Source of the DNA: Diacronema lutheri
Taxonomy: Eukaryota; Haptophyta; Pavlovophyceae; Pavlovales; Pavlovaceae
DNA: 64,000 bases
NCBI GenBank assembly: GCA_019448385.1
Contig: JAGTXO010000066.1
Location: 112,109-176,108 of the forward strand
Direction: 5' to 3'
Shown here one piece after another: positions 1-64,000 of this stretch; position 1 is the first letter of the stretch, and every line of letters starts with the position of its first letter. A program made the position numbers and the translations under genes. The notes under the pieces are model-generated. The model was not told the origin of the DNA and did no database searches. It saw nothing but the letters and a program-made list of their open reading frames with translations.

Positions 1-363
1 CTCAACCTCGCGCAAGCCTACTCCCTGCTGCAACTCGAGCAGCTGCCTTCCTTTGCCGTCTGGAACCTTGTGCTCGTGCTCGAGCGCAAGGCGCTGGCAG
101 ACTTGAAGGACGCTGAGGAGAAAACGATGGCGGAGCAGATGACGAGCATGCACCAGCTGCGCCAGAAGATGGCGGCGCAGCTGAAGCAGACGCACAAGCT
201 CGTCGCGCGCGGGCATCACGATGTGTTCGTCCGATTCCCCTTCGCCTGGCGCACGCCGTCGGCATCTGCTGTGCGCTCCCTGCACTCTTCTGCTTCTGGG
301 GCGTGGTGGCGATGGCTCACGCACTGGACTGGTCTCACGAGCAACAGTTCGTCTGACGGTTGA
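1..363 (+). CDS. C-terminal fragment of an unknown protein
   Basis: An open frame enters from the left edge in frame 1 and ends at a TGA at 361-363, giving the last 120 residues of a protein whose start lies outside the window. The first 75 residues are rich in Leu, Lys, Glu and Gln and look helical or coiled-coil; one stretch reads LADLKDAEEKTMAEQMTS. The final 45 residues are Ser/Trp/Arg-rich with no recognisable domain and could in part be read-through of an unspliced intron. It faces the large gene on the other strand, with about 50 bp between the two stop codons. No family is recognised. Confidence 0.5.
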   Translation, partial: LNLAQAYSLLQLEQLPSFAVWNLVLVLERKALADLKDAEEKTMAEQMTSMHQLRQKMAAQLKQTHKLVARGHHDVFVRFPFAWRTPSASAVRSLHSSASGAWWRWLTHWTGLTSNSSSDG

Positions 364-415
364 TCGACCTTCGCCGCCGCGGCATTTAAGCTGCGGTGTC
401 TTCGGCGTCCATGTG

Positions 416-6409
<5,994 letters not shown>

Positions 6410-6702
6410 CGCCTACCAGTTTTACAAAAATTGAGCGGCTCTCGTTCGCGCCCAAAAGGGAGGACAGAGCACTAGTACTAGTGGCAGCGCCGGTCCCGAC
6501 GCGCGTGTGCGAGCACCGTTCGCGCGTTCGCAGGCCAGTAGAACACCAAAGGGCAACCTCCGGGCTTTACGCCCGGACGCGTACGGAGTACTCGAGGGCC
6601 CCCGCGGCGTCATGCGGGCCGACGGCATCGAGGGCCATGTCCGCAAGGCCGCAACGTTGACGACCACCACGCGGACGCTGTCCCTCCAACCGCAAGCGCG
6701 CG
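6410..6702. other. Intergenic region
   Basis: 293 bp between the start of the giant membrane-protein gene and the stop of the next minus-strand gene. It should hold the promoter of the former and the 3' end of the latter. It contains a small palindrome (ACTAGTACTAGT near 6471-6482) and a GC-rich hairpin near 6561-6590. No gene or RNA is visible. Confidence 0.5.
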
Positions 6703-7332
6703 TCACCGCAAGAGCGTGTCGCCGCTCGTCTCGTCGGGTGGCGCTGGCGCCGTGAGCCAGCGGTGCACCGCTGCGGTCGAGCGCGGCACGAGCGGCGACA
6801 GATCGCAGAGGCGGTCGAACGAGGCGCCCGCGATCTCGCCGAGCGGCACGGCGCAGACGAGGGCGCGCGCGTCGTCGGGGTGCACACCACTGCCCTCACT
6901 GATCACGCGCGCCAGTTCGAGCTCAATTCGCGCCGCCTCGTCGGCCGCGTCGCGCGCGATGTGCTGGTCCTTGGTCGCCGCAAACTCAGCGAGCGCCTGC
7001 GCAAGGTGCGACGCGCTCGCGCAGGGCAGGACGGTAATGGCGGACGTGAGCAGGTCGGCGCCCAGTGCGAAAAGGACGTCGTTGAGCGCGTCGACCTCAA
7101 CCGCCACCACCGGGTGCCGGAACGTCTTGCACAACTTGGCGGCGCGCTCGCGCAGAAGTTCGCCCTCCGCAGTGTGGACGAGGAGAGCGCCGATACCACC
7201 CGGCGCGATCACGTCGGCGGGAAGGTCATCGCCGCCAACGACGAGGCGAATGGGGTGAAGCGCCTCGGCGAGCGCGCCGTGCAGCGCCGTCTCCGCCAGC
7301 CCGCGCCTCACGATCACCGCGCCGCCCTGCAT
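6703..7332 (-). CDS. Possible SPO16/FAAP24-like protein (ERCC4-type fold plus helix-hairpin-helix)
   Basis: A 209-residue, single-exon protein with an ATG at 7332. The N-terminal half alternates strand and helix in the order of the degenerate nuclease fold of SPO16 and FAAP24: a first strand AVIVRRGL, then IGALLVHTAEGELL, then HPVVAVEV and SAITVLPCAS. The C-terminal 60 residues (LVCAVPLGEIAGASFDRL) could form the tandem helix-hairpin-helix of that family. Members pair with an XPF/FANCM-type partner on branched DNA and act in meiotic crossover formation (SPO16) or crosslink repair (FAAP24). The match rests on pattern and size only, with no catalytic residues to check. It is divergent from the BRAP2-like gene. 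Confidence 0.35.
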   Translation of the reverse strand: MQGGAVIVRRGLAETALHGALAEALHPIRLVVGGDDLPADVIAPGGIGALLVHTAEGELLRERAAKLCKTFRHPVVAVEVDALNDVLFALGADLLTSAITVLPCASASHLAQALAEFAATKDQHIARDAADEAARIELELARVISEGSGVHPDDARALVCAVPLGEIAGASFDRLCDLSPLVPRSTAAVHRWLTAPAPPDETSGDTLLR

Positions 7333-7411
7333 GCGTCGGCGCCGTGGACGGCCGCGGCGGGCGGAGCTGCAGAGGTTGCCGAGTCTCAGTCAGTCCGCCC
7401 AACGCCAAGTC
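7333..7411. promoter_or_regulatory. 79-bp bidirectional promoter region
   Basis: The spacer lies between divergent ATGs at 7332 (minus) and 7412 (plus). It contains CTCAGTCAGTC at about 7386-7396, a motif seen upstream of several other genes here. An ATG at 7331 is in frame with the plus-strand gene but overlaps the minus-strand start codon, so 7412 is preferred. Confidence 0.45.
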
Positions 7412-8155
7412 ATGGCAAGGGCGATGGCGGGTGTGTTCTCCGAGGCGGTTCCGGCGCGCCCGCAGTGCTCGGTGGAGGTCGCGCAGGGCCCGCCCGCGGA
7501 CGACCTGTTCGAAAGGCTGCACGATCTGCCGTGCGTCGCGTGGCAGCTCCAGCGCGACCGCTCGTGCCGGGCCGTCCTCGACGCCGGACGCGCGCCGGTC
7601 CGATCAACGCTCGTGCTGATCGCAAACGTGCCGACGCACGTCGGCAAGCGGCAGCTGCGCTTCTTCTTCGGCGGGCTCGCGCCGCTCATCCGCGACGCGT
7701 GGCTCATTCATGACGGCGCGCCGCACCGCTACAGCGCCCTGCTCGGCGCGTGCTGCACGCAGCACGCGGAGGTGCTTCGGCAGCACCTCCACGGCCGCTC
7801 CTTCTCGCCCGTCGACGTCGAGGTGGCGATCGCGCTGCCGATCGCGCGCGTGCGCTTCGCGCCGGGCGCGCGCGCCCCCAACGCGAGCGCCAACGCCGCC
7901 GAGCGCGCCGCGGAGCCCGCCACGGAGCCGGAGCTCTGGCAGCCGTTGCCCACGTGCGCCGTCTGCCTGACGCGCCTCGAACCGTCCATCTCGGGCGCGG
8001 TGACGCGCGCGTGCACGCACGCGAGCAACTGCCTGTGCCTCGCGCAGAGCTGTTCGGCCGGCTGTCGCGTCTGCTCCGTCGTCGAGGAGACGCGTCGCGT
8101 GGCGGCGCTGGGCGGCGCGCGCGGCGCGCAGCGCGCGGTAGACTTCGCGAGCGGC

Positions 8156-8217
<62 letters not shown>

Positions 8218-8655
8218 GCTCAGCGCGGGTGAAGGCACGCTGGTCGGGCTTGACGGCGGCTGCGCGTCCATTGGCTCGAGCGTCTCGCCGCAGCAGCCGG
8301 CGTCGTGCGCGCGTGCGGCCGGCGCGTGCGTTGCCGCCGCGCCGCCGCCGACTCCGACGCTGCGGCCTGTTGCGTGCTCCGAATGCGGCGAGACGCGGCT
8401 TCTGTGGATCTGCCTGCTGTGCGGCACGATGGGCTGCGGCCGGTACGCGTCGATGCACGCGCACGCCCACTCCGTCCGGACAGGGCATTCTCTGGCACTG
8501 GACTTGAGCTCACAGCGCGTCTGGGACTACACGTGCGACCGTTTCGTTCACCGCCTGATGGCAATGGGCGGCGACGGCGACGACGACGAGCTCAACTTTG
8601 AGCTCGAGTTGCCCGACGGCGAGCTCGGGCTGCATGAGGGCGGTGGCGGCGCGAT

Positions 8656-8689
<34 letters not shown>

Positions 8690-9307
8690 TCGCGTGCAGT
8701 CGACACGGGCTCGTCCGCGGCGGGCGGCGACGGCAGCGGCGACGCGGAGGGCGGCGCCAAGCTGCAGCGGGTGCTGCGCGAGTATTCGCTGCTCCTCGCC
8801 GGGCAGCTCGAGGCGCAGCGCGCCTACTGGGACGAGCAGCTCGCGCACCAGGCGGAGTTGACCGCCGCCGACCTCGGGCGCGAGCGCGACGAGCTCGCGG
8901 ATGCGCTCTCGGCAGTTCGGACGGACGAGCGCGACGCTGCGCGCGCGAGCCGCGCGATCTCACGGCGCGAGCTCAACGCGGTGCGGCGGCACGAGAGCAT
9001 CCGGACCGAGCAGCGATTTACGCAGGACCTCAACGGCGAATTGATTTCCAACACGCGCGAGCTGCGCGCGCGCGTCGCGGTCGAGCGCGAGCGCGCCGAT
9101 GTGGCTGAGCGCGCGCTCGATGCGATGCGGCGCGAGCTCGATGCGGCGCTCGCGCGGCTCTCGGCGCCGGCCGCGCCCGAAACGGCGGCTGCCGTTGCTG
9201 CCGCGCCGCAGGCCGCCGGCGCCGAGCTGGCGCTGGGCGCGAGCGGCGCCCGCGGCGAGGCGCGGGCGCAGGCGGAGGCACGCGGGCACGAGCTGGCGCT
9301 GACGTGA
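7412..9307 (+). CDS. BRAP: BRAP2/IMP-like RING E3 ubiquitin ligase
   Basis: 631 residues in one exon with the complete BRAP2 order. The BRAP2-type RRM-like domain covers about 65-150 (STLVLIANVPTHVGKRQLRFF), the RING about 180-222 (starts CAVCLTRLEPS), a 21-residue polyglycine run about 248-268, a ZnF-UBP about 321-390 (CSECGETRLLWICLLCGTMGCGRY) is followed by a second polyglycine run, and a long coiled coil spans about 450-600. In animals BRAP2 binds ubiquitin and nuclear localisation signals, holds proteins in the cytoplasm and dampens Ras-MAPK signalling. The RING is unusual: where BRAP2 has C-x-H-x2-H, this protein has CTHASNC, so the second histidine ligand is Asn. Two further ubiquitin-pathway genes follow on the same strand. 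Confidence 0.88.
8155..8217. repeat. GGC microsatellite in the BRAP2-like gene
   Basis: About 20 GGC units between the RING and ZnF-UBP domains, read as polyglycine. A shorter one lies near 8659-8688. Confidence 0.9.
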
Positions 9308-9429
9308 TGGCGGGGCCGCGCGCGGCTCGCGCCGTTGGCCAGTTTGTGGTGTCTCGCTCGCCTCGCTGTCACTGAGTCAGACTGACTGAATTCAGAATTC
9401 TCTCTCTGTGCCGTTCAACGGTCACAACG

Positions 9430-11592
9430 ATGGGGATCCGCGGGCGCTCGACGATCATCGCCGATCTGTCGACGGCGCCAAAGCGGCAGGCCATCGAGGC
9501 GCGGGGCGCGCCTGCCGCGCCGGTGGCATCGCTCGCACATATTGAGCCGTCGCGCCGCGCCGCGCTGCCCGTGCCTGCTGGCATGGCCCCGCACGGCGCG
9601 TGCGGTCTCGTCAACCTTGGGAACACGTGCTACCTCAACGCGACAGTGCAGTGCCTTTTCCACGCGCCGCCGTTCCGCATGGCGCTCGCGCAGCTGCATC
9701 CGCGTGCGCTCGCGCCGGCGGCTGACTCGGAGGACGACGTCGGCGGCCAGCTCGGCCGGCTCTTCTCCGAGATGGCGTCCGTCTCGGCGGCGGACGCGCC
9801 TGTCGGCGCGTGCAGCGGCACGCCGGCCGACGAGGAGCTCGAGCGCGTGTCACGTGGCGCGGGCGCGAGGGGTACGTGCGCGGTTGAGCTGCAAAGCGGT
9901 TGCGTTGCGTCGGCGAGCATGGTGGCTGACATCGCCAAGCTGGCGGCCGCGCCGGCGAGCGATACGCGCCCGGCGCCCGCCGTGCATGCGCGCTGCGTGC
10001 GCCCCGCAGCGCTTGTGCGCAGCCTGCAGGCGGCGTACCCGCTCTTTGGCGCGGGCGCGCAGCACGACGCGCACGAGGCCTTCCGCGCGCTGCTGTCCGC
10101 CCTCGAGGATGGCGCGCAGTCCGGTGGCGACGAGGATGGCGCGCAGTCCGGTGGCGACTGTTCCGGCCGAACGGGCGGCGCTTCCGCCGGCCGGCGAGGC
10201 GGCGCGTGCGACATTGCGGCGCAGGCGTACGCTGACGACCACGGCCGCGGCGGCGCGCGCGCACACGGCGACGGCGCGTCTGCTTCGGCCAGTGCGCGTG
10301 GCGCGCGCTCAGCCGCACGGCCGCGTGGTGGGCGCGCGTCGGCGAGCGCGCGCGGCGCGCGCGTGCCGGCGTCGGCGGGCTGCGTCGCGCGACCGCCGCC
10401 GGTGCAGCCTGCGGCGCTCTTTGGCGGGCGCGTCTCGTACGTGACGCGCTGTCTCGAGTGTGACAGCGTGACTGAGCGCATCGAGCCCTTCGTAGAGCTC
10501 GCCGTGTCCCTCGTGCCGCACGCGCGCATGGCGGACGACGCGCGTCGCTCGCGGTCGCCGCCAGACTCGCCGGCGCGCGTCGCGCCCGCATCGCCGGCAT
10601 TGCTGGCTTTGCCGGCGCTCAGCTCCGGGCCGGGCTGCGAGATGCCCGTTCCGCCCATCTCGCCCGTCTCGCCAATCTCATGCCGGCCGCTCTGTTCACT
10701 CACGCGGCCGACATCCGTGCGCGTCGCCAGCCCCGCCGCGGAGCGCGGCGCGCGCAAAGGCGTGGGCGACGCCGATGGTGCGGGCAGCGTCGGCGGCGCG
10801 CACGGCGCTGGCGACGTGGTCAACGCGGCGCTACGCGCGCACTTTGCGCCCGAGCGCTTGCGCGGCTGCGACAAGTACAGATGTGAGACGTGCCGCTGCC
10901 TGACCGAGGCTGCTCGCACCGCGCGCCTCGCGCGGCCGGCGCCTCGGCTCCTCGCGCTCGCGCTCAAGCACAATGGCACGTTTGCGCTCGAGCCGCACGA
11001 TGGCGGCGACGAGTTGGGTGGCGCGGCGCCGGCGCGTGCGCTCGCCACCCGCTGCGGCGGTGACGGATGTGCGGCTGGTAACGGACGCGGCACGCTGCTC
11101 GCCGCTCCGCCGCTTCGCCTCTGCCTGGACTCGCTCGCCACGCCCGCGCCGCCGCCACCGCCCCAGCAACCACGCGCGCAGCGCGCGAGCGCTCGCCCGC
11201 GGCGCTCCACATTGCGCGCATGCGCAGCCGATGGCACGCGCGGACTGGGTATGGGTGCGGCGAGCGTTGGCACGGGCGTGGAGGCGGACGACGGCGCGTC
11301 TCTTGAGTACGAGCTCGTTGGGGTTGTTGCTCACTGCGGCATTTCGCTTGGCGTCGGGCACTACGTGGCGTTCGTGCGCTCGGCCGACGATGCGGACGGC
11401 GCGGGCACGGGGCGCGCCGGCGCGGAGCGCGCGCGCGTGCGCTGGATGTGCGCGGATGACGAAGACGTGTTCGACATGGGCGAGCCCGAGCTGCTGCGCG
11501 CGTTCGAGGAACCTTCCGGGAAGTGCGCGGGCGCGCTCCCGTATCTTCTGCTCTACTCGCGCACGGCTGCGGCCGCCGCTGCGCACGCCTGA
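9430..11592 (+). CDS. Ubiquitin-specific protease (USP, peptidase family C19)
   Basis: 720 residues, one exon. The Cys box is near residues 59-77 (GLVNLGNTCYLNATVQCL, catalytic Cys in TCY). A QHDAHE segment follows near 211, as in the USP QQDA-x-E motif. The zinc-binding pairs RCLECDS and YRCETC are present. The His box near 643 reads GHYVAFVR, followed by W-x3-DDE. All catalytic elements are therefore intact. Between the boxes are long Ala/Arg/Gly-rich insertions with no domain. It removes ubiquitin from substrates; the particular subfamily is not clear. The gene lies 122 bp after the BRAP2-like gene, and its leader has several ACTGA/TCAGT elements. Confidence 0.9.
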   Translation: MGIRGRSTIIADLSTAPKRQAIEARGAPAAPVASLAHIEPSRRAALPVPAGMAPHGACGLVNLGNTCYLNATVQCLFHAPPFRMALAQLHPRALAPAADSEDDVGGQLGRLFSEMASVSAADAPVGACSGTPADEELERVSRGAGARGTCAVELQSGCVASASMVADIAKLAAAPASDTRPAPAVHARCVRPAALVRSLQAAYPLFGAGAQHDAHEAFRALLSALEDGAQSGGDEDGAQSGGDCSGRTGGASAGRRGGACDIAAQAYADDHGRGGARAHGDGASASASARGARSAARPRGGRASASARGARVPASAGCVARPPPVQPAALFGGRVSYVTRCLECDSVTERIEPFVELAVSLVPHARMADDARRSRSPPDSPARVAPASPALLALPALSSGPGCEMPVPPISPVSPISCRPLCSLTRPTSVRVASPAAERGARKGVGDADGAGSVGGAHGAGDVVNAALRAHFAPERLRGCDKYRCETCRCLTEAARTARLARPAPRLLALALKHNGTFALEPHDGGDELGGAAPARALATRCGGDGCAAGNGRGTLLAAPPLRLCLDSLATPAPPPPPQQPRAQRASARPRRSTLRACAADGTRGLGMGAASVGTGVEADDGASLEYELVGVVAHCGISLGVGHYVAFVRSADDADGAGTGRAGAERARVRWMCADDEDVFDMGEPELLRAFEEPSGKCAGALPYLLLYSRTAAAAAAHA

Positions 11593-11657
11593 CAGCCTGA
11601 GCATGGGCATCGCGACCGCCCTCCTGCGCCCGACTCGCTGTCTGTCGTCAGTCAGTC

Positions 11658-14055
11658 ATGGGGGAACATGAATTATGGGTAGACGCGCCATTCCCGGGTC
11701 CCATGGCGGAGCTTCCGACGGTCTCCGTCCGCGTACGGCTCTCAACGGGCGCGACCCTGGACGTATGCCTGCCGGCAGACGCGACCGTTGGCGCGCTGCG
11801 CCAGCTGCTCGCCAAGCATACCGCCGTACCGCCCGGCGAGCAGGTTCTCCGCGCCGGCTTCCCGCCCGTCGCGCTCTGCGCCGACGACGGCGCCGGCCTC
11901 TCGTCGGCCCTCCGCCCGGGCGAGCTCGTCCAGCTGCTCGTGCCGCAAAAGCACACGGCGGCGAGCGCGCGCGCGCTGGCTGCAACGGTTGCGGGCGATG
12001 GCCTGGCCGCATCCGTTCTTGCGTCGCCGCCCGTGCGCGACGGCGCCATGCCAAAGCGTAAGGGCTCGCCCGCGGGCGGCGGCGGCGGCGGCGGCGGCGC
12101 GGGCGGCGCGCGGCGGCGGCGACCCGCCGACTCGGTGCTGAGGACGACCGAGGGCGGGGTGGGCGGTCTGGGCGAGGCGCTCGCGACCGCCGTCTCGAGC
12201 ACCGCCGCGCAGCTCGGCCGCGAGGACCCCGCGCTTGCGCTGCTCAAGGGCGCGGCGCAGGCGGAGCTGCGCGGCCGTTACGCCGAGGCGGCGGCCCTCG
12301 CTCGATATGGCGCCGTCGTCGGCGGCCGCTTCCGCTTCGAGGCGGCTGCGGCGTACCGGCTCGATGACGGTGCGCCCGTCGGACCGCGTCCGCCCGCGTC
12401 CGCGCCGTCGGCCGGCGCAGCGGCCGCAGCGGCCGCCGAGCGGCGCGCGGGCGCTTCCGATGCGGCGTGCGTCGCGCAGCCGGCAGCCGCCGCGGCCCCC
12501 GCGCCCGACTCGAGCGAGCTGCAGCCAAGCGCGACCGACGCCGAGCGCGCGCGCGGCTGGGCGGGCGCCGACGCGCCCGGCGCCGCGGCGGACCATGCGA
12601 CAGCCGACGGCGTGCCGCCGAATGGCCCGCCGCCACTCGCCATCGTGCGCTTTCGCGGCGCGCTTCTCGCGCGGCGCGATGAGGCGGAAGAAGTTGAGCT
12701 GCTCGGCCGCGCCGAGCTGCGCGCCGTGCTGCTGCACGTCGCGGCCGAGGCCGCGACCGACGCGGGCGACGGCGCGCTTGGCGCTGCGCTGGGCGGGGCC
12801 GCAGCAGCCGAAGCCGACGTTGGTGGCGACGCGGCGCGCGAGGCGGGGGTCGAGGAACTTGCGCCGGCCTGCGGGCCGGTTGCTGAGGCGATTGCACGCG
12901 CGCTGCACGTGCCTCGCGTCGCGGCGGCGTCTCCGCGCGTTTTCTGGTCCCTTGCGTGGTGGAGCCAGCAGCCGCAGTTGCAGCCGCCGCAGCCGCAGCC
13001 GCAGCCGCCACCGCCTTCGCGCCCACGCCCACAGCCGCTGCAGCCGCAGCCCGACGCGCTGACCAGCATCGCATGTGCACTCGCGCCCGAAATTGCGCCC
13101 GCGCTCGTTGGCGGCCGCGCGCCGACGGCACCGTCGCCCGCTGCCAGCGCGCGGCGCAGCGACGGCGCGAGCGGCGCGAATCCGGGCGCGAATCCGGGCG
13201 CGAATCCGGGCGCGAATCCGGGCGCGAATCCGGGCGCCCCCGCGTCGGATGACGGCGCGTGCGGCGGCTCGCCGCCCTTGGTGCGTCAGCGCGTGCACGG
13301 GCCGGCGGGTCCGGCCGCTGTCGGCGCACGGAGTCGCGCGCTCGCGGTGCGCGAGCGCGCGCCTTCGGCCAAGGCGCGCGACGCGCGCGACGCGGCGCGC
13401 TTGGTCGAGGCGAGCGCGGTCGCGCCTTCGACGCCGCCCGCGCGCTCGCCGCGCGGCAGCGCGGGCGGAGCTGGCGGCGCAGTTTTGGGCGTGGCATGGC
13501 GCCCGTCTCCCCAGCAGCCGGCGCCAGCAGCCAACGCCGGCGCGCGCGCACGGCCGCTCGCAGACGGGGCGGTAACTGCGCTCATTAACGAAGCGCATGC
13601 AGCGGTTCGACGTGCAGCCTACGGCGCGGCGGCCGACGCGGCGAGCCGCGCGCTCGAGCGGCTCGCCGGCACGGCGTCCGAGCGCGCGCGCGCCGCGGCG
13701 GCGACGCCTGCCGCGCGCGCTGCTGCTGCTGCAACGGCGGCCGACGGTGGTGGCGATGGCGCCGGGCCGTCTGCCGCGCCGGTCAGGCTGGGCGCACGCG
13801 CGCGCGCACAAGTCGAGGCGGACGCTGCTGAGGCGCTGCTGCTTGCCGACGAAGGCCACGCGCGGCTGTGCTTGCTCTACGGCACGGCGCTCGTCGGGTG
13901 CGTGCAGGACGTTCTGGCCACGCGCGCCGAGGCGGACGCGAACGTGGTGGCGGGCGGAGCGGCGGGCGCGCACGTGGCTGTGGCGGAGGTGCGCGTGGCG
14001 GGTGGCGACGTGGAGGAGGGGGGCGAGGGTGAGGGTGCGGGCGACGGCGACGGTG

Positions 14056-14101
<46 letters not shown>

Positions 14102-14768
14102 GGGGCTGGGGCTCAACGCGGAGCTGGAGATCGCCGAGCAGGTGCTCACGCTCGCCACCGCGCACTACGAGCGGCGTGTCGGGCCCACGCACCACGCGCC
14201 GGGCGGCGCGCGCGTCGGCTCCGCGGCGGCGCACGGCCGCGGCGGCGATGTCGACGGCGACGACGGCGACGACGACGACGACGCGGCGTTGCGGTTGGCC
14301 GACTGTTACGCGCGCACCGCCGAGCTGCTGAGCGTCAAGGCGGCCACACTGAGCGCCGCGTCGGAGGGAGCCGGCGGCGGTTCCGACGATGGCGGCGCGG
14401 CGCTCGCGCTTCTTGGGGCTGCCGCGGCCGCGCACGAGCGCGCGATCGGCACTCTCGGCGCGCTGTGCGCGGCGGACTCGCGCGAGCTGTGCGCGCAGCG
14501 ACTGCTGCTCGGCGTGTGCAGGCAGCAGCTCGGACAGGGCGCGCTCGCGCTCGCTGAGCTCCGCCGAGCCGAGGCCGGCGCGCGCGCGCGCGCAGACGCG
14601 CTCGAGCTGCGATGCGCGCGCGGCGGTTCGGCGGCGCAGCGATCCGAACTCGCGGAGGTGCGCGCGCTGCTCGCAGAGCTGCGCGCGCGCGCGGCCGAGT
14701 GCGAAGCGGAGCGCGGTCGGCTTGCGGACGCGCTGCTTGGGCGCGCGGGCGGGCGGCCTGGGCCGTGA
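11658..14768 (+). CDS. Large protein with an N-terminal ubiquitin-like domain and C-terminal helical repeats
   Basis: 1036 residues in one exon. Residues about 19-95 form a ubiquitin-like domain of the kind at the N-terminus of OTU1/YOD1 and NPL4 (VSVRVRLSTGATLDV, then FPPVALCADDGAG), a p97/Cdc48-binding fold in those proteins. No OTU protease motif follows. The middle is low-complexity Ala/Gly/Pro-rich with a (GANP) repeat. The last 350 residues contain alanine-rich helical pairs resembling TPR repeats, split by acidic GDGDGD and DDDDD runs. It starts 65 bp after the USP gene, which suggests but does not prove a shared ubiquitin role. A second start is possible at the ATG at 11703. Confidence 0.6.
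13174..13230. repeat. 12-bp coding repeat GGCGCGAATCCG, five units
   Basis: Perfect tandem repeat encoding Gly-Ala-Asn-Pro five times in the ubiquitin-like-domain gene. Confidence 0.9.
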
Positions 14769-14890
14769 GCGGGGCGCATCGCTCTGAGTGTCCGGCGCTC
14801 ACAGTCAAGTTGGCACTCACTCTCAGTTTGGACTTCGTGAAGTTTCCGCCATCGCCCAGCCTACCTTGCCCTCGCCCTCCCTGAGGGCTC

Positions 14891-16701
14891 ATGAAGCCGG
14901 ACGTCGTGCCGTCGTCGCGCCCGTTCTGGTGGGGCGGGTTCGCGTCGTTTTGCGCGGCGCTCTTCTTCTTCCTCTCGTGCTTGCTCAACCTCGCCTACCT
15001 CTCAGGCACCGCCTTTGAGGTGAAGTCGCCCTTCCAGGAGCGGACGCCAGGCACGCGCTCGCGCCACGCGCGCTGCCGCCGCGCGCGCGCGCGCCCAACG
15101 CCCACGCGCGCACTGCCGCGGCAATGTCGCGCTCGGGCTGGCGCGCAGGCACGTTCGAAAAGTGGACGGCTCTCGACGTGCAGCTGCTGCGCGACCTGTG
15201 GGCGTACCGCGCGATTTCGTCCGAGCTCAACATTGCGGCCAGCGCGCTCATCACCCTCTCCTTCTTTCTTCTCCTCGCCGCGGTCATGGCGCTGGCCGAT
15301 GCTTTCGAGGTGCACGGCGGGAACGCCTCGCACAAGGCCTCCAAGGTCCTCCTCGTGCCGTGCTTCGTCTTCGCCGCCGCGCTTGCCGTGCTCGAACTCA
15401 CGTTCAACGTGCGCGCGCGCGCGCCCAGCGGCTGACGCGCGCGGCCAAGCGCTGGCCGTGGCCGAGCTGCAAAGCCGCCGCGGCTGGCGCTCGGGCGAGC
15501 CGTCCGCGCGCTGCGCAGCTGCGCGCCGGTGCCGAGCGCCCATCGTGCGGCTGACCGCACCTCGACGCGCCGCGCGCGCCGCACGCCGCGCCGAAACTTT
15601 TTACGCCGGTCGCCATCGCAGGCCGGTGCCGTCACAACATCTGCGTGGATGTACAAGTCGTGGAAGCTCGACGACGAGCAGGTGCGCGCGACGATCGCCG
15701 CGCCGCCTCGTCCGCGCGTCCGCGGACGACCCGCGCGCCGCCATCGCTCGCCCGCATCGCATGCTTCGCTTCGTAGCCCTGAGCGTTGGCGGCCACGCCT
15801 TTTCCCCCCACCCGGCCCGCGCGGCCCCGCCCGCAGGTGAAGACGCTGGAACTGAGTTACGTGCTCACCCAGTCGCGAGGCACGTGGCTGCTTGGGGTGA
15901 GCTCGCCGCGCAGCCCCGCCCCCCCCGCCCCCCCCCCCCCCCCCCCCGCGCGCGCGCAATCGCTCCGAGCGCACGCGCGCGCCGCCCGCAGGCGCGCACG
16001 GCCTGCGGGCGCGCGCGGTCTGCGCGCGCGCGCCGCTTTCAAAGGTCCAGGCGCTTGCCACGCGGCGCGCCGACGCGCCTCGCCTCGACGCCGTGCCCCT
16101 TGCGCCTCCCCGCGCGCAGATGCTGTGGTTCTTCTTTGGCATTGGCCTCTCTGCAGCACTGTACCTCAACGCGCGTCACCGCATGCTCTACCGCTCGTGG
16201 AACGTGCTGACCGCCATGATTGTTCTGCTCTGCTTTGTCGGCTTTCTCTCCGACGTCGCGCGCCTGCGCTGGTGGGTCGTCAGCCAGGCCATTGATCTCT
16301 CGCTCACCGTTCTCGTAAGCGCAGCGCGGCGCGGCGCGGCGCGGCGCGGCGCGGCGCGGCGCGGCGCGGCGCGGCGCGGCGCGGCGCGGCGCGGCGCGGC
16401 GCGTGGCGCGTGCGGTGGCGCAGCTCGCGCGCATGCGCGGCGCGCGCTCCGCCGCGCACCGCGCGCGCATGCGTCGACGCGCGACGCGCTGTGCTCCCTC
16501 TCGCGCCGTACGTCGCGCCCGCAGGTGTGGTTCCTGTTCATGCCCATCTGGCTCGTCTGGATCGGCGTGTACCTCATCAGTCAGCAGGCCGAATTCACGC
16601 CCGTGCCCATGACCGGCCCACCGCGCGACACGGGTGCGATCAGTGGCAACGGCGCGCGCGCGCCGTACCGCGACGAGGAGGCAGAGATGTCGAGGCTCTG
16701 A
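14891..16701 (+). CDS. Six-pass membrane protein of unknown family, six exons
   Basis: Exons placed from frame and hydrophobicity: 14891-15050, 15149-15408, 15622-15681, 15837-15896, 16120-16314, 16525-16701; joined length 303 residues. Helices: one in exon 1 (FWWGGFASFCAALFFFLS), two in exon 2 (IAASALITLSFFLLLAAV and LLVPCFVFAAALAVLEL), two in exon 5 (MLWFFFGIGLSAALYL and LTAMIVLLCFVGFLSDV) and one in exon 6 (VWFLFMPIWLVWIGVYL). The short conserved-looking middle reads MYKSWKLDDEQVKTLELS. Intron 1 has a GC donor (GCACGCGC), intron 4 a C20 tract and intron 5 a GGCGC tandem repeat. The family is not recognised. The hydrophobic exons leave little doubt that the gene is real. Confidence 0.65.
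15928..15947. repeat. C20 homopolymer in an intron
   Basis: Lies in intron 4 of the six-pass membrane-protein gene, followed by a GC-rich inverted repeat near 15983-16015. Confidence 0.9.
16323..16403. repeat. GGCGC tandem repeat in an intron
   Basis: About 16 five-base units in intron 5 of the six-pass membrane-protein gene. Related CG-rich five-base arrays sit in introns of the MgtC-like gene (36246-36295) and the Rab gene (39860-39893). Confidence 0.85.
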
Positions 16702-16900
16702 GGACGACGCAGCAATGCGGCCAGAGGCTGATTCTGGCATTCGTGTGAAGGGCGGTGCGAGTGCAGTCCGGGCTCGCGCGGCACAACCCAGGGCGATGCA
16801 GTGGGCGGTGCCCACCCGGACCAACCAGACTGACAGGCGGATCGTGGGCGGGCGAAGGTACACGATGCGGCGGAGGTGCGCGGTGCGTTCACGAAGGCGG

Positions 16901-18412
16901 TCACGAGCGGCTCGCAGCCTTAAGCAGGTGAGCGACATCCAAGCAGGCGAGGACGAGCCAGATGGCGCAGGCTGTCCACGCGGTGTACGTTGCGAGCGCA
17001 ATGAGCTCGCGCACGATCTGCGCGCGCGTGTCGAGCACGCCCAGCGCGCGGAAGCGGCGCTCGTTCTCTTTGCGCAGCTCCGCCTCGAAGACGGCGATCA
17101 CTTTCTTGAAGTGCTCGTTCGGAATGCCGAGCTTCATCTTGGCGAGCCCGTGCATGAACGCGCCAACTGTGGCCGCATCGTGCTCAAGCTGCGCGATCAC
17201 CTGGCGATCGCTCTCATCCGCACGACCGGCCCGCATCGCCGCCACGGCGCGCCACACGCGCGCGACCAGGCGCGTGTCGCATCGATCGTACATGGCGTGG
17301 GTCTTCTCGGCGAGCATGCGCATGCGCGCGATCTCGTCGTACCCCTGCGCGTTGTCGACGATCGTGGCAGCGACTCTGAAAGTGTACGGCTCGACAGAGC
17401 CGATAGTGCTTGCGTGGTGCTCACTCTGCGCGCGCTCGCGGTGCCAGCGAGCGGGGGCGAGCGATGCATGCATGTGGTGCGGACGCGCACCGGCGGCGCG
17501 CGCTCGCAAAACGTCCGGATGAGTGCAGCACGCGCGCGCGCATGCGTGCCGAGCGCCCAACGCGCTTCGCCGCTGTACGCCACGAGGCGTGCCTTTGCAG
17601 CCGGGCGCGCGTGGGCCGCGCGTGCGCGGCTCTGGCACCGCCTGCCTGAGAAGCGCGTCAGCGGGGCCGACGTTGGCGGGGGGCGCGCACGTTCTGCTGA
17701 GGCTGCGCGCGGAGGAACACGGCCCGCGTCTCGGGCGACATCGGGCGCACCATCTTGCCGATCAGCTCGTCGAGCTGCGCCGCGTACTCTGCGCGCCCCG
17801 CGCAGTCATCGATAGACATGTGCCATGCCCTTCGCAGCCAGGCGCACTCAAGCTCGCTGATTCGGCCGAATGCGGCCATGCGCGTCGCGCGGAGGACGGT
17901 CTCGAACGTCGCATTGGCCTCCGCGCGCATGCGCGAAACTTTTGCGCTCTCTGCGCGCGGGGCGCGCCTGCGTTCGCCGCGAAGGCGTCGGTGGGCGTCG
18001 GCGCGGCGCCGTGCGCGCCGTTTGCGGCGGTAACCGCGGCAGCGGCGGTAGCAGCGTGCTCGAGGGCGGCGCGCGGCGGCGCGGAGAGCGCAATGACCGC
18101 TTCCTCCGCCAGGCGAACTTCGGCACGGAGCGTCGCGACGTCGCGGCGCAAGCTCTGCAGCTCGTCGCCTCCGCGCGCGCCGTCTGGCGCGTCAGGCGGC
18201 TGCCGCTGCGCGTGCGGCTGCAGTCGTGACTCGGAGCGGCCATCGGTGCCGTCCACATGGCCGGGGCCGATAGGCTGCATGCCCATGCGCACGATGCGTG
18301 ACGGTAAGGCCGAGAGCGCCAAGCGCGCGCCAGAGCGCGCGCCGCTCGCGCTCACGAGTGTGAGGACGGCCGCCAACACGGCCGTCCGCGCGTGGACGGC
18401 CGCGGTCGACAT
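16901..18412 (-). CDS. Tail-anchored helical protein of unknown family
   Basis: The C-terminal exon is 17425-16901 and ends in a hydrophobic helix (ALATYTAWTACAIWLVLACL) just before the stop, typical of a tail anchor. It is preceded by a helical region including HFKKVIAVFEAELRKENERR. An upstream exon ends at 17691 with donor GTGCGCGC, and both joins are phase 0. That exon includes ISELECAWLRRAW and YAAQLDELIGKMV. The N-terminal exon begins at the ATG at 18412. Its join to the middle exon, somewhere between 17930 and 18060, needs another intron I could not place exactly. The tail-anchored layout resembles that of SNARE-like or organelle-contact proteins, but no family match is claimed. Confidence 0.5.
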
Positions 18413-18522
18413 GCGACCCCCGGACCGTCAGGACTTTCCACCCACAAAAAGGGCGCGAAAGGCGGATATTCACTGTTCACAGCTCCTCCGAGCATATTCA
18501 AAGATCCACAGTGCAGCCGGCG
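18413..18522. promoter_or_regulatory. 110-bp bidirectional promoter region
   Basis: Spacer between divergent ATGs at 18412 (minus) and 18523 (plus, ZIP transporter). It is locally less GC-rich (GCATATTCAAAGATCC near 18492). Confidence 0.35.
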
Positions 18523-19527
18523 ATGGTCACCTCGGCGTCGTGGGGTCGCGCGCTCGGCTCGGCGGCTATTGTGAACTTCGTGACGCTCGTCGGTGTGGCC
18601 CTCCTTGGCTTACCCGCGCTCCGTGCCGGCAACCTGCGCGGCGACAAGAAGATGACCACCCTGTCCAGCGGCTTCGCAGCCGGCGCGCTCCTGGCCGCAG
18701 CGCTCTTCCTCATGTTCACCGAGGCCCTCGAGCTCACGGGCCACGAAGAGAACCACCACGAGGAGGAACACTTTGACCGCAATGATCACCACCATTTGCG
18801 CATGCTCGACGAAGAGCACAACCACGACGACCACGACCACGGTGAAGAGCACGAGGAGCATGCCGAGACGTGGCCTTGGTCCATCGCGGCGCTCGGCGGC
18901 TTTTGCGCGGTCCTCGCGCTCGACGTCCTCCTCTCCCTCATCAACTTGAATAACGTTAAGGCGAAGGCAAAGGAGAACGCGTCCTCGACAGACGCCGAGG
19001 CGCCCAAGCCGGCCGAGCCTAGGACCGAGGCGGAGGAGGCCGACGCGTTGCAGCAGAAGGTGTCCGTCCGCCGGCTTCTGTACGCCACGCTCATCGGCGA
19101 CGCGATGCACAACTTTGCGGACGGCGCGTTCATCGCGACGGCCTTCAAGACGTGTTCGACCTCGGTGGGCTGGGCGGTGGTCATCGGCACCGTCGCGCAC
19201 GAGCTTGCGCAGGAGGTGGCGGACTTTCTCCTCCTCGCGCGTGTGTGCGGCATCCAGCCGGTCAAGGCGCTCGCGCTCAACTTTGTGAGCGGCACCACCA
19301 TTTTCCTCGGCGCGATCGTCGTCCTTGCCTCCGACCTTGACGATAACGCTGTTGGCATCATCCTTGCCTTTGGCGGCGGTATCTACGTGTACAATGCGGG
19401 CGTTGAGTGCCTGCCGCGCGTGGTGAACGAGGAGTCGCCTGCTGTGAAGGCGACCGCGATGGGTCTGTTCGTCCTTGGAGCTGTGGCGATCGGCCTCGTC
19501 CTCATCAGCCACGAGCATTGCGACTAG
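18523..19527 (+). CDS. ZIP-family zinc/iron transporter
   Basis: 334 residues, single exon. N-terminal helices (LGSAAIVNFVTLVGVALLGL and FAAGALLAAALFLMFTEAL) are followed by a His/Asp/Glu-rich loop of about 40 residues (HHHLRMLDEEHNHDDHDH), the usual metal-sensing loop. The metal-site helices carry GDAMHNFADG (HNxxDG) and HELAQE, the LIV-1-type HExxxE site. The protein ends shortly after the last helix (LGAVAIGLVLISHEHCD). It moves divalent metal, usually zinc, into the cytosol from outside or from an organelle. The family motifs are complete, so function is likely intact; the membrane it serves cannot be told from sequence. Confidence 0.93.
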   Translation: MVTSASWGRALGSAAIVNFVTLVGVALLGLPALRAGNLRGDKKMTTLSSGFAAGALLAAALFLMFTEALELTGHEENHHEEEHFDRNDHHHLRMLDEEHNHDDHDHGEEHEEHAETWPWSIAALGGFCAVLALDVLLSLINLNNVKAKAKENASSTDAEAPKPAEPRTEAEEADALQQKVSVRRLLYATLIGDAMHNFADGAFIATAFKTCSTSVGWAVVIGTVAHELAQEVADFLLLARVCGIQPVKALALNFVSGTTIFLGAIVVLASDLDDNAVGIILAFGGGIYVYNAGVECLPRVVNEESPAVKATAMGLFVLGAVAIGLVLISHEHCD

Positions 19528-19695
19528 GCGGGCGCGGGGATCATGGCGACGCGGCGCGCTGCAGCGGGCAGTTAGAAGCCGCCTCGGCTGCGCCATCTTG
19601 CTTACGGGCTAAGTCGCCGCCCCCCGGGGCGCATCCCTATTTGGGCACAACAGCGGCAAATCGCACATTAGGCGAACGCGCCATAGGATCGCGCC

Positions 19696-20838
19696 TCACA
19701 CCTTGACCTCCTTCATGCACACGGGGCAGCTCTTGGCGCCATACGCGTCGGAGAGCAGCCACGTGTCAATGCAGCCGCGGTGGAAGACGTGCCCGCACGG
19801 CAGCGTGCGCACCTCCTCGCCCTCCTCGAGCTCGCACACGCAGATCACGCAGTTCGCTTCCGAGCGCTCGTTCTCGCCGGCGCCGGCGCCGGCGCCCGCC
19901 GCCGGCCGGCACGGCGCGCGATATCGCTCGAGCGGCAGGTGGTGGAGCTGCCTGCGCGTGAGGCCCACCCGCACCGAGCCGATGCGCTCGGAGAGCGCGA
20001 TGATCTCCTCGTGCGTCATGTTGTCCAAGTCGAGCCCGTCGTCGTGCCGCACACCGCCGCCGCCGCCGCCGCCACCGCCGCCCATCCCGGCGCGGCGGCC
20101 ATTTCCGCGCCCGCCGCCGGCATAGAGCGTGCCGCCACCGCCAAGCGCCGCGCCAAAGGCGCCCGGCGGGAGGCCGAGGCGGTGCGCGAGGTCGGAGCAG
20201 CTCGTGCCGATCGTGCGCCCGGCGCCCACGCTGCCGCCGCCGCCCGCCCAACCACCACCGCCGCCGCCGCCGCCCATCCCGATGTGCAGCAGCGCGTGCT
20301 CGCGCGAACAGAAATCGTGCACGACGCCGCGCGCGTAGTCGACGTGCGCGGGTGCGGAGCAGCCGGGCAGGGCGCACTCGAAGGCGAAAAGCGCGGCAGC
20401 GTCCGCATCAATCGCGCCGCCGTCGTGCCCCGCCTCCGCCCATGCGTGGCTCTGCTGGCCCGCGTGCGCGCTCCACTCGTGCTCGCGCGAGCAATAGTCG
20501 TGAACGACGCCGGCGCACTTGTCGACAAGGCACGGGCAGTTGCAGCCCGGGAGGGCGCAGATAAACGAAGCGAGAACGTCGTCCTCACTCGCCGCGGCCG
20601 GCGCGCCGCCGCGCACGCCGTGGCGCGGCGTCGGGCTCAGGTTGATCGGGTCGGCCGACGAGATCGTCAGGACCGGGCTGAAGGGCGCCCCCGCCTGCGC
20701 CATTGACGCATGGCCGCCGTTGGCGGCGCGGCGGCGGCGGCGGCCACGCGCGAGCTCGGCGGGCGACTCGGCAGTGTCCAGGTCGATCGTCTCCTCCACC
20801 AAGTCGATCGGCTGCGCGCGCTGCGCGCGCTTTGGCAT
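19696..20838 (-). CDS. RING-H2 protein with two duplicated Cys/His modules
   Basis: 380 residues, one exon. The C-terminus is a RING-H2 finger: CVICVCELEEGEEVRTLPCG, HVFHRGCIDTWL, then CPVC, so it is a probable E3 ubiquitin ligase. Upstream, near residues 92-125 and 150-180, sit two copies of a motif with the pattern CALPGC-x2-P-x-x-VD-x4-VVHD[YF]CSREH, each able to supply four or more Cys/His ligands. Polyglycine linkers follow (8-10 Gly each). I do not recognise the repeated module as a named zinc finger; FCS-type fingers share only the CS-x-x-H/C end. The stop codon is 168 bp from that of the converging ZIP gene. Confidence 0.75.
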   Translation of the reverse strand: MPKRAQRAQPIDLVEETIDLDTAESPAELARGRRRRRAANGGHASMAQAGAPFSPVLTISSADPINLSPTPRHGVRGGAPAAASEDDVLASFICALPGCNCPCLVDKCAGVVHDYCSREHEWSAHAGQQSHAWAEAGHDGGAIDADAAALFAFECALPGCSAPAHVDYARGVVHDFCSREHALLHIGMGGGGGGGGWAGGGGSVGAGRTIGTSCSDLAHRLGLPPGAFGAALGGGGTLYAGGGRGNGRRAGMGGGGGGGGGGVRHDDGLDLDNMTHEEIIALSERIGSVRVGLTRRQLHHLPLERYRAPCRPAAGAGAGAGENERSEANCVICVCELEEGEEVRTLPCGHVFHRGCIDTWLLSDAYGAKSCPVCMKEVKV

Positions 20839-21226
20839 CTTGACCTAGCAGTTCCGGCTGGTGACGGCGCCTCCCTTTGAGCTGTTGTCTTGCACTCGTC
20901 TTCAAGGGGCCAGCGGCCAGCATGGCGGACCGTGGAGGGAGCCCCGCCGCTCATCATCTGTTGTCCGGACTCCGGGAGCATCGAGGACGGACGACGGCCG
21001 ACGGACGGAGCCGAGTCCCAACTTCAGATGCAGAGGCAAAAGTTCGAGCTACATGGGCATCGGCGACATGCCCGTCTCGCGCGCCACGCGCAATTCCAAG
21101 TTGTGCAGCCATCACGCTCTGGCGCTCTGCTGCGCGGCGTGATTTCATGGCGCGGCACGCGCGGGCGCGCGCAGGAACCGGATTGCGCGCAGGCAGCCAG
21201 CTCGGGGGCCGCCGAGCCAGCACGCG
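20839..21226. other. Intergenic region
   Basis: 388 bp upstream of the RING gene and downstream of the PP5 stop. Short frames exist on both strands but none has domain content. Nothing further is recognised. Confidence 0.5.
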
Positions 21227-24130
21227 TCAGAAGCCGAAGAGCGAGCCCATCGACGCGTACTGCATGGGCCGAATGGGCGGATGCGGGACGGCCTCAAACT
21301 GAACCGCCTTCCACTCACAATCTGAGTCAAAGCGGAGAAGAGCGCCCATGTTGCCCATCTGGTCGCAGTAGTTTGGTGCCGAGAAGACGGTCACGAGGCG
21401 GCCGCCCGCCTCCACCTCGTAGCCCGCGTCCTGCGCGCCGGCCGCGTGCGTGGCGGCGCGGCGGAATGTGAGCGCACTACGCGCGGCACGCCATGCGCGG
21501 CACGCCATGCGCGGCACGCCACGCGCGGCACGCCACGCGCGGCACGCCATGCGCGGCACGCCATGCGCGGCACGCCACGCGCGGCACGCCACGCGCGGCA
21601 CGCCACGCGCGGCACGCCACGCGCGGCACGCCACGCGCGGCACGCCATGCGCGGCACGGCATGCGCGGCACGATGCGGCGCGCGACGTGCGCACGGGCGG
21701 CGGGCGCGGCGCGGCGCGCGGGCCCTTGGCGCGCTGTGCGGCGCTCAATGCGGCGGCCTCGGCGAGCACGCGGCAGGTGGCCAGTGCACGGCGCTGCCCG
21801 GGCGTGGGCGCTGCGCTGCGCTGCGCGGAGCGCGCGGCGCGGCGCAGCGGCGAGAGAGCGTTGCACGCACTTTCACTTCGTGTGAGCGGACGACGAGCTT
21901 GAGGCCGTTGCGCTCAAGGAAGGACTGCGTGACGTCGGGCCCGAACGAGAGGCCGACGCCGCGCTTGGACGGGCTGCGGCCGGGCTGCGGCTGCGGGTCG
22001 GACCAGAGCATTTCGGACATGAGGCCCTCCTCGGGCGGCTCGCGGTTGCGGTTGAGCGCGCGCAGCTCGTCGAGCGTCACGTCATCGCGCGAGAAGAGGC
22101 CGCCGTGCACGATGAAGACCTTGCCGCCCAGGACGCAGCCGAGGGGCAGCCAGTTGAAGACCTCGGAGAAGTACGAGAAGGTCTGCTCCGAGTACTTGTG
22201 CTTCACCTCGCCCTCGAAGCCGTACCTGCACGCGCAATCGGGCGGGTCGCGCGACGATAGCGGGCGAGTCGCGCGGGGAGCGCCTCAGCGGCGCGCCGGG
22301 CGCGGCGTGCGGCTGCCGCGGCGGCGGCTGCCGGCGAGATCGGGCGTGGCGCGCGCGCACATCTTGTTCATCGTTTTGCTCTCGTGGTTGCCGCGCGTGA
22401 GGTGGAAATGGTCGGGCAGCAGGCACTTCATCGCAAGCATTGTGAGCACCACCTCGAAGGAGAAGGAGCCGCGGTCGACGTAGTCGCCGTTGAAGAGGTA
22501 CGGGTTCTCCGGCGAGGGCCAGCCATTGATCGTGAAAATGTTGAGCAGGTCGTAAAATTGGCCGTGAGTGTCGCCGCACACTGAGAAGGTGCCGCCCGGC
22601 GGGATCGGCACGTCGAAGACGCTGGGCAGGCGCTTGAGGATGTTCTCCGCCTCGCGCAAGATCTCGAAGACGTATCGCCGGTGCAGCGCCTTCTGCGCTC
22701 GGAGGTGCTCGGTCAGCTCTTTGACGAACTCGGCCGTGATCGGCCACGAGAGGCGCGGCCCGTCGTATGAGTCCTCGACAACAATCGTCTCGATGTGCAC
22801 GCTCTCCGAGACGGGCGGCGCCTCGTCGCCCCCCGCCTCGATCGCCTGCGCGCGCGCGGCAGCGGCGGGAGCGCCGCGGCGGGGCCGCAGACGGAACCGC
22901 CGCGCATGAGAGAAATTGAAATTGGGCGCTAGCCGCACGCCCGTTCCGAGCGCGCGTCAAGCGCCGGCCGCACGGCGCACGGCGCGCGGACGGCACCACG
23001 CGCGCGCTCCCGCCCGCCCCCCTCTTGCATAGCGCGCGCGCGCGCGCGCATGCACGCGCGCGCATGCACGCGTGCGCCCAGGCGCTGGCGCGATGCGCCC
23101 ATGCCCGCTGCTCGCCCATCTGCGAGCAGCGCAGCCGCGCCGCGCGGCCGCGCGCATCCACTCAAGCTCTGCAAGGTGTTGGTTTCACCGGCGCGCGAGA
23201 GCGCGCCTCTAAAGTCTGACGACTGAGAGGTAGCATCATTGTGGGCGGGCGCACGGCGCGGCGCGCGCGGCGCGGCGCGGCGGCGCGGCGCGGCGCAGGG
23301 CGACGATGGCGCACGGCAAGCCCGCGCGCTGCTGACGCCGCGCACATGCCCCTCGTGTAGCGCGCGGCGCGCGCGGCGCGGACCGGCGCGCGCCGGCGGC
23401 CCCCGTCCCCCCCCCCCCCCCCCCCCCCCCCCGCCCGCGAGGTACGGCCGTGCGCCCCTCCAAACCGAGTGCGCGCGCGCGCGCGCGCGGAGAGGGGACA
23501 CCGGCGCGTGCGCGGCATGGCCGACGCGCCGGCGCGCAGCAGGGCGCGTCAGACCTTCTCAAAGGCCTCGCGCTTCACTTGCTTGTCGCACTCTTTGAGA
23601 CGAAGCGCGGCGTCGCGGTCGTTGGGTTTGAGCTGGCAAGCCTTCCTGTAGTTGGTGCGCGCGTCCTTGTACTTTCCCAGGCCCATGTACGCCGATCCCA
23701 GCCGGTAGTACGCCTTCACGCACTTTGGGTCGAGCTCGATTGCGGTCGCCGCGTCGGCGATCGCGAGCCCGTGGGTCTCCATCTTGATGTGGCAGAGCGA
23801 GCGGTTGGTGTAGAGGGCGGTATTCAGCGGGTCGGCCTGGATGGCCTGCGTGTACACCTTGATCGCATCTGGGTGATGCCCCTCTGCACGAATGCACGCG
23901 TGCCACACCGGCGCGGCGGGGCGCGCGCGCCGGCTCAGTGCGCGCCCGCCGCGCACCTCGCGCGCGCCGCGCCCGGCGCGCGCGCGCGCGGCGGCGGCGA
24001 CGGCGGCGTGCGTGCGCGCGCGCGCGCGCGCACCAGCAAAGAGTTTGTTCCCCTCCGTCTTCAGCCGCTCCACCTCCTCCCCGTCGGCGGCCTCCGCGCC
24101 GACGGCCGCCGCGGCCTCGTCGCCGCTCAT
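21227..24130 (-). CDS. PPP5: Serine/threonine protein phosphatase 5 (TPR-PP5)
   Basis: Five exons: 24130-24034, 23883-23555, 22845-22361, 22225-21871 and 21430-21227. All joins agree in phase and give 489 residues, close to animal PP5 (about 499). The N-terminus holds three TPRs ([11 protein letters not shown], then [20 protein letters not shown]) that in PP5 bind Hsp90. The phosphatase motifs are complete: [36 protein letters not shown] and [11 protein letters not shown]. The YGFEGEVK segment is split by intron 3. The protein dephosphorylates kinases and receptors bound to Hsp90. Donors are GTGCGC, GTCTGA, GTGCGC and GTGCGT. Intron 2 contains a C26 run, and intron 4 a 14-bp tandem repeat. 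The start at 24130 avoids overlap with the divergent GNAT gene. Confidence 0.95.
21481..21672. repeat. 14-bp tandem repeat in PP5 intron 4
   Basis: About 13.5 copies of GCGCGGCACGCCAY, where the last base is T or C, fill much of intron 4. The C/T variants are distributed along the array in blocks, as expected for stepwise unit duplication. Confidence 0.9.
23407..23432. repeat. C26 homopolymer in PP5 intron 2
   Basis: It is poly-G on the sense strand of the gene, so it is not a polypyrimidine tract. Confidence 0.9.
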
Positions 24131-24192
24131 GGCAGTGCCGCCAGAGTCGGCGTGGCCAAAAGGGGTTGGGCTCGAGACGAAGCGGCGTGAAA
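24131..24192. promoter_or_regulatory. 62-bp bidirectional promoter region
   Basis: Only 62 bp separate the PP5 ATG (minus) and the GNAT ATG (plus), so both genes must share control sequences or start transcription inside each other. Confidence 0.4.
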
Positions 24193-24858
24193 ATGGCTGC
24201 CACGCTCGTCGTCGTCTTCCTACACATAGCCGACCCTGCACCTCATCGAGCCGTGCTTCTGAGGCACGCGCGGCCGTCCGACGTGCGCCCAATCGCCGAG
24301 CTGCTGGCTGCGCCTGCCGAGCCCGTCGCGCCGCCGCCGATCGGTGGCGCGCAGTTTCGCTGGGAGGAGCAGTCCGAGGTGGCGCGCTGGCTCGGCGTCC
24401 TGCCGTCGCGCCTCGTCCCGTCGGCCGACCACCTGTTCGCCGTCGTGGCGGACGAGGTGACGGGCGAGATTGTTGGCTGTGCTGAGCTCGGCCTCGTACC
24501 CGCGCCCGCCCACGGCGCGCGCGAGAGCGAGCGCGCGCCGCACGCGGCCGAGCGCGTCGCCTACGTTGGCAACTTGGCAGTGGCGAGCGCGCAGCGGCGG
24601 CGCGGGCTCGCGCGACGGCTGGTCGGCTTCGCGTGCAAATGGGCGCGCAGCCAGTGGCATCGGCCCGATGTCTTCACGCACGTGGACGCGGCGAACGCGC
24701 CCGCGCGCGCGCTGTACGCCGCGCTCGGCTTCTGCGTGTATGAGGGCTCAATGGATGGCGCGGCGCCGGCAAGGCTCGGCGCGGGGCAGAGCGAACGGGC
24801 GGGCCAGGTTCTCCTCGTGCGCCACGCGCCGCCGCCGCGCGCCGAGGAGGGCGGATGA
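24193..24858 (+). CDS. GNAT-family N-acetyltransferase
   Basis: 221 residues, one exon. The acetyl-CoA-binding motif A is clear: YVGNLAVASAQRRRGLARRL, that is a strand followed by R/Q-x-x-G-x-A, then helix 3. It is followed by HVDAANAPARALYAALGFC, the motif-B strand and helix with the usual ALY-x-x-LGF. The N-terminal strand AVLLRHARPSDVRPIAELL is the typical GNAT opening. The substrate is unknown. It is head to head with PP5, and the first ATG in frame (24193) gives a complete domain. Confidence 0.85.
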   Translation: MAATLVVVFLHIADPAPHRAVLLRHARPSDVRPIAELLAAPAEPVAPPPIGGAQFRWEEQSEVARWLGVLPSRLVPSADHLFAVVADEVTGEIVGCAELGLVPAPAHGARESERAPHAAERVAYVGNLAVASAQRRRGLARRLVGFACKWARSQWHRPDVFTHVDAANAPARALYAALGFCVYEGSMDGAAPARLGAGQSERAGQVLLVRHAPPPRAEEGG

Positions 24859-25006
24859 GGGCCCTCCCGCGCTGACGACTATGTAGTCCCGGCGCGTGTG
24901 CACTTTTTTTTTAACCGTGGTCGGAACTCGGAACTGTTCTCCGGCGACGCGGGAGAAACCGTCTTGGAGAAGAGACGCTGACGGCGCTGACGTGGAGAGC
25001 GGACAC

Positions 25007-26756
25007 ATGAAGGTGTCGGCGTCTGGCGCGGCGGTGGAGGAGGATGAGGGGGCGGCGCACGGCGCGCGCGAGTCACCGGCGCGCAGCGCGCATGGGCTGG
25101 TGCGACGCCGCGCCGCGCCCGCCTCGCCTAAGCGCACCGACGGCGAGCGCGCTGCGCACTCGAGCGGCCCGCCGCGTGCGGCCGGTTCCGCGCCCGGCGA
25201 TGGCGCGTGGATCGCGCCCATCATCACCGGCTCGCCCGAGACCGAGCCATCGCGACGGCGCTTGCTCGCGCAGCTCGCGCTCGCCACATGGCTCGCCGTC
25301 TCGCTCCATCTCGTCCTCCGCGACCTGCTCGTCGGCGGGCTCGGTGACTCGAACTCAAAGTTTGTCTCGTTCCTCGCGTCCGTTGCGTCGTGCGTCGAGT
25401 TCCGGCTGCAGAAGCGCCAAACGCCGCGCTCGCCAACGGGGCTCGGTCGCGTCTTCTCGGGCGACGAGCTCGCCTCCTTCCACGCCGGCGCGCCCTGTCG
25501 CGATTCCCTCGGCCGTGCCGTGCGTGTGCTGGTAGGCAACCTGTGGGCAAAATTCGGCTCGGCGACGGTCGGCTCGCTGCTTGTGCGCGAGACGCCGGTG
25601 CTGCTCAAGGGCCCGCGGCACGTGATGACCTTCGTCGTTGCGCTCGGCCTCGTCCAGCTGTGCCCGCGCGACGTCTGCTTCGCCACCGTCAACACGTCCA
25701 AGCCGGCGCAGTTTGTGCTGCGCCTGAGTGCAGCGCTGTACAAGGTGCGCGCGCACGCGCGCGGCGCGGCAGGGCACGCGCGCGCCGTTGACGCGCGGGA
25801 GTGGCGATGCGAAGCGGGCGGGGCGGATGCCTTGTCTGTCTGTCGGGCGGGACCAAGCGAAACGCGCCGACGTGGCCGGCGCGCGCCCGCGCTGGCGCGA
25901 GCGCACCACCGTGCCGTCCTGCAGCGCCGCGCGGCCGACGGACCCGCCCGCCCCCGCTCCACCGCGCGCGCGGCCGGCGACGCAGCTGCGCAAGCTCGTC
26001 TTCGTCACGCTCGCGTGCAAGGCGGGCACCGCCGCGCCACTCAGCCTGGCGGGCACGATGGCGTACGCGTGCGTCGTCGCGTGGGTCATCAACGATGGCA
26101 ACTCGAACCTGCGCGCGATTGACAACTGGCTGCGCTGGCGTGGCTTCCCGCGCTCGCGCCACGCGGGCGGGCACGTGCGCGCGCGCGCGCTGCTACTGCG
26201 CGAGGCGCTCGTCGGGCTCGCGTGGGCGGCGCGCCGCTTCGCGCTGCTCGCGCTCCTCACGGCTTCAATGATGGCTGTCGACGCACACGGCTGGCGCGGC
26301 GCAAACAGAGTGCTGCGCGCGCTCGCGCTCGCTGCGCTGCTCAGGCGGCAGCGCGTCGACTCGGCGCTTGCGGACGCGTGTCGGCAGCTGTGGACGGGCT
26401 CCCTCGGCGCGCGGCGCGCGCTCAGCCGTCGAGCGAGTGCGGCCAATGCGACGGCAGGCGCGGTCGGCGAGGGCACGCGGCTGTTATCGCCGCCGCCACC
26501 GCCGGCGCTGCGCGCCGGCGCGGCCGAGCACCGGCACGCGCGCGGCCGCGAGAGCGCGCACGCCCACGAGCCGCTGTCCGCCGCTGACTCGGAATCCGAC
26601 TCAAGCTCCGAGACGCTCTGCGCCGCGGCGCCCGCGTCGGCCGGCGCCGAATCTTTCGAGCCGCCGCTCTTCGGCGCGCGCGACAACGCGTTCTCCGACA
26701 CGCGCAGGCGGCCCGGCGCGGTCGTGGCGTCGCCCGACCTCTGGGCGCGCGGGTGA
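25007..26756 (+). CDS. TRIC-type (TMEM38-like) cation channel, tentative
   Basis: Two exons, 25007-25744 and 25986-26756, joined in phase 0 through donor GTGCGCGC and acceptor GACGCAG; 502 residues. The core has several membrane helices and a segment built like TRIC channels: RETPVLLKGPRHVMTFVVAL, then VQLCPRDVCFATVN, with Cys-Pro-x-Asp as in animal TRICs, then LRKLVFVTLACKAGTAAPL. TRICs carry K+ counter-ions across ER or SR membranes during calcium release, and bacterial relatives exist. The N-terminal 80 and C-terminal 170 residues are disordered; the C-terminus has an acidic Ser-rich patch (ADSESDSSSETL). The assignment is by motif and topology only. An unknown multi-pass protein is the alternative. 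Confidence 0.5.
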
Positions 26757-26946
26757 CCGGCTGTCCGCGGCGCAGCACCAGCGGGAGCCATCAGTCAGCA
26801 CTCAGCACAGGCACGAGTCCAATTTTAAAGTCAGACGTGCGCACGCCACGTGCGCGCGCAGAGCGCACGCGCGCGGGAAGGCCCCCAGTCAGTGTGCAGG
26901 CATTAGAGTTTTCGGAAACTCGAAAAACAGGGCGCCAAGGGCAGAA

Positions 26947-27282
26947 ATGGCCGACGGCGATGACGGAGATGACGCGCTTCGGGCGCGGGCAGAGGCGGGC
27001 GATGTCGACGCGATGAGCGCGCTGGGAGAGCTCGTGGCCAAGCGGCCCGGCGGTCAATCTGTTTGGGCCGAGGCCGCTCGCTGGTGGCGCGTGGCCGCCG
27101 AGCGCGGCCACGCCGACGCGCAGTTCCATCTCGCGATCTTCTGCTTGCAGGGCAAGGGCGTGCGGCAGGACGACAGGGAGGCCGAGCGGTGGTGCCGCCA
27201 GAGCGCGGCGCAGGGGCACGCTCGAGCGCAGCAGCAGTTGCAGGCGATGCTGGAGCAGGCGGAGGAAGATCGGACGCATTGA
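26947..27282 (+). CDS. Small Sel1-repeat protein
   Basis: 111 residues, one exon. It has at least two Sel1-like repeats: WWRVAAERGHADAQFHLAIF, then GKGVRQDDREAERWCRQSAA followed by QGHARAQQQL. Sel1 repeats form helical solenoids that act as scaffolds. The ATG follows a leader containing CATCAGTCAGCACTCAGCAC. It converges with the ammonium transporter gene. Confidence 0.8.
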   Translation: MADGDDGDDALRARAEAGDVDAMSALGELVAKRPGGQSVWAEAARWWRVAAERGHADAQFHLAIFCLQGKGVRQDDREAERWCRQSAAQGHARAQQQLQAMLEQAEEDRTH

Positions 27283-27546
27283 GGGCGGGGCCACAATCAG
27301 CACTACTCGGGACGAAATGTACAGAGTCTGACGTTGACCTCGCCATCGCGCGCCGCGACCCGTGATCGGCTCGCCAAGCGGCGCGCGCGATGGCATGGTT
27401 GGCTTGGCGAGGCGTGACGACGGGCGTGAGGCCACGGGCGCGGGCGGGAGGGCGAGGCGGGAGGCCACGGGCCGCGGGTGCGCTCGCAATAAAAATGAGG
27501 GTTGACGTCGGGAGGACGCAGGTGGCGGCGGCGCGAGCACGTCGGC

Positions 27547-29137
27547 CTACGCGGTGAGCGGCTTGGTCGTGACGAGGTCGTACGCGTCGCCGCCGTGCTT
27601 GGAGACGTCCATGCCCACCTCCTCCACGTCGGCTGGCACGCGCAGCAGGCCGAGCAGCCGGAGGCCGGCGAACGTGAGCGTCGACGTCGTGCCGACCCAA
27701 GCGACGATGATCGCGAGCGCCGCAATCTGCACGCCGAGCAGGTCGGGCTTGCCGCCAGGGTAGATGAAGCCGTGCGAGCCGAGGCCGTTGTACGAGTATT
27801 CCGGGCGGCAGAAGATGCCGACGGCGATCAGGCCCCATGCGCCGCAGCCGCCGTGCACGGCGAACGCGTCGAGCGGGTCGTCGACCTTAAGCTTGAGGAG
27901 GAGCTTGGAGAAGCCCTGCATAATCAGCCCGCCGAGGCCGCCGATCACGATGGCGGCCCACGGGTCGACGACGACGCAGCCGGCGGTGATCGAGACGAGG
28001 CCAGCGAGCACGCCGTTCCCCACCGCCGAAACGTCCCACACGTGCGACGTGAAGTGCACGAGCGCGATGGACGTGAGCGCGGCGGACGCAGCGCCGAGCG
28101 TCGTCGTGACGCACACGCGCGCGAGGTCGCGCGAGTATGCGGTGTCCAGCGCAAAGACGGAGAGGGTCGAGCCGCCGTTGAAGCCGTACCAGCCAAGCCA
28201 CAGGATGAAGACGCCGAGGATCTGCAGCACGGAGGAGTGGCCCGGCATGCTCGTCGGCTTCCCCTCCGCGTCGAACCGGCCGATCCGCGGGCCGAGCATC
28301 GCCGCGCCCGCGAGTGCCGCGATGCCACCGGTCATGTGTACAACGCCCGAGCCGGCAAAGTCTGCGCGTGCGTAAGACGGGCGCGGCGCCGATGCGGCGC
28401 GGCAAATGAGGCGCACGCACGCGCGCGCGCGCGTCTGGCGCGTCAGGCGCGTCGGGCTGCGCAGGGCGGCGCGCGCACCGATGACGCCACCGAGCAACGG
28501 TGAGCCCGAGTTGAAGGCGGAGATGAGGCCGGCCGAATCCCAAATCATGTGCACGACCACCGGGTACACGAAGCCTGTGAGCACGACCGAATAGACGAGG
28601 TAGGCGAACAGCGCGCACCGCTCGGCTACGCCGCCCGAAACGATCGTCGCGGCGGTCGCGGCGAACGTAAACTGGAAGAACCATGAGGCCCAATCGTAGC
28701 CCTCGGAGGCATACGTCGAGCGCCAGTCGCTGATGTGCAGCGCGTACGTGTCGGTGCTCGTGCCGATGAACACGTTGTCGCCGCCGTACGCGACGCCAAA
28801 GCCGACGAGGAACCAGATGATCGCGCCGATGCACGCGTCGAGCATATTCTTGATGAGGATGTTCTTGGTGTTCTTGGCGCGAACGGTGCCCGCCTCGACC
28901 ATTGCGAAGCCGCACTGCATGAAGAAGACCAGCACCGCCGCCCAGATCAGGTAGAACGTGTCGCCCTTGGCGGCGAGCGCTGCAGGCGCGCGAGCGGGTG
29001 CGGGCGCGCGACGCGGCGTCACGCGAGCGGCGCAACGCGGGGAACGGTGAGCGGCGGGATTGGTGCGGAGGGGCGGCGCGCAAAGCGCGGCGCGCGAGGT
29101 GCGCGCGCTCACTGAGGCTCTCGGCGGAGTAAGCCAT
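27547..29137 (-). CDS. AMT: Ammonium transporter (AMT family)
   Basis: Three exons: 29137-29113, 28979-28479 and 28361-27547; 446 residues. The first exon encodes only MAYSAESL plus one base, and its join restores ESLTLAAKGDTFYLIW. The AMT core is clear: FFMQCGFAMVEAGTVRAKN, FAATAATIVSGGVAERC, DFAGSGVVHMTGGIAALAGA, WLGWYGFNGGST, then DAFAVHGGCGAWG with the second pore histidine region. The conserved DFAGSG is split by intron 2. Intron 2 is 117 nt, divisible by three and stop-free, so retention would add 39 residues in frame. It imports ammonium at the plasma membrane. The C-terminus keeps the regulatory GMD-x-x-KHGG motif, in which Thr phosphorylation closes plant AMTs; here the residue near it is Ser (VGMDVSKHGG). 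Confidence 0.95.
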
Positions 29138-29299
29138 TTCGTTCGCGTTCAGCGCCGGTTCGCTCCTTGGACGTTGCCTGGAAAGTGGAAATGCTTGGTC
29201 GCGGAAAGGTCCGCACCTGCTCTGTGCTCAAGCCAAGTCCTGGTCTGACTCCGGGTCTCAGGCTCTCAGCCACAGCGACTCGGCGAGGCGTCACGATGA

Positions 29300-30419
29300 T
29301 CACTCAAGCCTGGGCAGCTTGACCATCCACGGCTCGTGCAGGCCCGCGTCGAGCGGCTGGTGCGGCGGCGCGCGCGCGTCCGGCGCGGCGCGCTTGTGCC
29401 GGCCACCGCCGCCGCCTTCGGCACGCCCGCCTTGCTGCTCCCGCCACCACAGCGCGTACTGCCGCACGTCGACGAGCACGGCGGTCATGTTGTCGTAACC
29501 GTACCCATCGTCGGACTCGGACTGTTCCGATGATTCCGATGATTCCTCCCCGCTCTCGTCCGCGCCGCCCGCGCCGTCGGCGGCGTCGGCGGCGCACTTG
29601 CCAGGCGCACCGCGCGTGCCGTGCGCCGCGCCCGCCGCCGCACCTGGCGCGGCCGCGCGCGCGGCGTCGCCGTTGCCGCGCGGCGCGCGCGGCGGGCGGA
29701 AGCCACGTGGCTTGGCGATGCACAGGTCGAAGAGCTCCGCGCAAATGGACGAGAGCTGCCGAGCGCCGGCCGTCGACGCGCTCGCAGCGCCACCGCCGCC
29801 ACCACCTGCCGCACCGTCGCCCGGGCCGGTGCTCGGCGCGGCCGCGCCGGCCGCGTCAGCGCATGGCGCGAGCGGCGGCATGCGCCGGCGCACAAAGTCG
29901 ACGATCTGCTGGTTGCTCAGAACCTCAAAGATGCCGTCGCAGCCGAGGAGAAGGAACTCGTCGCCTTCACGCAGCGTCGCGACGCGCACGTCCGGCTCCG
30001 GGCTGATGGGTTGCGCCTCGCGCCGCACGCCGCGCACCGACTTGTAGTTGAGATCGCCAACGGCGCGCGACAGGTTGAGGTTGGCGCAGCACCGGCCCGC
30101 ACGCACGAAGCCGCCCGCCTTGACGATCCGCGCGCGCTCGGTGGGCGAGTCCGGCTTGTGGTCGTTGGACAGAGCGAGCGGCATGCCGTTCCGGCACAGA
30201 AGGGCGCGCGAGTCGCCCACGTTTGAAACGAGCACGCAGCCATCGCGCACGAGCGCGCACACCGCCGTGCAGCCCGACGAGTAGCCTGGCCATTCGGCGC
30301 GCTCGCCGGCGTGCGCACGCATGAAATTGATCGCGCGCACGGCGTGCTCGGGCACGCCACCGCCGCTGCCGTCGTCGCCGTTGCCGTCGTCGTCGTCATC
30401 GTCGCCCTCCTTGTAGTCG

Positions 30420-30455
<36 letters not shown>

Positions 30456-31330
30456 GCGGCGGTGGTGGTGGTCGCCTCGGCAGCGGTGGTGGCAGCGGCG
30501 ACGTCCACGTCGCCGCCGTTGGCTGGCTGGACGGCACCGCCCCACACCACACCTTCCCCATCGGCCGCGCCGCGCGCGCGAGCGCTCAACGTGGGTGCGG
30601 TTGTCGACACCGCCTCGGCCGCCGCCACCGCCGCCACCGCCGCCTCCGCCTCCGCCGCGTCCGCCGCCCTCGCAGCGACGGCTGCTGAGTCCGCAGCCAC
30701 CGCACCCCCCAGATTGCCGCCGCACGTCGACGCGGCGGCGCTCCGCTCGTGCGCGAGTCGCGCGGCGTGCGCACCGGCAAGCAGCGCGTGCAACGCGCCG
30801 TCGAGCGCCGCGCTCGGCGCGCCGTCGCCGACGGGCGCGGCTGGCGCCAGCTCGCCGAGCGCGGCGCTTGACGGCGCGACGGCGCACGCGTGCGCGGGCG
30901 CGCCGTCCGACGCAGCGAGCGCATGCGCGCCACGCCGCTGCTCGTGCGCCGCGGCGTCAAGAATCGCGTGCAGCTCCGCCTGCCCGTCGGCCGACGCGAT
31001 GAAGTCGTCGATCCAAAAGTGGGCGGCGACGAGCGCGGCTGCGACCTGCTCGACCGTCGCGTGTGGCGCGGCGAGGCGTGCGTCGGCGCGCAGCAGCTCG
31101 GGCAGCCGCCGCGCGCAGAGCGCAGCAACTTCGTGCCCGCCGTGCCCGTCAAAGACCGCGAAGAGCGCGCGGCTCGCCGAGTGGCCAAGCTTGGGCAGCG
31201 CGATGTGCGCGTCTTCCTGCGACCGCCGCCAGCCCTGCATGGACGCGGCACCAAAGCGGAGCGCCTCGCTCTGCCCATCCTCGACGAGCTTGTCGAGCAC
31301 TGGCGCCGTGAGACCGTGGCTCGCGCCCAT
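29300..31330 (-). CDS. PP2C-type (PPM) protein phosphatase
   Basis: 676 residues, one exon. The metal and catalytic motifs are present: GWRRSQEDAH, ALFAVFDGHGGHEVA, GDSRALLCRNG, NLSRAVGDLNYK, then GCDGIFEVLSNQQIVDFV and NMTAVLVDV. The usual DGLWD is DGIFE here, as in some plant and protist PP2Cs. An insertion of about 200 residues between the FDGHGG and GDSRA regions is Ala-rich and ends in poly-Asp (DDDDDDDDDDDAD), and another Gly/Ser-rich insertion precedes the last strand. The N-terminal MGASHG is a possible myristoylation site. It is a Mn/Mg-dependent Ser/Thr phosphatase; the substrate is unknown. Confidence 0.93.
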
Positions 31331-31876
31331 CGCGCGCGCCGACCGGCGGAACGAGCGTGCCGAGCTCGACCTTCGTGCGCGACGCTCGCGTGCCGCCGGC
31401 CTCGAGCGCGCAAAATCCTCACACGGCTGATTGCGTTTGCTCGGAGTTTAAAATGTTGACCGCGCTGCCGCAGCCCTAGCCGGACTGCCCTGGGACGTGC
31501 GCCGGGCGGCGGGCGCAATGCGGCTGATGACCCACCTGCGGCGTAAAGCGGGCTGCGGATGGCCGCAAGCAGCGCGCTGTCCCCTACGGGCCCGTGTTGG
31601 CGCCGGTCGCGCTGTCGCCGACGCCCGCGGCCCGCGGCCCGCCCCACTTCATTTTTAAATAAATTTTTTTGGTCATCGTTTGTTGGGAAGTTCACGGAAG
31701 ACTACCGGCGCAAGACGTGGCGAGGTACACCCCGTCCAGGAGGCGCGCGGGCGAATCGGCGCGGCGCGCCTGACGGCACGCGTGTCCTCGCGCGTATTTT
31801 GTGCCCGCCGCGCGGCGCATAGGTCGCCGCGCCGTTCGCCCCGCGCGACAACAACCCCGCCTATCAGCAGCACGCC
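31331..31876. other. Intergenic divergent promoter region
   Basis: 546 bp between the PP2C start (minus) and the COPI-associated protein start (plus). It includes a rare AT-rich patch near 31648-31680 (ATTTTTAAATAAATTTTTTT) that could be a TATA-like or nucleosome-free element. No coding signal is seen. Confidence 0.45.
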
Positions 31877-32377
31877 ATGGGCGACGACAAGAAGCAGTCG
31901 TGCGCCTCGGTCTGCCTCAACGCGCTCGGCCTTCTCTGTGGTACGGTGATGGTGGCGCTCGGCGTCTTCCGCCTGCTCTCGCTCTCGATCGACGGCATTG
32001 TGCTCGGTTGCTACTACATCATCTTTGGCGTCGTCGGCGTGGCCGTCGAGTGCGCACGCGGTGCGCAGCGGTGCGCGCGCGGCCGCTCGCGCTCGTCGGC
32101 TGACGCGCGCGCGCGCGCGCGTTCGCCGCCGCCGCCGCGCGCGTTGTGAAGGCTCACGCCCAACGTGCGGCTCACACGCTGGCTCCCTTTCATGGAGTAC
32201 TTTGCGGGCAAGAGCGTGTTCTACTTGTTCTGGGCGCTCCTGCTCCCCTTCAACGTTTCGATCCCGAACTTCATCTTCCTCGTCGCGCTGCTCGCCGGCG
32301 CCGTCTTCTTCATGCTTGGCCACTTTTGCGTCACGTCCGTCACTTTTCTCTGCGGCAACGTCGACCTCATCGTCTGA
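31877..32377 (+). CDS. COPI-associated / TVP15-like Golgi membrane protein
   Basis: Two exons, 31877-32049 and 32152-32377, joined in phase 2 (donor GTGCGCAC, acceptor GTGAAG); 132 residues. Four hydrophobic helices: LGLLCGTVMVALGVFRLL, DGIVLGCYYIIFGVVGVAV, YLFWALLLPFNVSI and FIFLVALLAGAVFFMLGHF. The loop ELTPNVRLTRWLPFMEYFAG, followed by KSVFYLF, matches the COPI-associated family, where a conserved W-x-PF-x(5)-G-[RK] links helices 2 and 3. Yeast Tvp15 is a Golgi vesicle membrane protein. Size and topology fit well. Confidence 0.75.
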
Positions 32378-32614
32378 CCGCCGAACAAAAGGCACGATGG
32401 ACCGTGCGCAGCGCCGGCCCACGATAGTCTGTCACCCGCCGGTCGATTGTGAGGGCCTGCCGACTGTGAGGGCCTGCCGACAATCGCTCAGATCGACTGG
32501 GCCCCGCCGGGCTCGAATGGCATGGACGGCGGTGCGTCGGGCTCGGCGCCGCGCGCAGCGAGCTCGGTGGCGCCACCGCGCGCGCGCAAAAGCTCGACGA
32601 GCGACGGCGCGTCA

Positions 32615-33201
32615 TCACCGTGCGGCGCGGCCGCTGCCGGCGGCGGCTCGTCGCGCCGCGCCGCGCCTTGTGCGCAGCCGGCGGCTCGTCGGCGCAGCCG
32701 GCGGCGCGGCGGCCGGCGCGAAGGGTGGCACGGCGGCAGGCGCGGCGAGCGAGTTTGCGCGCGTGCGCCACCTGAGCAACGCCACCGCCATCGCCTGCGC
32801 GCGGCAGGTCCACAGGTGGCCGGCGGCGACGAGTGCCGCGGGGGGCGCAAAGGCCACGCAGCCGCACTCGACGGCGAGCGCGGCAGGGGTATCGTGTCCG
32901 CTCGAGGCGCTGGTGGCGAGCGCGCACGCGAGTGTGCCGACGATCGCGGGCGATGGCACCGCTGCGCGCGTTGAGCGCTGCAGCGCGGCGTCGAGCGCGA
33001 GAGCGCGCTCGGTGCCCGCGACGTCGCGTGCGAGGCTTTCGAGCCCATCCGGCCCGTCGAGCAGGCGGACGAGGCGGGGTTTGCGTCGAGCAGGTGCACG
33101 GCGTCAGCCACGCCCTCGACGAGCCGCGCGCTTGCGCACGCGCCTAGCGCCCGCTTGTGCAGCGCGTGGCAGAGGCGCGCGCGAGCCGCTCGCACGGCCA
33201 T
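32615..33201 (-). pseudogene. Helical, ARM-like protein gene with a broken frame
   Basis: From an ATG at 33201 a frame reads LVEGVADAVHLLDAN, then breaks near 33079-33076. The coding pattern continues one frame away as RLVRLLDGPDGLESLARDV, then AIVGTLACALATSASSG and TPAALAVECGCVAFAPPAAL, ending at a stop at 32615. The change equals one missing base in a run of four C. No GT/GC-AG intron explains it. The content resembles armadillo-type helices. A third frame downstream to 32488 (SLVELLRARGGATELA) also looks protein-like, so a second break is possible. It could be a sequencing error in a live gene or a true pseudogene. Confidence 0.4.
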
Positions 33202-33281
33202 TCGTTGCTGACGCCGTGCACCTGCTCGATACGAGCGGCCGTTCGGCCGTTTCCATTCTCTTCGCCTCGGATTATTGCCGG
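33202..33281. promoter_or_regulatory. 80-bp divergent spacer
   Basis: Lies between the ATGs of the broken minus-strand gene and the plus-strand gene at 33282. It contains one arm of a 23-bp perfect inverted repeat (33207-33229) whose partner lies inside the minus-strand gene (33086-33108). Confidence 0.35.
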
Positions 33282-33836
33282 ATGCCGGGCGCCAAGGCCA
33301 AGGCCAAGGCCAAGCCCAAGGCCAAGGCGGTGGCGGAGGGGGTGCCACCGGCGGACGTGGTCACGGCGCTGGCCGCGCCGTCCGTGCGTTGGATCACGCT
33401 CTCCGTCCGGCTCGTCACGTGGGGCTACCTCAACTTCACGATGCGCGTGCCGATCACGACGCGTGTCTTCGAGGTGCGCGAGCGGATCGTCTCGCGGCAC
33501 GGCGGGAGCATCTCGGCGGGCGAGGTGCGGATCTACAAGGAGGACGTGAGTCAGCGCAACGTGATCACCGACCTCATGCTTACGCTCGAGGAGCTCGACA
33601 TTGGCGCCGCCGCGCCCGGCGCGGACGCAGCAGGCGAGGAGGGCGGCGAGAGCGTCCTCTTCTACGACTTTCGGCCGGTGGCGACTGATTGCCCGCTGTT
33701 GCTCTCGGAGCCGCCAAACTATCGGTTTGCCGCCGAGATGCGCCGCGTCGCCGAACTCGAGGAGGAGAAGCGCGCCAAGGAGGAGGCCCGTCAGCAGAAG
33801 CGCACGGTCAGCGAAAAGGTTTTGGGCGCCAGGTGA
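33282..33836 (+). CDS. Small basic-start protein with a ubiquitin-like fold
   Basis: 184 residues, one exon. After a Lys/Ala leader (MPGAKAKAKAKPKAKA) comes a compact domain: WITLSVRLVTWGYLNFTMRV, then PITTRVFEVRERIVSRHGG and VRIYKEDVSQRNVITDLMLT, ending LFYDFRPV. The order strand-strand-helix-strand, with a TR[LV]FxVRxxIxxRHGG helix, suggests a ubiquitin-like fold. The C-terminus is a charged helix (ELEEEKRAKEEARQQKR). I do not recall a named family. Small proteins of this type occur in cilium gene sets, and the RIIa gene is close by, but that link is only inference. Confidence 0.6.
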   Translation: MPGAKAKAKAKPKAKAVAEGVPPADVVTALAAPSVRWITLSVRLVTWGYLNFTMRVPITTRVFEVRERIVSRHGGSISAGEVRIYKEDVSQRNVITDLMLTLEELDIGAAAPGADAAGEEGGESVLFYDFRPVATDCPLLLSEPPNYRFAAEMRRVAELEEEKRAKEEARQQKRTVSEKVLGAR

Positions 33837-34097
33837 CCTCGCCGACGCGGGCGAGCGCCAGGCCGCGCGGTCCCAGCCATGGCCTGCGCTTGGGACGGGA
33901 CGAAGGCGCCATCTGACGGTCGGATTCAGACAGGGACATGGAGTGTGTTGAACGAGACGTGCTCCGTGGCCGCCGCGTTGGCCATTGCGCGCGCTCCCGG
34001 CTCTGAGCGGCCGCCGGCGCACGCGTGCGGCGCGCGATGGCGAGGCGCGGATCCCCCGGGCTAAATTGACGCACGGAGAATAAGTCGCGCTGCTGCC

Positions 34098-34412
34098 TCA
34101 CGTGGTCGTGCTCTGCCGCGCCGCCATCTCGGCGAAGTAGCCCGCGGAGAAGCGGAGGACCTCCTCGGCGGTCGCCGGATGCGCCCTCCGAACCGCTTTG
34201 GTGAACTCGGCGAGCAGGTCGGGCAGCGGCGGCGGGATCATGTCCTGCAGCCGCTTGTCGTTGGTATCGGGGCAGCGATGCGTGCTCTTGTGCGTCCCCG
34301 TGCTGAAGACGCGCTCCTGCAGCGCAGCGCCCGTGTCGAGGCCGCGCAGCATGGTCGCCCGGTCGTTACACCGATCAACGATGGCTGCCAGGGACGTCCC
34401 GTGCGCTTTCAC
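34098..34412 (-). CDS. RIIa (ropporin/DPY30-type) domain protein
   Basis: 104 residues from a GTG at 34412. The first in-frame ATG is at 34352, and a short upstream exon supplying the real start is possible. The C-terminal half reads PPPLPDLLAEFTKAVRRAHP and then VLRFSAGYFAEMA, the dimerisation and docking helix pair of RIIa domains (LPDLLKEFTKAVIR...FSAxYF). Such domains dock to amphipathic helices in radial spokes and other axonemal complexes. With the LRRC56 relic at 40.6 kb, it suggests a flagellate ancestry. Confidence 0.7.
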   Translation of the reverse strand: MKAHGTSLAAIVDRCNDRATMLRGLDTGAALQERVFSTGTHKSTHRCPDTNDKRLQDMIPPPLPDLLAEFTKAVRRAHPATAEEVLRFSAGYFAEMAARQSTTT

Positions 34413-34556
34413 ATTCGCGCCAAGGCCGCGCCACTCACAGCGCCTGCGATTGTGAACCCCTGCCTCACTTCAGCGCCAGCGGGGTTTCACACTCAGCGCC
34501 CTGCTCATCGCAGGCGGGTCTGCCTCACTCAGCGGCCGGCGCGAACCTTCGCCGCG

Positions 34557-35462
34557 TTACCCTTCCCTGTCCGGCGCGCTCCCCCTCTCGGGCGCACCAC
34601 GCGCGCCGAGCGCGTACAACACGGCGGACGCGACGGCGAAGCTGACGGGTCCGGCGGCGTAGAAGGAGGCGCAAAGGGACGCGAGGCCGACGGCCGACGT
34701 GACGCGCTCGCGCAGCGCCGCACCAAGCGCGAGCTGCGCGGGCACGGTGACGAGGGCGCCGAGCGCCGCGCCCGCAGCGAAGCGCCCGAGTGGGACGCCG
34801 GGCAGCACGCCGCACGTGAGCGCGATCGGCGCGCGCAGCCCGACGCAGAAGCGCGCGACGAAGCCGACGTACGCGCCCGAGTCAGCGACAAGGCGCATCG
34901 CCTTAGCTCCGGCCGCGCCGCCGAGCGGCTGTGGCGGCGGCGCGCACGCGCCGGCCGCGGCGGCGGTGGTGGCGGCGGGTGGGCGGCGGCGGAGCGCGCG
35001 GCCGACGCGCGAGACGAGCAGCGCGCCGATCAGAAAGGTCTCCACGTCCGAGAGCACGACGCCGAGGTACAGCGCCGCGACCGTGCGCGCGCGACGCGCT
35101 GGCTCGAGCGAGCCAAGCACGCTGCCGGCGAGGAGGCCAAGCCCATCCTCAGAGAGCGGCACGCCGAGGCCGGCGAGCATGAGGTAACAAAAATACTGCC
35201 ACGGCTGGATGCTTGACGACATGGCGTGCAGCTGCGCGAGCGTCGGCACTGCCGGGAGCGCGAGCGCAGACGCGCACGCGCGGCGCGGCGGCGCGCGCGT
35301 CCCAACGGGCGCACCGCGCGCCGGCGCGGCCGACGCGCGCAGCGTCGGCCGGCACGCAGCGCCGCGCGAGGCCACCACCGGCCCACCGGGCCGCGTGTGC
35401 GCCGCCGCGCCGGCTGCAAGCGACAGCGCGACTAGCAGCCACGAGCGGAAGGCCGCGGCCAT
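34557..35462 (-). CDS. DedA/VTT-family membrane protein, probably plastid-targeted
   Basis: 301 residues from the ATG at 35462. It opens with a signal peptide (MAAAFRSWLLVALSLAAGAAA) followed by an Arg/Ala/Ser-rich, acid-poor stretch to about residue 70, the bipartite form of leader used for plastids of secondary origin. The mature part has DedA motifs: LAGLGVPLSEDGLGLLAGSV (usually G-x-P-x-PED), then YVGFVARFCVGLRAPIAL (R[FY]-x-x-G-[LV]-R) and GVPLGRFAAGAALGA. DedA proteins are phospholipid flippases or scramblases and related transporters. It is head to head with the MgtC-like gene. Targeting is inferred from composition only. Confidence 0.75.
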   Translation of the reverse strand: MAAAFRSWLLVALSLAAGAAAHTRPGGPVVASRGAACRPTLRASAAPARGAPVGTRAPPRRACASALALPAVPTLAQLHAMSSSIQPWQYFCYLMLAGLGVPLSEDGLGLLAGSVLGSLEPARRARTVAALYLGVVLSDVETFLIGALLVSRVGRALRRRPPAATTAAAAGACAPPPQPLGGAAGAKAMRLVADSGAYVGFVARFCVGLRAPIALTCGVLPGVPLGRFAAGAALGALVTVPAQLALGAALRERVTSAVGLASLCASFYAAGPVSFAVASAVLYALGARGAPERGSAPDREG

Positions 35463-35515
35463 AGTGCCAGTAATAATTAATACACGGCGCGAACTCTTAA
35501 ACGAGCCCGAGCTCG
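35463..35515. promoter_or_regulatory. 53-bp bidirectional promoter region
   Basis: Lies between the DedA-like and MgtC-like ATGs. It holds a rare AT-rich element (TAATAATTAATACA, about 35471-35484). If translation of the plus gene starts at the second ATG (35570), the spacer is 107 bp. Confidence 0.45.
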
Positions 35516-36472
35516 ATGCCGACGCGCAGCGCGTCGGTGTCCGCCTTCTTCTCGGCGGACGCGACGACGATGGAGAAGGCATTTTACTGGACGGCTGCGG
35601 CGGTGTCGATCGGGTGCAGCGCCGTCTCCCTCTTTGCGCCGCTCGTCACGCCCGTGTGCGACGTGCCCGCTTCGGCCGGGCTGCCGCACGCGCGCGCAGA
35701 CGTCGAATACCCCAACCCGGACTATTTGAAGGACCCGTGCAAGTTCACGCGGTACGCGGTGCTGCTCGGCATGAACAAGTGGGAATGCGCAATGTGCGCG
35801 CGCATCTTTTGCTCCATCGTCCTGGGCTCGATCATCGGCTGGGAACGCCGCCGCGCCGACCGGCCGGCGGGCATCCGCACGATGGCGATGGTCTGCATGG
35901 GCTCGTGCGTCTTCACCGTCGACTCCACCTTCGCCTTCTGGGACGGGCCGATGGGTTGGGACGCGAGTCGCGTGTCCGCCGCGATCCCATCGGGTGTCGG
36001 CTTCCTCGGCGCCGCCTCCATCTGGAAGGGCACCGTGAACAAGGACGGCAACTCGGCGCCCGAGGTGCACGGCCTCACAACCGCGACCTCCGTGTGGCTC
36101 TCGGCGGCCGTGGGCATCCTCGTCGGCGGCGGGCTGCTCGTGCCCGCGGTCTTCTCGACGTTTGCGAGCGTCGTATACCTTCGCTTTGCGCCGCGGTGCG
36201 CGCGGCGCGCGCGCGCGGCGCGCGCGCACCGGCGGGGGCATGGCTTGATGCGCGCTGCGCCACGCCGCGCCGCGCCGCGCCGCGCCGCGCCTCGCCGCAG
36301 GATCACCGCGCGCACGATGATGCGCAGCGAGGCGGAGCCGGACGGCTCGAGCGGAGGCGACGAGTTGCGCGCGCCGCTTCACGAGCCGCCGCCGAGCGCC
36401 GCGGCAGGCGGGCAGCCGCCGCACCCGGACAAGCGCTTTCCTCTTGAGCGCAAGATGTCGCTTCACGTTTGA
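35516..36472 (+). CDS. MgtC-family membrane protein
   Basis: Two exons, 35516-36195 and 36301-36472, joined in phase 2; 283 residues. The MgtC core is clear: FCSIVLGSIIGWERRRADR, PAGIRTMAMVCMGSCVF, then SAAIPSGVGFLGAASIWKG and VHGLTTATSVWLSAAVGIL. Bacterial MgtC modulates the F-type ATPase and Mg homeostasis; roles in eukaryotic algae are unknown. The intron is 105 nt, divisible by three and stop-free, so retention would insert an Arg/Ala-rich stretch in frame. It has a CG-rich five-base repeat near its end. The cytoplasmic tail is charged (PHPDKRFPLERKMSLHV). Confidence 0.85.
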   Translation: MPTRSASVSAFFSADATTMEKAFYWTAAAVSIGCSAVSLFAPLVTPVCDVPASAGLPHARADVEYPNPDYLKDPCKFTRYAVLLGMNKWECAMCARIFCSIVLGSIIGWERRRADRPAGIRTMAMVCMGSCVFTVDSTFAFWDGPMGWDASRVSAAIPSGVGFLGAASIWKGTVNKDGNSAPEVHGLTTATSVWLSAAVGILVGGGLLVPAVFSTFASVVYLRFAPRCARRARAARAHRRGHGLMRAAPRRAAPRRAAPRRRITARTMMRSEAEPDGSSGGDELRAPLHEPPPSAAAGGQPPHPDKRFPLERKMSLHV

Positions 36473-36569
36473 CGCGCCGCGCGCGCGCCGTAGCATGGCC
36501 GTGGACCATGACCGAGGATGGGGTGATGAACACCATGCACATCCTGTACCGAACAATAAGCGCGGGGGG

Positions 36570-36570
<1 letters not shown>

Positions 36571-36604
<34 letters not shown>
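36571..36604. repeat. G34 homopolymer
   Basis: Lies in the 282-bp convergent spacer between the MgtC-like and ERGIC3 stops, flanked by shorter G runs. Apart from this tract the spacer shows nothing recognisable. Confidence 0.9.
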
Positions 36605-36605
<1 letters not shown>

Positions 36606-36754
36606 GGGGGGGGGGGCGGGTTCAGCCCTGTTTTAGGCTGGTTGGGGCTTGGGACTTGGCCGAGGTGTGTCGACAGTGTCGTCCGCATGAGAGGGCCAGA
36701 GTGAGAGTGGCACGAGCTGTACAGTCACGCGCGGCGGCCGACGGCGACAGGCGC

Positions 36755-37209
36755 TCAGATCGCGAGGGCCGCCCGCCTCGACACCGAGTGGAGCGCCGAG
36801 TCGACCATCCGCGCGACGACGAACACGCCGCCGATGATCGCGCACAGGCTCGTGATGAACGTCCAAAGTGACGTCGCCTGCTCCGTGTACGCCACCTTGA
36901 TGGGCGATATGTCGTAGATGAAGAAGACACCCGGCAGCACGAACTCGCGACGCCCGCCGCGCCCCGCGTCGGGCGCGATCGGCATGCGCGCCTCAGTTAC
37001 GGAATACTGGCACGTCGCGATCGGCTCGCGCCCGAGCGGCGCGTATGACGTGGGGACCACCTTGATGTAGTACTGGTACAAGGCAGAGCCGTTGGCGTTC
37101 ACCTTTGCGACGCCGTCGAGTGGGTTCAGCTGCGCGGCGCGCGGGCGCAGGGGCAGCGCGCGGGCGCGTGAGGCTCCGGACGGCGCGCCCTGCGCGGTGC
37201 GCTCCGCAT

Positions 37210-37244
<35 letters not shown>

Positions 37245-38545
37245 CGCGCCTCGCCTGCGACGGGTAGGGCGGGCCGAACGAGAGCGCGTGGATCACGTGC
37301 GACGTATTGTACGACGCCATCGCGAACGGCTTGAACTCGTGGACGAGGTGGCCCTGGGCCGAGGAGAAGGCACGGCCTGGCGCAACATGGAAGTTGCCCG
37401 CCACTTTATTCACCTGCGTGCCCGGTGCGCCACGGCCGCAGAGCCGGCCGCGTTTTAATTGGCCGAGGGCGGCGCATGAGCGGCGGCCGCCGGCGCGCGC
37501 GCGCACAAGGAGGGGAAGGGTGTGGCGCGCGATTGCGCGCACGAGCAAGAAGCCCACAAGGTTGCAGCCCTCGTGAATACCGCCGAGCGCGCCCGGGTCG
37601 ATGAGTTCACGGTCGTGCGCGCACAGTGGGTGAGTCTGCCAGTCCGCGAACACCGGCTGCGGCGAATTGGTAGGTATGAGACGCATGCGCTGGTACGTTG
37701 CGCGCACGTCGTCGCAGCTGTTACAACAACGCGACGACGCGCCCTGCGCGCGCGCGCGGCGGGCGGCGGGCGCGTGAGCGGGCGGTGGCGGCGGGCGGCA
37801 CGCGGCGGGCGGCGGGCGCGTGAACGGGCGGTGGCGGCGGGCGGCACGCGGCGGGTGGAGGGCGCGTGAACGGGCGGCGAGTGGCTGGCGGCGGGCAGGC
37901 GGTGGTGGCGACGCGACGCGGGCGCGCGCGCCAGGGCGACCGGCCCACCTGCGGCAGCGGGCGCCCCTTTTCGCGCGCGTCGGCGACGGCGCGGTCGATC
38001 GTCTGCAGGAAGAGCGCGTTGAGCGCAACGTCAGTGTAGCAGCGGCCGCAGCGCTCGGGCGCGTCGACGGGCCCGTCGAGCTCAGCGAGCGCGCGCGCGC
38101 CTACGTCGCCCTCGGCGCCGTCCTCCGCGCCCAGCCGCGAGCCGTCGAGTGCAAGGCGCGTTTTTGCGACGTTTTGCACGACGTCGATCTGCTGCTCGCC
38201 CGCGACGTCCATGGTGACGAGGCCAATGCCGGCACACGGGATGGAGGGGAAGGTGATGTTGAGATTTATACGGATCAGCCGCTCGCGCTCGACGTCCACC
38301 GAAAGGTGCTCGTGCGTGCGCACGGCGCAGTAGGCGGAGAGCTGCGAGACGACGAGCAGCGCGATCAGCCCGATCGCACAGACGGAGACGAGGCCGCCAA
38401 CGTCGGTCTTCTCGTTGAACTCGGCGAGTGTCTTTGGGTACACATCCAGCGCGCGCACCTTGCGCGCGAGCCCGCCGCCCTCGCTCGCGCCGCCGCCGCG
38501 CGCCGGCGCGTCCGGCGGCACATGCCGCCGGCGCACGGAGGCCAT
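36755..38545 (-). CDS. ERGIC3: ERGIC3/Erv46-type COPII cargo receptor
   Basis: Four exons: 38545-37949, 37743-37543, 37413-37255 and 37129-36755; 443 residues, all joins phase 0. ERGIC3 hallmarks in order: LDVYPKTLAEFNEKTDVGGL, first membrane helix, INLNITFPSIPCAGIGLVTM, DVAGEQQIDVVQNV, CCNSCDDVRATY, GCNLVGFLLVNKVAGNFHVA, LNPLDGVAK, YQYYIKVVPTSY, LPGVFFIYDISPIKV and the last helix SLCAIIGGVFVVARMVDSAL. It cycles between ER and Golgi with Erv41. Intron 3 has a GC donor (GCGAGGCG) and contains a C33 run; intron 1 contains a 47-bp tandem duplication (37770-37870). The ATG at 38545 is chosen because it gives the short basic N-terminus usual for the family. Confidence 0.93.
37211..37243. repeat. 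C33 homopolymer in ERGIC3 intron 3
   Basis: It is poly-G on the sense strand of the gene and sits 12 nt from the 5' splice site. Confidence 0.9.
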
Positions 38546-38828
38546 CGCACGATGGCGGGCTGCGCGGCCTTTCGCTCGAGCATGGTTTGACAAACGCGGC
38601 ACACCGCCCCACCTCGCTCAGGAGAGGTGGCGGCGATGTGAGCATGGTGGCGGCGGTGTGCACCGATACGAGGGCAATTGGACATGGAGCGATGCGCGTG
38701 GGCGCGCGCGCTCCTCGCCTGCTCGCCGGCGCCGCGCTGCAACTGGAAGACGGTCAACCAGCAGCTTTCGGCTACGGGTTTCATGTGTATTGATACGCTG
38801 AATTAGGCCCTTTCGGACGCTCATGCCT

Positions 38829-38901
38829 GCCCTGCTAGCTCAGTTGGTAGAGCGTGCGACCTTTAATCGCACGGTCTCGGGTTCGAGCCCCGAGCGGGGC
38901 G
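38829..38901 (+). tRNA. trnK-UUU: tRNA-Lys (anticodon UUU)
   Basis: 73 nt without intron. The acceptor stem GCCCTGC pairs with GCGGGGC (one U-G pair), discriminator G. D stem is GCTC/GAGC, anticodon stem TGCGA/TCGCA with loop CCTTTAA (anticodon TTT), variable loop CGGTC, and T stem TCGGG/CCCGA with loop TTCGAGC. The internal promoters are intact: A box TAGCTCAGTTGG and B box GGTTCGAGCCC. No CCA is encoded. It lies between the ERGIC3 promoter and the Rab gene 3' region. Confidence 0.97.
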
Positions 38902-39522
38902 CTCCATGTAATTCATTCGTTTTTGTCCCGTCGGACGCCGGCGGCCGGCCGCCTGGCGCTCGGCCGTCGGCGCGTTCCGGTTGTCATCTCAAATGTCGCA
39001 CCCAGGCGCAGGTCCGGCGCTGCCGCTTCACGAGCACCTGTTCGAGCGCAAGAGCCTCCCGCGCTCTCTTGCCCCACGGACAAGGTGCCGCGGGAGCGCC
39101 TGCGGGACTTCGCGTCGGGCTCTTCCGCACCTCAATGGACGACCGCCGCCGCGATTTTGTTGATCCGATTTTTTGATCCCCGTCGGGAGCTTTGGCGGAT
39201 GATCGTCCGGGCTGGCTGGCCTCCGCAGGACGCTCGAGCGCTTCATGCACCGCCAGCTCGCCGCGTGCGTCGTGGGGGGGGTGGGGGGGGGGGGGGGGGG
39301 GGGGGGAGAGAAAAAGGGTTGGGCTGACCCGAGTGCGCAGCGAATACGGCCGGAGCGTGGGGCTCTGCCCCTCCCGCCTTCCGCCGGAGGCGATTGCGCG
39401 CGTGCGGGCAATGCCGCTCCGCCATGCCTGCGCCGCCCCTGCGCGCGCCACCGACGGCGCGCGCCCGTCCAACCGCGCGCCCGCACGTCCGTGCGCCACC
39501 GCCCGACCGGCCGCGCGCGCGC
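38902..39522. other. Intergenic region with a G-tract
   Basis: 621 bp between the tRNA and the Rab gene 3' end. It has short frames on both strands. One at about 38992-39160 reads HEHLFERKSLPRSLAP on the plus strand and another frame reads LFRTSMDDRRRDFVDP. They look protein-like but do not join into a gene, so a decayed coding remnant is possible. A G24 run lies at 39283-39306. Confidence 0.35.
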
Positions 39523-40587
39523 TCACTTTGCGCAGCAGCTGGTGCCCTTCTTCTCCGTGTGGTCGACCTGCCCAATGCTCACCGTCCCCTTGCCGCCGCC
39601 GCCACCGCCCTCCTTTCCCCCACCGCCACCGCCCGCGCCCAGCCGCGCGACCACGTCGCGCGCGAGCGTCACGAACGCCGCGTCGACGTTATGTCGCGTC
39701 CGCGCAGAGCACTCGAAGAATTTCATGCCGTACTCTTCGGCAAGCTGCTGGCCCTGCGCGGCGGAGAGCTGCCGCTCGGCGCTCAAGTCCGATTTGTTTC
39801 CGATCAGCACCTTGTTGACCGTCTGCGGCGCGTTCGCCTCGATGTTGGCTGCGCTCGGCAGCGGCGCGGCGCGGCGCGGCGCGGCGCGGCGCGTGACGGC
39901 AGAGCGCGAGCGAGCGCGCGGGCGCGCGGGCGCGCGGCGCGTGGCAGCGACGAGGCGGCGACGAGCGCCCGGACGCGCGGCGCGTGCGCGTGCCGACCCA
40001 GTTGCGGATGTTCTCCCAGGTCTTGGCCTTCGTGACGTCGTAGATGAGGAAGATGCCCATCGCGCCGCGGTAGTATGCCTGCGTGATGGTACGGAAGCGC
40101 TCCTGGCCGGCGGTATCCCAAATTTGGAGCTTCACACGCCGCCCGTCGATCTCCATGGTCTGCGCGCGGCCCTAGGCACGGCGCGGTGGCGCTAGCGCGT
40201 CGGGCCCCGCCGCCCGCGCACGGCGCGCGGCGCACGCGCGATGGCGCGCGTGCCTTGATCTTGAAGTCGATGCCAATGGTGGCGAGGACGCTCTCGTTGA
40301 AATCGTCGTCGGCAAATCGGAGCAGCAGCGACGTCTTGCCCACCGTCGTGTCGCCGATCATCATCAGCTGCGGGCGACGCGCGTGCAGCGGCGGCGACGG
40401 CGACGGCGGCCGCGGCCGCGGCCGCACGCCAGCGGCGGCGGCGCGAAGGAGCGGTGGGTGGCGTAGAAGCGTCTGGCGCACGCGCCGGCTTGCAGCGCGG
40501 CGCGCTGCCCAGCCGTCACCCGCCCCGCGCGGGCCGTACCTTGATTTGTAAGTCAAAGTTGCGCCCGCCGCCAGCAGAGGCCGCCAT
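39523..40587 (-). CDS. Rab-family small GTPase (Rab1/Rab8-like)
   Basis: Four exons: 40587-40540, 40367-40254, 40159-39994 and 39848-39523; 217 residues. All nucleotide-binding motifs are intact: GDTTVGKTS (P-loop), ATIGID (switch I), WDTAGQER (G3), GNKSD (G4) and CSA (G5). The Rab effector segment [20 protein letters not shown] is split by intron 2. The tail carries polyglycine ([16 protein letters not shown]) and ends GTSCCAK, a double-cysteine prenylation site. It directs vesicle traffic, most like Rab8/Rab1. Introns 2 and 3 both begin GCACGCGC, so they are GC-AG introns; no GT donor keeps the frame and the conserved residues. Confidence 0.93.
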
Positions 40588-40640
40588 GTTCGACCTCCGC
40601 CACCACTTTTGCTCCTCCGGCCGCACAAAAGAATATTAAT
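40588..40640. promoter_or_regulatory. 53-bp divergent spacer
   Basis: Lies between the Rab ATG and the LRRC56-like ATG. Its distal end is AT-rich (AAAAGAATATTAAT, about 40627-40640). Confidence 0.4.
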
Positions 40641-41056
40641 ATGTTCAACGGTTCTGGCCGCACGATGAAGGTGTGCGGCGAGGACGATGAGGAGGAGGCG
40701 GCGCTCCTCTCGGCGAGGCTGGCGCCGCTCGTCTCGGGTGCGCGGCTGCGCGCGTTGGTGTGTGCCACGCCGCTCGCTACCGTTGAGCTCGACCTCACCG
40801 CCGACACTACCGATGGCTCGCTCGCCGGCCTCGGCGAGCGCCTGCCCGCGCTGCGCCAGCTCCGCTGAGCGGTTCGCGGATCGGCTCAGCGCGCGAGCTG
40901 GGCACGGGCCTGCGCGGCGTACGCGTGCTCTGGCTCGGCTGCTCGGCGCTCCGCTCGCTTGACGGCATCGCCGCCCTTCCGCGCCTCGCCGAGCTTTACG
41001 GGGCGGCATGCTGCTGCCACGGGCCGCGTCCGAAGCGACGTCGGACGCGGCGTGCG

Positions 41057-41091
<35 letters not shown>

Positions 41092-41128
41092 CCCTACGTT
41101 CTTATTTATTCGCGCCCTGGGCGCCTGA
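40641..41128 (+). pseudogene. LRRC56: Frameshifted, truncated LRRC56-like gene
   Basis: The first 75 residues from the ATG at 40641 match the N-terminal part of LRRC56 ([20 protein letters not shown], then ERLPALRQL) and end at a TGA at 40866. The match resumes at once in the next frame: [45 protein letters not shown]. One missing base in CTCCGCTGAGC explains the break. After LAELY near 41010, LRRC56 should continue with more leucine-rich repeats, but here the sequence degrades into basic residues and a C32 run. LRRC56 helps deliver dynein arms to cilia. With both a frameshift and truncation, this is best read as a relic. It shares a 53-bp spacer with Rab. Confidence 0.75.
41057..41088. repeat. 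C32 homopolymer
   Basis: Lies at the broken end of the LRRC56-like relic, next to the 3' end of the CH-domain gene. Confidence 0.9.
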
Positions 41129-41164
41129 CTCTGCCCATCTTCTTGGCATGCAGCCCATTACGAT

Positions 41165-42405
41165 TCACGCCCCGCGCGCAAACGACGCGAGCTCGTCGAA
41201 CGACCACACGTTCACGGGCACGCCGCGCTGGAGGGCGAGCGACGGCGGGCCTGGCGCGATGTAACCCGTCGCAGACGCCGTGCGCACGAGCCGACGGTCA
41301 AAGGCGCCGACCGGCCGATGCTGGCCGGCGGGCGTCCCCCACAGGCCGGAGCCCGTGCGCACGACGTGCGCTGAGAGCTTGTGCGCACCGAGTTTGGCGC
41401 GCATCGGCTTGTCGAACGCGGGGCCGTCGAACCCGACCAGCCCGTGGCTCGCGCGGCCGAGCGCAGCGAGGCAAATGCACACCTGCGTGGCCGGAGAAGC
41501 GGGGAAAGGTGCGGGTGTGTGTGTGTGTTGGGCGGCGGCGCGGCGGCGCACCCACGGCGCGCGCGCGCGCTCGGGAGACCGGAAGGCACGACACGTGCGG
41601 CCGCACCGCACCGCTGTCGCCGCCGTAGCCGCACGCGCGGCGGCGCATGCGCAATCACCTGCTTCATGTCCGTGCCGTCGTATAGATCGTGGGTCTGGAA
41701 GGTCTCATGGCCGGCGACGCCGAGCCGCTCGGCGGCGGTGAGGAAGCGCGCGATGTTCTCGCGGTGGGCGAAGGGCGCATGGGCGTGGTCGACGGCGGAA
41801 ACGATGCCCGGCTGGAGCGCGTTTGCAAGCGCGCACAGCACCTCGCCCGACCGGAGAAAGGCGTGCGCCGCGCGCGCGTCGAGCGCGTCGGCCGGGAGCG
41901 CGCTCCCCGTCGCCTCGGCGACCCACGAGAGCGTGGGCGTGAACATGTCGTCCCACGCGTACGCGCTCCACGCAATGGTGCGCTTCGGCTTGAGCGGCGG
42001 TGGCGGCGGCGCGGGTAGCTCCGCCGCCGGCGCGTTGGCGGCAGCGACGGCGGGCGGCGCGGCGGCGGGCGCGTCGCGCGCGCCGTCCTCGGGCACGCGC
42101 TCGGCGGGCGCGCCCGCGTCGGCTGCCGGTGGCTCGGCAGCGGCGCTGAGCGCATTGACCGCATCGACCGGCGCGCCGGCCGCAGGCGCGCCGGCCTCGT
42201 CGAGTCCGTCGCGTGCGGGCGTCGGCGGCGCGGTCCAGTCGCTGCACTCGGTGCGCGCGGACGCGGGTGTGGCCATGCCGTCGGCGGCGGTGTCGGCGAC
42301 AGCGGCGAAGGGCTTGCCGGGCGCAGCGCCAAGGCGCTCGCAGTCGAGCAGCTTCACGTCGCACGGCTTGTCCGGCGGCGAGCACAGGCTGCACGCTTGG
42401 CCCAT
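41165..42405 (-). CDS. Calponin-homology (CH) domain protein, probably lipid-anchored
   Basis: Two exons, 42405-41659 and 41482-41165; 354 residues, phase 0. It starts MGQACSLC, a good myristoylation (Gly2) plus palmitoylation (Cys5) site, then has about 120 disordered Ala/Pro-rich residues. A single CH domain follows: AHAFLRSGEVLCALANALQP, ENIARFLTAAERLGVAGHET, FQTHDLYDGTDMKQVCICLA, ALGR. The C-terminal 80 residues contain a GFDGPAFDKP segment and a calponin-like SGLWGTPAGQ. It is likely an actin-binding protein at a membrane. The intron has a GTGATT donor, and the 7-mer GCAGGTG spans both exon-intron junctions. Confidence 0.82.
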
Positions 42406-42637
42406 GGGATCCGAGTGGACGGGGGGCAGTGGAGACGAGTTCGGAGGAGTTCTCTCATCACCTTGCGGAACGAGCGTTGGGAGCTCCCTCGGCCTGGCGC
42501 CCGAGTTTTGAAAGCGGCCCATACGATGGAGCCCAAACCGATTTTGCCGCGGTGAAAGCTGCCTCCAGGGTCCTCGCACTCCCTAAAAAAAGGGGCTCGA
42601 GCTTGGGTGGGCCGACGAGTGGGCCACAACCTTCGGG
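42406..42637. promoter_or_regulatory. Bidirectional promoter region, 232 bp
   Basis: Lies between divergent ATGs of the CH-domain gene and the second USP gene. No clear TATA element is seen; it includes CCTAAAAAAAGGGG near 42584. Confidence 0.35.
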
Positions 42638-44881
42638 ATGGGGCCCCCGCCGGCGGTGACGTTGCCGATGGAAGCGGTGGTTGATGGCGCGGCGCCGGCG
42701 GGCGAGCCGCCGCGCTCGCCCAACGTCGCGCCCGCGCCCACGCCCTCCGCCTTTGCGCTCTGGTGTTGGCCGGTGCGCACGCAGCGCGGCTCGCTGCTCG
42801 ACGACAGCAAGCGGCGCGCGCACGCGACGCTTGCCGAGCGCTCGTCGACGGACGAGGTGGAGGAGGAGCGCGAGTGCATGATCGTCGCGCGGCGCACCAG
42901 CCTCGCCGCCTGGCTTGCCTTCCAGGCTACCGAGCCGATTGGCCTGCCCAACCTGGGCAACAGCTGTTACATGAACGCGGCGCTCCAGTGCCTGCTCAAC
43001 ACGCCGCAGCTCACGGCGCACTTCCTGTCGGGCGAGTGGCGCGACGAGCTGAACCGCGAGAATCCGCTCGGAACGCGCGGCGCCGTCGCCGAGGCCTTCG
43101 CCCGCCTCATCTCCGACCTGTGGCCGTCGGTCGCGCAGCCGCTCCGCGGCGGCGTTGAGCGCGAGCAGCGCACGCGCCGCGACGCGCTCGTCGCGTTCAA
43201 GCGACGGCTGGAGCGGCACCGGCCCGAGCTGCGTGGCTACCGGCAGCACGACGCGCAGGAGCTCGCATCCTTCCTCCTCGACGGCCTGCACGAGGATCTC
43301 AACCGCTGCGCGACCAAGGAGGCGACGGCGGACGTGGAGTGCAACGCGCCCGAACGAGAGGAGAGCGTTGCGGCTGAGTGCTGGGGCAATTATTTGCGGC
43401 GGAACAGGTCGATTGTCGTCGATCTCTTCCAGGGGCAGCTCCGCTCGACCGTCGTCTGCGCCGCCTGCGGCCACCAGTCCACCAAGTTTGACCCGTACGC
43501 GCGCGCGCGGCCGCCACGCCGCTGGCCGCGCGCTCGCACGCCTTACCACCCCCGCGAGCGCCGCGCGCCGCGTGGGCGCCTCGCAGGTACATGCAACTCT
43601 CGCTCCCGCTGCCGCCGCTCGAGCCGGGCGGCTGCTGCGGCCTTCTCGGCCCAACGGTGGGCGGCGCGACGCGCCGGCGGCGCGAGGCGGCTGCGGCTGC
43701 CGCGGCGGGCGCACCCGCGGCCGCGCACGAGCTGACGCCGACGCCAACGCTCGGCGGCGGGCCGGGCGGGCCGGGCGGCAGCGGAGGCGGTGGCCGTGGC
43801 GGCGGCGCGCGCGCCGGCGAGCAGATCGACCTGTCCGACTGCCTCGCCGAATTTTTCGAGGAGGAGAAATTGGGCGCGGGCAACTTATGGCGGTGCGCAA
43901 AGTGTAACGACTTTCGGTGCGGCGCGCGCAACGCGACGCGACGCCGCCGACTACGCCGCGCCGCGCCGCGCCGCGCGCGCGCGCGTGCATGTGGCGCGCG
44001 CGCTCACCCGCTCGCGCGCACGCGCGCGCGCGCCGCGGCGTGGCCGATGTCGCCGCGCGCACAGCGCCGCGTCGAAGCGGATCTCAATCTACAAGCTGCC
44101 GCCGATTTTGATTATCCACTTGAAGCGATACGCGGCGCACCGGCACAAGCCGTCGGCCAAGCGCGACGACGCCGTCGCGTTCCCGCTCGACTCGGCCGAC
44201 CTTTCGCCGTTCGTCTCGGCGTCGCAGCCCGTCCCGCCAAAGTACTCGCTCTACGCCGTCTGCAGGCACATGGGCACGCTCCACCACGGCCATTACGCGG
44301 CCGCCGTCCGACGAAACGGCGAGTGGGTCGACCTGAACGACGACCGCGTCCGCTCGATCGCCGCGCCGTCGCTCTGCACGGCCGAGGCTCGCAAGTCGGC
44401 CTACCTGCTTTTTTACGCGCGCGACGCGCCCGTGCAGAGCGGCACGGGCCACGACTCGTCCGCCGCCTCCGTCGCCTCCGGGCACGGCGCGCGCGCGGCG
44501 TCCAACGCGTCGACAGCTCTGCCCGAGAGCGGCGTGGAGATGCGAAACGTGCTGCGCCAGACGCTCTCGTCGCCGCAGCATTGGCCCTTCGACATGACGG
44601 TCATCCCGCAGCAGTACCGCGCGGCCGCCGACGGGGGCGGCCGTGCGCCCGACGAGGCGCGCGCGACGCCGGCGCCGGCGGCCGCGGCACCGCATGCGCT
44701 GCAGCCGTCGTCGTCGCCGCCGCGCGTGTCGGGCGACGTCGTGCTGCTCACGGGCAAGGCGCGCGCAGCGCCGCCGCTGTCGCCCGCCAAGCCGTCCGCC
44801 GCCGACGGCGTCGGCGTCGAGATGGCAGGCGGGTTGCGCGGCGGCGCGGACGACGCGGTGAGCCCCGGATTCCGCGCGTGA
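42638..44881 (+). CDS. Ubiquitin-specific protease (USP, C19), three exons
   Basis: Exons 42638-43494, 43587-43916 and 44065-44881; 667 residues. Motifs: GLPNLGNSCYMNAALQCLLN (catalytic Cys), YRQHDAQELASFLLDGLHED, NRSIVVDLFQGQLRSTVVC, zinc pairs CAACG and CAKCN, LPPILIIHLKRY, then GHYAAAVRRNGEWVDLNDDR with the catalytic His and Asp. The overall form fits the USP4/15/11 or USP2/8 type. The insertion between zinc pairs is Gly/Ala-rich. Intron 1 (GTACGC) repeats GTAC at both ends; intron 2 starts GTGCGG. The C-terminal 120 residues are disordered. It is the second complete USP in this window, unrelated in intron structure to that at 9430. Confidence 0.92.
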
Positions 44882-44978
44882 GCGCGCGCGCGCTGTACAC
44901 TAGACGCCCTGTAGTATCAAAAATTGGGCCGATGTCATCTGTCGCTCACGATGTGTCCGGTCGGTCAAGATGCCACGG

Positions 44979-46667
44979 TCAGTCAGCGGACAGGTCGATC
45001 ACGGCCGAACCAGCGCCGGGCCAAGCGCCGGCCGAGGGCGCGAACGCGCAGCGCCCGCCCGCCGCGGCGCATGCGCGCGCGCCGTGCGAGCTCGCGCCCG
45101 TGCGCGGCGGCGGCGGCGGAAGCGCGTGCCCCGCCGGCGCCGGCGGCACCGCTGCCGGCCCGCGTGCCGCCTTGGCCGCGCGCGCGCCCGGCGGCTCGCC
45201 GTCGGCCGCATCGCGCGCGCGCGGCGCTCGCGGCGCTCGCGGCGCGCGCGGCTGCCGGCGCGGCGCGCGCGCCGCGCCATTGGACGTGTCGTCCACCTCG
45301 TCCGCGCCGGGCGCCGCGGGCGCGTTGCCGCGCGCGCAGTTGTCGCACGTGCGGCCACACTCGGCGAACGGGCGCGCCTCGCCGAGGTAGGCGAGCAGCA
45401 GCGCGCGCCGGCATGAGCACTGCTCCTCGCAGTATGCGCGCATCTCGGTGGCGAGCTGGACGTTGTGCGCGACGGTCGCGCGCGAGCGGCCGCGCTGCGG
45501 CGCTTGGATCAGCCGCATCAGCCGCGCGAAGTCGTGCGGCGCGTAGATGAGCGCGCATCGTGCGGGCAGCCCGTCGCGTCCGGCGCGCCCGGACTCCTGG
45601 TAGTACCCCTCCAGCGACTTTGGGAGGGAGTGATGGATGACGAAACGGACATCCGCCTTGTCGATCCCCATCCCCATCGCAATCGTCGCGCACACGATCC
45701 GCGCCTCGCCCGCGTGCCACGCCGATTGGACGCGTTGCTTGTTCCCCTTCGCCATGCCCGCGTGGAAAAACGTGGCGGAGTAGGCCTGCGATTGCAGGAA
45801 CTGGCAGACCTGCTCCGTGTCCTCGCGCGAAAGGCAGTAGACGATGCCCGCCGCGTCGGCGGGCTCCGCGTCGAGCAGCCGCAGCAGCACGTCCTCCTTG
45901 CGCTCCTTGCGCGCCGCGCCGGCTGCGTCGCCCACCGGGCGGAATACGCGCGGAAAGTGCACACTGTACGAGAGGTTGGCGCGATTGAAAGGCGTGCGGA
46001 AGGTGAGCGGCTGGTGCAGCCCAAGCTGCGCGCGGATGTCCGCGCGCACGCGCTCGGGCGCCGTCGCCGTGAGCGCGGCGAGCGGCACGCCCGGGTGCGC
46101 CTGCCGCAGCCGGCCGAGCTCGCGGTAATCGGGCCGAAAGTCGGCACCCCATGACGAGATGCAGTGAGCCTCGTCGACGACGAAGCGGGCGAGAAGGCCG
46201 TCCACGCGCAGCGCGTCGAGCGCCTCGCCCAGCGCCGCTGAGCGCAGCAGCGTCTCGGGCGTCACGTAGAGCAGTTTGAGGACAGGCGGCCGGCGGCGCA
46301 TCTCGGTGAGGATGGCGCGCACGTGGCCGTCGGGCGCGTCGGACGAGAGAAAGCTGGCGGGGACGCCGCCGCACGGCGCGAGCAAGAGCGACGTCACCTG
46401 GTCCTGGATGAGCGCGAGCAGCGGGCTCACCACCACCGTCACGCCCGGCGAGAGCAGCGCGGGCAGCTGGTAGCAGAGCGACTTGCCGCCGCCCGTCGGC
46501 ATCAGGACAAACAGGTCGCGCCCGCGTAGCGACGCGTCGATGATGGCGCGTTGGTTGTGCCTGAATGTCGCGTGGCCGAACAGCTCGCGCGCCGCCAGGT
46601 CGAGCGCGTCTGACGGCGGCGGCGGCGGCACCGGCCTCAACCACGTGTCGAGCGTTTTCGCCGCCAT
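44979..46667 (-). CDS. RecQ-family DNA helicase
   Basis: 562 residues, one exon from the ATG at 46667. Helicase motifs: FRHNQRAIIDASLRGRD (motif 0), MPTGGGKSLCYQLPAL (I), VVVSPLLALIQDQV (Ia), VDEAHCISSWGADFRPDY (II plus the RecQ aromatic loop; usual WGHDF is WGADF), LTATAP (III), YCLSREDTEQVCQFL (IV), ATIAMGMGIDKADVRFVIHH (V) and QESGRAGRDG (VI). A zinc-binding RecQ C-terminal region follows, with CSCRRALLLAYLGE and CGRTCDNC. There is no HRDC domain; the last 110 residues are disordered. It unwinds DNA 3' to 5' during recombination repair. It is head to head with the ABC-F gene (73-bp spacer). Confidence 0.94.
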   Translation of the reverse strand: MAAKTLDTWLRPVPPPPPSDALDLAARELFGHATFRHNQRAIIDASLRGRDLFVLMPTGGGKSLCYQLPALLSPGVTVVVSPLLALIQDQVTSLLLAPCGGVPASFLSSDAPDGHVRAILTEMRRRPPVLKLLYVTPETLLRSAALGEALDALRVDGLLARFVVDEAHCISSWGADFRPDYRELGRLRQAHPGVPLAALTATAPERVRADIRAQLGLHQPLTFRTPFNRANLSYSVHFPRVFRPVGDAAGAARKERKEDVLLRLLDAEPADAAGIVYCLSREDTEQVCQFLQSQAYSATFFHAGMAKGNKQRVQSAWHAGEARIVCATIAMGMGIDKADVRFVIHHSLPKSLEGYYQESGRAGRDGLPARCALIYAPHDFARLMRLIQAPQRGRSRATVAHNVQLATEMRAYCEEQCSCRRALLLAYLGEARPFAECGRTCDNCARGNAPAAPGADEVDDTSNGAARAPRRQPRAPRAPRAPRARDAADGEPPGARAAKAARGPAAVPPAPAGHALPPPPPRTGASSHGARACAAAGGRCAFAPSAGAWPGAGSAVIDLSAD

Positions 46668-46740
46668 TCGCACCCTTTGCCGCCCGTCGAATACGTAATA
46701 ATGCGAGTTGAAAGTTGGTCGAAGCATCTGGGGCGAAGAG
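46668..46740. promoter_or_regulatory. 73-bp bidirectional promoter region
   Basis: Lies between the RecQ and ABC-F ATGs, with a lower-GC stretch (ATACGTAATAATGCG, 46691-46705) in the middle. Confidence 0.4.
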
Positions 46741-49177
46741 ATGTCACCCACTCCGGCCACGATGCATCGCCGAGCCCTTCGGCTGGCCGTTGCCGTCGCG
46801 CTTGCGGCGACGGCGTTCGGCGCGCGCGCGCCGCGCGTGGGGCGCGTGGCCTCGGCGTCCGCGCTCACGCCGCGTCCCGCGTCGGCCGCGCCCGCGATCG
46901 ACGTGCCCGTCACGCCCGCGCCGTCGACGGCCGCGACCACGTCGGCGCGCGTCGCCGACAAGACGGGCGGCGCGGCGGTGCTGCTCGAGGGCGCGACGGT
47001 GAGCATCGGCGACGCGGATCTGATCACGGGTGCCAACCTGCGCGTCGGCGTCGGCGAGCGCTGGGGCCTCGTCGGCGTCAACGGCGCGGGCAAGTCGACG
47101 ATCATGAAGGCGATTCTGCGCAACGACCCGCGCTTCGCCGCGCGCGCCGACTCAATCGCCGTGCGTGACGGGACGATTGCGATCTCGCAGACGTTGTCGG
47201 TGGGATACCTTGAGCAAACCGCCGTGACCGGCTCCGACCGCACCGTCAAGGAGGAGGTCATGTCGCGCATGGATCGGTTGGTCGCCGCGCGCACGGCGCT
47301 CGAGCGCGCGTCCGACGCCGTCTCGCGCGGCGACATCAGCGACGCAGCGGTCGAGGCGCTCGCAGACGCGGAGGCGGCCTTCAGCGCGGCGGGCGGATAC
47401 GACTCGGACAAGCTCGTCGCCGGCGTGCTCCGCGGCCTCGGCTTCACTGATGCCGACCATGAGCGAGCGTGCTCGGAATTTTCCGGCGGTTGGCGTATGC
47501 GGATTGCACTCGCGCGCTTGCTGCTCTCGTCGCCCGAGCTGCTGCTGCTCGACGAGCCGTCGAACCACTTGGACTCGTCGGCCAAGCGCTGGCTCGGCAA
47601 CTACCTCAAATCTTACGATGGCACCCTCCTCCTCGTCTCGCACGACGAGTCGATCCTCGCGGCCGCCGTCACGTCGATCGCAGAGGTCGACTCCGCGACG
47701 CGCACGATTGAATCGTTCAAGTCGATGAGCCTCGAGCAGTGGCGCGTCGAGCGCGAGGCGCGCAAGGCTCGCCGCGCCACTGAGGACGAGCGCCGCCAGG
47801 CCGAGATCGACCGGCTGCAGAGTTTCGTCGACCGTTTCGGCGCAAAGGCGACCAAGGCGACTGCCGCAAAGTCCAAGGAGAAGGCGATCGAGCGGATCCG
47901 CGCGGCGGCGCCGCCGTCGCCCGACGCGAGCTTCGCCGCCGAGGGCGGCGGCTCGCAAGCTCGCAAGCTCGTGCTGCGCGCCGCTGCCAAGTCGGCGGTG
48001 CGCCAGCTGGAGCTGCGCGGCGCCTCGTTTGGATGGACGTGTGCGCCCGCCGGCGCGGACGGCGGCGGCGCGGCGGACGGCGCGGAGGGCTGCACGCCTG
48101 ACGTGGGCGGCGTGCCGCTGCTGCGCGACGTGCATTTGAAAGTCGAGCGCGGCTGGCGGCTCGCCGTCGTAGGACCAAACGGCGCAGGTGCGTGCCGCGC
48201 GCCGCGCCGGCGCGCCGCGCGCCTGCCCGCACGCCGCCGCCCGCGCCGACCCGCCGTGCGCCCCCACCCCCGCTCGCGCGCGCGCGCGTGCCGCAGGCAA
48301 GTCGACGCTGCTCGCTGCCATCTCGGGCGCGTTGCCGCTGGCGGCGGGCACGCGCGAGGTGGGCGATGGCGTCGTGCTCGGCGTCTTCCGGCAGGACCTG
48401 GCGCAGGACCTCGACCAGGCGGCGCGGCCCGTCGACCTCGTGCAGCGCGCGGCCTGGGAGCACGACGGCGAGTCAACCGTCGAGGACGCGTTTGGTGCAC
48501 TCGGTGCTCTCGGCCTGTCCGGCGCGCGCGCGTCCGGCCGGACTATTGGACAGCTGTCGGGCGGCGAGAAGGCGCGTGTTGCGCTTGCCACCTTCTCGGT
48601 CAAGCCGCACAACCTGCTGCTGCTCGACGAGCCCACGAACCACATCGACGCGCAGATGGCGGCCGTGCTCGTCGACGCGCTTCGCGACTTCCCCGGCGGC
48701 GTCATCACAGTCTCACACGACCGCGCGTTCGTCGAGGCGATCGAGCCGACGCACGTCGTGAGCGTGCGCGACGGGCGCGTGCGTATGGAGGAGCGCGCGC
48801 TGCGCGACGACGACTGGGTGCACCCGGACGCGGCGGAGGCGTCGGATGCAACGGCGCAGCAGCGCGCGCCTGTGCGCGCGGCGGCGGCCGCGGCGGCGGC
48901 CGCGGCCGCGCCCGCGCGCGGCGACGACAAGGCGCAGCGCAAGGCGCGCACGGCCGCCGAGAAGAGCGCCAAGGCGCTCGAGCGCCGAATGGACAAGCTC
49001 GCGCAGGATGTGGGCGCGCTCGAGGCGTCGCTCGCCGGCGCGGGCAGCGATTACACGCTGGCCGCGCGGCTGCAGGCGCAGATTGACGCGACCAACGCCG
49101 AGCTGGACGCGACGCTTGTCGAGTGGGAGGCCGCCGACAAAGTGGCCAACGCGCCGCAGGGCGAGGTGCCGTCGTGA
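46741..49177 (+). CDS. ABCF: ABC-F family ATPase, probably plastid-targeted
   Basis: Two exons, 46741-48187 and 48297-49177; 775 residues. The N-terminus MHRRALRLAVAVALAATAFG looks like a signal peptide and is followed by a basic, Ser/Ala-rich stretch, so plastid import is likely. Two ABC modules: GVNGAGKST, EFSGGWRMR and LLLLDEPSNHLD in the first; GPNGAGKST, QLSGGEKARV and LLLLDEPTNHID in the second. The linker between them is charged. There are no membrane helices, so this is a soluble ABC-F (GCN20/EttA/Uup type) acting on ribosomes or their stress control. The intron (GTGCGT donor) splits the second Walker A between PNGA and GKST. The C-terminus is a coiled coil as in Uup. Confidence 0.92.
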
Positions 49178-49254
49178 GGCCTGCCGCCCAGCGGACTCCG
49201 AGCTCCGAGTCTGATTTCCGACCTCCGTCCGCCCTAGAGATTATTGATTACACA

Positions 49255-49635
49255 AGGGAGTGTGAAATACTAACGACGCTTACAGGCGGGTCAGCAGGAG
49301 GGGCGCGCACGGGGCCGAGGCTGGACAAACGGAGCGAGCGAAAGGGCGCACGCAACATCATGAAATCGATTTCTGGGTGACCCGTTTCCCGGTGAGATTT
49401 AAATATCAGCGCCTTCCTTTTCAGGCCGCCGACTTTTCCCGGCGATGCCCGAGCTCTTGCGCTCGGCCGGGGAGACTCGGTTCGCCACCCACTCGCTGTT
49501 CAACCTTCTCGTCCTCGCCGCCCACGGGACCAGTACAGGAGACCTCAGTCGTCGCAATGTATGCATCGTCGGTGCGATTGATCGCATGCGCTTCCTGAGC
49601 CTTCCGAGGCGCAACTTCGCGACGGGCCGGCGCCG
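49255..49635 (+). repeat. Left inverted arm
   Basis: Pairs with 50862-51202 in reverse. Matching runs include the block around 49440-49630 with only a few mismatches. TGAAAT occurs at 49263-49268 and 49361-49366 and brackets an insertion absent from the right arm. Confidence 0.85.
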
Positions 49636-50786
49636 TGCAGCGAATGTATGCCACGCTCGCCATGCATCCATGCCACGCTCGCCATGCACGCTGGCAAGTT
49701 CGTCAGGCGGCTCGTCGGCGGACGGGGATGTGCCGTCGGGGCTCTACCCTCGAGCAAATTACTCCACCGCGACCGCGTGCGCGCTGCTCAGGGCATGCAT
49801 CGACGCCAACTACGCGGCGGACGTCGTCAACCGCAACGCTGGTGTGGCGATGGTTGGCGTGCGCGCCGCGCTCGAGCAGTACTTCGAGGAGTCGTCGGTG
49901 CAGACTCCCGGCGTCGACACGCTCACTGCTTGGTTAAAGACGACGCTGGAAGGGAGGGCGCCAACGACCAAGGTGTGCGCGCGCGCGCGCGTCTCGCGCG
50001 CGCGCCGCTCTGATGTGCGCGGCTCGCGGCGCGCGCGCGAGACGCCTTGTCGCGACGCCGCCTCATGCCGCGCAGACCGGAGCCGGCGACGACCCGGCGA
50101 ATGGCATCGTCCAGCAAAGGGAGACTCTGCTCCAGAATCTCATCGAGAAGTACAACGAGCAGCTGAGAGAGGCGAAGCGCGTGAAGAATTTGCCCAAGGA
50201 GGCGCTAGCCGCGCGCGCTAGGCTCGGCAACCAGATGCACCTGGATATGCTCCAGGGCACGCCCGTTGGCGGCGGCAAGAAGAAGCGCAAGCAGCAGACG
50301 GAGAGCGAGGCTGGCGAGGACTTGGACGAGGAGGAAGCGCCCGCCGCCGAGACGGAGCGCAAGCGCGGTGGCCGCGCCGTGCCGGCCGACTACGGCGCGG
50401 ACCAGGCGGCGCTCATTCAGATGATGAAGGAAGGCGATGCTGCGCGTTTGGAGGAATCCGTGCTGAAGCGAGAGGCTCAAGCGAAGGCGGCTGCTGCAGC
50501 TGACGAACGCGCTGCGCTCGACCGGGAGGCGATGAACAAGCGTCACGCCGAAGAGCTTGCACAGCGGCGCGAGGCGGAAGCAGGACTGCGCGGCATCGAG
50601 AAGGTTAAGGCCGAGATCGAGATGCGGAGGCTAGCTTTGCAAGAGAAGCAGCGCGAGGATGCAGAAAGGGCCGCAGTACGCAACGCGCAGCAGCAGCAGA
50701 GCATGCTCGACAACAACACCAAGATGACGGCGAGCGTCCTTGATATCGTCGCGAAGCTCACCGAACAGCTGAACAAGAAGTCGTGA
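49445..50786 (+). CDS. Coiled-coil protein carried between the inverted arms
   Basis: Two exons, 49445-49972 and 50076-50786, joined in phase 0 (donor GTGTGCGC, acceptor GCGCAG). The frame opens in the left arm at 49445, giving up to 412 residues; starts at 49586 or 49670 are also possible. The part unique to the interior begins with a small helical domain (CALLRACIDANYAADVVNRN, VGVRAALEQYFEESSV, TLTAWLKTTLEG), then a Lys-rich segment (GGGKKKRKQQ), acidic residues, and a 130-residue coiled coil ending VLDIVAKLTEQLNKKS. No transposase, nuclease or Myb motif is seen. The layout, a small domain plus a basic linker and charged helix, resembles accessory DNA-binding proteins of Harbinger-type elements, but this is only an analogy. 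Confidence 0.6.
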
Positions 50787-50861
50787 ATGCGTGCGTGCGC
50801 ATGCGCGAGGAGCGGCTTACCGTCCCGCTTCCTGCCGGCGTTGTCCCGGTCGAAGCGGATC

Positions 50862-51202
50862 CGGCGCCGGCCCGTCGCGAAGTTGCGCCTCGGAAGGCTC
50901 AGGAAGCGCATGCGATCAATCGCACCGACGATGCATACATTGCGACGACTGAGGTCTCCTGTACTGGTCCCGTGGGCGGCGAGGACGAGAGGGCTGAACA
51001 GCGAGTGGGTGGCGAACCGAGTCTCCCCGGCCGAGCGCAAGAGCTCGGGCATCGCCGGGAAAAGTTGGCGGCCCGAAAAGGAATGAAAAATTTATCAACG
51101 AAATCTGGCGGGCTTTTCGGGCTGCTTTCTGGCCGGCGCTGATATTCAAATCTCACCGGGAAACGGGTCACCCAGAAATGAGAAATCGATTTCACACTCC
51201 CT
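50862..51202 (-). repeat. Right inverted arm
   Basis: Reverse complement of the left arm, without its 92-bp insertion but with about 50 additional bases near 51070-51135. A frame equivalent to the opening of the cargo gene (MPELLRSAGETRFATHSL) is present on the minus strand at 51052. Confidence 0.85.
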
Positions 51203-51376
51203 ATATTCCTAAAAATTATGGCTTCCGAGAAAAATTGCTGGCGGTTCGCCGCGGCGTAACGTGGCGAGTGTCACCGTCACGCCAGTTTGCTACAAAAGCG
51301 TGACTTCCCGAGGAAAGGGAGGAGGCTTCCCTGCTGCAGGCCCTTCCGAGGCGGCACGAGGGGCGCAGGGCGTGCG

Positions 51377-52399
51377 ATGGAGGCCAGCGGCGCGAGCACG
51401 GAGCGCGCGGTGGAGCTGAGCGCGTTGGCGTTCGCGGCCGGTGGCGCGAGCGAGGAGGCGCGCGCGATAGAGCCAGGCGCGCCGGCCCCCGCTTCCGTCG
51501 GCGCGAGCGAGGAGGCGCGCGAGATGGAGCCAGGCGCGCCGGCGCCCGCGGCCGGCGGCGCGGGCTCGGCCGCGTCGGCGGCGCCGCCCGAGGCCGCCGC
51601 CGCCGTCGCGGCTACCGAGTTCGCAGATATTGGCGACACGGTGCACTGCATCTTTTGCCTCGAGGAGGCCGACGCGGAGCACGAGCTACTCAAGTGCTCG
51701 CCCTGCGCGTGCTCGGGCACTCTCACGTCGATCCACACGCGCTGCCTGACCAAGGACATTGAGCACAACCTGCGACTCGAGTGCCCCATCTGCCGGTACC
51801 CGTACCACTACAAGGCCAAGGTGGCGAGTCAGGGCCTGCTGCTGCGCACGCGCAAGTGGCTCTCGCGCGTGCGCAACGCGCGAATGTGCGCGCTCGCGCT
51901 GCCAACCGCCGCGGCGCTCATCATGCTCGGCATCATCCTCACGGCCGTCGGCACGCGCTCGCCGAGCGGTGGCTGGGCGCCCTTCGTGTACGCTGGGATG
52001 AGCATCTGCATGCTCCTCTTCTTCTACACGGGAGTGAGCGTCAACGAGCTGCCCGTGCGCGTGATCCGCGTCGTGCTCTACGCGCCATCGCACGCGCAGC
52101 TTGAGCTCTTCGAGGAGAACAAGGAGGCGTGGGTGCGGCTGATGAAGGAGCGGGGTGGGATGGGCACGGTCGGCGCGGCGCTTCTCCGAGGCAAGCGCGC
52201 CGACGCCGACGAGGTCGAGGTGCTCTCACTCGACTACCCGGTCACGCTGCAGATGATGGCTGACCGTGAGGTGCCGCCCGCCCTCGCGGCGCTCATCGTG
52301 CGGACAAACGAGGCGGCGAAGCTCGCGGAGCAGCAGGCGACTGCCGAGGCGCAGCAGGTCGCGCGCGCGGCCGACACCACTGCCTCGCACCGCGCCTAG
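51377..52399 (+). CDS. RING-CH (MARCH-type) membrane E3 ubiquitin ligase
   Basis: 340 residues from the ATG at 51377. The RING-CH finger at about residues 93-140 has CIFC, then KCSPCACSGTLTSIHTRCL and ECPICRYPY, that is the C4HC3 order that defines MARCH ligases. Two membrane helices follow (CALALPTAAALIMLGIILTA and APFVYAGMSICMLLFFYTGV). MARCH proteins ubiquitinate membrane proteins for endocytosis or ER degradation. The N-terminal 80 residues are low complexity with an internal duplication of about 17 residues (ASEEARAIEPGAPAPAS / ASEEAREMEPGAPAPAA). The gene starts 174 bp after the mobile-element-like unit. Confidence 0.88.
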   Translation: MEASGASTERAVELSALAFAAGGASEEARAIEPGAPAPASVGASEEAREMEPGAPAPAAGGAGSAASAAPPEAAAAVAATEFADIGDTVHCIFCLEEADAEHELLKCSPCACSGTLTSIHTRCLTKDIEHNLRLECPICRYPYHYKAKVASQGLLLRTRKWLSRVRNARMCALALPTAAALIMLGIILTAVGTRSPSGGWAPFVYAGMSICMLLFFYTGVSVNELPVRVIRVVLYAPSHAQLELFEENKEAWVRLMKERGGMGTVGAALLRGKRADADEVEVLSLDYPVTLQMMADREVPPALAALIVRTNEAAKLAEQQATAEAQQVARAADTTASHRA

Positions 52400-52447
52400 G
52401 CGCAGGGACGATTTTCAACCGGATTTTCACACTGAATGACAATTAGC

Positions 52448-53434
52448 TCAGCCTGTGCACGTCGCGACGGCAAGCCTTCGAACTTGCGCGCGCAGTCCGC
52501 CCGACGCATCGGCGCGCTCCCACCACTCATCGTCCAGCTCGTCAAAACGGCGCACGAGCCAGCGCGCCGCCGCGTCGCTCAGCTTGTCACCCGCCCGCCC
52601 GCCCGTCTGCTGCCCGATCGCCAGACATGCGAGCACGTCGGCCGCGCTGAGCGCCTCGCCAGCCCAGCGCGCGAGCGCGAGCGCCGCCGCGTCGCAGCCG
52701 TACAGCTGGGCGAGCGCGGCGAGTCGGCCGAGCTCGGGCGGGTCAAATCCGGCGCAAACCGTCGCCGTACGCAGCGCGCCGAGCAGCGCGGCGCGCTCGG
52801 CACGCGGCCAGTCGGTGGCCGCATGCCCGCCGTCGCCATCGCCGCCATCGTCGCCGTCGGCGCCGTCGGCGCTGCCCGCGGCGCCCGCACCGCCGAGCGC
52901 GCACGCGTCACGCTGTTCGCCGACGAGCGCGCCGCCTCCGTAGATGAAGGCCAGCAGCGCACGCAGCGCAGCTGGCTGTGTAACGTAGGGCGCGTGCACA
53001 ACACCCGCCGTTACCTCCGCCCATCGCGGCCGCGCGCCAGCCGCGCCGCCGCTGCTGCCGCCGCCGCCGCCGCCGTGCGCTCGTGGGGCGAGCATCAGTT
53101 TAAAATACGGGCAGAGCGCGATGAGCAGCGCGCGGTGCGCGCGCACGGTCGAGGCGGCGCGCGACGGCGGTGCCGACGCGCGCTGCTCGCCCTGCGCGGC
53201 GGGCGTGCCCTCGCCCGCGGTCGCGGCCAACGGAACGGATGACGGCGTCGCGCCACTGCCGGCGCAATGCGTTACACCGCCATCGCCCAGACACAGCACC
53301 ATGTCCGCGCCAGCGAGCGTCCCGTCGCGCGCACGCGCGCAGAGCGCGGCGGCGAGCGGCGCGAGCAGCGCGCGCTCGGCGTTGGCGGCGGGTTCCTGCG
53401 CCTCAACATCACCGTTGTCGTCGTCGTCGTCGTT

Positions 53435-53466
<32 letters not shown>

Positions 53467-55628
53467 TGGTGTCAGAGTCGACCGCGCGCTCGAGCTGAAC
53501 GGCAGCGGTGCCGTCGGCCGCGCTGCGTGCAGCCGCGCGGGCGAGCGCGCGCACGCAAGCCGCGGCGGCGAGCCGCGCGGCGCGCGCGCCGTCGGCGCGC
53601 TCGGCGCGCGGCTCGCCGCCCGCCCGCTCGTCACAGCCGCATGGCGGCGGCAGCACGATGCAGCCGGTGAGCGCGAAGGCGTACAGCATCTTGCACGCGC
53701 TGCGCGCCGCCGCGCCCGAGCCCGGCGTGTACAGCACGTGCACTGCGCGCGGCGCGACGGTCGACGCGTTGCAGCGCAAGCGCGCGTCGCCGTCGGCGCC
53801 GTCGCGCGCATCGCCGGGCGGCTCAACGACGGGCGACGCGGCCGGCGCGACCGCGCGCGCCGCGAGCTCGCGCAGCCATCGTGGCGCGCCGGCGTGCAGC
53901 GTGGCGCTCAGTAACGGCAGCGGCGGTGGGTGGGCGGTGCGTTGCAGAGCCGCGCCCGCGCCGAATTTGTCCGCGAAGTGCGCGGCAGGCGGCGGCATGA
54001 ACGGCCCGTCCCCTGCTGCGCACGCACCTGCGCAGCCCGCTGCACCTGCGCCTGTGCGCGCATCGTCTGCGCAAAAGTGCAGCACGATCCATGGCGGCAG
54101 GTCGCGCAGCGTCACGCCGCCGCGTGCCGTTCGCGCCGTCGCAACGCCCACCACCCCCGCGGTCGTGCCCGCCTCTGCCCGCCGGCCGCCGGGCGCTGCC
54201 CGCGCGCGCGCGTCCGCCGCCAAGGCGGTCGACGCAGCCGAGGCCGCGGCCGCGAGCGCGGCCTGCCGCCCTTCGCGCAGCTCGCGCGCACTGAGCTGCG
54301 TGTCGCCATCGCTATCACCGTCACCGTCACTGTCACCGTCGCCATCACCGTCACCGTCACCACCCGATCCTGCGTGCGCGTCACGCGCCGCCCGGGCGCC
54401 GTCGGCGGCGCCAAAGGCCGCGCCGAGCGCAACGCCCACAATCGACGGCCGCCCCGCCACGCCGAGGAGGCGCAGCGCGTGCTGCGCGCACGCGCGGCGC
54501 GCGCGCTCGGCTGCTCGCGCGTCGCTGTCCGCGCCGTAGCCGCCAGCGCCTTCGCCGACGCCGCCGCCGCACGCGTCGGCCGCCCACCGCAGCAGCGGCG
54601 CGACGAGCGCGCGATCGCGCGCGCACGGCCGCGCGTCAACGATCGCGAGCAGAAGCGTCCCGCTCTCGTTGGGCAGCTGCCCCGCGCCGAGCTCGCGCAT
54701 CGCCACGCGCGTGAGCGCGCGCGCGAGCGGACCGCCGCGCAGCCAGCGCGCACGCGCGCACACGCGCGCCCAGCTCGCGGCCGCCGCGCCGCCAGCGCGC
54801 GCGCGCGGCTCGCACGCGACTGCGGGCGCGAGCGCGCGCAACGCGCCGAGCAGCGCGGCGCGCACGGAGCGGTTCGGATGCGCGCGCGTCGTGTCTATGA
54901 GCGCGTGTGCGAGGCGCGGGCTGAGCTCGCACAGCGCGCGCGCCCAGCGGACGGCGCGTGCACGTGCACGGTGGCGGAGCGTTTCGTCCTCGCCCTCGAC
55001 GCCAGTTCGACGCGGCGGTAGCCATCGTGCGGCGCATGCGCCCGACGCCAGCTCGGCGCGGCGCGGCGGTCGCGCGCTTTTTTTAAAAGCGATATGCGCG
55101 CCGTTGCAACCGCGCGCGCCGTCCGAGTTGTCCATTTCGTCCAGCCCGCCCTCTGCCTCCACCATGTTTGCCTCCACCACGTTTGCCCTCGCCGCCCTTG
55201 CCCCCGCCTCCGCCTCCGCCTCCGCCTCCGCCTCTGCCTCCGCCTCCGCTCCCGCCTCCGCCTTCACCACCGTCCCCGCTTCCGCGCCCGCCTCCGCCCC
55301 CGCCTCGGCCTCGGCATCGGCCCCGACCTCGGCCTCCGCACCCGCTTCCGCCCCTGATCGACGCGGCGACAATTTTGGCGTCGACGTCGGCGGCGCGAGC
55401 CAGACCGCCAGCGCGCGTGCCGCGGCGTGTTGCATTCGAAACGGGAGAGCCGAAGGGGGCATGCGCCACGACACGCCCGACCGCACGTCACTCGACTCTG
55501 GCAGCGAGCGCGACGGCCCGTTCACTGCACGCACAGCGTCGGCGCTGCCATGGCTGCCGCCATGCTGCCGAGCGCACGCGTTCCCGCCTGCGGTCGCCAC
55601 CTCTGCCCCTGCCTCGTCCTCGTCCTTC

Positions 55629-55697
<69 letters not shown>

Positions 55698-57961
55698 GTG
55701 GTGTCCGTCTCCGCGCCGGCGCGCAGCCCACGTAGCAGAAAGCCCCAATCGCCGCTCCACCCGTTGCTGCACCCGCAGCTGCACCCGCCGCTGCACCCGC
55801 CGTCGCACCCACCACCTCCTGCACGCGCGCGCGCGCCACCAGCACCGCGTCGCTCAACCGCCGCCTGCGTGCTCGCGCTGTGCGCCGCGCGCGCCGACGC
55901 CGCGCCGCCGCGCGGGCCGGTCGCGACGGCGGCACGCAGCGCGAGCAGCAGCGCCGGCGCGGCGCCGAGGAGCGCGAGGCGAAGAGGCGCGTCCGCGCTC
56001 GCGCCAAGGGACAGTGCCGCGTCGATGGCGAGGGCAGCGGAGGCCACGGGGCCGGAGGACCCACAGTCAGTGACTGGCAGGAACCGCACGATGGCGCCAA
56101 GCGACGCGGCCTCCATCGTGATTTGCAAAGGCGCGCCGCCATCGTGCGCGCGCGCCGCCGCGGGCGCGGCCGCGCGCGCGATCGCGCACGCCAGCACGTT
56201 GAGCGCCGCCGCGGCCGTACCGTCGCGCAAGGGCGGATCCGCGCGAACGCGCGCGGCGCCGTCCGGCAGCGCGCGGGCGGCCGCGCACTCCGGCGCGAGC
56301 AACGCGGGTGGCCGCGCTGCCCACACGAAGCACAGCGCGGCGGCCGCGCCGACTGTGGCCGCGCCATCGCACGCGCCGACGCACCCGCCGCCCTCCGCCG
56401 CAGTCGAAGCCGCCGCGTGCGCCCCCGCGTCGGCGCCGCCGCCGCCGTCGTTGTTGTCGTTCTCGCCTCGCCGTCGCCCAAGCGCGCAGCGCACGATGGC
56501 GGCGAGCTCAGCGACGACGGCGCCCGCCTCGAGCGCGCGCGCGCACTCCGCGGACGACGCGAGCGCGGCCGCGAGCGCGGCGCCATCCGCCGCACCGGCG
56601 AGCGCGCCGTCGTCCGCCGCGCCTGCCGCGCTCGCGGCCGCGCCGCTCGCTCGCTCGCGACCGCCGCGCCCGCCGCGCACGAGCGCGGCGGCGAGCGGCG
56701 CGAGCTCGGCGCACAGCGCGCGCGCGCACTCGTGCGCGGCGGGCGCGGCGGGCGCGGCGGGCGCACCGCGGCCGCCCGCCTCTGCCGGAGCCGCCGCCGT
56801 CGCCGCGGCGTCGCGCGCGCGGCGCGCCGCCGGTGCCCTTGCCAGGGCGCGCGCGAGACTTATGAGCACCGCTACGTCGGCTCGTGCGATGGGTGGAGCG
56901 GAGCGCGCGCGCGACCCACCGCCGTCGGCGCCACGCAGCCCGCTTTCGCCGCCGCTCGGCGCGAGCAGCCAGCGGTGCACGCCACGGCTGCACAGCGTGG
57001 CGGCATGAGTTGCGTCTGCGCTGTGCGCGATGGTCCGAACCACGAGCAACGCATGTGCGCGCGCGGCAGGTGCTTCGACTAGAGGTGCACCGTCCACGGG
57101 CGCGCGCGCCTGCGGCGTGGCGAGCATTGGCCTGAGCGTGTCGAGCACGTCGCCAAGCGCCGGGAACACGCTGCCCGCAATCGCTTCGCGCACTTGGCGA
57201 TGCGCCGCTGCCGCGACGCCGCCACGATGCGCTCTGCCGGCCGCGCCGCCGCCGGCGCCGGCGGGCGCGTCGCCGTCGACGGGCGCAGCGCTCAGGCAGA
57301 GCGCGAGCGTGCACACTGCGTTCGAGCGCACCGCGTGGCAGCCCGGCCGCACCGCCGATTCGACGATCGCGCGGACGGCGGGCGCGCGCGCCACGAGGAG
57401 AAGCGCGAGGCGTGCGGAGTGGGCGATGAGGGCAATGGCGGACGAGGCGATGATGGCAGACGCGTCGGGCGCGCGCGGGCGGAGTGCGGTGCGGCCGGGC
57501 CCGTCGGCCGCGCGCGTGGGCGCGGCTGAGGCGGAGAGCGGCGTGGGCGGCGGCGGCGGCGTGAGGAGGTGCTCGATTATGCCCGCGCCGAGCGCGCGCG
57601 CAAACGCATCCGAGACGGTCGCGCCGACGCGGAGCGAGGCGCTGAGCTCGGCGAAGCGCTCGAGGTGCTCGGCCGCCTCCACCCTGCGGTCGCAACTGAT
57701 CAGCTGCGCCGCGCGAGCGAGCAGCTCGGCGGCCGCCGCCGTGTGCAGCCCGGGCCACGCGCCGCCGTGCGTCGACGCGCCCGCCGTGAGCTCGAGCACC
57801 TGGCAGCGGCACTTGGAACGGCCGGCAAGCCCGCCCACGTTGCAGCGCGCGCAATGCGTCCACGCCGTGTCCGCCGGCGCCGGCTCCGAGCGCGCCGCCG
57901 CCGCGCCCGGCGCGCGCCACGAGCGGCGCCGGGCTTCCGCCGCCGACGATTCTCGCGCCAT
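52448..57961 (-). CDS. Giant ARM-repeat/BTB protein (ARMC5-like layout)
   Basis: 1837 residues in one exon from the ATG at 57961. Most of the length consists of alanine-rich helical repeats of armadillo type (SNAVCTLALCLSAAP, LLVVRTIAHSADATHAATLC, SVRAALLGALRALAPAVAC). The C-terminus is a BTB domain: GADMVLCLGDGGVTHCAGS, VRAHRALLIALCPYFKLMLA, ALRALLAFIYGGGALVG, then LAALAQLYGCDAAALALARW and a BACK-like tail. ARM plus C-terminal BTB is the order of ARMC5 and of plant ARIA, which act as adaptors for CUL3 ligases. Disordered inserts include poly-Asp runs and an Ala/Glu repeat (55170-55370). A putative zinc-ligand pair sits near the start (HCARCNVGGLAGRSKCRCQ). Confidence 0.72.
53415..53465. repeat. 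GTC microsatellite encoding poly-Asp
   Basis: Near-perfect GTC units on the plus strand, read as Asp codons in the ARM-BTB gene. Similar runs occur at 55622-55697 in the same gene and at 30421-30456 in the PP2C gene. Confidence 0.85.
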
Positions 57962-57996
57962 GGCGTCCACGCGTGGGGTCGGCGGACGAATTCAGT
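57962..57996. promoter_or_regulatory. 35-bp divergent spacer
   Basis: Only 35 bp lie between the ATGs of the ARM-BTB gene and the small membrane-protein gene, the tightest head-to-head pair in the window. Each gene's transcription start may lie inside the other's 5' coding region. Confidence 0.4.
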
Positions 57997-58335
57997 ATGG
58001 TGGCGCCCTGCACCGCGAGGAGGTACGCGTGTGTGCTGCTCGCCGCCGTCGCGCTCGCCGTCGCGCTGACGGCCGCGTCGTGGGCGAGCGCCGGGCACGA
58101 GGCGCTGCGTCGCACCGACGACGCCGCCCTCGCGGCCGAGCGCTCGCGATACCCATTCGTCCTGCCCGACGACGTCGAGGACGTCGAGCCCGTGCGCGCC
58201 GCCGCGCCGCTCGCCGACCTCCTCGCGAGCGCGCCGAGCGCGCGCACACCCGCTCACCCGGGCGAGGCGACGTACTTTTTGCCCGACGATGTCGAGGACG
58301 TCGACCCGCCGGACCTCGGCCACGTCGCGGCCTGA
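57997..58335 (+). CDS. Small signal-anchored protein with a duplicated LPDDVEDV motif
   Basis: 112 residues, one exon. The hydrophobic segment ACVLLAAVALAVALTAASWA near the N-terminus could be a signal peptide or membrane anchor. The rest carries two copies of one motif, YPFVLPDDVEDVEPV and TYFLPDDVEDVDPPD, about 40 residues apart. No domain is recognised. The duplicated acidic motif suggests a binding or processing peptide. The gene is divergent from the ARM-BTB gene and converges with the GH81 gene. Confidence 0.6.
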   Translation: MVAPCTARRYACVLLAAVALAVALTAASWASAGHEALRRTDDAALAAERSRYPFVLPDDVEDVEPVRAAAPLADLLASAPSARTPAHPGEATYFLPDDVEDVDPPDLGHVAA

Positions 58336-58506
58336 GTGGCAGGCACGTGACACTCACGGCTATGGACGACAAGGGGGCGAGGGTGTGTGACATTCCGACC
58401 CTCGGCTGGCGCGGCGGCGGCGGCGGCGGCTTTAAGCGCGACTGCAGCCTGACGCCAGCGCTCCACACGGCGGCGCGGGCAGGCGGCCGCCGGCGCGCGC
58501 GCGCGC

Positions 58507-61062
58507 TCAGGACGCGCCGCCAAACCCCGAGCAGTCGGGGCAGTTGCACTTCGGGCAGACGGTGCGCGGGCAGACGGCGCCCGACCTGCAGCACTGCGCG
58601 ACGCCGCCGCCGCCGCACGCGGTCGCGTCGCACTCGCCGCCGCCCGCGCACGGCTCGTAGCGCGGCGGCGGGCTCATCGGGCTCGGCGGGCTCGGCGGTG
58701 GCGCAAGCCGCTGCACCTCCACCGACGCGCCCGGCCTGCCGCCCGCGGCCGCGGTCGAGACGCACGCGAGCGCGGCCAGCAGGACGACGAGCACCGCCAC
58801 GCCCACGAGCAGCCGCCGGCGGCGGCCGGCAGCGCTCGGCTCAACAAGCGCGTCGCGCACGGCCACGGCGCGCGCGCGCGCCGACTCGAGGACGATCGAC
58901 GCCCACATCTTTGCGCGCACCCACACGTCGCGGCTGCGCGTGCCCACCGACGCGCCGACCGCGGCCGCGGCCGCGCGCGCCGAGCCGAGCGCCGCGCCGA
59001 GCGCGAGGCAGAGCGCGAGCGCGCCGTCGCGCGCGGCCGCGCAGCACAGCTGGCAGCGCGCGCGCCGGCGCTCCGCCCACGCCGGGTCGACGTGCGCCGC
59101 GGCGCGCGCGCGCAGCCCAGTGAAGAGCGCGCCGACTGTGGACAGCGCCGCCATCGTGCGCGCCCACTGTCGGACGAGCCACAGTCGCGCGGCTGCGAGC
59201 GCACTGGTGCACGCGCCTGTGCACGCGCGCTCCGAGCCGGACTCGGGCAGGACGGCGCCGGACTCGGGCGGGACGGCACCGGACATGTCGGCCGCGGCCT
59301 CTGCGGCCTCCGTACCGCTGAGGAGCCGGTCCTTCGCGGCCGAGTCGGCGGCGCCCGCGCCAAACGCACCGGCCGCGCCGTTGCCGCCGCCTCTCGCGCG
59401 CAGCTCGTGCAGCGCGTTGACGCACGCCTCGACGAGCGCTCCGCACAGCAGCAGCGCGAGCATCAGCGCGCCGCACACGAGCGCCCACCACGTAGCTGAC
59501 GAGCGCGGCCCGCCGTCTGCCGAGTCCGGACCGCCCGGACCGGCGAGCGGTGGCGGCGGTGGCGGGCGCGGCGGCGGATTCGTGTGTCGGCCGGGCAGGC
59601 GCGCGGGCGGGGCGAAGGGCGGGAGCGGAGATGGCGAGGGCGGCGGCGCGCGGTGCGGTGGCGGCGGGCTCTCATCACCGAAGACGGGCAGTGCCGAGCA
59701 GGCCAGGCGCCGAGGCCACGCTGGCGCGCGAAGCAGCGCCGCCGCCGCCGCCGCCGCACCGCCGCCGCCGCCGCCGCGCGCGCCGCCGCCGCTGCCGCGC
59801 GCGCCGGGCGCGACGTGCGCGTCGGCGCGCGTCGCGATCCAGAAGAGCGTCGCCGTTCGCGAGTTGCCGTTGCCCGCGGGCGCCTCGCCCGAGAAGACGA
59901 GATCGGGCAACGCCATCGCGCGCTCCCACGCCTGGCGCGGCGGGCCGAGGGCGGGCGCGAGGCGGCGTGTCACGGCGTGTGGTGTCGCGGTGTTCAAGTC
60001 GGACAAGGTGGGAGGTGGCGTGCGGTGCAGCGGTGTTCGAGTCAGAGAAGGTGCAGCACCGTGCGCCGAGTCGGCGAAGGTGGCGTGAGACGCGCTTGTC
60101 GCCGCGGGTCGGGCGCGGCGTAACGGGCGTGGTCGGCACGCCCGCACGTGCGCGGCGCGGCGCGACTGCGCGGCGCAGCTGCGGTCGGGGCTCAGCCACG
60201 CCCGCTTCGTCCGCCCGCCGCTTTGCCCTGCCCCCCCCCGCCCTCCCCCCTCCCACCCCTCCTGCCCTTGTGTCTGCCCTTTGCCCTGCCCTGCCCCCCC
60301 CCCCCCCCCCATCCCCACCCCACCCCTCCCCTCCCCTCCCTCGGCCCTCGGCGGTCCGGCGCTCGCACAGGGCGGCGCGCGCCTTTGCCGGGTCCAAGAT
60401 GGCGAGCTGCATCACGAAGAGCGTGCTCCACCCATCGCGCTCGCAGCCCGGCTGTGCCTCGCAGTCCGAGTTGCCTATCGGGAACGACTCGTTGACGAAA
60501 CCGCGCTGCAGGTAGAATTCAGAGGCTGGCGAGAACGGGACCATTTGAATTCCGTGCACCATGTATGGCGAGCCGCCAAACCAGGTCTGATATTGCGCGA
60601 GGTTCTGCCACAAGATGCCGAGCAGCTGCTCGACGGGCGCGGCGCGAGGCACGGCAAGGGACGGGGGGGGGGGGGGGGGGGGTGTTTGGGTGTGGTTAAA
60701 GGGGCCGACGCGGGTGGTGGGGGAGGTGGGGGGGGGGGGGGGGGGGGGAAGGCACAAGGCGCGAAGGCTCCCTGGCGCGGGCTGCGGCACGCAGCCCGCC
60801 AGCACACACCCCACGCCCAGTGCGCGGCGAACACGGCCCGGCAACGCGCACCATGCACAGCCCCCCACCCCACCCCCCCCCCCCCGCTTGCAAGCGCACA
60901 CCGTCTTCTTGCGCAAGATGTGCGGGTACACGTCCGAGCTCTGCGGCATCTGCCAGTACGTCTGCGCGGCAAGGACCTCCGCTGCGAGCGCCGCGCGGCC
61001 CCAGTCGCGCATCGCGTTGTCGCCGAGCGCGTCGCCGAGCAACTGCAGCCCGTAGTAACTGA

Positions 61063-61096
<34 letters not shown>

Positions 61097-63818
61097 AGGG
61101 GGCAGGCGTTCGGACGCGCCGCATAATGCCCCGCGTTGTGAGCGCGCGCGGTGTGCAGGGCTGTCGAAGGGGGAGGGCAGGTAGGGGAGTGGGAGGGGGG
61201 GGGGGGGGTCGTTTGACAGGCACCGGACCATGGCGCAGTGCACGCGCAGCTGCAAAGTGCCAAGCGCCCAAGCGCCCAAGCCCCCCCCCCCCCCCCCCCC
61301 CCCCTAACCCTCCCCCCAAGCGCCCAAGCGCCTCACGCGTGGATCGATTCGGAAGTACTCTCCTGATTGCGACCGTTACGGTAGGGCTTGCCACCGCCCA
61401 GCGCGATGCCCGATGCCCACGACCAGCCGGTGAACCTGCCGGGGGGCGGCGGGAGGGAAGTAGGGGAAGGCGGCGGGGATGGCGCGGAAATGTCACGCGC
61501 GCGCGTCTTAGGACCAGCGGTAGGGAGGGGGGGGGGGGGGGGGGTGGGGTGGGGGGCTTGGAGCTGAGGGGGGGAGGGGCCGCTGGGGCATCAGGGCTCT
61601 ATTCGCGCCCCGCGCGATGCCCAGTGCAAGTTGAGGGCGCGAATAGAGCGCATCCTCTGTTTGTGTGTGTGTTTGTGTGAGGGTGAAGGGGAAGGGGGAG
61701 GAGGGGGGAATTTGATTGCTTGAAGGGCATGGGACCAGGCGGCGCACCAGTCCTTGTGTCGCCAGACAGGGAAGGGGAAGGGGTAGGGGAAGGGGGAGGA
61801 GGGGGGAATTTGATTGCTTGAAGGGCACGGGACCAGGCGGCGCACCAGTCCTTGTGTCGCCAGACAGGGAAGGGGAAGGGGTAGGGGGAGGGGGAGGAGG
61901 GGGGAATTTGATTGCTTGAAGGGCATGGGACCAGGCGGCGCACCAGTCCTTGTGTCGCCAGACAGGGAAGGGGAAGGGGTAGGGGAAGGGGGAGGAGGGG
62001 GGAATTTGATTGCTTGAAGGGCATGGGACCAGGCGGCGCACCAGTCCTTGTGTCGCCAGACAGGGAAGGGGAAGGGGTAGGGGAAGGGGGAGGAGGGGGG
62101 AATTTGATTGCTTGAAGGGCATGGGACCAGGCGGCGCACCAGTCCTTGTGTCGCCAGACAGGGAAGGGGAAGGGGTAGGAGGGGGGATTCGAGCATTGCG
62201 CCCTTGAAGGGCATGGGACCAGGCGGCGCACCAGTCCTTGTGTCGCCAGACAGGGAAGGGGAAGGGGTAGGGGAGGGGGAGGAGGGGGGAATTTGATTGC
62301 TTGAAGGGCATGGGACCAGGCGGCGCACCAGTCCTTGTGTCGCCAGACAGGGAAGGGGAAGGGGTAGGGGAAGGGGGAGGAGGGGGGAATTTGATTGCTT
62401 GAAGGGCATGGGACCAGGCGGCGCACCAGTCCTTGTGTCGCCAGACAGGGAAGGGGAAGGGGTAGGGGAAGGGGGAGGAGGGGGGAATTTGATTGCTTGA
62501 AGGGCATGGGACCAGGCGGCGCACCAGTCCTTGTGTCGCCAGACAGGGAAGGGGAAGGGGTAGGGGAAGGGGGAGGAGGGGGGAATTTGATTGCTTGAAG
62601 GGCATGGGACCAGGCGGCGCACCAGTCCTTGTGTCGCCAGACAGGGAAGGGGAAGGGGTAGGGGAAGGGGGAGGAGGGGGGAGTTTGATTGCTTGAAGGG
62701 CATGGGACCAGGCGGCGCACCAGTCCTTGTGTCGCCAGACAGGGAAGGGGAAGGGGTAGGGGAAGGGGGAGGAGGGGGGAATTTGATTGCTTGAAGGGCA
62801 TGGGACCAGGCGGCGCACCAGTCCTTGTGTCGCCAGACAGGGAAGGGGAAGGGGTAGGGGGAGGGGGAGGAGGGGGGAATTTGATTGCTTGAAGGGCATG
62901 GGACCAGGCGGCGCACCAGTCCTTGTGTCGCCAGACAGGGAAGGGGAAGGGGTAGGAGGGGGGATTCGAGCATTGCGCCCTTGAAGGGCATGGGACCAGG
63001 CGGCGCACCAGTCCTTGTGTCGCCAGACAGGGAAGGGGAAGGGGTAGGGGAAGGGGGAGGAGGGGGGAATTTGATTGCTTGAAGGGCATGGGACCAGGCG
63101 GCGCACCAGTCCTTGTGTCGCCAGACAGGGAAGGGGAAGGGGTAGGAGGGGGGATTCGAGCATTGCGCCCTTGAAGGGCATGGGACCAGGCGGCGCACCA
63201 GTCCTTGTGTCGCCAGACAGGGAAGGGGAAGGGGTAGGGGAAGGGGGAGGAGGGGGGAATTTGATTGCTTGAAGGGCATGGGACCAGGCGGCGCACCAGT
63301 CCAGAAGGGAAGGGGAAGGGGTAGGGGAAGGGGGAGGAGGGGGGAATTTGATTGCTTGAAGGGCATGGGACCAGGCGGCGCACCAGTCCTTGTGTCGCCA
63401 GACAGGGAAGGGGAAGGGGTAGGGGAAGGGGGAGGAGGGGGGAATTTGATTGCTTGAAGGGCATGGGACCAGGCGGCGCACCAGTCCTTGTGTCGCCAGA
63501 CAGGGAAGGGGAAGGGGTAGGAGGGGGGATTCGAGCATTGCGCCCTTGAAGGGCATGGGACCAGGCGGCGCACCAGTCCTTGTGTCGCCAGACAGGGAAG
63601 GGGAAGGGGTAGGGGAAGGGGGAGGAGGGGGGAATTTGATTGCTTGAAGGGCATGGGACCAGGCGGCGCACCAGTCCTTGTGTCGCCAGACGGGGAAGAA
63701 GCGGTCCTCCGTACTCGGGTTGGCGATGTCGCGCGCGTAGAGCAAGAGGCGCTCGCGCTGGCGCACGCCCCATGCCGGGTCGAGCTTGGCTGCGACTGCA
63801 GCGGCGAAGAGGTGGTAG
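58507..63818 (-). CDS. GH81 endo-1,3-beta-glucanase fused to a membrane-anchored tail (5' end missing)
   Basis: Visible exons: 63818-63672, 61435-61337, 61058-60902, 60625-60383 and 59931-58507; upstream exons lie past the right edge. Phases agree at every join. GH81 signature blocks in order: YHLFAAAVAAKLDPAWGVRQ, ERLLLYARDIANPSTEDRFF, PVWRHKDW, FTGWSWASGIALGGGKPYRN, GRNQESTSESIHAYYGLQLL, YQTWFGGSPYMVHGIQMVPF, AWERAMALPDLVFSG. RHKDW and NQESTSE carry the acidic residues considered catalytic in the family. The enzyme cuts beta-1,3-glucans such as laminarin or callose. The last exon adds proline-rich linkers, two membrane helices (WWALVCGALMLALLLCGALV; VGVAVLVVLLAALACV) and a Cys-rich end. The last intron has a GC donor. 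The first visible intron contains the 98-bp array. Confidence 0.88.
60663..60748. repeat. Paired G20 and G21 homopolymers in GH81 intron 3
   Basis: G runs at 60663-60682 and 60728-60748. On the sense strand they are C runs upstream of the acceptor and could serve as polypyrimidine tracts. Confidence 0.85.
61064..61095. repeat. G32 homopolymer at a GH81 3' splice site
   Basis: On the sense strand this is a C32 run ending in GTCAG directly before the exon, so the homopolymer is the polypyrimidine tract of intron 2. Confidence 0.85.
61281..61304. repeat. C24 homopolymer in GH81 intron 2
   Basis: Lies about 30 nt inside the intron from its 5' splice site. It is poly-G on the sense strand, so intron 2 carries poly-G at its start and poly-C at its end. 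Confidence 0.85.
61685..63690. repeat. 21-copy minisatellite (mostly 98 bp, some 92 bp) that repeats a 5' splice site
   Basis: Head-to-tail units fill nearly all of GH81 intron 1. Each unit holds CCTTGTGTCGCCAGAC (on the plus strand), the reverse complement of the exon end, plus the following intron start, then a GA-rich stretch with runs such as GGGGAAGGGG. A second unit type (junctions near 62170, 62955, 63145 and 63525) has GGATTCGAGCATTGCGCCC in place of GGAATTTGATTGC. One unit near 63290 lost the exon-derived part. Copy 21, nearest the exon, is the real exon end. Confidence 0.95.
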
Positions 63819-64000
63819 CTGGGCATGGCACGTGTTGCCCGATTCGGAGGAAGGGGCAGGGAAGGGGAGGGAGGGGAGGGGTGAGGGTGTGTGGCAGGGT
63901 AACGGATAGCGTGGCGGCGGACGCAGGGTCGCTGGTTGCATTGTGGGCCCATCATCAACGTACAGGGGGTCAACGGGGCAGCGGCGGGCTGCGGCTTCAA

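Follow-up and report, generated by a model that had tools for sequence, protein, structure and literature searches.

As described in the Harbinger literature, transposition of PIF/Harbinger elements requires both ORF1 and the transposase, and ORF1 binds the terminal inverted repeat (TIR) or end region (PMC2836001, PMC9710019). ORF1 brings the transposase to the nucleus, and insertion is accompanied by a 3-bp target-site duplication (TSD) (PMC2836001, PMC9710019, PMC9179366). Across Harbinger families, the Myb-like proteins keep similarity only in restricted parts (PMC9179366). Harbinger families are present in Tisochrysis lutea, according to one report (PMC5963040). For Diacronema lutheri, the available text of the genome paper attributes the majority of annotated repeats to LTR elements and LINEs and contains no word beginning with "transpos" (PMC8379373). 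The available portions of three sources hold no description of a transposase-less element with an accessory gene (PMC9179366, PMC9710019, PMC5741667).

The element described here lies in a 64,000-nucleotide stretch of contig C7 (the window) from this marine alga, whose genome of 43,492,796 bases (43.5 Mb) in 103 contigs was searched for relatives. It spans 1,948 bp, has inverted arms, and encloses a two-exon gene. With a probability of about 0.62, it is a non-autonomous TIR transposon of a small family that has kept an accessory-type gene and is served by a transposase in trans. A search of publications, as distinct from repeat databases, found no description of this family, which is defined by its terminus AGGGAGTGTGAAAT.

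Structure of the Element

The features of the element and its flanks, with window coordinates, are as follows.

49252–49254, no strand: left flank ACA, a possible TSD with one mismatch to the right flank ATA
49255–51202: the element, 1,948 bp
49255–49267, plus strand: left terminus AGGGAGTGTGAAA, broken by a repeat insertion
49268–49365, minus strand: 98-bp insertion, the truncated end of a high-copy LINE-like repeat
49366–49635, plus strand: remaining left arm, an inverted duplicate of the right end
49670–49972, plus strand: exon 1, 101 aa, with the probable true start MPRSPCTLASSS and three helices predicted at low confidence
49973–50075, plus strand: GT-AG intron, 103 bp, with borders also in C36 and C89
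50076–50786, plus strand: exon 2, 236 aa and stop, with the basic patch KKKRK and a long predicted C-terminal helix
50861–51052, minus strand: open frame MPELLRSAGETRF..., 64 residues, reading inward from the right end
50862–51202, minus strand: right arm, with the right terminus AGGGAGTGTGAAATCGATTTC read inward from 51202
51203–51205, no strand: right flank ATA

The boundaries 49255 and 51202 are those that a first-pass annotation of the window had proposed. That annotation had also described long, near-identical inverted arms. The identity is real, with 218 of 222 bp shared between 49414–49635 and 50862–51083 and 44 of 45 bp between 49369–49413 and 51135–51179, and the arm-to-arm match is far above chance (E 4e-111). 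However, it is broken by the 98-bp insertion and by gaps of 51 bp and 7 bp, which are right-arm segments absent from the left arm. An Rfam search of 49000–51400 gave no match. By our reading of the frames, the neighbours of the element are an ABC-F-like gene, which ends at 49177, and a RING-CH-like gene with a frame spanning 51287–52399. The early part of the latter holds a 57-bp tandem repeat in three copies (51400–51570).

A Small Family with 3-bp Target-Site Duplications

When the whole genome was searched for AGGGAGTGTGAAAT with at most one mismatch, 13 places were found, and 12 of them form six inverted pairs, on C7, C18, C36, C60, C69, and C71. The single unpaired place is on C47, and the reversed pattern, used as a control, gave four places. 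When up to three mismatches were allowed, a search with the 21-bp terminus found 12 places, compared with none for its control. Eleven of these are family ends, and the twelfth is an unpaired match with three mismatches on C89; the sole family end missed is the left one of the window copy, which is interrupted. Perfect 3-bp TSDs flank five of the six copies (ATT, AAA, ACT, ACT, and AAT), and the window copy has ACA/ATA, with two of three bases matching. When the right flanks are permuted, only 2 of the 720 arrangements match equally well. The dispersed copies therefore have inverted termini, with 12 of the 13 end matches paired, and a TSD of fixed length. The first-pass annotation had suggested a non-autonomous DNA transposon and had held that arms restricted to this locus would speak against one; five further end pairs with 3-bp duplications elsewhere in the genome back the suggestion. 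No empty insertion site was seen, and a search for family relatives in viral contigs gave 88 pattern matches, of which none was confirmed.

Four copies are shorter than the window copy, with lengths of 1085 bp (C36), 720 bp (C69), 528 bp (C60), and 278 bp (C18). Aligned to C36 as the reference, the C69, C60, and C18 copies give seven blocks at 98.4–100% identity and four further, shorter blocks (27–97 bp) at 93.8–96.6%; these counts exclude off-register blocks of 78–81% in a GC-rich intron repeat. The internal deletions differ among the three aligned copies. The four short copies are deletion derivatives that agree at 98–100% across most of the sequence they share, and this identity points to recent movement. 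The C36, C60, and C69 copies have in common an early in-frame TGA in the gene, and their exon-1 stretches differ at 0–1 of 219 sites, so they cannot have been moved by an intact product of their own gene. Their recent movement was probably in trans.

Two other arrangements of family sequence were observed. On C69 (L027, 526085–527196), a family element is nested in opposite orientation within a fragment of another, and its left end has additional inverted TTTCTGGGCGAGAT repeats. On C53 (L088, 157600–158060), a diverged left end and gene start adjoin a long CT microsatellite, with inverted CTACACCATGGG / CCCATGGTGTAG on either side.

Origin of the Long Arms

Among the six copies, arms of several hundred bp occur only in the window copy; the ends of its relatives are short (~50–80 bp) and unequal. 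In the window copy, the left end belongs to the right-end type (GGGTGACCCGTTTCCC...), whereas C36, C18, C60, and C69 have a different left-end type (GGGTGGCCGTTTCTGGG...). The long arms are thus secondary: an inverted copy of the right end took the place of the original left end and leader, which gave the long symmetric arms. The replacement may have come about by aberrant gap repair or by a nested insertion such as that on C69. Since the LINE-like fragment is in the left arm only, it probably landed after the duplication.

This 98-bp insertion (49268–49365) is flanked by TGAAA and is unrelated to the element. Its core of ~95 bp has at least 45 more matches in the genome (40 full length, 97–100% identity). 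An initial search with the arm returned at least 48 matches (40 of 471 candidates scored), three of them the element on the window contig. The other 45 all fall on the LINE-like stretch, and the idea of a large family, taken from the arm copy count, was dropped. In the repeat copies that were read, one end is fixed (AATACTAACGACGCTTACAG...) and the opposite end is variably truncated; the nine bases next to the fixed end recur 60–1500 bases downstream in 14 of 35 copies, compared with 2 of 35 for control 9-mers. The fixed end, variable truncation, and repeated flank suggest that the high-copy repeat is of LINE type. Its copies are near-identical, some are clustered on C15, C34, C37, and C99, and the family has apparently been active recently.

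The Cargo Gene

The gene between the arms encodes 337 aa in two exons. The first-pass annotation had recognised it as a single spliced gene. The intron is of the GT-AG type, and its borders recur in C36 and C89; of five relatives, exon 2 was found in these two. The intron measures 103 bp in the window, 141 bp in C36, and 99 bp in C89, and all three retain GT and AG. The annotation had also taken the intron as a sign of a host-type gene, which it does not prove because transposon genes can have introns as well. The reading frame that seemed to open within the left arm results from the inverted duplication and does not mark the gene start. This longer frame, which runs from 49445, passes through duplicated right-end DNA, and in C36, C60, C69, and the diverged C53, the gene starts just inside the copy's own, different left end, at the position that corresponds to 49670 in the window. 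The order in these relatives is a left end of ~80 bp, a leader, and the ATG, with the N-terminus MPRVQPSAAAS... in C36, C60, and C69 and MPCVQPP... in C53.

Genome searches gave five exon-2 matches (E<=0.01) and seven exon-1 matches (E<=1). All lie within or next to copies or fragments of the element (C7, C36, C60, C69, C53, and C89), including two on C53 up to ~220 bases outside the stretch read there (L088), and at these thresholds, no host parent gene was found away from them. The cargo gene therefore looks like the family's own rather than a recent capture, as far as genomic matches tell. Its start near the left end in four copies and its intron in C36 and C89 show that it is old within the family. 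These findings bear on a Pack-type origin, in which a MITE-like element picked up a fragment of a host gene and the protein has no role in transposition. Captured genes usually sit in carrier elements without a transposase, the setting seen here, and no domain match links the cargo protein to transposition. However, with matches restricted to the element copies and fragments, a host donor copy not found, and a gene of some age, the capture that the first-pass annotation had proposed is not supported, and we consider it unlikely.

A second alternative is that the window copy is a domesticated remnant, an immobile gene kept by the host with the arms left over. The window copy alone, of those read, has a full open frame, and its TSD is imperfect. 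In exon 1, it differs from the broken copies at 20 of 219 sites (8 synonymous and 12 nonsynonymous), and pN (0.073) is mildly below neutral relative to pS (0.144). This signal is weak, since it comes from 73 codons and the ratio of ~0.5 mixes lineages. Moreover, the arms are 98% identical and thus recent. Domestication is highly improbable in our judgement.

The 64-residue frame at 50861–51052 is possibly a relic of a second gene, or a chance frame. The longer frame containing it (50543–51052) has no Pfam match. Outside the window, the 64-residue frame has weak matches at C34:94505 and, in an element copy or fragment, at C89 and C36. The match at C34:94505 is antisense to a charged helix-like frame. 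A second gene in the right arm was set aside.

Predicted Structure of the Cargo Protein

The first-pass annotation had predicted a small helical domain, a basic linker, and a long coiled coil. The long helix is modelled: AlphaFold, run on the single exon 2 sequence without an alignment, predicted a helix of 114 residues (exon 2 residues 122–235, block pLDDT 84–97) within a whole model of mean pLDDT 79.5 and pTM 0.32. A heptad test of hydrophobic positions across the C-terminal 132 residues detected no periodicity (p = 0.50), so a coiled coil is not established. The basic patch is present as KKKRK at residues 169–173, which we take to resemble a nuclear localisation signal. For exon 1, a model from four near-identical sequences has three helices at low confidence (block pLDDT 47–61, mean pLDDT 49, pTM 0.33). 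Exon 1 has neither a Pfam nor a PDB sequence match at E<=10, and the only Pfam match of exon 2 at that threshold is Mitoguardin (E 3.9). With no Pfam or PDB match and a poor model, the label "Myb-like" for exon 1 is a guess from three predicted helices and their position.

Search for a Transposase

Pfam scans of the main frames of the window element gave no transposase, in agreement with the first-pass annotation. That annotation had advised a check for the arm beside a transposase elsewhere. One candidate came up, a 9.1-kb stretch on C71 (981761–990860) that has both family ends and a perfect AAT/AAT duplication. Its interior contains an OTU-like fragment (E 0.075, below the cut-off), a stop-free frame for a MULE-like transposase (E 2.2e-5; 25.2 bits, under the cut-off of 27.6), and, by our reading, a Copia-like polyprotein between two 562-bp direct repeats of 99% identity. 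The MULE-like sequence, at 985620–989358 (L030, L084), has next to it the weak OTU-protease-like frame and, at 990093–990920 (L068), a C/H-rich frame without a Pfam match.

With both ends, a perfect duplication, and a stop-free transposase frame, C71 could be the autonomous copy, and the family would then consist of MULEs with AGGGAGTG ends mobilised by the C71 element. However, the C71 transposase belongs to another family, with a piece at >=92% identity at 12 or more loci. Ten other matches to the C71 right-end query run from base 1 and stop at base 542 of 621. In the two of these that were read, on C69 and C30, other sequence continues exactly where C71 changes to the family end; in a C34 stretch read for the same purpose (L085), the junction is absent. 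On the left of C71, a high-copy repeat with 39 other long matches begins directly after the end, and 36 of these start at base 51. In addition, MULEs usually make TSDs of 8–11 bp, and those of the family are 3 bp. C71 was thus rejected as an autonomous copy, with its MULE gene cut at one junction and a different high-copy repeat on the other side. Its sequence is read here as a stack of foreign repeats between family ends, and the MULE explanation is largely refuted and barely tenable. No transposase tied to the family ends was found in this genome.

Comparison with Resident Harbinger Elements

The genome contains 14 matches to the Harbinger transposase domain (PF13359). None of the 14 lies between paired family ends, and no 21-bp terminus occurs within 1.5 kb on either side of these loci at up to six mismatches. 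Inverted pairs at L076 and L079 (GGCCCGTTCCC), which we take to be Harbinger ends, and at L081 (GCTTTGCGCTGG) are unlike the family termini. Two loci that are near copies of each other, L077 and L078, have the transposase frame tail to tail with a frame that bears a helical, charged region, and the upstream part of that frame occurs in the same arrangement at L079. The helical-frame screen took 8 of the 14 loci, and L077 was the only one to score; L078 is outside those eight.

Similarity to the cargo protein was sought at these loci. The full cargo has no significant match to the frame with the helical region next to the transposase at L077 (best E 0.81), and exon 2 has none at the 14 loci (best E 2.8). 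When exon 1 was compared with a 126-residue part of L079, 316 of 2000 shuffles scored as high. This lack of similarity is weak counter-evidence because Harbinger Myb-like proteins conserve restricted parts only. The typical Harbinger TSD is TWA, whereas those of the family begin with A and do not fit TWA. The family has the 3-bp TSD of PIF/Harbinger, and no DDE_Tnp_4-type transposase with the same ends was found. Since this defining transposase was sought and not found, the element is not filed as Harbinger.

Proposed Mechanism and Significance

The element carries no cutting enzyme and is thus probably moved by one made elsewhere. In the favoured reading, that of a non-autonomous transposon with an accessory-type gene, a DDE transposase from elsewhere would cut at AGGGAGTGTGAAAT and reinsert the element. 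The cargo protein, with its three-helix region, basic NLS-like patch, and long helix, would be a retained accessory protein. By analogy with the Myb-like ORF1 protein of PIF/Harbinger, it may bind the ends or subterminal repeats of the TTTCTGGG type and hold the transposase there. An accessory protein of a transposon family was among the options in the first-pass annotation, and it fits best, although the family transposase was not found.

A more radical version, that of an undescribed family whose members encode only an end-recognition protein and borrow the catalytic subunit of unrelated resident transposons, is quite unlikely. If true, it would mean a division of labour between elements, in which the recognition gene, and not the transposase, is the defining selfish gene.

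The compact genome of this haptophyte thereby gains a TIR family that is small and has been active recently. A copy with an accessory-type gene but no transposase would make it simple to test whether an element benefits from an end-recognition protein by itself. The window copy also illustrates a route from a short-TIR to a long-arm element through duplication of one end.

Relation to Known Systems

MITEs are non-coding. The family resembles MITEs and mPing in that its short copies retain their ends, have lost internal sequence, are nearly identical, and need a partner. However, the window copy still has what looks like an intact gene with an intron, and the six paired ends found amount to a very low copy number. 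Like Pack-type transposons, the element is a non-autonomous carrier that encloses a gene; unlike them, it has no host parent gene that could be found, and the gene is old within the family. The several-hundred-bp arms of the window copy recall long-TIR or foldback-like elements, but such arms are present in only one of six copies, and the relatives have unequal ends of ~50–80 bp.

PIF/Harbinger elements, with their Myb-like ORF1 (Ping/Pong and Harbinger3_DR), share several features with the family. These are the 3-bp TSD, the terminal inverted repeats, a separate non-transposase gene with a small predicted helical region, and short derivatives moved in trans. They differ from the family, which is without a transposase gene, has other termini and another TSD sequence, and displays no detectable sequence similarity; a Myb fold in the cargo is only a guess from a low-confidence three-helix model. 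Membership is therefore not assigned, and on this analogy, the best reading is that the element is organised like PIF/Harbinger.
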